Origin: Anaerolineae bacterium
GTDB taxonomy: Bacteria; Chloroflexota; Anaerolineae; Aggregatilineales; Aggregatilineaceae
DNA length: 33,114 bases
Assembly (NCBI GenBank): GCA_023382715.1
Contig: JAHDWP010000035.1
Span: 1 to 33,114 of the forward strand
Reading direction: 5' to 3'
The translations under genes and the position numbers were made by a program. Positions 1 to 33,114 of this stretch are shown here, piece by piece. Position 1 is the first letter of the stretch. Each line of letters starts with the position of its first letter. The notes under the pieces are model-generated. The model was not told where the DNA came from and did no database searches. It saw nothing but the letters and a program-made list of their open reading frames with translations.

Positions 1-16
1 CTCTGAAAGGGTGTAT

Positions 17-137
17 GGTAAGCTCCCCCTCATCCCCCCAACCCCTTCTCCCTCCAAGGGGAGAAGGGGAGCAAGGCGCAGGATTTCCCCTCGCCCCGGT
101 GAGGGAGAGGGGTGCAGGGGTGAGGGGTTTCCAGACA
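17..137 (+). repeat. Dispersed C/G-tract palindromic repeat, copy 1
   Basis: This is a run of short mirror palindromes built from C-rich and G-rich tracts (CCCCTTCTCCCTCC followed by GGAGAAGGGG, then a second arm pair ending in GAGGGGTTTCC). Near-identical sequence recurs in inverted orientation at 6236-6330 and in the same orientation at 33057-33114. The short open frames across it arise from its unusual composition and are not genes. Confidence 0.75.
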
Positions 138-145
138 CGCTCTCT

Positions 146-301
146 GAGAGACCATTTGAGGAGCTGTTCCCCCCCATCCCAAACCCCTCCCCCACAAGGA
201 GGGAGGGGCTTAGGGCCGGCGCTCTTCTCCCTTCCCCCCTCGTGGGGGAAGGGCCGGGGATGGGGGCAAAGGCAGGCGCATGACTTCTCGAACGGCCTCT
301 G
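146..301. mobile_element. MITE-like element, family A, copy 1
   Basis: This element of about 156 bp has imperfect terminal inverted repeats. The left end reads GAGAGACCATTTGAGGAG and the right end, reverse-complemented, reads CAGAGGCCGTTCGAGAAG; 14 of these 18 positions agree. The interior holds two C-tract/G-tract hairpins. Related copies lie at 19399-19544 and, more diverged, at 31899-32081. It encodes no protein, so any movement would need a transposase from elsewhere. It lies directly upstream of the cytochrome gene, and no clear promoter is visible between it and that gene. Confidence 0.65.
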
Positions 302-356
302 GGTTGGGAAGAGTCTAGAAGGGTCTCAGTCGGGTAGAGTGAAGTGAGGAGAGACA

Positions 357-1613
357 ATGATGCGATATAGCGTAACAAGACTGGCCGGGATGATCGCGGT
401 GCTGGTGGTGGCCTTGCTGACCACTGCCCTGGTGCTGGCTGCCGACGGGCCTGGCTCGCCAGAGCACGCCGCCGCAGGGCCGGGCGTCACTGGCGCCGAG
501 CTGCTCCACTACATCCTGAATGAGGATCCGTACACTGCCTGGAAGTCGTGGCCGGCAGACCGCTGGAACGACTTTGGCGACTACCTGGTGGGCGGCACAC
601 CGCACGGCGCGACCGTCCGCATCTTCGTCAACGACGTAGCCCTTGAGGCCCTGGAGGCTGAAGGGTTTGATGGCGTGCTGCCCTACAGGAGCATCATCGT
701 CAAAGAGAACTTCATGGGGACCGTGGAGGAGCCGGGCGAGCTGGCTGCGCTGACGGTCATGTACAAGGTGGAGGGCTATAACCCCGCCGCTGGCGACTGG
801 TTCTGGCTCAAGGCGTCCGGCGACGGCAGCGCCATTGCTGCCGAGGGCGCCGTCGAGGGCTGCATGGCCTGCCACGCCCAGGAAGGTAATGCCGACTATA
901 TGCTGCGCTACAACTACGGCCAACAGCCGGCAGCTTTCTTTGGCGAGCCTCTGCCTGAAGCGACTGGCGCGGCTCTCGTCGAGTACGTCCTGAGCACCAG
1001 CCCCTACACAGAATGGGGATCGTGGCCGGCCAATGACGTGGATGACTTCAGCGGCCTGCTCGCCAGCGCTGAGCCGCACGGCAGCACAGTGCGCATCTTC
1101 GTCAATGACCGTGCGCTGCGGGCCATTGCCCGCGACAGCTTCGACGGGACGCTGCCCAACGGCAGCATCGTCGTCAAGGAGAACTATGGTGGCCCACTGG
1201 ACGCGCCCGGCGACCTGTCCGCGCTGACTATCATGTACAAGGTTGGCGGCTTCAATCCAGAGGCGAACGACTGGTTCTGGGTCGCGGCGTCCAGCGATGG
1301 CAGCACCCTTCGTGCGGAGGGCGCTGTCGAAGGCTGCATCAACTGTCACGGCCAGGATGGTAACTCCGACTATCTGCTGCGCTACGATCTGCCGCAGGGC
1401 GCAATGGCTGGCGAAATGATGGAGCAGCCGGCCATAGATGCCAACGCGCTCATTGATGTGCGCTGCACTGTCTGCCACACGCGCGAGCGCATTGACAGCG
1501 CCAGCAAGGACGCGGCGGGTTGGGCAGCGACCATTGATCGCATGATCGGCAAGGGGGCGCAGCTCAGCGCGGAAGAGCGCGAGGCGCTCATCAGCTACCT
1601 GAGCAGCCGCTAG
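357..1613 (+). CDS. Secreted triheme cytochrome: two tandem P460-like domains plus a C-terminal cytochrome c domain
   Basis: The 418-residue protein starts with a Sec signal peptide (basic MMRYSVTR, then a hydrophobic stretch to about residue 29), so it should work outside the membrane. Residues about 40-190 and 200-345 are tandem copies of one module. Each has an SIIVKEN or SIVVKEN strand, a GDWFW or NDWFW motif and a terminal CxxCH followed by DYxLRY (CMACH 169-173, CINCH 327-331). This matches the cytochrome P460 family, known members of which oxidise hydroxylamine or detoxify nitrogen oxides. A third haem site, CTVCH 370-374, opens a small mono-haem cytochrome c domain with a possible Met ligand in DRMIGKGA. 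The start is supported by GAGGAGAG 344-351. Substrate is unknown; an electron-transfer or redox-enzyme role is inferred. The P460 lysine-haem crosslink cannot be judged from sequence alone. Confidence 0.85.
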   Translation: MMRYSVTRLAGMIAVLVVALLTTALVLAADGPGSPEHAAAGPGVTGAELLHYILNEDPYTAWKSWPADRWNDFGDYLVGGTPHGATVRIFVNDVALEALEAEGFDGVLPYRSIIVKENFMGTVEEPGELAALTVMYKVEGYNPAAGDWFWLKASGDGSAIAAEGAVEGCMACHAQEGNADYMLRYNYGQQPAAFFGEPLPEATGAALVEYVLSTSPYTEWGSWPANDVDDFSGLLASAEPHGSTVRIFVNDRALRAIARDSFDGTLPNGSIVVKENYGGPLDAPGDLSALTIMYKVGGFNPEANDWFWVAASSDGSTLRAEGAVEGCINCHGQDGNSDYLLRYDLPQGAMAGEMMEQPAIDANALIDVRCTVCHTRERIDSASKDAAGWAATIDRMIGKGAQLSAEEREALISYLSSR

Positions 1614-1651
1614 CGCTCTGCACCCCCAGCGCCCGAACTCAAGACAAACGC

Positions 1652-1675
1652 GCGGCCTGGAGTGATCCGGGCCGC
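1652..1675 (+). terminator. Hairpin after the cytochrome gene
   Basis: A ten-base-pair stem (GCGGCCTGGA paired with TCCGGGCCGC, one G-U pair) closes a GTGA loop 38 nt after the cytochrome stop codon. The following sequence is only weakly T-rich, so termination is likely but not certain. Confidence 0.5.
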
Positions 1676-1722
1676 TGCGTTATCGGGTACCAGCCAGACG
1701 GGTGGAAAGCGCGCAGAAAAAG

Positions 1723-1778
1723 AGTCATGAGTCGTGAGACAGGGGCTTGCCCTAGCCGGAGACTCAGGACTCCAGACT
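1723..1778. repeat. Inverted repeat between convergent genes
   Basis: AGTCATGAGTCGTGAGAC (1723-1740) is complementary at 14 of 18 positions to 1761-1778. The hairpin lies between the converging cytochrome and HNH genes. It may help end transcription from either side or be a remnant of a dispersed repeat. Confidence 0.45.
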
Positions 1779-1799
1779 CGCGATTCATCAAGCACGGGA

Positions 1800-2345
1800 T
1801 CAGCGATCGGTGCCAACCTCGACGTAGCGTTTCCACGCTTCGGGGCCGTTGCCCACTTCGAGCACCAGGTAGCTGGTGCGCGGCGTCTTTGGCTCCCACA
1901 GCAGCTTCATGCCCGCTTCGCCGGGCAGCCGGTTGCCCTTGCGGTGATTGCAGACGAAGCAGGCGCAGGCTGTGTTGGCCCAGGTGTTCTTGCCCCCGCG
2001 CGAGACGGGCACGATATGATCCACCGTCAGGTCGTGGCGGGTCAGGGGTTGCCCGCGCAGCAGGTCGCCGACCGTCGCCCCACAGTAGATGCAGGTGAAG
2101 AGATCGCGCGCCAGCACTCCCTGGCGGCTCCAGTGGGCGTGACGGCGCGGCACGTTGATGTAGTGCCGCAGCGCGATCACCGAGGGCACCGGGAAGCGCG
2201 AGCGCACGGTGCGCAGGAAACGTCCCGACTCTTCGACGACGATCGCTTTGCCAGATAGCAGAAGATTGATCGCGCGTGGGATGCTGACGACGGTCAGCGG
2301 CTCCCAGGTGCCTCCATTGAGGAGTAGAACTCGCCCTTCGATCAT
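1800..2345 (-). CDS. HNH endonuclease family protein
   Basis: This 181-residue protein has an N-terminal beta-rich segment (RVLLLNGGTWEPL) typical of the HNH proteins common in Chloroflexota and cyanobacteria. A zinc-binding HNH nuclease core follows: CIYC at about residue 92, then DHIVPVSRGG holding the catalytic His, then an NTACACF-VCNHRKG segment with the second CxxC-like pair and the metal-binding Asn/His. The DNA substrate is unknown. No methyltransferase or restriction partner lies beside it, so it need not be a restriction enzyme. It faces the cytochrome gene convergently and stands alone. The ATG start has only a weak Shine-Dalgarno sequence. Confidence 0.85.
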   Translation of the reverse strand: MIEGRVLLLNGGTWEPLTVVSIPRAINLLLSGKAIVVEESGRFLRTVRSRFPVPSVIALRHYINVPRRHAHWSRQGVLARDLFTCIYCGATVGDLLRGQPLTRHDLTVDHIVPVSRGGKNTWANTACACFVCNHRKGNRLPGEAGMKLLWEPKTPRTSYLVLEVGNGPEAWKRYVEVGTDR

Positions 2346-2567
2346 GGTCGTTCACCCGCCCCGTTCCGGGCGAGCGCCCGCATCACTGAGCAGATGCGCC
2401 TAATTATACCGCATTTCACGAGCCGTGTGGGGGAAAAAGTGGCGGGCGGGTGCGCGCAAAGCTGTCGGGCGAGGCGCATCGCCAGCCGCCGCTGGCTGGC
2501 CGCGCTCTCCGCAAGGTCGGGCGCAACGAGGCCAGGGGTGCCTCATTTCTGGGGCGAGAGATCATCG
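2346..2567. other. Intergenic stretch with no recognised gene
   Basis: Only short shadow open frames with no recognisable domain are present. The sequence leads into the palindromic repeat at 2568. I see no RNA gene here and no convincing promoter for the HNH gene. Confidence 0.5.
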
Positions 2568-2665
2568 CTGAGGCGCAGAGACAAGAGGGAGGCGGCTCTT
2601 CTCCGCGCCCTCTGCGTCTCTGCGCCTCAGGCAGTTCGCCCTCATTGTAATAAGCTGCACCCTCA
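2568..2665. repeat. Dispersed hairpin repeat, family R, copy 1
   Basis: CTGAGGCGCAGAGAC (2568-2582) is the exact reverse complement of 2616-2630, and inner arms AGAGGG/CCCTCT extend the hairpin. A conserved tail (TTCGCCCTCATTGTAA ... GCACCC) follows. The copy at 15893-16002 has the same plan and tail. Confidence 0.65.
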
Positions 2666-2677
2666 AGGCTGGCGGAG

Positions 2678-2706
2678 TTGCTCAGGGGTCGCTGACGCGC
2701 CATAAT
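2678..2706 (+). promoter_or_regulatory. Possible corA promoter giving a leaderless transcript
   Basis: TTGCTC (2678-2683), a 17-nt spacer and CATAAT (2701-2706) form a sigma70-type promoter with a good -10 and a half-matching -35. The expected start site falls at about 2713, next to the corA ATG at 2714. No Shine-Dalgarno sequence precedes that ATG. Confidence 0.4.
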
Positions 2707-2713
2707 TGACCAT

Positions 2714-3631
2714 ATGGCCACACAGACGATTCAACATGGGCGCGTCACCTGGATCAATATCGAGCGCGTCACGCCGCCGGACGTCGAGGCGCTGCGTGAG
2801 GCGTACCCATACTTCCATCCCCTGGACCTGGAAGACCTGCAAAGCCGCATCGAGCGCCCCAAGATTGACGAGTACGACGACTACCTCTTTGTCGTCATGC
2901 AGCTCCCGCTGTGGGACCCCGTGCAGCGCGTCAGCCGCGCCACCGAAGTGGATATGTTCGTCGGCAGCGGCTATTTCGTCACAGTGCACGACGGGTCGCT
3001 CAAGCCGCTGCGCCAGCTTTTCGAGCAGTGCCAGTCCAGCCCCGCCACGCGCGAGGCCGTGATGGGGCGCGGCGCGAGCAAGATTCTGTACACGGTCGTT
3101 GACAAGCTGGTGGACTATATTTTCCCCATCCTCTACAAAGTGGACGCCAATATCCGTCACCTGGAAGAAGAGATCTTCATCGAGGACTCGCGCCAGGTGA
3201 TGCAGGACCTGTCCTTCATCCGGCGCGATATCATCGCCCTGCGCCGCATCATCCGCCCGCAGATCGCCATCGTCGAGAACCTGGAGAAGGTGGATCGCCC
3301 CTTCATCCGCGAAGACCTGGAAGTGTACTTCGGCGACATCGTGGACCACATGATGAAGGCCTACGAGATCATCGAAGACCACCTGGAGGTGATCAAGGGT
3401 CTGTCCGACACGGCCAGCACGCTGGTCAGCTACCGGCTGAATGAAGTGATCCAGATACTCACCGTGATCTCGGTGATCATGCTGCCGCTGACGCTGATCA
3501 GCGGCATCTATGGCATGAACGTTGATCTGCCGCTGATGGAGCATCCGGTCACGTTCGTGCTGATCCTGGCGCTCATGGTGATCATCGCGACGGGAATGCT
3601 GGCTTACTTCCGGCATCGCAGGTGGCTGTGA
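2714..3631 (+). CDS. corA: CorA-type magnesium/divalent cation transporter
   Basis: This is a 305-residue membrane channel of the CorA/MIT family, which carries Mg2+ (sometimes Co2+ or Ni2+) inward as a pentamer. The first two thirds form the cytosolic alpha/beta and long-helix domain, rich in charged heptads (for example IRHLEEEIFIEDSRQ). Two C-terminal membrane helices follow, and the signature GMN sits at residues 267-269 after the first one (LPLTLISGIYGMN). The short basic tail HRRW is also typical. Length is near the usual size. No SD is visible and transcription may begin at the ATG. The stop codon overlaps the downstream RNase D start. Confidence 0.93.
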   Translation: MATQTIQHGRVTWINIERVTPPDVEALREAYPYFHPLDLEDLQSRIERPKIDEYDDYLFVVMQLPLWDPVQRVSRATEVDMFVGSGYFVTVHDGSLKPLRQLFEQCQSSPATREAVMGRGASKILYTVVDKLVDYIFPILYKVDANIRHLEEEIFIEDSRQVMQDLSFIRRDIIALRRIIRPQIAIVENLEKVDRPFIREDLEVYFGDIVDHMMKAYEIIEDHLEVIKGLSDTASTLVSYRLNEVIQILTVISVIMLPLTLISGIYGMNVDLPLMEHPVTFVLILALMVIIATGMLAYFRHRRWL

Positions 3632-4779
3632 TGTGCGCCTCGGCCCTGCCCCCCGTCCAGATCATCCGGCGCAGCGCCGACCTGCGCCGTGCCGTTGACC
3701 GGCTGCGCGGCTGTTCTCTGCTGGCGGTGGACACCGAGTCTAACAGCCTGTTCGCTTACACAGAGCGCGTGTGCCTGGTCCAGCTTTCGACGCGCGGGCA
3801 CGATCTGATCATTGACCCGCTGGCTGTGGATGATATGCGCCCGCTGGGCGACCTGCTCGCAGACCCGGCCATCGAGACGATCTTTCACGCGGCGGAATAC
3901 GACATTATCTCGCTCAAGCGCGATTTCGGCTTCGGCTTCGCCAACCTGTTCGATACGATGTTGGCGGCGCGCGTCTGCGGCTGGGACAAGACAGGGCTGG
4001 GCAACATTCTGGAAGAGCAGTTCGGCGTGACGGTGGATAAGAAGCACCAGCGCGCCGACTGGTCGCGCCGCCCGCTGCCGCCCGACCAACTGCGTTACGC
4101 GCAGATGGACACGCACTTCCTGCCCATGCTGCGCGACCGGCTGTACGCGGAACTTGAAGCGCAGAATCGCCTGGCCGAGGCGCGCGAGATGTTCGCGGCG
4201 CTGTGCGCACTGCCCGCCGCCGAATCTCACTTCGACGCGGAGGGGTACTGGCGCATCCAGGCAGTGCGCGACCTGGGGCTGCGCCAGGTGGCCATCGCCC
4301 GCGAGCTATACCTGCTGCGCGACTCCATCGCCCGCCGCCTCAACCGGCCCCCTTTCAAAGTCTTCACCGACCGCACGCTGGCAGCCCTGGCGGAGATGGC
4401 TCCTCGCAGCCTGGAGGATTTGCGCAGTGTGGCGGGGCTGAGTACGCGCCTGGTTCACCGCGATGGCGCGGCGATCCTGGAAGCGGTGGCGCGGGGCCGG
4501 CAGGCCGAGCCACCACGCCCGCCCCAGCGCCGCAGGCCGCCCGATCCCGCCATTCAGGAGCGTTACGAGGCGCTGCACGAGTGGCGCAAGCAGCGTGCAG
4601 CAGAGCGCGGCGTGGAGTCCGACGTGATCGTGCCGCGCGAAACGCTGTGGGCGCTGGCCCGCCAGATGCCCGCCAGTCTCGAGGAGCTGGACGATATTCC
4701 CGGCCTGGGGCCTTGGCGGCGCGCTGAATATGGCGCCGAGCTGCTCGCCATGCTGGAGCGGCTGAACGGAACAGCCTGA
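3631..4779 (+). CDS. rnd: Ribonuclease D with two HRDC domains
   Basis: The 382-residue protein belongs to the DEDD 3'-5' exonucleases that trim tRNA and other stable RNA ends. The nuclease domain shows VDTES (ExoI), HAAEYD (ExoII) and YAQMDTHFL (ExoIII, DEDDy type) in order. Two HRDC helical modules follow, at about residues 205-285 (RPPFKVFTD...GLSTRLV) and 300-382 (SDVIVPRETL...IPGLGPWR), as in full-length RNase D. I chose the ATG at 3631 because it overlaps the corA stop as TGATG and has AGGTGG five bases upstream, which suggests translational coupling. An in-frame GTG at 3622 is possible but less likely. Confidence 0.9.
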   Translation: MCASALPPVQIIRRSADLRRAVDRLRGCSLLAVDTESNSLFAYTERVCLVQLSTRGHDLIIDPLAVDDMRPLGDLLADPAIETIFHAAEYDIISLKRDFGFGFANLFDTMLAARVCGWDKTGLGNILEEQFGVTVDKKHQRADWSRRPLPPDQLRYAQMDTHFLPMLRDRLYAELEAQNRLAEAREMFAALCALPAAESHFDAEGYWRIQAVRDLGLRQVAIARELYLLRDSIARRLNRPPFKVFTDRTLAALAEMAPRSLEDLRSVAGLSTRLVHRDGAAILEAVARGRQAEPPRPPQRRRPPDPAIQERYEALHEWRKQRAAERGVESDVIVPRETLWALARQMPASLEELDDIPGLGPWRRAEYGAELLAMLERLNGTA

Positions 4780-4831
4780 CCGGCGCTATCCTTTTCTTAT
4801 GGCCGACTACGCCTGACAGGGAGAGTGAGCC

Positions 4832-6232
4832 ATGAACCTCACATTTCACGGCGCAGTGCGCACGGTGACCGGGTCGCAACACCTGATCGAAGTCAACGGG
4901 CAACGACTTTTGCTCGACTGCGGGCTGTATCAGGGGGCGCGCCGCGAGTCGTTCGAGCGCAACCGCAACCTGCCGTTCGACGCCGCCTCTGTGGATGTGA
5001 TGGTGCTCAGCCACGCCCACATTGATCACAGCGGCAATATCCCTAACCTGGTGAAAGCGGGCTTTCGCGGCGACATCATCTGCACGTTCGCCACGCGCGA
5101 CCTGTGCTCGACCATGCTGCTGGACAGCGCCTACATTCACGAGCGTGACGCCGAGTTCGTCAACAAGAAGCGCGCTCGGCGCAACGAGCCGCCCATCCAG
5201 CCGTTATATACTGCCGACGACGCAGTGACCTCGCTCGAATACTTCAACGCCATCGGTTACCACCGTCCGCGCCAGATTCTGCCGGGCGTCACGGTGACGC
5301 TGCTGGACGCGGGGCACATGCTCGGCAGCGCCATCGTGGTGCTGGATATTGAAGACCGCGACACCGGGCGCGACGTGCGCCTGGTCTTCAGCGGCGACCT
5401 GGGCCGCGAGGGGATCCCGATCATCCGCGACCCGGAGACGGTGGATCACGCCGACGTGCTGATCATGGAGAGCACCTACGGGGGCCGCCACCACGAGCCG
5501 TACCCGGACTCCGAGAAGAAGCTGGAGCAGATTATCCAGCAGACCTACCGGCGCGGCGGCGCGCTGATCATCCCCGCCTTCGCTGTAGGGCGCACGCAGC
5601 AGCTTGTCTACAGCCTGCACAAGATGATGGTCGCCCGCGACATCCCGGCGCTGCCCGTCTTCGTGGACAGCCCGCTGGCGATCAACGCGACGGCGGTCTT
5701 TCGCCTGCACCCGGAAGCCTACGACGCCGAGATTCGTCAGTTCATGCTGGCGGAGGGCGATCCGTTCGGCTTCGACACGCTGCGCTACACGCGCTCGGTG
5801 GAGCAGAGCAAGGAACTCAACTTCCTGCGCGAGCCGTTCATCGTCATCAGCGCCAGCGGCATGGCCGAGACGGGGCGCATCCTGCACCATCTGCGCAACC
5901 GCATCGGCGACCCGGCCAACACGATCCTGATCGTCGGCTGGCAGGCGCCGGATACGCTGGGCCGTCGGCTGGTGGAGCGCGAGCCGGTGGTGCGCATCTT
6001 CGGCGAGGAGCACGAGGTGCAGGCGCGCGTGGAAGTGCTCAACGGCTTTTCCGGCCACGCCGATCATGATGAGTTGCTGGACTGGGCGCGCGCCTTCACC
6101 AAGCGCCCGCGCCGGACGTTCTTGGTGCACGGGGAGGAGGTGGCGGCGCTGGCCCTGGCCGAGGGGCTGCGCGCAGACGTGGGTTTCGAGCAGGTCGAGG
6201 TGCCAGAGCTGCACCAGTCGGTGACGCTGTAG
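4832..6232 (+). CDS. Metallo-beta-lactamase/beta-CASP ribonuclease (CPSF-like)
   Basis: This 466-residue protein resembles bacterial and archaeal relatives of the mRNA 3'-end processing nuclease CPSF73. The zinc site HAHIDH is at residues 61-66, with further ligands in DAGHMLGSA and FSGDLGREG. The beta-CASP part carries MESTYGGR, IIPAFAVGRTQQL, ISASGMAETGRILHHL and a C-terminal GFSGHADHDELLDW. There is no N-terminal KH domain, so it is the short bacterial form. It should bind two zincs and cut RNA in the cytosol; the target is unknown. AGGGAG lies about 8 nt before the ATG. It follows rnd by 52 nt on the same strand, and a shared RNA-turnover transcript is plausible. Confidence 0.9.
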   Translation: MNLTFHGAVRTVTGSQHLIEVNGQRLLLDCGLYQGARRESFERNRNLPFDAASVDVMVLSHAHIDHSGNIPNLVKAGFRGDIICTFATRDLCSTMLLDSAYIHERDAEFVNKKRARRNEPPIQPLYTADDAVTSLEYFNAIGYHRPRQILPGVTVTLLDAGHMLGSAIVVLDIEDRDTGRDVRLVFSGDLGREGIPIIRDPETVDHADVLIMESTYGGRHHEPYPDSEKKLEQIIQQTYRRGGALIIPAFAVGRTQQLVYSLHKMMVARDIPALPVFVDSPLAINATAVFRLHPEAYDAEIRQFMLAEGDPFGFDTLRYTRSVEQSKELNFLREPFIVISASGMAETGRILHHLRNRIGDPANTILIVGWQAPDTLGRRLVEREPVVRIFGEEHEVQARVEVLNGFSGHADHDELLDWARAFTKRPRRTFLVHGEEVAALALAEGLRADVGFEQVEVPELHQSVTL

Positions 6233-6235
6233 GGC

Positions 6236-6330
6236 GTGCCTGGAAACCCCCTCACCCCTGCACCCCTCCCCTTCAACGGGGCGAGGGGAAACCCTGTGTC
6301 TTGCTCCCCCTCTCCACCGCGTGGAGGGGT
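6236..6330 (-). repeat. Dispersed C/G-tract palindromic repeat, copy 2 (inverted)
   Basis: This is the reverse complement of the repeat at 17-137, starting just after the beta-CASP stop codon (GGAAACCCCCTCACCCCTGC and onward). It may act as the end of that transcript, but there is no clean U-tract. Confidence 0.7.
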
Positions 6331-6339
6331 GTACAGACC

Positions 6340-6378
6340 GGAGACATGGTTGACAGGTGTTCGGGGACATGGTTGACA
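6340..6378 (+). repeat. Tandem direct repeat GGRGACATGGTTGACA
   Basis: GGAGACATGGTTGACA (6340-6355) and GGGGACATGGTTGACA (6363-6378) are spaced 23 nt apart. From memory, repeats of this type occur at the ends of integrase-core insertion sequences, so this may be a transposon-end remnant. Each copy contains TTGACA, but no matching -10 box follows at 16-18 nt. Confidence 0.5.
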
Positions 6379-6455
6379 CATGGCGAGCGTGTAACCTTGA
6401 TGGCCGAGCCTGATAAGCGACGCTTTTAGAGGTAACCGTTACAGTATATGATAAG

Positions 6456-9400
6456 GTGTGGGCGGCTGCTGTGCCGGGTGGCCAGCCTAGCACGCAATGG
6501 TCGGTTGGACGCGAGCGATCGGCCCTTTTGGGGGGCAACGTGCTTCGGCGATTGATCGAGGGGCTGGTAGACCGCGTGACTCGAAGCCCGCGCAAGCGCG
6601 TCGGGCACGATCCGCTTGCCCTGCTGACCGCCATCCCCGATCAGGTCTTCCTGCTGGACCATACGGGCGTGTTCCTCGATTATAAAGCGGGCACGAGAGA
6701 TCTCTACGCCCCGCCGGAACAGTTTCTGGGCCGCTCCATCACCGAAGTCATCCCGCAGCTTGAGCAGCAGGTGCTCACCCAGATCGAGCGCGCGCTCGCC
6801 ACCCACAGCGTGCAGACCATGCACTACCAGTTGCCCGTCGGCGGTGAATTGCGCGACTTTGAGGCGCGGCTGTGCCCTGCTGACCGGGATTCAGTGGTGG
6901 TCATCGTGCGCGACATGACCGACCTGTTGCAGGCTCAGCACGCCCTGAGCGAGAGCCAGCGCCGCCTGGAAATGGCGCTGCATACGGGCGGGTACGCCTT
7001 CTGGGAATGGCACGTGCCGACCGGCGAGACCATCCGCGATCCGCAGTGGGCGCAGATGCTAGGCTATCAGCCGGAGGAAGTTGCGCCACACACCAGCGCC
7101 TGGGAGGCGCTGCTGCACCCGGAGGACGCGCCGGGCGCCATCGCCGCGTTCGACGCCCTGGCGAGCGGGCAGATCCCCTACGTGGAGTGTGAATACCGCC
7201 TGCGCGCCAAATCGGGTAGCTACCTGTGGTTTTATGATTATGGCGTGGTGACCGAAAGGGACAGCGCCGGGCGGGCGCTGCGCGTCATCGGCATGCACCG
7301 TGATGTCACCGAGCGCAGACATGCCCAGGAGGTCGAGCGCGAGCAGGCCGCCCTGGTAGACGCCCTGCGCGACACGTCCGCAGTGATCAGCTCCACGCTC
7401 GACCTCAACGAAGTGCTCGACCGTACCCTGGCCAACATCGCGCGCGTGGTGCCCCACGACGTGTCGAGCATCATGCTGCTGCAGGGCGAGCTTGCTTCGG
7501 CGACGCGCTACCAGGGCTACGCTGAGCACGGGCTGCAACACGTGCTGGACCTGATGCAGCATATACGGGTGGATGATTTCCCCAGCCTGCGCCGGATGCG
7601 CGAGACGGGCCAGCCGGTGCTCATCGGCGACATCCGCCAGTCCCCGGACTGGGTGAACCCGGTGGACGTGCTTGTGATGCGCTCGTATCTGGGCGTGCCA
7701 ATTCTGTGGGAAGGGGAAACTCTCGGCTTCATCCATCTGCAAAGCGTCACGCCAGATTTCTTCACACCGGCCCACGCAGATCGCCTGCAGGCTTTCGCCG
7801 GGCAGGTGGCCTTCGCCCTGCACAACGCGCAGGCCTATGACACGATCCAGCACCAGGTGACCGAGCTGGAAACGCTGCGCCAGGCCACGCTGGAGCTGAC
7901 CGCGCAGCTTGACCTGGACGTGGTGCTGCTGGAGCTGATGCGCAGCGTGATGCGCCTGCTGGACGTGGACGGGGGCGGCCTGTATCTGTATCGGCCCGAC
8001 CGCGACGTGATCGAGCGCGTGGTCAACGTTGGCTCGGCCCAGATCCCGGCCGGCTCGGTGCTGAAGCGTGGGGAAGGGCTGTCCGGGCAGGTGTGGGCGC
8101 AGAACGCGCCGATGGTCGTTGCCAATTACCGGGACTGGCCGGGCCGCGCGGGCATTCTGGAGCCGCACGTCAGCGGCTCGATCAGCGTGCTGGGCGTGCC
8201 CATCTGCTGGGGCGAGCAGTTCCTGGGAGTGCTCAACGCGCGCGCCGACCGGCCCGATCGCGATTTCTCCGACCACGATGTGCAGTTGGCCACCCTCCTG
8301 GCCAGCCAGGCGGCCATCGCCATCCACAATGCGCGGCTCTACGAGACGGTGCAGCGCCACATGGCCGAACTGGAGGCTCTGCATCGCGTCAGCCTGGACA
8401 TCACAGTTCAGCTTGACCTCACCAGGCTGCTGGAGACTCTGGCGGCCAATGCGCTGCAGATTCTGGAAGCGGCATCGGGCGGCATCTACCTGTACCGGCC
8501 CGAACACGATGACCTGGAATGGGTCGTGGCGGTGGGGCCAGGCGTGGCCCCGGTGGGGTCGCGGCTCAAGCGCGGCGAAGGGCTGGCCGGCCGGGTGATG
8601 GAGCGCGGCACGACGATGATCCACAACGACTACTCTCACTGGGAGGGTCGCGCCAGCGCCTACAGCCACTTTGAGTGGCAGTGCATCATCAGCGTGCCGA
8701 TCAGTTGGCAGGGGCAGTTGCTCGGCGTGTTCAACGCGGTTGGTGACTCGCGCCGGCAGTCCTTCACGCAGCATGATGCTCAGCTTCTCGACCGGTTTGC
8801 CAGCCAGGCGGCCATCGCCATCAAGAACGCCCGGTTATTCGCCGCCGAGCGCGCGCAGCGCGCGCTGTCGGACGCACTGCGCGATACGGCGGCGGCTATC
8901 AACAGCACGCTCGATCTCGACCGCGTGCTCGATCATATCCTGACGGCCATTGCCGGGGTCATTCCCCACGATGCGGCCAACATCATGCTGGCCGAGGATC
9001 AGAATGTTCGCATTGCCGACGCGCGAGGCTACGCCGCCCATGGCTACGAGGCGTGGACGCACGCCTATGAGTTCGTGCTCGATCAGCGGGTGCTGACCTA
9101 TGAGCTGCTGCGGTCGGGGCAGGCGTACCTGGTGGAGGACACAGCCGCCGATGAGCGCTGGTTCCATATGCCCCAGACGGCATGGATTCGCTCGCACATA
9201 GCTGCCCCGATCCGCATTGAGGGCGAGACCATCGGCGCCCTGAACCTGGACAGCGCGCAGCGTGCGGCCTTCAGCGCAGAGCAGCTCCAGACGCTGATGG
9301 CGTTCGCCGACCAGGCAGCGCTGGCGATTCGCAACGCGCGGCTCTATGCCGAAGTGCGCCGCTACACCGAGGAACTGGAGCAGCGCGTCAGCGAGCGCAC

Positions 9401-11075
9401 GGCGGACCTGAGCGTGCGCAATGCCGTTGCCGAGACACTGAGCAGCTCGCTGGATGTAGATGAGATGCTCAATGGCGTCCTGCGCATTGCCGTGCAGCGC
9501 CTGGGCGTGCTGGGGGGCGGTCTCTATCTGCTGGCGGACGATCAGTCCTCTCTGGCCCTGGTCGCTCACTATGGCGTGCCGGTTGAGACGCTCAACCTGA
9601 TCACCGGCATTCCGCAGAACGACAGCAACGGGCTGCTGGTGGGTCCCCTTCCCGCCCCTGATCTGGTAGAACTCACCGACCGGTCGGGCATCTCGTCGGT
9701 GCTCAATGTCCCCATCTGGCGGCAGGAGCAGATGCAGGGGGTGATCGCACTGGTCAACAACGAGCCGCGCCCCTGGACGAGCGAAGAAGTGCGGATGCTC
9801 GATGCCATTGGGCGGCAGATCGGGGTGGCCCTGGCCAACGCGCGACTCTACGCCGAGGCCGTGCGCGACGAGGCGCGCGTGCACACCATTCTGCAGAGCG
9901 TCGCCGATGGGCTGCTCGTCTTTGACCCCGCCGACCACCTGACGCTGATCAACCCGGCGGCGGAGGCGCTGTTCGCCTTTTATCCACAGGAATGGGGCGG
10001 GCCAGCCCAGGCGGCCACGCTGCTGTGGGGCTGGCTGCGCGAACGCCAGGCTGCGCCTGGCAACGTGGAGTTCGCGCTCCCGACCGGGCTTTCTGGCGAG
10101 GCGCTGAAGCGGCTGGTTGAGGACCAGTGCGCAGCCGAGGATTGCCCCGCCAAGGTGGGCAATTCCGCGGCCAGGCTGTGCTGGTTGTGGGAGAGCGATA
10201 GCGAAGGGCGGCTGCGAGGCTGCCCGGTAGACGATCATCTGCGGCGCCGGGCTATTCAGGCGCAGAGCGCCGAGGTGCGCGATGCCGAGGAGCAGGTGCA
10301 GGGCACGGTGATCGTGCTGCACGACGTGACCTATTTTCGCGAATTGGACGACCTGAAGGGGCGCTTCGTCTCGACCGTGTCGCACGAGCTGCGCACGCCG
10401 CTGTCCACTGTGCTGCTGCAGGTCAGCACGCTGCTCAGGTACTACGACCGCCTGTCGGAGGAGGAGCGGCGCAGCATGGTGGCGGGCGTGCAGCAGCAAA
10501 CCTATGTGCTGCGCGAGCTGGTGGAGGACATCCTGGAGCTGTCGCGATTCGATGCCAGGCGCGCCACCCTCCAGCGCCAGTGGTTTGACCTGGCCGTGCA
10601 GTGCCGCAGTGTGATCGAGTCGCTGATGCTGATCACCCGTGAGAAGGACATCACCGTGCAGGTGGAAGGATGCGACAGCCCGTGCTACATTCAGGGCGAC
10701 ATCAGTCAGCTTGCGCGCGCCCTTCGCAACCTGGCGACCAACGCGGTGAAGTACACACCTCCGGGTGGGCGTGTGACAGTGCGCCTGGAGCGCGCCGAAG
10801 GGGGCGTCCGCCTGATAGTGAGCGATACCGGTATCGGCATTGCGCCCGAAGCGCAGAAGCATATCTTCGACCGCTTCTACCGCACCGACCAGGCGATGGA
10901 AATGGCCGTGGGGACGGGGTTGGGCCTGTCAATCACCAAAGAGATCGTGGATTTGCACGGCGGGCGCATTGAGCTGCAGAGCGCGCCCGGCCAGGGCAGC
11001 ACGTTCACGGTCTGGCTGCCGGCCCCGTTCGATGTGCCGGACGGGGAGGCGGATGAGCCTGTGCCAAACGCCTGA
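6456..11075 (+). CDS. Large cytosolic multi-PAS/multi-GAF sensor histidine kinase
   Basis: This 1539-residue kinase has no membrane helix, so it senses something in the cytoplasm. Approximate domains: PAS 55-160; PAS/PAC 169-289 (ends GMHRDVTERR); five GAF domains at 299-464, 469-629, 634-794, 799-962 and 982-1132; a third PAS 1142-1292 with an inserted Cys-containing segment (CAAEDCPAK); HisKA 1295-1365; HATPase 1402-1525. The phospho-acceptor is His1310 in SHELRTP. The ATP-binding N box has Asn1429 and the G1 box starts at Asp1457 (DTGIGI), with GTGLGLSI after it. The GAFs are clearly internal duplicates. No response regulator is adjacent, so it is an orphan. The start is uncertain: GTG 6456 follows a TATGAT -10-like box, while in-frame GTG 6540 has GGGGGG 5 nt upstream. 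Ligands are unknown. Confidence 0.9.
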   Translation: MWAAAVPGGQPSTQWSVGRERSALLGGNVLRRLIEGLVDRVTRSPRKRVGHDPLALLTAIPDQVFLLDHTGVFLDYKAGTRDLYAPPEQFLGRSITEVIPQLEQQVLTQIERALATHSVQTMHYQLPVGGELRDFEARLCPADRDSVVVIVRDMTDLLQAQHALSESQRRLEMALHTGGYAFWEWHVPTGETIRDPQWAQMLGYQPEEVAPHTSAWEALLHPEDAPGAIAAFDALASGQIPYVECEYRLRAKSGSYLWFYDYGVVTERDSAGRALRVIGMHRDVTERRHAQEVEREQAALVDALRDTSAVISSTLDLNEVLDRTLANIARVVPHDVSSIMLLQGELASATRYQGYAEHGLQHVLDLMQHIRVDDFPSLRRMRETGQPVLIGDIRQSPDWVNPVDVLVMRSYLGVPILWEGETLGFIHLQSVTPDFFTPAHADRLQAFAGQVAFALHNAQAYDTIQHQVTELETLRQATLELTAQLDLDVVLLELMRSVMRLLDVDGGGLYLYRPDRDVIERVVNVGSAQIPAGSVLKRGEGLSGQVWAQNAPMVVANYRDWPGRAGILEPHVSGSISVLGVPICWGEQFLGVLNARADRPDRDFSDHDVQLATLLASQAAIAIHNARLYETVQRHMAELEALHRVSLDITVQLDLTRLLETLAANALQILEAASGGIYLYRPEHDDLEWVVAVGPGVAPVGSRLKRGEGLAGRVMERGTTMIHNDYSHWEGRASAYSHFEWQCIISVPISWQGQLLGVFNAVGDSRRQSFTQHDAQLLDRFASQAAIAIKNARLFAAERAQRALSDALRDTAAAINSTLDLDRVLDHILTAIAGVIPHDAANIMLAEDQNVRIADARGYAAHGYEAWTHAYEFVLDQRVLTYELLRSGQAYLVEDTAADERWFHMPQTAWIRSHIAAPIRIEGETIGALNLDSAQRAAFSAEQLQTLMAFADQAALAIRNARLYAEVRRYTEELEQRVSERTADLSVRNAVAETLSSSLDVDEMLNGVLRIAVQRLGVLGGGLYLLADDQSSLALVAHYGVPVETLNLITGIPQNDSNGLLVGPLPAPDLVELTDRSGISSVLNVPIWRQEQMQGVIALVNNEPRPWTSEEVRMLDAIGRQIGVALANARLYAEAVRDEARVHTILQSVADGLLVFDPADHLTLINPAAEALFAFYPQEWGGPAQAATLLWGWLRERQAAPGNVEFALPTGLSGEALKRLVEDQCAAEDCPAKVGNSAARLCWLWESDSEGRLRGCPVDDHLRRRAIQAQSAEVRDAEEQVQGTVIVLHDVTYFRELDDLKGRFVSTVSHELRTPLSTVLLQVSTLLRYYDRLSEEERRSMVAGVQQQTYVLRELVEDILELSRFDARRATLQRQWFDLAVQCRSVIESLMLITREKDITVQVEGCDSPCYIQGDISQLARALRNLATNAVKYTPPGGRVTVRLERAEGGVRLIVSDTGIGIAPEAQKHIFDRFYRTDQAMEMAVGTGLGLSITKEIVDLHGGRIELQSAPGQGSTFTVWLPAPFDVPDGEADEPVPNA

Positions 11076-11115
11076 TGGCCTTGCCTGTTCTCCCCCACTT
11101 CCTCGCCTATGACAG

Positions 11116-11144
11116 TTGACGAATCTGCTCCCCTATGCTACACT
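11116..11144 (+). promoter_or_regulatory. Promoter of the infC-rpmI-rplT operon
   Basis: TTGACG (11116-11121), a 17-nt spacer and TACACT (11139-11144) make a strong sigma70-type promoter. The transcript would start near 11151, leaving a leader of about 45 nt before infC. Confidence 0.75.
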
Positions 11145-11194
11145 GCTCTGCCACAGTTCACCGTCCTCATCCACAGGTGGAAACTCGAAAGGAT

Positions 11195-11725
11195 ATGGCC
11201 ATCAGCGCAGGAGACTATCGGATCAACGAGCGTATTCGCGCGCGAGAAGTCCGTCTGATCACAGACGGCAACGAGAACCTCGGCGTGGTGTCTGTGCAGC
11301 GGGCGCTGGAATTAGCGGCGGAGCGTGGGCTGGACCTCGTGGAAGTGGCACCCACCGCCGATCCGCCCGTCTGCAAGATCATGGATTTCGGCAAGTTTCA
11401 GTATGAACGCGCCAAGAAAGAACGCGAGGCGCGCAAACAGCAGAAACAGATCGAAGTCAAGGAAATCCGGCTGCGCCCCAAGACGGACGACCATCACCGC
11501 CAGTTCAAGGTGCGCGACGCACGGCGCTGGCTGGCCGAGGGCATGAAGGTCAAGGTGCGTATTCGCTTCCGGGGGCGCGAGATCACCTACCCGGAGATTG
11601 CGCGCGAGATGCTGGACGAGGTGGCCCAGGACCTGAAAGACATCGCCGTGGTCGAGCAAGAGCCGAATATGGAAGGGCGCACAATGCTGATGGTGCTCGC
11701 CCCGGCGACCGACAAGAAGAAGTGA
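11195..11725 (+). CDS. infC: Translation initiation factor IF-3
   Basis: This 176-residue protein binds the 30S subunit, checks the start codon and prevents early 50S joining. The N-domain begins with YRINERIRAREVRLI and contains DLVEVAPTADPPVCKIMDFG, both hallmarks of IF-3. A lysine-rich linker (KKEREARKQQKQIEVKEIRL) and the C-domain with KVRIRFRGRE follow. The start matters. ATG 11195 is conventional, but GAAAGGA (11187-11193) ends only 1 nt before it. The in-frame ATC at 11201 lies 7 nt from that SD. infC genes of other bacteria use AUU or AUC starts for self-regulation, so AUC 11201 is a real alternative. It heads the classical infC-rpmI-rplT cluster. Confidence 0.95.
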   Translation: MAISAGDYRINERIRAREVRLITDGNENLGVVSVQRALELAAERGLDLVEVAPTADPPVCKIMDFGKFQYERAKKEREARKQQKQIEVKEIRLRPKTDDHHRQFKVRDARRWLAEGMKVKVRIRFRGREITYPEIAREMLDEVAQDLKDIAVVEQEPNMEGRTMLMVLAPATDKKK

Positions 11726-11831
11726 TGAGGATCGCCTGCGTGTGACGGTGGCTTGATCCCGCTGCTATCACGCTGCTAGCTGCGCGCCGCACCTGTGTGC
11801 GGTGCCAGCCTGTTTATAGGGAGTTCTGGTC

Positions 11832-12080
11832 GTGGCAAAGACGAAGCAGAAGAAGTACAAAATCAAGACCTACAAGGCCGCTGCCAAGCGTTTCAAGGTC
11901 ACCGCGACGGGCAAGGTCATGCGCACCAAGGGTGGCAAAAGCCACCTGCGCCGCCGCAAATCGGCGCGCACCAAGCGCGCCCTGGCCCGTATGCACGAAG
12001 TGGTCACCGGCGCCGACGCCAAGCGCGTCAAGCGGCTGGCCCCCTACCTGAGCAAATACAAGCAGAATCCGCCGGCCTAG
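11832..12080 (+). CDS. rpmI: 50S ribosomal protein L35
   Basis: This small basic protein of the large ribosomal subunit has 82 residues, against about 65 in most bacteria. The family core is clear: KAAAKRFKVTATGKVMR, then KSHLRRRKSARTKR, and ADAKRVKRLAPYL near the end. The extra length is a Lys-rich N-terminus (MAKTKQKKYKI) and a short tail. Translation starts at GTG 11832, with AGGGAG about 8 nt upstream. It lies between infC and rplT in the conserved order. Expression of such operons is usually autoregulated by L20; I did not identify an L20-binding RNA structure here. Confidence 0.93.
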   Translation: MAKTKQKKYKIKTYKAAAKRFKVTATGKVMRTKGGKSHLRRRKSARTKRALARMHEVVTGADAKRVKRLAPYLSKYKQNPPA

Positions 12081-12134
12081 CGCCCGCCTTCCCAGACGGG
12101 CCGGGTCGGGACCTGACAGCAAGGAGCATTCATC

Positions 12135-12485
12135 ATGACTCGTGTGAAGGGCGGTTTTGTCACGCGCCGCCGCCATAAGAAAATCCTGAAGATGACCAAG
12201 GGGCAGTGGGGCACCAAGCACCGCCTCTTCCGCCGCGCCAACGAGGCGATGATGAAGAGCGAGTGGTACGCCTACCGCGACCGCCGCAACCGTCGCCGCG
12301 ACCTGCGCCGCCTGTGGATCGCGCGCATTAACGCGGCGGCCCGCCTCAATGGGCTGTCCTACAGCCGCCTGATGCACGGCCTTAAGCTGGCCAATGTCGA
12401 GCTGGATCGCAAGAGTCTGGCCGATCTCGCCGTGCGCGACGGCAGCACGTTCGCTTCCCTGGTTGAGCTGGCCAAAGGGGCCTAG
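12135..12485 (+). CDS. rplT: 50S ribosomal protein L20
   Basis: This is a standard-length (116 aa) primary rRNA-binding protein needed early in 50S assembly. The N-terminal extension is strongly basic ([19 protein letters not shown]), followed by [20 protein letters not shown] and the [17 protein letters not shown] core, all typical of L20. AAGGAG lies about 10 nt before the ATG. It is the last gene of the operon, and an intrinsic terminator begins 26 nt after its stop codon. Confidence 0.96.
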
Positions 12486-12511
12486 CTCGCCAGTCGGCGT
12501 CCGCCTTGAGC

Positions 12512-12550
12512 AAAACCGGCGGCTCCACCGAGCCGAGACGCCGGTTTTTT
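12512..12550 (+). terminator. Intrinsic terminator of the infC operon
   Basis: AAAACCGGCG (12512-12521) pairs with CGCCGGTTTT (12539-12548), with a possible inner GGCTC/GAGCC stem, and runs into six T residues (12545-12550). This is a canonical Rho-independent terminator. Confidence 0.9.
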
Positions 12551-12599
12551 GTATTATGAGGCCGGGGGCAGAGTGCCCGCCGCCCGCCGGAGTTGGGCT

Positions 12600-13385
12600 A
12601 TGTCGCTGATCAGCAGCCCCAGCAATGAGCGCGTTAAACGGGTGCGCCTACTCCAGCGCCAGGCGCGCGCCCGCCACAAAGAGCGCCGGCTCGTCCTGGA
12701 AGGCGTGCGCCTGATCCGTGACGCCGTGGGGGCGGGCGTGTCGCCGGAGTACGTGCTGCACGCGCCCGAACTCGACGCGCCCGCCCAGGAACTGCTGACG
12801 GCGCTGCGCGAAGTGGGCGCCCTCTGCCTGGCGGTGAGCGAGCCGCTGCTGCGCGACCTGACCGAGACCGAGACCTCGCAGGGGGTGTTGGGCGTATTCC
12901 CCTGGCCCGCGCTGCCGGTGCCCGCCGCGCCCACTCTGGTGTTCGTCGCCGATGGCTGGCGCGATCCCGGCAACCTGGGCACGGCCATCCGTGCAGCGGC
13001 GGCGGCTGGCACGGACGCCGTCGCCCTGACGCCGGGCACAGTGGACCCCTTCAACAGCAAAGCCCTGCGCGCGGGCATGGGCGGCCATTTCCGCGTGCCG
13101 CTGCTCTGGCACCGCTGGGATGCGCTGCCGGCGGCCTTCCCCGGCCTGCGCATTGTTGTCGCGGACGCGGCGGGTGAGGTGAGCTACGACCAGGTGGACT
13201 GGACGCAGCCCGCGCTGATCGTCGTCGGCGGCGAGGCGCACGGCCCGCGCGACTCCGCCCGCGACCTGCCCCACCTCTCCGTCTCCATCCCGATGGCGCG
13301 CGGCGCGGAGTCGCTCAACGCCGCGGTCGCCGCCAGCGTGCTGCTCTTCGAGGTGGCGCGCCAGCGGCGGGCGACGGTGAGGTAA
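12600..13385 (+). CDS. TrmH/SpoU-family RNA 2'-O-methyltransferase
   Basis: This 261-residue SPOUT enzyme should transfer methyl from SAM to a ribose 2'-OH in rRNA or tRNA. The N-terminal part (ISSPSNERVKRVRLLQRQ) is the small substrate-binding domain. The catalytic domain shows the three SpoU motifs: GWRDPGNLGTAIRAA (motif 1), VVGGEAHGP (motif 2) and IPMARGAESLNAAVAAS (motif 3, forming the trefoil knot). The ATG at 12600 is preferred because GGAG lies about 9 nt upstream and the fold starts here; an ATG-less extension back to 12549 has no support. Related methyltransferases often sit next to infC-rplT in other bacteria (for example ysgA in Bacillus), which suggests 23S rRNA as the target. 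Confidence 0.88.
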   Translation: MSLISSPSNERVKRVRLLQRQARARHKERRLVLEGVRLIRDAVGAGVSPEYVLHAPELDAPAQELLTALREVGALCLAVSEPLLRDLTETETSQGVLGVFPWPALPVPAAPTLVFVADGWRDPGNLGTAIRAAAAAGTDAVALTPGTVDPFNSKALRAGMGGHFRVPLLWHRWDALPAAFPGLRIVVADAAGEVSYDQVDWTQPALIVVGGEAHGPRDSARDLPHLSVSIPMARGAESLNAAVAASVLLFEVARQRRATVR

Positions 13386-13473
13386 AGGGACGCGCGCCAG
13401 GCCAGGCGCGTGCAGCGGCCCCGGACTTCTGTATACTTAGGTGCAAACGCGCCCAGCCGCTACAGGGGGACTC

Positions 13474-14880
13474 ATGACCAGTCCAGTCACTCCAGAGGAG
13501 CTTGTTGAGGCATACCGGCTGCTCAAAGCCGGTCAGCGCCAGCAGGCGGGGGCGATCCTCAAGCCGTACCTGGCCGGGCACCAGGATGATGTTCGCGCGT
13601 GGTGGCTGATGGCCCACGCTGTCAGCAACCGGGACGTGGCACGGCAATGCCTGGAACAGGTGCTCAAGATTGACCCCACCCACGAGCGGGCGCGCGCCCG
13701 TCTCGCGGAGCTTGCGCCCGCCGCCAAGCCCGCCGGACCGCCGGACGATGAGCCGGACGATTCCTTCTTCGTCATCCCCGCCGGGGGTATCCCGCCCAAC
13801 TCGGCGCACCAGGAACAGCCCACGACGCTCCCCCGCCGGCTCGATGCGTCCGCTCTGCCACCGGACGAGAACATCGCGCCCCTCTTCGAGGAGTTCGCGG
13901 CGCAGACCTCGCCGGGCCTTGACCCGTTCACCGGCGAGCCGGTAGACAGCCCCTTCGCGGGTCTTGCGGGCGCGAGCGCGCGCGCGTTGGTGCCCGCCGA
14001 GCAGCCCGCCGCTGGCGCGGAGGCCGCGCGCGCCTTCGACCCGGCGGCTCATGCCCGGCTGGGCGCGCACGGCTCCGGCGATGCCCAGCCGCCCGGCACG
14101 GGCAGCCAGCCGGAATGGGGGCCGGGCCTGGCTTTTGTGGTGGAAGGGCAGCCGGCGCCCGCAGCGCCCGCCGTCAGCGCGGCGGAGAAGAGCGCGGTCA
14201 CGCGGATCATGGTCTTCGGCCTGGGGGGGTTCCTGCTATTCCTGCTGGTGATGGTGCTGGTGATGGTCGCCGACGATCAGGGCTGGCTGAACCTGTCAGG
14301 CGAGTCGGGGATCGCCATCACAACGCTGGACGGTGAGTTGTTCACGGTGAGCTATCCGGCGGGGTGGAGCGCGCGCTGCGAGCGCGAGGCGCTCGGTTAT
14401 CCTGTCTGCGGCGTGGCCAACCACGAGTTCTACAACGAGGTGGACTTCTTCGCCGGGAAGGAGATCGATCTGGGCGCGCTCATCGCCGAAGGGATGCGCC
14501 AGTCACTGGCCGGCGAGGGCCTGCCCGACGAGCGGATGTCTATCATCATCATGGACGTGCCGCGCACCTCGCCGGCCTACGACAACGGAAGCTGGGCCAA
14601 GACCAAGTATGAGTGGCACCAGCGAGGTTTCAGCGCCAACGCCGATGCTGAAGTGACCTACGAGCAGCGCAGCATTGAGGTAGACGGAAACGCAGCCTAC
14701 TACTACATCTTCACCAGCGCCGGCCCGATGTATGAGGCGGCGTGGGATGTTTACGTGGAGCACGGCGGCGTCGTCTTGTGGCTGCGCGTAGACTATGCCG
14801 CGCCGCGCCAATCGTCCACCCCGCAGGAGATTGTAGACCTCATGATCAAGTCGATCCGCTTCACGCCGGAGGATGCGTAG
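13474..14880 (+). CDS. TPR-containing single-span membrane protein
   Basis: This 468-residue protein is of unknown function. Residues 1-80 are helical TPR-like repeats (EAYRLLKAGQRQQAG, VARQCLEQVLKIDPTHERA). An Ala/Pro/Asp-rich disordered linker follows to about 235, then one membrane helix at 245-268 (IMVFGLGGFLLFLLVMV). The C-terminal 200 residues (FTVSYPAGWSARC and following) look like a PsbP-like beta fold of the kind found in surface-exposed Chloroflexota proteins. Without a signal peptide the topology should be TPR inside, C-domain outside. Start ATG 13474 has AGGGGGA 5 nt upstream, and a TATACT -10 box lies at 13432-13437. It converges on the BON-domain gene with a 10-nt gap. Confidence 0.75.
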   Translation: MTSPVTPEELVEAYRLLKAGQRQQAGAILKPYLAGHQDDVRAWWLMAHAVSNRDVARQCLEQVLKIDPTHERARARLAELAPAAKPAGPPDDEPDDSFFVIPAGGIPPNSAHQEQPTTLPRRLDASALPPDENIAPLFEEFAAQTSPGLDPFTGEPVDSPFAGLAGASARALVPAEQPAAGAEAARAFDPAAHARLGAHGSGDAQPPGTGSQPEWGPGLAFVVEGQPAPAAPAVSAAEKSAVTRIMVFGLGGFLLFLLVMVLVMVADDQGWLNLSGESGIAITTLDGELFTVSYPAGWSARCEREALGYPVCGVANHEFYNEVDFFAGKEIDLGALIAEGMRQSLAGEGLPDERMSIIIMDVPRTSPAYDNGSWAKTKYEWHQRGFSANADAEVTYEQRSIEVDGNAAYYYIFTSAGPMYEAAWDVYVEHGGVVLWLRVDYAAPRQSSTPQEIVDLMIKSIRFTPEDA

Positions 14881-14890
14881 GCGGATCGAA

Positions 14891-15661
14891 TCAGTGACCC
14901 TCTCGCTCGTTGGCCTGCGCAGCCTGGCAGGCCGGACAGCGCGCCGAGTCGGCGATGACGATGCCGGTCAGCACCTCGCGCACGCCTTCCACGCCCATTA
15001 ACGCGGCGAGACACTGCTCGCGCTCGGCTTCGTTGTGCGCGTAGCCGGTGACCAGCACAAAGCCGCCCGGCTCCACGATGACGGTCAGATGATCGGGGGG
15101 ACAACCGGCTTGCTTGAGCGCGTCGGCTATTGCGTTGTCGGAGATGGTGGCGGGCAGTCCCGCGTTGGACGAGGGCTGCTCACTCCCGTCCGGCGAGGCT
15201 GGGTACCAGGGATGGGCGTACTCTGGGGCAAGAGGATGCGCCCTGTGAGCGTTGGTGATTGGCGGATAGTACGGGCGGCCATGCTGCCAGGCGTGGAAAC
15301 GGCCCAGCAGGTTATCGAGATACGCCTGCCTGATCTCGGCGTCCCAGTAGGCGGCGGGCGTAGCATGACCCCGCTGCCAGTGCAACGCCTGCGGAGCGGC
15401 TGCCTGGCGGATAGCGCCCTGCTGATGCAGGATCACCGCCTGCAACGACACGGCGTTGCTGTCCACCTGGCGCATGATCACCCTGTTCAATTGGTCGCGC
15501 TCCAGGTTGGCAGCGTGCAGCATGGCGGTCAGCCCGCTGGATTCCAGGCACTCGTCGCAGTCGTCCAGCGCGTTTTGCAGCCGCGCGATCTTTCGATCGG
15601 AGCTGTGCATCTGCTCGCGCAGAAACTCAAGTTCTCGCTTCAGGTCGGTTTGTGTATCCAT
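14891..15661 (-). CDS. Coiled-coil protein with C-terminal BON-like domain and CxxC
   Basis: This 256-residue cytosolic protein has no signal peptide or membrane helix. Residues 1-60 form a likely coiled coil (LKRELEFLREQMHSSDRK) containing a CDEC pair. The middle is low in regular structure and rich in His, Tyr and Pro. Residues about 175-245 resemble a BON domain: a helix (AIADALKQAG), a strand with glycine (FVLVTGYAHN) and a final strand GVREVLTGIVI. A CPAC motif near the end could bind metal together with other Cys. BON domains usually bind membranes or small ligands; the role here is unknown. No clear SD precedes the ATG. A TACAAT box (15730-15735, minus) and a palindrome at 15761-15777 lie upstream. 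Confidence 0.65.
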   Translation of the reverse strand: MDTQTDLKRELEFLREQMHSSDRKIARLQNALDDCDECLESSGLTAMLHAANLERDQLNRVIMRQVDSNAVSLQAVILHQQGAIRQAAAPQALHWQRGHATPAAYWDAEIRQAYLDNLLGRFHAWQHGRPYYPPITNAHRAHPLAPEYAHPWYPASPDGSEQPSSNAGLPATISDNAIADALKQAGCPPDHLTVIVEPGGFVLVTGYAHNEAEREQCLAALMGVEGVREVLTGIVIADSARCPACQAAQANEREGH

Positions 15662-15760
15662 CAGATATCGTTGGCGCCGACCGATTCCGACGTGCCGCGC
15701 AACCAGGTGCGGCGCTCAACTCCACGCACATTGTAGCTCAGACCACGAGCGACGGATGTA

Positions 15761-15777
15761 TGTTCTGTGTTAGAACA
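15761..15777. promoter_or_regulatory. Palindrome TGTTCT-N5-AGAACA, possible operator
   Basis: This perfect 6-bp inverted repeat sits about 25 bp upstream of a TACAAT -10-like box (15730-15735, minus) for the BON-domain gene. A second hairpin, CTGCCA-TGCTC-TGGCAG, begins at 15778. A repressor or activator site is possible. It does not match the LexA box of Gram-positive bacteria, which has the half-sites in the opposite order. Confidence 0.35.
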
Positions 15778-15892
15778 CTGCCATGCTCTGGCAGCGGGCG
15801 CGCGCAACATCTGCCAGATCGGGGCGTTATTCTGCTGCGCCCTGGTGGACCTCGCTCCCCGCGCAGAGCCGAAAGCGGGTTAGGAAGCTAAG

Positions 15893-16002
15893 CCTCACCG
15901 CAGAGGGGAGACAGGTGAAGAACTCTCTAGGGCCTTTCTCTGTGTTCTCTGCGCCTCTGCGGTTCAAGCATTTCGCCCCCATTGTGAAATGCACCCCCTG
16001 GC
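15893..16002. repeat. Dispersed hairpin repeat, family R, copy 2
   Basis: ACCGCAGAGG (15897-15906) pairs with CCTCTGCGGT (15954-15963), and the tail TTCGCCCCCATTGTGAAATG matches the tail of the copy at 2568-2665. The two copies share layout and tail but differ in the hairpin arms, which look mutated in compensating fashion. Confidence 0.65.
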
Positions 16003-16036
16003 GGCAGGGCACTGTGCGCGCGCGCCCGCCGTCGGG

Positions 16037-16042
16037 TATAAT
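16037..16042 (+). promoter_or_regulatory. Consensus -10 box upstream of the LSDAT gene
   Basis: TATAAT matches the sigma70 -10 consensus exactly. No good -35 box is seen 16-18 nt upstream. Transcription would start near 16049, allowing ATG codons 16062, 16077 or 16089. Confidence 0.5.
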
Positions 16043-16076
16043 GCGGGCAGAGTGGCGCGTCATGTGGGTGGGGAGA

Positions 16077-16814
16077 ATGCGCGAGGACATGGCGGCAAAC
16101 CAACCGTTCGCGATCTCTTTCGGCGAGCGCCAGGCGACAGCCATCCGCGTGGAGTCGGGCGAGCTGCCAGAGCGCGTCCTGCCCATGTTGGCGCTCCCTC
16201 CCTATCGCGGCGCGATCGTCGTGCACGGCGGCGCGAGCGCCCTGGAAGCGGCGGCCATGGCCCCCGTGCGCGCGTTCTTCGCCGAGGGGGTGGTGCCGCT
16301 GGCCGAGGAGTACCGTCTGCTGGTGGCCGACGGCGCGACTCAGACGGGCGTGGCCCGCCTGGCCGGCCAGGCGCGCGCCGCTGCCGGGGCAACCTTTCCG
16401 CTGGTGGGCGTGGCCCCACACCGCTATGCCACCTATCCCGGCGGGCCGTCCCCCGCCAGGGAGCGCTTTGCCCTCAACCCCGATCACTCGCATTTCGTCC
16501 TGGTGGAAGGCGGCGGGTTCGGCGTGGAGTCGGAGTTCCTGGTTGGGCTGCTGCGCGGGGCGGGCGTGCCGGGGCTGGCGCTGATCGTCAACGGCGGGAA
16601 GATCGTCCTGGCGGAAGCGCGCGCGCAGGCCGGGCAGCGCAACCCGATCGTCATCGTGCGCGGGTCGGGGCGCGTCGCCGACCGTCTGGCCGACTCGACC
16701 AGCGCCGAGCGGCGGACGTTGCCGCCGGGTACCCGCCTGTACGTGACCGACATCCGCGCGCCCCTGGCGTTCCGCGCGCTGGCGCTGCGCTTGCTGGCGC
16801 TGCCCGCGCCCTAG
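16077..16814 (+). CDS. LSDAT-type SLOG domain protein (prokaryotic relative of the TRPM N-domain)
   Basis: This 245-residue single-domain protein matches, by pattern, the prokaryotic LSDAT family of the SLOG (Rossmann-like nucleotide-binding) superfamily. The N-terminal strand is ISFGERQATAIRVES. A glycine-rich nucleotide loop follows (AIVVHGGASALE), then LVADGATQTGVARL, the paired LNPDHSHFVLVEGGGFGVES (Asp/His plus Glu), and LIVNGGKI before a basic C-terminal half. SLOG domains bind or process nucleotide-derived ligands such as ADP-ribose. A sensing role is inferred from the family and not demonstrated for this form. In-frame ATGs at 16062 and 16089 are alternatives. It converges with the thioredoxin gene 51 nt downstream. 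Confidence 0.75.
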   Translation: MREDMAANQPFAISFGERQATAIRVESGELPERVLPMLALPPYRGAIVVHGGASALEAAAMAPVRAFFAEGVVPLAEEYRLLVADGATQTGVARLAGQARAAAGATFPLVGVAPHRYATYPGGPSPARERFALNPDHSHFVLVEGGGFGVESEFLVGLLRGAGVPGLALIVNGGKIVLAEARAQAGQRNPIVIVRGSGRVADRLADSTSAERRTLPPGTRLYVTDIRAPLAFRALALRLLALPAP

Positions 16815-16815
16815 C

Positions 16816-16836
16816 AAAAACAGGCGCATCCGCGCC
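16816..16836 (-). terminator. Intrinsic terminator of the DUF4395-thioredoxin operon
   Basis: Read on the minus strand, GGCGC-GGAT-GCGCC is followed by TGTTTTT. This is a compact hairpin with a U-tract about 30 nt after the thioredoxin stop codon. It reaches almost to the LSDAT stop codon on the other strand. Confidence 0.7.
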
Positions 16837-16865
16837 CGTCTCCCGGCGATCTGTTGAGCTGCGCG

Positions 16866-17270
16866 CTACAACTGCCGCAACTGGCCGCGCAATGTCTCCA
16901 GCCCGGCGACGCCCGTGTTCATGGCGCGTGGGCGACCCTCCCCGTCCAGCACGAAAGTCGTCGGGACGCTGAGCACGCCCCAGCGCCGCGCCGCGTCGAG
17001 CTGCTCTGCGGCGTTGACCTCGATGACCTGCACCCGGTCACCCAGCTCGGCCAGCAGGCGCTGGATCGCCGGGCGCTGGCGGGTGCGGCAGGGCGCGCAG
17101 GCGGGCGTGGTGAAGTAGAGGATGGCTGGGACACCAGGGCGCAGCGCAGCCAGCAGCGGGTCTGCCGGGGCGATGCGCACGGCGCGGGCAAGCTGCCCAC
17201 GCCGCAGCAACCGGAAACCCAGGGTCAGCAGCGCGGCGAAAGCCAGGACGATCAGCAGGCGCTCGATCAT
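16866..17270 (-). CDS. Membrane-anchored thioredoxin-like protein
   Basis: This 134-residue protein has an uncleaved N-terminal hydrophobic anchor (residues 4-21, LLIVLAFAALLTLGF) and a thioredoxin fold. The active site is CAPC at 58-61 in ILYFTTPACAPCR, and the cis-proline is in VPTTFVLDG. It should exchange thiols and disulfides at the outer face of the membrane. It overlaps the upstream DUF4395 gene by ATGA, so the two are translationally coupled. DUF4395 membrane proteins, which also carry a CxxC, are often found beside thioredoxins, and electron transfer between the pair is a reasonable inference. The start is fixed by the overlap. Confidence 0.88.
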   Translation of the reverse strand: MIERLLIVLAFAALLTLGFRLLRRGQLARAVRIAPADPLLAALRPGVPAILYFTTPACAPCRTRQRPAIQRLLAELGDRVQVIEVNAAEQLDAARRWGVLSVPTTFVLDGEGRPRAMNTGVAGLETLRGQLRQL

Positions 17271-17725
17271 CGCGTCATCTCGACCGGCGCGCGGTCAAAG
17301 CCGGGCACGCCCAGCCGGTGCAGCCAGTAGTACAGGGTGCAGCCGGCGCACCAGCCAGCGAATAGATTCAAGCTCGCCAGGACGATCACCAGCCCGATCA
17401 GCCCCCAGCCGGGCACGGTCAGCCCGGCGACCAACGCCAGCGATCCGGCAGCGACGACCACGCCGCCCACCAGTTGGGCGAAGCGGTGCGGCTCTGGGTT
17501 GTCGGCGATCGCCTGGGGGCGAGCCAGACCGGCGGGCAGCAGCAGGTGTCGGTAGAGGCGCGAGAACAGGCCCAGCGACGGCGCAGCAGCCGAAATGAGC
17601 ATCACGGCGGCGGTGAAAGCGGCCAGCCCTGGTGCGTCCAGCACGAAGGCCAGCGCCAGCAGGACGATGGTGAACGCCTGGTTGGTGCGTATCTGGTTGT
17701 GGTCAACGCGGCGCTCGGCAGTCAT
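17267..17725 (-). CDS. DUF4395 family membrane protein
   Basis: This 152-residue protein has about four hydrophobic helices (FTIVLLALAFVLD, FTAAVMLISAAAP, VVVAAGSLALVAGL, LIGLVIVLASLNLF) and the family's cysteine pair in NLFAGWCAGCTLYYWL. The opening DHNQIRTNQAFT also fits DUF4395. The ATG at 17725 is chosen because GGAGGA lies about 5 nt upstream; an extension to 17818 lacks support. It is the first gene of a two-gene operon with the thioredoxin downstream. Transcription probably starts near 17984, giving an unusually long leader of about 260 nt with a Fur-type box near its 5' end. Function is not established; a role in membrane thiol redox exchange is inferred. Confidence 0.85.
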   Translation of the reverse strand: MTAERRVDHNQIRTNQAFTIVLLALAFVLDAPGLAAFTAAVMLISAAAPSLGLFSRLYRHLLLPAGLARPQAIADNPEPHRFAQLVGGVVVAAGSLALVAGLTVPGWGLIGLVIVLASLNLFAGWCAGCTLYYWLHRLGVPGFDRAPVEMTR

Positions 17726-17902
17726 GAAGTCCTCCTTGATGCAGCGCGGCCAGTGACATAACAAGGCCAACGGGCAGCAAAACGCGGCAGCTCCCGAACA
17801 GAGGCGCACAGCGAACATAGTCGCCGTGCCGGGGACGCTGCCGCGCGGTTCAGCCGTTGGCCTGAGATGATGCGGCGTATGGCCGATCTGAAGCCGTGCG
17901 CG

Positions 17903-17947
17903 CTAGCGCCCCCGCCTCAGACAGGTACAGAGTCGGATAGTCAGCAT
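17903..17947 (-). CDS. Possible 14-residue leader peptide with two Cys codons
   Basis: An ATG 37 nt into the predicted DUF4395 transcript opens the frame MLTIRLCTCLRRGR and stops at TAG. A weak SD (ACAGGT) lies 5-6 nt upstream. Cysteine-bearing leader peptides regulate thiol genes in some actinobacteria, which makes this worth recording. It may also be a chance frame; no terminator hairpin was identified after it. Confidence 0.25.
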   Translation of the reverse strand: MLTIRLCTCLRRGR

Positions 17948-17958
17948 GGGATACCTGT

Positions 17959-17977
17959 ATTGCGAATCATTCGCAAT
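17959..17977 (-). promoter_or_regulatory. Fur-family operator
   Basis: ATTGCGAA-TCA-TTCGCAAT is a perfect palindrome. Its core TGCGAAT-C-ATTCGCA has the 7-1-7 geometry of Fur-type boxes (consensus TGATAAT-N-ATTATCA). It covers about +8 to +26 of the transcript from the promoter at 17991-18019, a position suited to repression. Whether Fur, Zur, Mur or PerR binds cannot be told from sequence. Confidence 0.7.
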
Positions 17978-17990
17978 CTCGTTTACGTAG

Positions 17991-18019
17991 ATTGTAGGTA
18001 AATTATCCGGCCATGTCAA
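17991..18019 (-). promoter_or_regulatory. Near-consensus promoter of the DUF4395-thioredoxin operon
   Basis: On the minus strand, TTGACA (18019-18014), a 17-nt spacer and TACAAT (17996-17991) form an almost perfect sigma70 promoter. The start site should be near 17984, just before the Fur-type palindrome. Confidence 0.8.
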
Positions 18020-18118
18020 CGCCCGCTGAAGCATCTTGGCAGGATGAGCGTGTTGTCCGCGCACAAGACAGCCTTCGGAAGTCTGTTATCCTGCCAGCGC
18101 ACACTCGATCACCGCAGC

Positions 18119-18264
18119 GGGTGTGTGCAACGGTTGACAGTGACTCGCCGGGCGCAGAGCATGGACCTCACCCCCGCGCGGCGCGTCAGCGCCGAGCGGG
18201 GGTGAGGTCAAAGGCGGCGCAGCAGCGCAGTGCCCCTACCGCCTGACAGGTTTTGCACGCACCC
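18119..18264. mobile_element. MITE-like element, family F, full copy
   Basis: This element of about 146 bp ends in imperfect inverted repeats: GGGTGTGTGCAACGGTTGAC on the left and, reverse-complemented, GGGTGCGTGCAAAACCTGTC on the right. Inside is a very stable hairpin (18164-18209) with 14-bp perfect arms GACCTCACCCCCGC and GCGGGGGTGAGGTC. Part copies lie at 20934-21037 and 30828-30862. It encodes nothing and lies downstream of the GNAT gene ending at 18323, where the hairpin might also stop transcription. Confidence 0.65.
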
Positions 18265-18322
18265 GCGAACGGAACTCCCAGGGCCAAGCGCGGCAATACA
18301 TCTTGCGGTCTGGCATCCCCAC

Positions 18323-19267
18323 TCACAGCATCCGGCTGTAGAGGTACTGCGCCGCCCCTTCGCGCTTGAAGTCCATTTCCAGCAGGGGCAGGGTGAAGTC
18401 CCAGGCGAAAGAGGCGATCTCGCTGTAGTCGTGGCGCTGCGCCCAGTCGCACAGCGCCATGATCAGCAGGCCCTTGACCGGGCGCTTGCTCCACACAAAG
18501 GCGTGCACCCGCGCAGGAAGGTCGCGGTCCTGCTGCATCAGCGCGTAAGCCTCGTGCCCGGTGACCAGGATGTGCAGCCGGTCGTTCTGCGTCTCGACGA
18601 TCTCCGGCACGCTGTTCCAGAAGCCGGGCGGCAGCCGATCCCATTCCTGGCGGGCGTTCTGGTAACGGCCCAGCGGCATGTGCCAGCCCTCGATCTGCGC
18701 CGGGTCGAAGGACTTGAGGTCACTCGCCTGGTAGAAAACACGCCCCTCGCGAGCGGGCAGGACGATCTGCTGCCCGCTGTGAGCGCGGCTGAAGCGGTGA
18801 TGCTCAAGCAGGGGGGCCTGCGCTTCCCCGTCGGCAACCGTCAGCCGCTTGCAGCGGATCGCTTCGCCGAGCTGCTGGATGTAGGTCAGCAGGGCGCTGC
18901 TCACCCCGGCGTCAGCATAATCAGGGTGGACGGTCAGCTTGGAGATGTTGACGTGATAGCCGAACGGCTCTGGCTCGCGCCCGATGAAAATCTCGGCCTC
19001 TGCGCCAACTCGCCCGTCTACTTCGGCGACGAGCGGGAAGCCGTCGCTGCCGCGCAGCAGGTTGGCCAGGTGGACGGCGCACATTTCGACACTGGCCCAG
19101 GGACCGCCGACCAGCCAGCGCTCGAAAAGGATGAGATCATCGTACTCTGCTGGCACCGTTTCGCCGGACGGCTGGCGGCGTGTCCAGGTAGAGATGGTCG
19201 CGTTGTGCAGGGCGGTGATGCTGGCTGCGTCGGCCAGCGTGGCCTGTCGCACGGTGATTTGAGACAT
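18323..19267 (-). CDS. GNAT-superfamily N-acetyltransferase, two-domain
   Basis: This 314-residue protein has an N-terminal acetyltransferase domain beginning ITVRQATLADAASITALHN, with the acetyl-CoA core strand in VNISKLTVHPDYADAGVSSALL (residues about 100-125). The second half (FDPAQIEGWHMPLGRYQ to the end) looks like a second, degenerate GNAT-like unit. Here the usual Q/RxxGxG/A pyrophosphate loop is poorly kept (ADAGVSSA), so activity is uncertain. AAAGGA lies 8 nt before ATG 19267, which is therefore preferred over the upstream in-frame start at 19318. The acceptor is unknown. Confidence 0.75.
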   Translation of the reverse strand: MSQITVRQATLADAASITALHNATISTWTRRQPSGETVPAEYDDLILFERWLVGGPWASVEMCAVHLANLLRGSDGFPLVAEVDGRVGAEAEIFIGREPEPFGYHVNISKLTVHPDYADAGVSSALLTYIQQLGEAIRCKRLTVADGEAQAPLLEHHRFSRAHSGQQIVLPAREGRVFYQASDLKSFDPAQIEGWHMPLGRYQNARQEWDRLPPGFWNSVPEIVETQNDRLHILVTGHEAYALMQQDRDLPARVHAFVWSKRPVKGLLIMALCDWAQRHDYSEIASFAWDFTLPLLEMDFKREGAAQYLYSRML

Positions 19268-19341
19268 GCGCTCGTTCCTTTGGATGGAACATCTAGCGAT
19301 CAACGGGGGCGCAAGCATTCACGCCCGGCAGTGTAAAGCTG

Positions 19342-19374
19342 GTCAGAGATCAGTTGCCGGTTGTCAGTGATCAG
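19342..19374 (+). repeat. Short direct repeat GTCAGWGATCAG
   Basis: GTCAGAGATCAG (19342-19353) and GTCAGTGATCAG (19363-19374) repeat with a 21-nt period in the gap between two GNAT genes. No function is apparent. Confidence 0.5.
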
Positions 19375-19398
19375 CGAATAGAGCACCTGCCGATCGCT

Positions 19399-19544
19399 GC
19401 AAGACCCTCTGAGAAGCTGTTTATCCCCCACCCCAGGCCTTCCCCCCACGCTGCGCAGAGGAAGGGGCATAGTGGGTGCCCTCGTGGGGGAAGGGCCGGG
19501 AATGGGGGGCAAAGGCGGGCGCGCGACTTCTCGAACGGCCTCTG
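19399..19544. mobile_element. MITE-like element, family A, copy 2
   Basis: The ends match copy 1: left GCAAGACCCTCTGAGAAGCT, right GACTTCTCGAACGGCCTCTG. The interior has the same paired C-tract and G-tract arms (GTGGGGGAAGGGCCGG). It fills most of the 309-nt gap between the two GNAT genes, in which no gene is seen. Confidence 0.65.
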
Positions 19545-19576
19545 AACCAGCCACCAACCACCAACACCCTCTGCAA

Positions 19577-20857
19577 CTACAACAGATCAGCCAGCCCGAT
19601 CTTGGGATCGCGCCGGGGAAAGAGCACGCGCAGCAGGTCAGCGTGCCGCTCGTTGTAACCCATCGCCAGGTTGTCAATGCCGTACCAGCCGGTGAACAGC
19701 CGCAAAAGCGACGTGGAAGGTACCTCCAGCTCGACAACTTCCGGCTCGCCCATGCCCAGGAAAACCTCCGCCTGCTCGTGCTCGGTGATGACCACCAGGC
19801 GGTAGGGGCGTGGGGCGAAACGGCTGTTGAGCCGGCGCGATTCGAGCGTTGGCTCCAGCATGTAGAAAGCCAGCGCCAGGTTGTGCAGGCGCAGCAGCGC
19901 CGCCCCCGTGAAATGGCGCAGCCGAGCGCCGCGTACCAGGGCGTGCTGCATAAAGGCGCTCTGCGGGTGAACGAACAGGCCGATGCGCTCGACGTTGAGC
20001 GTTTGGGCTGTATGCGCGATCTGCGCCAGCAGCGCCTCCACCGCGTCCGGGTGATCGCCCGCTGCCTCGATGACGTTGAAGCGCGTGGCATTGGCGTCGC
20101 GAAAGACGTTTACCGGCCCCTGGCTGATCAGGCGTGCATAGGCCACCAGCCGCCCTTCAATCTCGGCGACCAGGAAATCATCCGGGTCGTTGCGGCCCGT
20201 GCGCGTCAGGTGCTCGATCTGCCAGGTCCACAGCTCTTCATCGCGGGCCAGGCAGTAGTGCCCGCACGCGCACGCCTCGTTATAGAGCGCCTGGACGGCG
20301 GGCAGATCGTCGCTGTAGTAGCGCCGCACGGTCACTGAGCTGCTGCGCGCGCCCAGCCGGTCGCCCATGCGCCGCTCGTAACTGTGCGCGGCGTTCCACG
20401 AGCCTGCCCCCAGCGCCTGCTCCAGGCTGATCTCCGACTCGAAATTGGTCAGGTAGAGGCCCACCGCGTACTCGTACAGCGACGCCTCGAAGAGCAGTGG
20501 GGCGCCGAAGGTCAGGCCTAGCGCGAACTCGCGCTCAGTCATGCGCCGGTGCAGCGCCTCCAGCAGCGCCTCCTCATAGCCGCGCCCCTGGTATGGCTCC
20601 AGGACGCTGAGCAGGCTGATCTCAGCGGTGGGCAGCGGGCTTTCCCCGATCTGGAACAGGCGCGGGACGAGATTCGCGTGCGCGGCGATCTCGCCGGGGC
20701 GATCGCCATCAATCACAAAGCAGTCCGCCGGGTCGAAGTTGGGCAGCATACCGTACCAGGTCGCCACCTGCTCGTACTCGTCCGGCCCATAGGCCAGGCG
20801 AACGTGGTCCAGGATGGCATCGCGCTCTTCCGGCCAGCGGATCGTGCGAACAGTCAT
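19577..20857 (-). CDS. GNAT acetyltransferase with SCP2/Eis-like C-terminus
   Basis: This 426-residue protein has an N-terminal GNAT domain with the acetyl-CoA loop in SVLEPYQGRGYEEALLEAL (Q/RxxGxG/A kept as QGRGYE). A second GNAT-like domain starts at SSSVTVRRYYSDDLPAVQAL. A C-terminal region ends in LLRLFTGWYGIDNL and resembles the sterol-carrier-like domain of Eis-type acetyltransferases. Substrate is unknown. Start ATG 20857 has GGGGGA close upstream, and a TATAAT box lies 47 nt before it on the minus strand. It runs divergently from the PRPP synthetase gene. Confidence 0.75.
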   Translation of the reverse strand: MTVRTIRWPEERDAILDHVRLAYGPDEYEQVATWYGMLPNFDPADCFVIDGDRPGEIAAHANLVPRLFQIGESPLPTAEISLLSVLEPYQGRGYEEALLEALHRRMTEREFALGLTFGAPLLFEASLYEYAVGLYLTNFESEISLEQALGAGSWNAAHSYERRMGDRLGARSSSVTVRRYYSDDLPAVQALYNEACACGHYCLARDEELWTWQIEHLTRTGRNDPDDFLVAEIEGRLVAYARLISQGPVNVFRDANATRFNVIEAAGDHPDAVEALLAQIAHTAQTLNVERIGLFVHPQSAFMQHALVRGARLRHFTGAALLRLHNLALAFYMLEPTLESRRLNSRFAPRPYRLVVITEHEQAEVFLGMGEPEVVELEVPSTSLLRLFTGWYGIDNLAMGYNERHADLLRVLFPRRDPKIGLADLL

Positions 20858-20903
20858 GGTATCCCCCGGTAGCCCTCTTCAATGCGACTGTGCCTGATCA
20901 GCG

Positions 20904-20909
20904 ATTATA
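20904..20909 (-). promoter_or_regulatory. Consensus -10 box for the GNAT gene
   Basis: TATAAT on the minus strand places a start site near 20897 and a 40-nt leader before ATG 20857. No good -35 is present. Confidence 0.45.
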
Positions 20910-20933
20910 CTCCAGCGATGACAGGGCGCTACC

Positions 20934-21037
20934 GGGGTGGGCGCATACAGGTGCGGGGGCAGGCCAAGCGCAGCGCGGCTGGGGGTGGGGTCGCTGCCCT
21001 GCGCCCGGCGAGTCACTGTCAGCCTTTGCACGCACCC
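20934..21037. repeat. Family F repeat, second copy
   Basis: From 20981 to 21037 the sequence closely matches the reverse complement of 18119-18175 (shared GCGCCCGGCGAGTCACTGTC and TTTGCACGCACCC). The left part, 20934-20980, is diverged. It lies in the GNAT/prs divergent gap. Confidence 0.55.
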
Positions 21038-21052
21038 TTCCTCTCCGGCCCC

Positions 21053-21080
21053 TTGCGCATTTATCGCCAGACGGTAAAGT
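21053..21080 (+). promoter_or_regulatory. Possible prs promoter
   Basis: TTGCGC (21053-21058), a 16-nt spacer and TAAAGT (21075-21080) lie 45 nt before the TTG start codon, directly after the family F repeat. Confidence 0.4.
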
Positions 21081-21124
21081 TAGGAGCAGGCAGGAATGCC
21101 GCTCAGCATCGAAGGAGGACGAGC

Positions 21125-22114
21125 TTGGCCGCCGATGATCTGTTCATCTTCTCTGGAACGTCGAACGAGCCGCTGGCGCGGCGCATCTGCGACTATCTTG
21201 GCGTTCCACTGCGCCCGACCAGCATTCGCCGCTTCAGTCATGGCACGCTGCGCATCCAGCTTGGCCAGAGCGTGCGCAACAAGGATGTCTACATTGTCCA
21301 GTCGCTCACCCGGCCTGTGCATCGGCACCTCATGCAGATGCTGATGATGATTGACATCGCCCGACATGGCGACGCCCGGCGGGTCACGGCGGTCATCCCC
21401 TATTTCGCCTATGGGCGGTCGGACAAGAAGGACGCGCCGCGCATCAGCATCACGGCCAAGCTGGTCGCGCAGCTTATCGAGGCGGCGGGCGCCGACCGCG
21501 TGATCGCCATGACGCTGCACTCGCCCCAGGTGCACGGCTTCTTCGATGTCCCGCTCGATCACCTGACCAGCCTGCGCGTGCTGGTGGATCACTTCAAGAA
21601 GGAAGACCTGACCGATACGGCCATCGTCTCGCCCGATGTGGGTTACGCCAAGCCGGCTTCTAAGCTGGCCGCGGCCCTGGGGCTGCCGCTGGCGATTGGC
21701 ACCAAGATTCGCCTGACAGACACCGAGGTTGAGATCAGCTCGGTGCTGGGCACGGGGGCATCGGCGCGCCGCGCGATCATCGTGGACGACGAGATCGCCA
21801 CCGGCGCGACGATGATCGAGATGATGAGCGTGCTGCGCGAGAATGGCACGGCGGAGTTCTGCCTGGCCTGCACGCACGGCCTGTTCACCGGCAACGCCAT
21901 CGAGCACCTGAACGCGCAGGAAGACATCGGCCAGATCGTGTGTACGGACACCGTCTACGCGCCGCATGCCGAAGAGGGACTGGCCCGGCTGACCAATCTC
22001 TCGGTTGCCTCGGTGCTGGGCGATGCCATCCTGTGCAACCACGAGGGGCGCTCGGTTGGGGCTTTGTTCACCTTCTGGGAGGAAGGCGTCCCCGACGATA
22101 GCTCGCTGGGCTAA
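21125..22114 (+). CDS. prs: Ribose-phosphate pyrophosphokinase (PRPP synthetase)
   Basis: This 329-residue enzyme makes phosphoribosyl pyrophosphate from ribose 5-phosphate and ATP for nucleotide, histidine and tryptophan synthesis. Family motifs are in order: LFIFSGTSNEPLARRI, FSHGTLRIQLGQSVRNKDVY, VIPYFAYGRSDKKD, TLHSPQVHGFFDVPLDHL, the SPDVGYAKPASKLAAAL segment and the PRPP loop IIVDDEIATGATM. The flexible catalytic stretch reads DKKDAPRISITAK where many enzymes have RQDRK. SPDVGYAK replaces the usual SPDxGG, so this is a diverged member. Translation starts at TTG 21125: AAGGAGGA (21112-21119) sits 5-6 nt upstream, and the family's N-terminus begins right there. Confidence 0.9.
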   Translation: MAADDLFIFSGTSNEPLARRICDYLGVPLRPTSIRRFSHGTLRIQLGQSVRNKDVYIVQSLTRPVHRHLMQMLMMIDIARHGDARRVTAVIPYFAYGRSDKKDAPRISITAKLVAQLIEAAGADRVIAMTLHSPQVHGFFDVPLDHLTSLRVLVDHFKKEDLTDTAIVSPDVGYAKPASKLAAALGLPLAIGTKIRLTDTEVEISSVLGTGASARRAIIVDDEIATGATMIEMMSVLRENGTAEFCLACTHGLFTGNAIEHLNAQEDIGQIVCTDTVYAPHAEEGLARLTNLSVASVLGDAILCNHEGRSVGALFTFWEEGVPDDSSLG

Positions 22115-22144
22115 GCGCACACTACGACAGACTGGCTGCACCCT

Positions 22145-24043
22145 ATGGCCTCAAGAAGCGCCCCGCTCGACGGGGGCATAGACTCCTCTCACCGGCTGGG
22201 CGGTGCCCTGGGCCTGGCCGTTCTGGTCCTGTTGCTCGCGGCTGGGATGCGTGTGCTTGGCGCTGCCGATCGGCCTGCCTGGACGGACGAGGGCTGGAGC
22301 GTGTGGGCCGCCAGCGACCCCGGCCTCAGCGCGATTGTGGACAAGGTCAAAGACGATCACCATCCTCCTCTCTACTTCGCTGCACTGGGCAGGTGGCGAT
22401 CCGTCGCCGGGGACTCGCGCATCGCCCTGCGCTTCCTGGCCATCGCCGCCGGCGTGCTGACCACGGCCCTGGTCTTCCGCATCGGCACCGACTGGTTCGG
22501 CCAGACGGCAGGCAGCTACGCCGCGCTGCTCTATGCCGTGCTGGGCATTGCCGTCTACTATGCGCAGGAGATCCGCCACTACAGTTGGCTCATGCTCGCC
22601 ACGAGCCTGATGTCGCTGTTCTTCCTGCGCTACCTGCGGCGTCCGCGCCCGGCCTGGCTCGTGCTCTATGCGCTCAGCGTGGCTTTCATGCTCGGCACCC
22701 TCTACGTGGGCGTCTTGCTGCTGGCCGTCCAGGGAATGATCGGGCTGCTGTTCTGGCGCGGGACATGGCGGGCCAAAGCGGGCCTGCTGGGCGCGTGGCT
22801 CGCCGCGCTGCTGGTGCTGCTGCCCTGGTGGCAGATCGTCCCCGACCAGATCACGCAGGTTCAGAACACAGCGGGCGTGCCAGGAGCCTACCGCACCACT
22901 CTGCACAACGTGCTGATCCTGGCCGACTTCCTGCTGGGCAACCAGCTGGCGTTGATGGCGGGGCTGTATCTGGTGGGCGTCTGCGGCATTCTCCGCCGAT
23001 CCCACTGGCGGCGGATGCCCGCGCTGGCCCAGGTTCACATCGCCCTGGCAGGCGGCGGACTGTTCGTGGTCATGTGCCTACTTAACGCGCGGGTGGGTAC
23101 TCTGACCCTGCGGACGCTCGTGTTCCTCACGCCCATGGTGATGCTCATCGGCGCCTATGGGCTGAGCCAGCTTGAGCGCCCCGTGCGCGTGCTGTTCGCC
23201 GTAGTGGCCGTGTTCACATTGGTGGCCCGCGCCGATGAGGTTCAGCCGCGCCTGGACTATGCCAGCGCGGCGCGGACTCTGGCCGCACAGTACAGCCCCG
23301 GCGACCTGGTGATCCTGGAAACCGGCTTTGATGACAACGCCTTTCACTACGAGCTATCCCTGGCCGTGCCTGACGATGCCCCAACGATCATCCGCACCCT
23401 GCCCTGGGTTGACCACGGGCGACCGGAGCGTCAGCGGCCTGTCGTGGCTCAGGTGGATGGTCTCCTGCAGACGCACCGGCGCGTGTGGATCGTCCACTGG
23501 CTCCAGCCCACAATGCTGATCCCGTTCCTGGATGCCGGGAACTACAGCTTCCGACGGGTGCTGACGCAGAGGACGCCGACTGGTGCGCGTTATCTGGAGC
23601 TGTATCCGGATCATCCGGCTGTGGAGGTTGTCCTTTACGAGCGTCCCGATCTGGAACGGCAGCCGCTGATCTTCGGCGACCTGCTCGTCTTGCGCGATGC
23701 GCTGGTGCCCGCCAGCCTGCCGGCGGATGGTACGCTCCACGTTGATCTGTGGTGGGCGGCGGTGGGGCCGCCGGCACTGGACTACTCGGTCGGCGTGTAT
23801 CTCATGCCCACGGACGGGGACACGGTGCTGGCCCAGCACGACGGCCCGCCCGGCGCTCTGCCGACCAGCCAATGGACGCCCGACACCCTGGTCTTCGATC
23901 GCCACACGCTTACGCTCCCGGCAACGCTCCAGGCTGGCGTGTACCGCGTGGTGGTGGGCGTCTACTGGCACGGGGACCGACAGCCGCTCCTGAGCGGGGA
24001 CCGGCCCTATGTGTCTGTGGGACAGATCGAGGTCGAGAGATGA
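22145..24043 (+). CDS. GT39-like (PMT_2) membrane glycosyltransferase
   Basis: This 632-residue integral membrane protein has about nine to ten hydrophobic helices between residues 18 and 380, followed by a soluble C-terminal domain of about 250 residues. The first external loop carries the GT-C catalytic motif TDEGWSVW (Asp48-Glu49) and HHPPLYF (72-78), as in dolichyl-phosphate-mannose/ArnT-type transferases. Such enzymes move a sugar from a lipid-phosphate carrier to an outside acceptor. The C-terminal part (LHVDLWWAAVGPPALDYSVG and following) looks like a beta-sandwich. The start lacks a good SD. It follows prs by 30 nt and may share its transcript. Confidence 0.82.
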   Translation: MASRSAPLDGGIDSSHRLGGALGLAVLVLLLAAGMRVLGAADRPAWTDEGWSVWAASDPGLSAIVDKVKDDHHPPLYFAALGRWRSVAGDSRIALRFLAIAAGVLTTALVFRIGTDWFGQTAGSYAALLYAVLGIAVYYAQEIRHYSWLMLATSLMSLFFLRYLRRPRPAWLVLYALSVAFMLGTLYVGVLLLAVQGMIGLLFWRGTWRAKAGLLGAWLAALLVLLPWWQIVPDQITQVQNTAGVPGAYRTTLHNVLILADFLLGNQLALMAGLYLVGVCGILRRSHWRRMPALAQVHIALAGGGLFVVMCLLNARVGTLTLRTLVFLTPMVMLIGAYGLSQLERPVRVLFAVVAVFTLVARADEVQPRLDYASAARTLAAQYSPGDLVILETGFDDNAFHYELSLAVPDDAPTIIRTLPWVDHGRPERQRPVVAQVDGLLQTHRRVWIVHWLQPTMLIPFLDAGNYSFRRVLTQRTPTGARYLELYPDHPAVEVVLYERPDLERQPLIFGDLLVLRDALVPASLPADGTLHVDLWWAAVGPPALDYSVGVYLMPTDGDTVLAQHDGPPGALPTSQWTPDTLVFDRHTLTLPATLQAGVYRVVVGVYWHGDRQPLLSGDRPYVSVGQIEVER

Positions 24044-24240
24044 CAGACCTGTGCAGCCTGGAGTTGAGTGCGAGAACCACAAGCGGATCGCGCCGGTTTC
24101 TTTCTACAACCGCCGGACTCCGTCCTGCAAGGTTACACGCTTGTGGCTGAGACTGGCCCGGCCATCCGCGCCAGGATAGATCTCAGTGCCAGATCTCCTG
24201 TCCAGCGCCGATTTGCGCGGCTTCAGCAAGAGAGAGCATT

Positions 24241-25977
24241 ATGGCCCTTGAGTCTGCGAAGAACCTTTTCGAACCGTTGGGTCTGGGCGAGCGCGCCCTG
24301 ACCATCGGCGACGTGGTGCGCGTTGCCCGCCAGGATGTCCCCGTGCAGCCGCTGCCAGAGTCGGCGCCGCCGGGCAGCGACCTGGCCGCCCGCCTGGAGC
24401 GGGTCGCGCGCAGCGCCGCCTGGGTTCGCCAGGCGATGCAGGAGGTCGAGCAGGCCGACGCTGAAGGCCGCCCCGCGCGCGCCCTCTACGGCGTGAACAC
24501 CGGCTTCGGCGACAACGCCGGACGGGCTATCTTCCGCCACCCGCAGCAGGCGGCGCAGCTCAGCCGCAACCTGCTGCTCAGCCACACCGTCGGGGTCGGG
24601 CCGTATCTGTCGCGGGACGCGGCGCGCGCGGCCATGCTCATCCGCGCCAATACGCTCGCCCAGGGCTATAGCGGCGTGCGCCGGACGGTGATCAACACGC
24701 TGGTCGCCATGCTCAACCGGGGCGTGCTGCCGGCCATGCCCGCCCAGGGATCGCTCGGCGCGTCCGGCGATCTCGCGCCGCTGGCGCACCTGGCGCTGGT
24801 GCTCAGCGCGCCCCTGCCCGGCGAGGAGCCACGCCCCGGCGCGAACGGTCAGGCGTTCTGGGAGGGGGCGCTGCTGGACGGGGCGGAAGCGATGGCCGCG
24901 GCGGGCATCCCCCGCGTGGAACTCGGCGCGAAGGAGGGCGTGGCCCTGATCAACGGCACGGCGGTCAGTGCCGGGATCGGCGCGCTGGCCTGGCACGATG
25001 CGTACCACACGCTGGCCGCCGCCGAGATCGCGCTGGCGCTGTCGGTCGAGGCGCTGCGCGGCTTCCGCGATGCCTTCCTGCCGCACCTGCACGCCGTGCG
25101 CGGCCACGAAGGCCAGGCGCAGGTCGCTCATTCCGTCTATCGGCTGCTGGAAGGCAGCACGCTGGTGCGCGGCGACGCGCACCTAGACCTCGACCCCGGC
25201 GAAGGCCCGCCGCAGGACCCCTACTGCCTGCGCGCCGCCCCGATAGTCTTCGGCGCGACGCTCGACACGCTGCGCCACGTCGAGGGCGTGCTGACGCGCG
25301 AGGTCAACGCCGTGACCGATAACCCGCTCATCTTCCTCGACGAAGAGGGGCCGCTGCACCTGCCGCGCGCCAGCAAAGCGGTCTCCGGCGGCAACTTTCA
25401 CGGCGCGCCGGTCGGCTACGCGCTGGACTTCCTGAAGATCGTCCTGACCGACCTGGCCAGCATCTCCGAGCGGCGGACGTTCATGCTGCTCGACGGGCGG
25501 CTCAACCGGGGGCTGCCGCCGTTCCTGGTCGCCGAGCCGCCGGGCGAAGAGGGGCTGAATAACGGCCTGATGCTGGCCCAGTACACGGCGGCGGCGCTGG
25601 TCAGCGAGAGCAAGGTGCTGGCCCACCCGGCCAGCGTGGACAGTATCCCCAGCAGCGCCAACCGCGAGGATCACGTCTCGATGAGCACCATCGCGGCGCG
25701 CGGCGCGGCGGAGATCGCCCGCAACGCCCAGGCGGTGATCGCCATCGAGCTGCTGTGCGCCTTCCAGGCGTTGTCTCTGCGGCTGGAGCAGCAGCCGGAC
25801 GCTCGCCTGGGGCGCGGCACGGCGGCGGCGCTGGACTTCCTGCGGACAGTGGAGATCGCGCCGGGCCATCTGCTGCGCCCGCTGCGCCGCGACGTAGCCA
25901 TGCACCCCTACCTGGACGCGCTGATCGAGGTTGTGCGCTCCGACGCGCTGGTGGAGGCGATCCACCACGCGCTGTAA
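24241..25977 (+). CDS. hutH: Histidine ammonia-lyase (aromatic amino acid ammonia-lyase family)
   Basis: This 578-residue enzyme deaminates L-histidine to trans-urocanate using the self-made MIO group. The MIO triad Ala174-Ser175-Gly176 lies in GSLGASGDLAPLAHLAL. Other family motifs are YGVNTGFGD (catalytic Tyr), NLLLSHTVGVG (the Ser-His pair seen in histidine and tyrosine lyases), NPLIF, SGGNFHG and SSANREDHVSMST. Activity on Tyr cannot be fully excluded. No hutU, hutI or hutG is adjacent, so the urocanate route must be encoded elsewhere or the enzyme serves another purpose. The 197-nt upstream gap shows no clear promoter; the SD is weak (AGAGAGAG). Confidence 0.88.
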   Translation: MALESAKNLFEPLGLGERALTIGDVVRVARQDVPVQPLPESAPPGSDLAARLERVARSAAWVRQAMQEVEQADAEGRPARALYGVNTGFGDNAGRAIFRHPQQAAQLSRNLLLSHTVGVGPYLSRDAARAAMLIRANTLAQGYSGVRRTVINTLVAMLNRGVLPAMPAQGSLGASGDLAPLAHLALVLSAPLPGEEPRPGANGQAFWEGALLDGAEAMAAAGIPRVELGAKEGVALINGTAVSAGIGALAWHDAYHTLAAAEIALALSVEALRGFRDAFLPHLHAVRGHEGQAQVAHSVYRLLEGSTLVRGDAHLDLDPGEGPPQDPYCLRAAPIVFGATLDTLRHVEGVLTREVNAVTDNPLIFLDEEGPLHLPRASKAVSGGNFHGAPVGYALDFLKIVLTDLASISERRTFMLLDGRLNRGLPPFLVAEPPGEEGLNNGLMLAQYTAAALVSESKVLAHPASVDSIPSSANREDHVSMSTIAARGAAEIARNAQAVIAIELLCAFQALSLRLEQQPDARLGRGTAAALDFLRTVEIAPGHLLRPLRRDVAMHPYLDALIEVVRSDALVEAIHHAL

Positions 25978-25999
25978 TTCCGGCAGGAAGCGAGGCACT

Positions 26000-26581
26000 A
26001 TGACTTCACCACCAGGGTCAGACCCAATCCTGCTCAATTTCCCCGACGAGTTGACGACGGAGCGGCTGCGGATCCGCCCGCCGCGCCCCGGCGACGGCCC
26101 GGCGATCAACGCGGCGATTGTGGAGTCGCTGGCAGAGCTGCGGCCCTGGATGCCCTGGGCGCAGCCGCTGCCCTCGGTCGGTGACACTGAAATGCTGTGC
26201 CGCTGCAAAGCCGCCGATTGGCTGCGGCGCGAGGATTTCATGCTCACGCTCTGGCGGCAGTCGGATGGGCTGTTCGTGGGGGCCAGCGGGCTGCACCGCG
26301 TGGACTGGTCGGTGCCGCGCATGGAGATCGGCTACTGGTGTCGCAGCAGTCTCAGCGGCCAGGGCTACATCACCGAGGCGGTGCACGCAATCACGCGCTT
26401 CGCCTTCGAGCAGATGGGCGCGCAACGCCTGGAGATTCGCTGCGACGTGGACAACGCGCGCAGCGCCGCCGTCGCCAGGCGCGCGGGGTACACGCTGGAA
26501 GCGCGCCGTCGCAACGCTGCGCGCGGCACAGATGGCACGCTGCGCGATATGCTGGTCTTTGTCCGGTTCCCGCAGGAATAA
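26000..26581 (+). CDS. RimJ/RimL-type GNAT N-acetyltransferase
   Basis: This 193-residue single-domain acetyltransferase has the RimJ/RimL pattern: TERLRIRPPRPGDGPAINAA at the N-terminus, ELRPWMPWA, MEIGYWCRSSLSGQGYITEA with the acetyl-CoA loop (SGQGYI), RLEIRCDVDNARSAAVARRAGY and a final MLVFVRF. Family members acetylate ribosomal protein N-termini, aminoglycosides or small molecules; the acceptor here is unknown. It starts 22 nt after hutH, with AGGAAGCGAGG before the ATG, so co-transcription is likely. It converges on the STAS-like gene with an 8-nt gap. Confidence 0.85.
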   Translation: MTSPPGSDPILLNFPDELTTERLRIRPPRPGDGPAINAAIVESLAELRPWMPWAQPLPSVGDTEMLCRCKAADWLRREDFMLTLWRQSDGLFVGASGLHRVDWSVPRMEIGYWCRSSLSGQGYITEAVHAITRFAFEQMGAQRLEIRCDVDNARSAAVARRAGYTLEARRRNAARGTDGTLRDMLVFVRFPQE

Positions 26582-26589
26582 GCCGGGGG

Positions 26590-26967
26590 CTAGACGCTGG
26601 CGTTCTGCTCGATGCTTTGCAGGGCGTCGGCCAGGGTGGGGCGGAAGATGAAGTGGTGGGGGCTGTCGAAGCTGCCCAGGCTGAGCGCCAGCGCGCGCAG
26701 ATAGGGGTTGGCCCCGACGACGATCACGCGGCACACCCGGCGATCGCTCACCATGTGCAGGCTTTGCAGGCGCGGGAACAACTCCGCGCTGATCGTGTGC
26801 AGGCCGGACATATCGGCGATCACTGTGATACGCTGGTCGTCGCCGAGCCGCGCGAAGCAGGACGCTTCGGCATTCTGGGCGCTGTCCAGATCGTTGTGCG
26901 TGATCTGCCCTGAGAAACGGTAATACAGGGCGTCCGAAGCGGGGATGGCTTCGACATTGATGGGCAC
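26590..26967 (-). CDS. Small STAS/SpoIIAA-like protein
   Basis: This 125-residue cytosolic protein shows an alternating strand-helix pattern like STAS/SpoIIAA-like folds: NVEAIPASDALYYRFSG, RITVIADMSGL, FPRLQSLHMVSD, VCRVIVVGANPYLRALA and a closing helix. There is no Ser clearly in the anti-anti-sigma phosphorylation position, so the assignment is tentative and a regulatory or scaffolding role is inferred. It starts at GTG 26967, with GGGGGAAG 6-7 nt upstream. The 530 nt between it and arsC contain an unusually A/T-rich patch (27001-27020) that could be part of its promoter. Confidence 0.55.
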   Translation of the reverse strand: MPINVEAIPASDALYYRFSGQITHNDLDSAQNAEASCFARLGDDQRITVIADMSGLHTISAELFPRLQSLHMVSDRRVCRVIVVGANPYLRALALSLGSFDSPHHFIFRPTLADALQSIEQNASV

Positions 26968-27029
26968 GCGGACTTCCCCCTTTCTAGTTCCCAGGTACTA
27001 TCAAAAATCATTTTAACGGCAGTACCGCT

Positions 27030-27260
27030 GTGAAACAACGGGCCTGGGCGAGTTTTCATGCGATTTTCGTTTCCGGCTGCTTCCGCAGAGGTTGTCCTGA
27101 ATGTCGAGGTTTCACCAGGCGCGCCGGCGCTCGAAGGACGGCCCTGGGAAGCTGGCGCAGCGCCCGGCTCCCTCGTCCGGGCTTCTCTCCGGCAGAGCAG
27201 CGGGTGACGCCCTGCCACGCCCCTGTCTGACAGGCTTTGTGCGCATCCGCGCGCGAATGC
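27030..27260. other. Intergenic stretch without a recognised gene
   Basis: No gene is supported here. The stretch holds a small palindrome, CCTGTC-T-GACAGG (27222-27234), followed by CTTTGTGCGCATCC, which resembles the end of the family F repeat. The his-leader promoter begins immediately after it. Confidence 0.45.
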
Positions 27261-27289
27261 TTTACAAGCAGGTCGAACCTGTTTATACT
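27261..27289 (+). promoter_or_regulatory. Promoter of the His-leader/arsC/hisS operon
   Basis: TTTACA (27261-27266), a 17-nt spacer and TATACT (27284-27289) form a strong sigma70-type promoter with start near 27296. The spacer contains the palindrome CAGGT-CGA-ACCTG (27269-27281), which could be a regulator-binding site. Confidence 0.8.
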
Positions 27290-27315
27290 GGGACAGCACA
27301 GAGGAGAAAGACCCC

Positions 27316-27360
27316 ATGCGGCAGCGCCACCATCATTCCCACCACAGTGCGAACGGCTGA
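27316..27360 (+). CDS. Histidine leader peptide (14 residues, five His)
   Basis: ATG 27316 opens the frame MRQRHHHSHHSANG and ends at TGA 27358. GGAG (27303-27306) lies 9 nt upstream, and the predicted start site is about 20 nt before the ATG. The His codons are CAC CAT CAT, TCC, CAC CAC. Leader peptides with His runs control histidine biosynthesis genes in other bacteria, where ribosome stalling at uncharged tRNA-His prevents a terminator from forming. Here the same layout lies ahead of arsC and hisS, and a terminator hairpin starts 27 nt after the stop codon. Confidence 0.75.
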   Translation: MRQRHHHSHHSANG

Positions 27361-27386
27361 GTGAGCGGCCCTGCCCGGCGCGTGTC

Positions 27387-27417
27387 GAGCGTGGACGGTG
27401 GACGCCACGCTCTTTTT
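27387..27417 (+). terminator. Attenuator terminator of the His leader
   Basis: GAGCGTGG (27387-27394) pairs with CCACGCTC (27405-27412), followed by TTTTT (27413-27417). It stands between the His-rich leader and the coding genes, so it would abort transcription unless relieved. CCAC segments within the His-codon run could pair with the GUGG of its left arm as a competing structure. I could not fold this. Confidence 0.75.
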
Positions 27418-27497
27418 GTGTCGGGTGGCGCTTGCTCGCGCCCGCTCGTCGGGGAGGATGGGGCGCAGCGGCGGCTGGGTGTGAGAGAGGGGGAGCG

Positions 27498-27935
<438 letters not shown>

Positions 27936-28020
27936 GGGCGCGCTGGGCCGCGCCCGCCGGTTCGCGGGCTGGCTGCCCGCGCCAGACGAACTTCGATCCG
28001 CAGAAGTGGAGTGCTGACCT

Positions 28021-29355
28021 ATGTCCAAGATAGACGCCCGCCTGCCTAAAGGGATGCGCGATTTCCTGCCGGGGGAGGTGCTCAAGCGCGAGTACGTGAT
28101 CGGCGTGATCACTGATGTCTTCCAGACGTTCGGCTTCGAGCCGATCTACACGCCGGCGCTGGAGATGCTGGAGACGCTGCTCGGCAAGGGCGGCGAAGAG
28201 GCCGACAAGCTGCTTTTCCACGCGCAGCACCCCGGCGGCAAGGAACAGCTCGGCCTGCGCTACGATCTCACCGTGCCGCTGGCTCGTTATTTTGCCATGC
28301 ACGAAAACGACCTGGCTATGCCCTTCCGCCGCTATCACATCGCCCCGGTGTGGCGCGGTGACCGCCCGCAGAAGGGCCGCTACCGCGAGTTCTTCCAGTG
28401 CGACGTGGACATCGTCGGCGTGGCGAGCATGGCCGCCGATGCCGAGATCGTCAGCCTGCTGGTGACGGCGCTGGGGCGGCTGGGCTTCGCCGATTTCACT
28501 GTGCACATCAACAACCGCAAGCTGCTGACCGGCATCGGCCTCTACGCGGGCGTGCCGCAGGCGCAGCTTGGCGATCTGTATCGCAGCGTGGACAAGCTGG
28601 ACAAGATCGGACTGGACGGCGTGAAGCAGGAGCTGGCTGCCAGCGGCATCGCCGGTGATGCCATCGGGCGGATGACGGACCTGTTGCAGCACCGCGCCGG
28701 CGGGCTGGACGCACTGCGCCAGGTGCGCGCGCGGCTGGCCGGTGTGCCGATCGCGCTGGAGGGCATTGACGAGCTTGAGCAGATGGTCGAGTACCTGGGC
28801 GCGCTGGGGGTGGCGGAAGCGCGCTTCACGGTAGACCTGGCCATGGTACGCGGCCTGGGCTACTACACCGGCCCTGTCTATGAGACGTACATCACCAAGC
28901 CGGACAACCTGGGCAGCGTGACCGGCGGTGGGCGCTACGACGAGCTGGTGGGCATGTTTCGCGGCCAGAGCCTGCCGATGACCGGGGCCAGTCTGGGCAT
29001 CGAGCGCATCATTGACCTGCTCGACCTGCTCAACCTCTACCCGCCGGAGCTGACCGGCACAGTGGTGCAGGCGGTCGTCACCGTCTTCGACGAGCGCACG
29101 CAGGGCGCGTCGCTGGCCCTGGCCAACGAGCTGCGCGCGGCGGGCATCCGCACAGAGGCGATCATGACCCCCAGGCGGGCTATCGGCAGGCAGGTGCAGT
29201 ACGCCGACCGCAAGGGCGCACGGCTGGTCGCCTTCCTGGGCGAGGACGAGATCAGGGCCGGGCAGGTCAAGCTGAAGCGGCTGAGCGATGGCCAGGAAGT
29301 GGTAGTGCCGCGCGCCGAAGCGACAGCAGCGGCCCGCCGCCTGCTGGCCGGGTGA
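28021..29355 (+). CDS. hisS: Histidyl-tRNA synthetase
   Basis: This 444-residue class II synthetase charges tRNA-His. The N-terminus LPKGMRDFLPGE and motif 2 region RRYHIAPVWRGDRPQKGRYREFF are characteristic. The HisA motif is RGLGYYTGPVYE and motif 3 is ASLGIERIIDLL. A C-terminal anticodon-binding domain starts around VQAVVTVFDE. All key parts are intact and the length is normal. It follows arsC by 85 nt with no terminator or evident promoter between, so the two probably share the transcript controlled by the His leader. AAGTGGAG lies upstream of the ATG. Confidence 0.95.
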   Translation: MSKIDARLPKGMRDFLPGEVLKREYVIGVITDVFQTFGFEPIYTPALEMLETLLGKGGEEADKLLFHAQHPGGKEQLGLRYDLTVPLARYFAMHENDLAMPFRRYHIAPVWRGDRPQKGRYREFFQCDVDIVGVASMAADAEIVSLLVTALGRLGFADFTVHINNRKLLTGIGLYAGVPQAQLGDLYRSVDKLDKIGLDGVKQELAASGIAGDAIGRMTDLLQHRAGGLDALRQVRARLAGVPIALEGIDELEQMVEYLGALGVAEARFTVDLAMVRGLGYYTGPVYETYITKPDNLGSVTGGGRYDELVGMFRGQSLPMTGASLGIERIIDLLDLLNLYPPELTGTVVQAVVTVFDERTQGASLALANELRAAGIRTEAIMTPRRAIGRQVQYADRKGARLVAFLGEDEIRAGQVKLKRLSDGQEVVVPRAEATAAARRLLAG

Positions 29356-29369
29356 CCGTGTGGCGCGCG

Positions 29370-29405
29370 CGGGGCGAGCCTCACCAGGCTCGCCCCGTGT
29401 TATAT
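29370..29405 (+). terminator. Terminator-like hairpin after hisS
   Basis: CGGGGCGAGCC (29370-29380) pairs perfectly with GGCTCGCCCCG (29387-29397) around a six-base loop, followed by TGTTATAT. The stem is strong; the U-tract is weak. Confidence 0.7.
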
Positions 29406-29466
29406 GGGGACAAGGCGGGAGATTCTGCTCTGAGCCGTTGCCAGATGAGTTCTGGCAGGCGTCCCC

Positions 29467-29979
29467 CTAACCTGCTTCATCCCACCAGTAAATCATCCAA
29501 TCCTGCTCGAACGTCGGCGCGCCGAACTCGTACAGCAGGCGCAACACCTGGGCGCGGTGATCGGTGCCGTGATTGAGCACGTGCACCAGCACCTGCCAGA
29601 TGGCACTGGTCACGCTGAGCGTCTGCGGCGGATCGAGGCGCTGAATCTCGTAGGTGATCGGTCGGGTGAGGTCGGCGTCGGACAGGGCGGCGACAGTGGC
29701 GTGCACGCGAGCCTGCGCGTCGCCCCAGATGGCGCGGACGGTGGCTCGGGTCGGGTAGTTATCGGGGCGCAGACGGTCGGGCAGCGGCGCGCCGGTTATG
29801 CGGGCCATCCAGCGCTGATCTACGCTGGCCAGGTGAACCAGGTGGTTGCGCACCGAGCCGATGCTGTAGGGCACCTCGCGCACGAACTGCGCGTCGCTCA
29901 GGTGATCAATGCAGGCCCACAGCTTCAAATGCAGGGCTTCGTTCGCCGCGTACAGGCGGCGGATGGCGTCGAGGTTCAT
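29467..29979 (-). CDS. DinB family protein
   Basis: This 170-residue four-helix protein belongs to the DinB/YfiT-like superfamily of metal-dependent thiol transferases and related enzymes. The metal-binding histidines are visible in SVRNHLVHLASVDQRW and in VLVHVLNHGTDHRAQV (H-x3-H type). Its start overlaps the stop of the DUF4919 gene by ATGA, so the two are translationally coupled. The function of this member is unknown; some relatives use bacillithiol, mycothiol or glutathione. Confidence 0.88.
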   Translation of the reverse strand: MNLDAIRRLYAANEALHLKLWACIDHLSDAQFVREVPYSIGSVRNHLVHLASVDQRWMARITGAPLPDRLRPDNYPTRATVRAIWGDAQARVHATVAALSDADLTRPITYEIQRLDPPQTLSVTSAIWQVLVHVLNHGTDHRAQVLRLLYEFGAPTFEQDWMIYWWDEAG

Positions 29980-30575
29980 GGTGTCTCTCCGGATCCATCT
30001 GGCTCATCGTGTGGGGGCGCGCCAGACAGGAAACTCTGGTGCTGGAGCCAGCCGAACGGCAGGTCAATGTTGAAGTAGAAATCCACCTCCTGGCCGGTCT
30101 TGGTGTGACGCCCGTGCAGCACGTCGTAGGCGTGATTGTCCTCCCGCACGAGCCGCTGCATGGTGCTCTGATAACCCAGCAGGCGCAGCACGGTGTATTC
30201 CTCGGCTGTGCTGAGCACGATGAACGCCGTGTCCTGGCTGCGCCCATCGCCCGTCGCCAGGATGGCGCCGATCAACCCCTGGGCGAAGGCGCGATGATAG
30301 GCCGCCTGCTCGCCGCTGCCGCGCAGCGTATGCACGTAGTCAGCGACCATGTGCGCCTCGATGTCGAGATAATTGGCAGAGAGCAGATCGTGGGCCGCTT
30401 CCAGGGCGGCGTCGAGATCTCTCGCTGTGAGGGCCTGGTGCAGCATCTGGACGCTGGCGCGGTTGAAGGTGTAGGGCGCGTAGGCACCGGAGCGTGCGTA
30501 GGCCATGCGCAGCGTGTGAAAGTCGGCCCCTGCCGGGCTGGCCTGAGCCGCAGCCAGCAATTCATCGTAGTCCAC
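29976..30575 (-). CDS. DUF4919 family protein
   Basis: This 199-residue soluble protein has a helical first half (YDELLAAAQASPAGADFHTL, ALEAAHDLLSANYLDIEAH) and a C-terminal part (IVLSTAEEYTVLRLLGYQ, AYDVLHGRHTKTGQEVDFYF, NIDLPFGW) that matches DUF4919 in pattern. Function is unknown. It starts at GTG 30575, with AAAGGAGTGG about 4-8 nt upstream. It is the first gene of a pair with DinB. Upstream lies a strong hairpin (30618-30660) and repeats. Confidence 0.75.
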   Translation of the reverse strand: MDYDELLAAAQASPAGADFHTLRMAYARSGAYAPYTFNRASVQMLHQALTARDLDAALEAAHDLLSANYLDIEAHMVADYVHTLRGSGEQAAYHRAFAQGLIGAILATGDGRSQDTAFIVLSTAEEYTVLRLLGYQSTMQRLVREDNHAYDVLHGRHTKTGQEVDFYFNIDLPFGWLQHQSFLSGAPPHDEPDGSGETP

Positions 30576-30617
30576 GAGCCACTCCTTTGCTCTGGAACAG
30601 GTATCGGGAGTCTAGAG

Positions 30618-30660
30618 CATGTGCTGCACTCCGCACGCTCGGCGCAGCGTGCAGCACATG
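30618..30660. repeat. Strong hairpin with 12-bp perfect arms
   Basis: CATGTGCTGCAC (30618-30629) pairs with GTGCAGCACATG (30649-30660). A competing inner hairpin, GCACGCT/AGCGTGC, overlaps it. It lies 43 nt upstream of the DUF4919 start codon. No U-tract follows on either strand. Confidence 0.55.
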
Positions 30661-30669
30661 GAGTGCGCT

Positions 30670-30765
30670 CCGACCCCATCCTGCGGTCTCTCCCCGCCGG
30701 CGGGGAGAGGCAGGCTTCTCCCCGTTCCCTGCTGACGGAGAAAGAGGTCGGGGAATAGGGGGTGA
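30670..30765. repeat. Degenerate C/G-tract repeat with a 22-bp perfect palindrome
   Basis: A 22-bp perfect palindrome spans 30688-30709 (CTCTCCCCGCC and its reverse complement). It is flanked by TTCTCCCCGTTCCC and GTCGGGGAATAGGGGG, which resemble the dispersed C/G-tract repeats at the window ends. Confidence 0.5.
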
Positions 30766-30827
30766 AAAGTGCCTAACATCCTATTCTACCTCACTTCCCG
30801 GCCTTGTTGCGCCCGGTAGAGGCTGGT

Positions 30828-30862
30828 GGGTGCGTGCAAAAGCTGACAGCGACTCGCCGGGG
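30828..30862 (+). repeat. Family F repeat, solo end
   Basis: GGGTGCGTGCAAAAGCTGAC followed by AGCGACTCGCCGGGG matches the terminal 35 nt of the family F element. Only one end is present. It lies immediately upstream of the MazF-like gene. Confidence 0.55.
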
Positions 30863-30905
30863 TGAGATAAACCAGGGCGCGGCGGTGGGAAACGAGGTGT
30901 GGTCA

Positions 30906-31235
30906 GTGGTCACTCCCAGGCGCGGCGACGTAGTCTGGCTTTCTTTCAACCCACAAGCCGGTTACGAGCAGGCTGGTTGTCGTCCGGCGGTGGTGCTCTC
31001 CCCCCAAGCCTATAATGCCAGAACAGGATTGGCCTTGCTCTGCCTGGTGACCAGCCAGGTGAAGGGCTACCCGTTTGAAGTTGCTATCCCGGACAATGGA
31101 CGAGTCTCTGGCGTGATCCTGGCCGACCGGGTTAAGAGCCTGGACTGGCGGGCGCGCCAGGCAGAGTGGATCATCAGCCTGCCCATTCATACCGTTGAAG
31201 AGGTGCTCGCCAAACTGGGCGCTTTGTTGGGTTAG
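30906..31235 (+). CDS. MazF/PemK-type toxin (orphan)
   Basis: This 109-residue protein matches the MazF endoribonuclease family throughout: RRGDVVWLSFNPQAGYEQAG, RPAVVLSPQAYN with the conserved Arg-Pro, LLCLVTSQVKGYPFEVAI, and VSGVILADRVKSLDWRAR with the conserved Asp. MazF toxins cut mRNA at short sites. I chose GTG 30906 because GAGGTG lies 6 nt upstream and the family N-terminus starts here; GTG 30897 and 30885 are in-frame alternatives. No antitoxin frame is present directly upstream, where a repeat end and palindromes lie instead, nor downstream. The toxin is full-length and looks intact. Confidence 0.87.
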   Translation: MVTPRRGDVVWLSFNPQAGYEQAGCRPAVVLSPQAYNARTGLALLCLVTSQVKGYPFEVAIPDNGRVSGVILADRVKSLDWRARQAEWIISLPIHTVEEVLAKLGALLG

Positions 31236-31242
31236 GCGCGGC

Positions 31243-31758
31243 TCACCGGTCCTGGCTGGCCTGCACCGTGCGCACCAACCCCGCGATCAGCGCTTCCTTT
31301 TCCGCGTCCGACAGGCGCGCAGCAGCGTGCGCCAGCCGGTAGGTGCCCGGTGGCATCGAGCCGTCGCGGATGGCTTGCGCAATGCGCTCGGAGAGCGGCT
31401 TGGGCGCGAACGGATCGTCCGGGTCTGCGAACTCGTCGCCGGCGTGATACTCCCATTCGGAGAAGTTGAGCGCCTGGCGACCCTCTGTCACGTCGTACCA
31501 AACCACCCACGCGGACGGCGCGACGCGCGCGTACCAGGGCCATGCGGTCTCGTTGCTGTGGCAGTCAAAGCACGCCCCGGCGGCCAGCTCGCGCGTCTGC
31601 GGAGAGTCCCACTGCGGCTCGCGCTGGACGGGGGGATTTTCGCGCGGGATGGGGATCGCCTGGATCGCTACGACGAAGACAAGCAGCAGTGCCGCGTTGA
31701 TGACCAGTGTGCGCATCCACCAGCGGCGGGTGAGCGGTACAGGCGGTGGCGTGGGCAA
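31243..31758 (-). CDS. Membrane-anchored haem-binding domain protein
   Basis: This 171-residue protein has one N-terminal membrane helix (about residues 17-35) and a single haem site, CFDCH at 63-67, within ACFDCHSNETAWPWY. This is the signature of the haem-binding (Haem_bd) family. The C-terminal SMPPGTYRLAH carries a possible Met ligand. It should be an external electron carrier held at the membrane. It starts at TTG 31758, with AGGAG 4-8 nt upstream; an internal ATG at codon 15 would remove only the basic leader. It converges on the mazF gene with a 7-nt gap. Confidence 0.85.
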   Translation of the reverse strand: MPTPPPVPLTRRWWMRTLVINAALLLVFVVAIQAIPIPRENPPVQREPQWDSPQTRELAAGACFDCHSNETAWPWYARVAPSAWVVWYDVTEGRQALNFSEWEYHAGDEFADPDDPFAPKPLSERIAQAIRDGSMPPGTYRLAHAAARLSDAEKEALIAGLVRTVQASQDR

Positions 31759-31835
31759 GGGCTTCTCCTGGCGGGGGTGGGCGGGCGTCTGCGCAGATTA
31801 TAGAGCAAAGAGGGCCGCCTGGCGCGGGCGACAGA

Positions 31836-31870
31836 AATGGCGAAGCGCTCACAATGAGCGCCCCGCCACT
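31836..31870 (-). terminator. Hairpin terminator between peroxiredoxin and haem protein genes
   Basis: Arms at 31836-31851 and 31855-31870 are complementary at 13 of 16 positions (others mostly G-U) around a 3-nt loop. On the minus strand the stem ends in CCATTTCTG, giving a short U-tract. It could stop the peroxiredoxin transcript after it passes the MITE-like element. Confidence 0.5.
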
Positions 31871-31898
31871 TTCTCACCCGCCGATTAACAGCGCCTGC

Positions 31899-32081
31899 TC
31901 TAGGGCGTGTTATGCACTTCTGCCGGGTGGACATCCTCCCATCCCCCGATCCCTTCCCCCACGCAAGCGGAGGGAAGGGGCCAGGGCGGGCTTCTTCCTT
32001 CCCCCCGTGCGGGGGAAGGACCGAGGATGGGGGGCAAGCACAGGAGCTGCCCGCCTGCCAAAGTTCATAACAGCCTCTAGA
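31899..32081. mobile_element. MITE-like element, family A relative, with IS5-like CTAG ends
   Basis: The left end reads TCTAGGGCGTGTTATGCACT and the right end, reverse-complemented, reads TCTAGAGGCTGTTATGAACT. CTAG flanks both ends (31900-31903 and 32077-32080), as expected for target duplication by some IS5-group transposases. The interior has the paired C-tract/G-tract arms of family A. The right-hand CTAG contains the TAG stop codon of the peroxiredoxin gene. The element fills most of a gap of about 318 nt with no gene. Confidence 0.65.
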
Positions 32082-32679
32082 CTTCCTTGGTCGGCTGCCA
32101 GACTTCCCACACTTTGCCGACAAGATCGGGATGAGGCTTGAGCGTCGCCTTGCCCGGCACCCAGCCCGCCGGGGTGACTTCGCCCGTCGCGCGCACGTGC
32201 TGGTACGCCTGCACCTGGCGGATCAGCTCCTTGATGTTGCGACCCACCGGCGGCGTCATCACTTCCATTGCCTGGATCACGCCATCCGGGTCAATCAGGA
32301 AGCGGCCCCGGATGTCTACGCCGGCTTCCTCATCGTACACGCCGTAAAGCTGCCCGATCTGCCCGCCAGCATCGGCCAGCATCGGCCAGGGCACGCCGCC
32401 CTCGACCATTTTAGAGAGTTCCTGCTCTTGCCAAATCTTGTGGGTGAAGTGGCTGTCCGTGCTCACCGAGTAGACGTGCACATCCAGCGCCTGAAGCTGC
32501 TCATAGTGGACGGCAACTGCCGCCAGCTCGGTCGGTCAGACAAAGGTGAAGTCACCGGGGTAGAAGCACAGCAGCGCCCAGTGCCCTTTGAGTTCGGACA
32601 GCGTGACCAGCTTGAAGCTGCCCTGGTGATAAGCCATCGCCTCGAAATCCGGGGCGAGCCTGCCAACACGTGCTATCAT
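32077..32679 (-). CDS. Selenocysteine peroxiredoxin (AhpC/Prx type, UGA at codon 48)
   Basis: Ignoring one in-frame TGA, the frame encodes a complete 200-residue peroxiredoxin that reduces peroxides in the cytosol. The order is RVGRLAPDFEAMA, then CFYPGDFTFV-U-PTELAA, HVYSVSTDSHFTH, GVDIRGRFLIDPDG and GKATLKPHPDLVGKVWE. In the family the residue before PTE is the peroxidatic Cys; here its codon (32538-32536) is TGA. Both halves are otherwise free of stops or shifts. A SECIS-like hairpin follows the TGA. The usual resolving Cys in EVCPAGW is Thr (EVTPAGW), and an extra Cys lies in LLCFYP. AAGGAGGT is 7 nt before ATG 32679. A second in-frame ATG at 32787 also has a strong SD and would add 36 residues. 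A decayed Cys enzyme or sequencing error is the alternative, but I think it less likely. Confidence 0.82.
32509..32524 (-). promoter_or_regulatory. Bacterial SECIS-like hairpin
   Basis: On the mRNA, GGCGGC pairs with GCCGUC (one G-U pair) around the loop AGUU. The loop begins 18 nt after the UGA and has G as its second base. Known bacterial SECIS elements have the loop 16-37 nt downstream with a G among its first two bases, so the geometry fits. Confidence 0.65.
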
Positions 32680-32686
32680 GTGCGGT

Positions 32687-32694
32687 ACCTCCTT
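32687..32694 (-). promoter_or_regulatory. Shine-Dalgarno for the short peroxiredoxin form
   Basis: AAGGAGGT sits 7 nt before ATG 32679, where the family's N-terminus begins. A second strong SD, AGGAGGG (32796-32802), lies 8 nt before the in-frame ATG 32787. Confidence 0.7.
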
Positions 32695-32890
32695 CGGTGG
32701 TTCTGCGGAACCTGCTGCCTCTGGTGCAGTCTGGGCGACCAGCGGGCCGCGCGCTGACTGCGTGCACGAAACGGGTTGGTCGGCCATACGGTATTCCCTC
32801 CTGTGCTGACCGTCCGTGCCGGATGCGGCTCCGGCGGGCCTGCTGTGGGTGGGGGGCGCAATGTGAGGCGGTGGTATCATCCCTTCTGTC

Positions 32891-32919
32891 AGTATAACGC
32901 AGGTGAGCCGGATGGTCAG
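32891..32919 (-). promoter_or_regulatory. Promoter of the peroxiredoxin gene
   Basis: On the minus strand, CTGACC (32919-32914), a 17-nt spacer and TATACT (32896-32891) form a good sigma70-type promoter. The start site would be near 32884, about 97 nt before ATG 32787. Confidence 0.6.
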
Positions 32920-33056
32920 TGGGCTTTCTCACCGAATAGAGGGGCCATTCGTCCCGGTCAGGGGTGAGGGCGGGGCAGTTCGCCCCACAGGCGAGCGAGT
33001 TTGTGGTACGCTCTCGCACCAGGGCAATCGCATCAACGGGCGTTTCGCCTGAGCTG
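32920..33056. other. Gene-free stretch before the terminal repeat
   Basis: No gene is supported. A small hairpin GGGGC-AGTTC-GCCCC lies near 32973-32987. The remainder leads into the repeat at the window end. Confidence 0.4.
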
Positions 33057-33114
33057 GTAAGCTCCCCTCATCCCCCAACCCCTTCTCCCTCCAGGGGGAG
33101 AAGGGGAGCAAGGC
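33057..33114 (+). repeat. Dispersed C/G-tract palindromic repeat, copy 3 (cut by window end)
   Basis: From GGTAAGCTCCCC onward the sequence repeats the start of the window (17-76) in the same orientation with only a few small differences. It is truncated by the end of the window. Confidence 0.8.

Follow-up and report, generated by a model that had tools for sequence, protein, structure and literature searches.

A putative histidine leader-peptide attenuator in front of an ArsC-like gene and hisS in Anaerolineae (Chloroflexota)

The DNA analysed here, hereafter the window, is a stretch of 33,114 nucleotides from an Anaerolineae bacterium (assembly GCA_023382715.1, contig JAHDWP010000035.1). 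In it, a promoter, a His-rich leader ORF and a hairpin with a T tract precede a gene for an ArsC-like protein and hisS (Table 1). The original prediction, made from the letters of the DNA, had described a promoter, a Shine-Dalgarno (SD) sequence, a 14-codon leader with five His codons and a T5 terminator in this order, and every one of these parts was recovered in place. Profile matches likewise confirmed the two genes behind them, the ArsC-like ORF followed by hisS. A genome search of the 3.88-Mb genome returned one hisS match only, the gene in the window.

Table 1. Parts of the putative attenuator and the genes that follow it, in window positions
Feature	Position	Strand	Basis or remark
-35 hexamer TTTACA	27261-27266	+	Read from sequence; promoter-like site scan
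-10 hexamer TATACT	27284-27289	+	17-nt spacer to -35
SD sequence AGGAG of the leader ORF	27302-27306	+	9 nt 5' of the ATG
Leader ORF, MRQRHHHSHHSANG then stop, five His codons	27316-27360	+	Translation; congener leaders MRQRHHHSHSSANG (G004) and MRQRRHCHHSPSKANG (G001)
Candidate antiterminator strand, directly 3' of the leader stop codon	27361-27374	+	Proposed by position from relatives
Terminator hairpin GAGCGTGG-ACGGTGGACG-CCACGCTC	27387-27412	+	Folding, -16.7 kcal/mol alone; same sequence in G001 and G004
T5 tract of the terminator (TTTTT)	27413-27417	+	Sequence
ArsC-like / LMW-PTP family protein, 145 aa, first gene after the terminator	27498-27935	+	PF01451
hisS, histidine--tRNA ligase	28021-29355	+	TIGR00442, 388.9 bits (cut-off 286.75)

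The promoter hexamers match the consensus at 10 of 12 positions, and a scan of 26800-28600 returned two promoter-like sites, where shuffled sequences averaged 0.2. From the ATG at 27316 to the TGA at 27360 the leader comprises 14 codons, of which codons 5, 6, 7, 9 and 10 specify His, and the SD stretch AGAGGAGAAA is common to the window and its congeners G001 and G004. The terminator arms, GAGCGTGG and CCACGCTC, enclose a loop of 10 nt; because of this loop, the hairpin was missed by a consensus terminator scan of the window that allowed only loops of 3-8 nt (0 sites, 1.2 in shuffles). The region accordingly carries a predicted leader cistron with translation signals and tandem His codons (14 codons, 5 His, SD), and an intrinsic terminator (27387-27417) between it and the first structural gene. 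At gathering scores, Rfam gave zero matches in the window, the His leader RF00514 included, and a T-box covariance model likewise gave none.

The designation of the intervening gene as an arsenate reductase held only in part. Its product matches the LMWPc family (PF01451), but its best NCBIfam model, TIGR02691 (pI258-type ArsC), scored 113.3 bits, below the cut-off of 174.3. Judged from these profiles, "arsenate reductase" is no more than a likely name for the product of 27498-27935, and we refer to it as ArsC-like. Two other genes of the window were noted in passing. A histidine ammonia-lyase-like gene at 24241-25977 (+), about 1.3 kb before the attenuator, scored just over the cut-off of NCBIfam PRK09367.1 and below that of the hutH equivalog, and its product is a possible histidine-degrading enzyme; a PemK/MazF-like toxin gene (PF02452) lies at 30804-31235 (+).

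We consider it likely that the leader and terminator constitute a ribosome-mediated transcription attenuator, which, in a shortage of charged tRNA-His, would increase transcription of both the ArsC-like gene and hisS. With His-tRNA plentiful, the translating ribosome would reach the leader stop codon and cover the segment directly behind it (the post-stop segment), the hairpin at 27387-27412 would form, and RNA polymerase would halt before the ArsC-like gene. With His-tRNA scarce, the ribosome would stall on codons 5-10 and leave the post-stop segment free; this segment could then pair with the hairpin loop and its flanks ahead of synthesis of the 3' arm, so that transcription would continue into hisS.

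To survey the region upstream of hisS, we searched 154 order genomes for the gene, which was detected in 128 (E <= 1e-100), and added 23 further loci from the other orders of this class. Upstream stretches were read at 150 loci, some contigs giving only some 95-500 nt, and one order genome (G356) was left out because its contig starts inside hisS. In the 148 loci with at least 200 nt upstream, we sought uORFs opening with ATG, 5-40 codons long, with at least three His in four consecutive codons and lying within 300 nt of hisS, and used 20 dinucleotide shuffles as control. Such His uORFs were present at 34 of the 148 loci, compared with 0.3 ± 0.6 in the shuffles, and the next residues in the same test were Ala (32 versus 9.8) and Lys (4 versus 0.2). 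The window, G001 and G004 fall outside this test because their leader lies 620-660 nt before hisS. Within 350 nt of hisS, a His uORF occurred at 41 loci, in 39 of which it ended 81-233 nt from hisS with no gene between.

These counts bear on whether the unit could be an accident, a His run and a hairpin meeting by chance in a GC-rich intergenic region. Taken alone, the fold of the 125-nt region would allow it, its structure as a whole being ordinary (z -0.45). The excess of His uORFs speaks against coincidence, however, and conservation across genera and families contradicts it; we regard this explanation as scarcely credible.

The combination of leader and terminator was then scored strictly (at least three His in six codons and a following terminator) or loosely (at least two His), with G014 and G015, where the leader stands before the ArsC-like gene, added to the counts by hand. 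A hairpin with a T tract was present at 62 of 150 hisS loci. Leader and terminator together met the strict definition in 41 of the 128 order genomes with hisS, representing 22 of 44 genera, and the loose one in 52 of 128, doubtful cases such as G393 included; 76 of the 128 fail even at two His. The distribution among families was uneven: the window's own family, f1, scored 10/15 strictly and 13/15 at two His, f4 scored 4/5 and 5/5, and f2 scored 27/88 and 34/88, with one case among 33 in its genus g35 by the three-His count. Neither definition yielded a leader with terminator before hisS in f7 (0/11) or f8 (0/9), and in other orders 3 of 23 loci qualified strictly and 4 of 23 at two His. G016 carries a leader with one His.

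No T-box was detected at gathering scores at 40 further hisS loci, 37 of them in genomes with no leader by the strict definition; G018 does have one, G020 has a two-His leader, and G014 and G015 were among the scanned loci with their leaders outside the scanned stretch. A different arrangement was seen in three genomes from another order of the same class (G087, G120 and G147; loci L097, L100 and L095). There, at about 155 and 76 nt before hisS, a tRNA-His gene adjoins hisS upstream, with a T-run hairpin between the two genes. The 3' arm of this hairpin, CCTGGTTCC, is perfectly complementary to GGAACCAGG of the tRNA anticodon arm. In these three genomes of one genus, the hairpin could be an attenuator in which a part of the tRNA competes against the terminator, or it could mimic the anticodon arm.

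Within the window's genus, the promoter, the SD sequence, the terminator (with the same sequence and position) and the greater part of the post-stop segment are common to the window, G001 and G004. The same promoter precedes the leader in these two congeners and also in G006, G016, G015 and G014. The fourth congener, G003 (L004:936-1060), has kept the promoter and the ArsC-like-hisS pair and lacks the His leader and terminator; on its sequence, G003 has lost the attenuator naturally. In G002, hisS was matched only weakly and in part. The His codons, whose lack of conservation in close relatives would by the original prediction have refuted it, are therefore kept in two of the three congeners with hisS (G001 and G004) but not in G003, which has no leader.

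The leader lies directly 5' of the ArsC-like gene in the window, G001, G004, G014 and G015. The latter two belong to two other genera of family f1, and in both the leader (MRQLNHHHHTHIIT in G014, MLARQHHPHHEYD in G015) is followed by a terminator, the ArsC-like gene, other ORFs and then hisS. Given this recurrence, the arrangement is more than a feature of a single assembly, and the different ORFs that intervene indicate that the operon behind the leader varies between genera. By eye, these ORFs are a 285-aa frame and a sulfatase-like one at L217 (G014) and an alpha/beta-hydrolase-like one at L038 (G015). A literature search for an operon of arsC and hisS found none by title or abstract start.

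The position of the leader directly before the ArsC-like gene in these genomes would suit a His-rich peptide that acts as a metal- or arsenic-related small protein partnering that gene, with no role in sensing tRNA-His. Leaders of the same kind, however, stand directly before hisS in 39 of the 41 loci with one within 350 nt, and also before hisG. Beyond His, the peptides share little sequence (by eye), and in most loci a terminator follows the leader directly. We judge such a peptide function very improbable.

The attenuator reading further calls for an antiterminator, and here the relatives were informative. In f2 and f4, the post-stop segment pairs with the terminator loop and upper arm, for example as GACCAACG/CGTTGGTC (G375, G387), AACCGGCG/CGTTGGTT (G377), GACCAGC/GCTGGTC (G360), GCTGAC/GTCAGC (G316), GAACGGT/GCCGTTC (G372), GATCA/TGATC (G374) and GACCCG/CGGGTC (G043), and others exist. 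At 20 of 39 f2 and f4 loci the helix takes in bases of the stop codon (score at least 5, start at base 2 or 3; a count without a control), so that a ribosome at the stop codon would cover the helix. Since a MAFFT alignment of 20 hisS attenuators puts some post-stop segments in the wrong place, pairing was counted per locus.

Permutation and shuffle controls, which remove sequence relatedness only in part, favoured the native pairings: in f2 and f4 the helix score was 5.32 for own against 4.50 ± 0.17 for permuted partners (n = 39, p = 0.0002), and across all families the energy of the 14-nt post-stop segment against the terminator loop was -7.49 for own and -5.63 ± 0.29 kcal/mol for permuted partners (n = 51, p = 0.0002). 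Own post-stop segments also paired better than shuffled ones (n = 54, p = 2e-8), and still did when each genus or lone locus contributed a single value (n = 30, p = 1e-5). By family, this shuffle test gave p = 1e-9 in f2, 0.09 in f4 and 0.10 in f1 (n = 11). Whole-spacer duplex energies taken singly were mostly not significant, with p < 0.05 in 6 of 55 loci.

Folding with a modelled ribosome revealed a corresponding dependence on its position. Over 55 loci, the mean probability of the terminator, P(terminator), was 0.47 when the ribosome was stalled on the His codon that opens the cluster, 0.89 with the ribosome at the stop codon, and 0.85 when it was stalled and the spacer shuffled. A stall-dependent switch, defined as P(terminator) of at most 0.10 when stalled rising to at least 0.80 at the stop codon, was present in 21 of the 55. 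In transcripts cut short ahead of the 3' arm, upstream pairing took up a share of 0.68 of the 5' arm when the ribosome was stalled, 0.42 when it stood at the stop codon and 0.56 when the spacer was shuffled (n = 56).

Results in the window's own family were mixed. For the f1 loci, a 23-nt post-stop segment gave -2.56 kcal/mol for own minus shuffled (p = 0.003, n = 14). The f1 permutation tests were not significant (p = 0.64, 0.12, 0.48 and 0.17), and neither was the difference in the share of the 5' arm paired upstream (0.64 stalled versus 0.61 at the stop codon, p = 0.14).

In the window itself, the alternative fold sought by the original prediction exists, yet it does not prevail. An antiterminator-like hairpin from 27371 (-10.8 to -11.9 kcal/mol) and a duplex that begins immediately 3' of the stop codon (-14.2, loop cost not counted) each exclude the terminator (-16.7). 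The terminator nevertheless wins wherever the ribosome stalls: G000 (the genome of the window), G001 and G004 had no stall-dependent switch, with P(terminator) of 0.90-1.00 at each stall position tried. Shuffled spacers did as well as the native one, the window's antiterminator helix not being above chance (p = 0.26) and its 5' arm sequestration being reached by 0.75 of shuffles. Because the terminator is the more stable fold, the antiterminator step in this genus would have to be kinetic.

Decay of the attenuator in the window's genus would account for these values in another way: the leader and terminator would be inherited, the antiterminator would have been lost, and the hairpin would now brake the ArsC-like-hisS operon partially and at all times. 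The missing switch in G000, G001 and G004, the window pairing at chance level and the loss of both leader and terminator in G003 all fit such decay. Set against it, G000, G001 and G004 have retained the His codons, the SD sequence and the same terminator sequence even though neighbouring codons differ, and mutually exclusive helices do exist. In the E. coli trp leader, too, the antiterminator is less stable than its terminator, so thermodynamic dominance of the terminator is compatible with kinetic control, and we regard decay as unlikely. Comparison supports the histidine attenuator reading well, through leaders in two of the three congeners with hisS and in other genera and families, the adjacent terminator and antiterminator-like pairing in relatives. 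Promoter-like hexamers, leader, terminator and gene order are evident in the sequence. The switch is supported in relatives, whereas for the window we infer it; its dependence on tRNA-His charging is an inference for all the genomes.

A second His leader was found in the same genome, at L210:9251-9440 (contig C9). There, TTGACA and TATACT are spaced by 17 nt, and an ATG 7 nt later opens the apparently leaderless ORF MIAQQAHAHAHHPQAPQRRPAGAWMLCV, which is followed by a strong hairpin with T6 and then by hisG. In line come hisG and then genes that Pfam assigns to a histidinol dehydrogenase, an aminotransferase of class I/II (hisC by its place in the row) and an IGP dehydratase. In front of this genome's trpE-like and HMGL-like genes, a simple residue count around the frame start gave no leader for Trp or for Leu/Val/Ile.

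Of the 154 order genomes, 130 yielded hisG, and the 30 best-matching loci, from f1 (14), f8 (7), f3 (7) and f6 (2), were read. Among these best 30, a His-rich leader precedes hisG at 29 loci in f1, f3, f6 and f8, with a terminator in 29 of 29; the exception is G022 (f6), where 197 nt upstream are present. In 16 of the 29 the chosen ATG lies 7 nt after a TATA-type -10 hexamer, so these 16 hisG leaders look leaderless. At 20 hisG loci from f2 (12), f4 (2) and f7 (6), no clear His leader was seen in 3.5 kb upstream; a long frame precedes hisG there, and in G361 a leader before that frame is possible. A hisG leader throughout the order was considered and dropped, since the 30 loci covered f1, f3, f6 and f8 only and the 20 from f2, f4 and f7 had no clear leader. 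Among the best 29 hisG loci phylum-wide after the window's own, scored for the leader only, a leader was present at 11 of 15 in the class (14 from other orders, plus G018) and at 0 of 14 from other classes.

The stall model applied to the 29 hisG leaders gave P(terminator) of 0.71 stalled, 0.94 at the stop codon and 0.90 shuffled, a weaker contrast than at hisS. By family, f1 has leaders at both genes, f8 at hisG only, f2 and f4 at hisS in part of their genomes, and f7 at neither among the loci examined.

Attenuation by His-codon leaders has precedents. The his operon leader of proteobacteria (RF00514) has tandem His codons, a terminator and a proposed antiterminator. The window resembles it in the leader, the terminator and, as a candidate, the antiterminator (PMC9413887), and differs in the target gene and in having no RF00514 match. 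The same paper reports His attenuators of Firmicutes his operons, which share with the window a His-rich leader, a terminator and, as a candidate in the window, an alternative antiterminator outside Proteobacteria; those control his biosynthesis operons, whereas the unit in the window precedes hisS (PMC9413887). Chloroflexi appear there only within a reference title, and another paper places them among the groups with non-significant leader-gene statistics (PMC4833913).

The original prediction had called an attenuator controlling hisS seemingly undescribed, which is too strong. For Bacillus hisS* and hisZ, a leader peptide with His codons had been predicted by Naville and Gautheret (2010); there, as in the window, a His-codon leader ORF and a premature terminator precede a gene of the histidyl-tRNA synthetase family (PMC2965389). 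Compared by description, those are Firmicutes paralogs beside a T-box-controlled hisS, whereas in the window the leader stands before the sole hisS match in its Chloroflexota genome and is separated from it by an ArsC-like gene. PMC1262725 reports attenuators at trpS and leuS of Streptomyces and names pheST (gamma-proteobacteria), which are like the window in having a leader peptide attenuator before a synthetase gene and unlike it in amino acid and phylum. In the open-licence literature, we found no report, by title or abstract start, of a His leader in front of either hisS or hisG in Chloroflexota. A comparison of attenuation at operons for amino acids and aminoacyl-tRNA by Lopatovskaya and others (2010) could include hisS cases.

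Taken together, the leaders at the two genes make it quite possible, though we would stop short of calling it probable, that family f1 has a histidine regulon run by leader-peptide attenuation at hisG-hisD-hisC-hisB and at hisS, with sister families having retained just one of the two. The stop codon would, in many hisS units, lie within the antiterminator, which the terminating ribosome would erase directly; in three f1 genera, the unit stands before the ArsC-like phosphatase and would tie this enzyme to histidine supply. The probable attenuator before hisS would extend ribosome-mediated attenuation, reported for Proteobacteria, Actinobacteria and Firmicutes, to Chloroflexota and to the seemingly sole hisS of a genome. 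The loci also form a natural variant set in which leader, stop codon, post-stop segment and terminator differ together and which is absent in some sister lineages, and this set may be useful for studying the origin and decay of such switches. Finally, the arrangement predicts a testable link between histidine supply and the ArsC-like enzyme.
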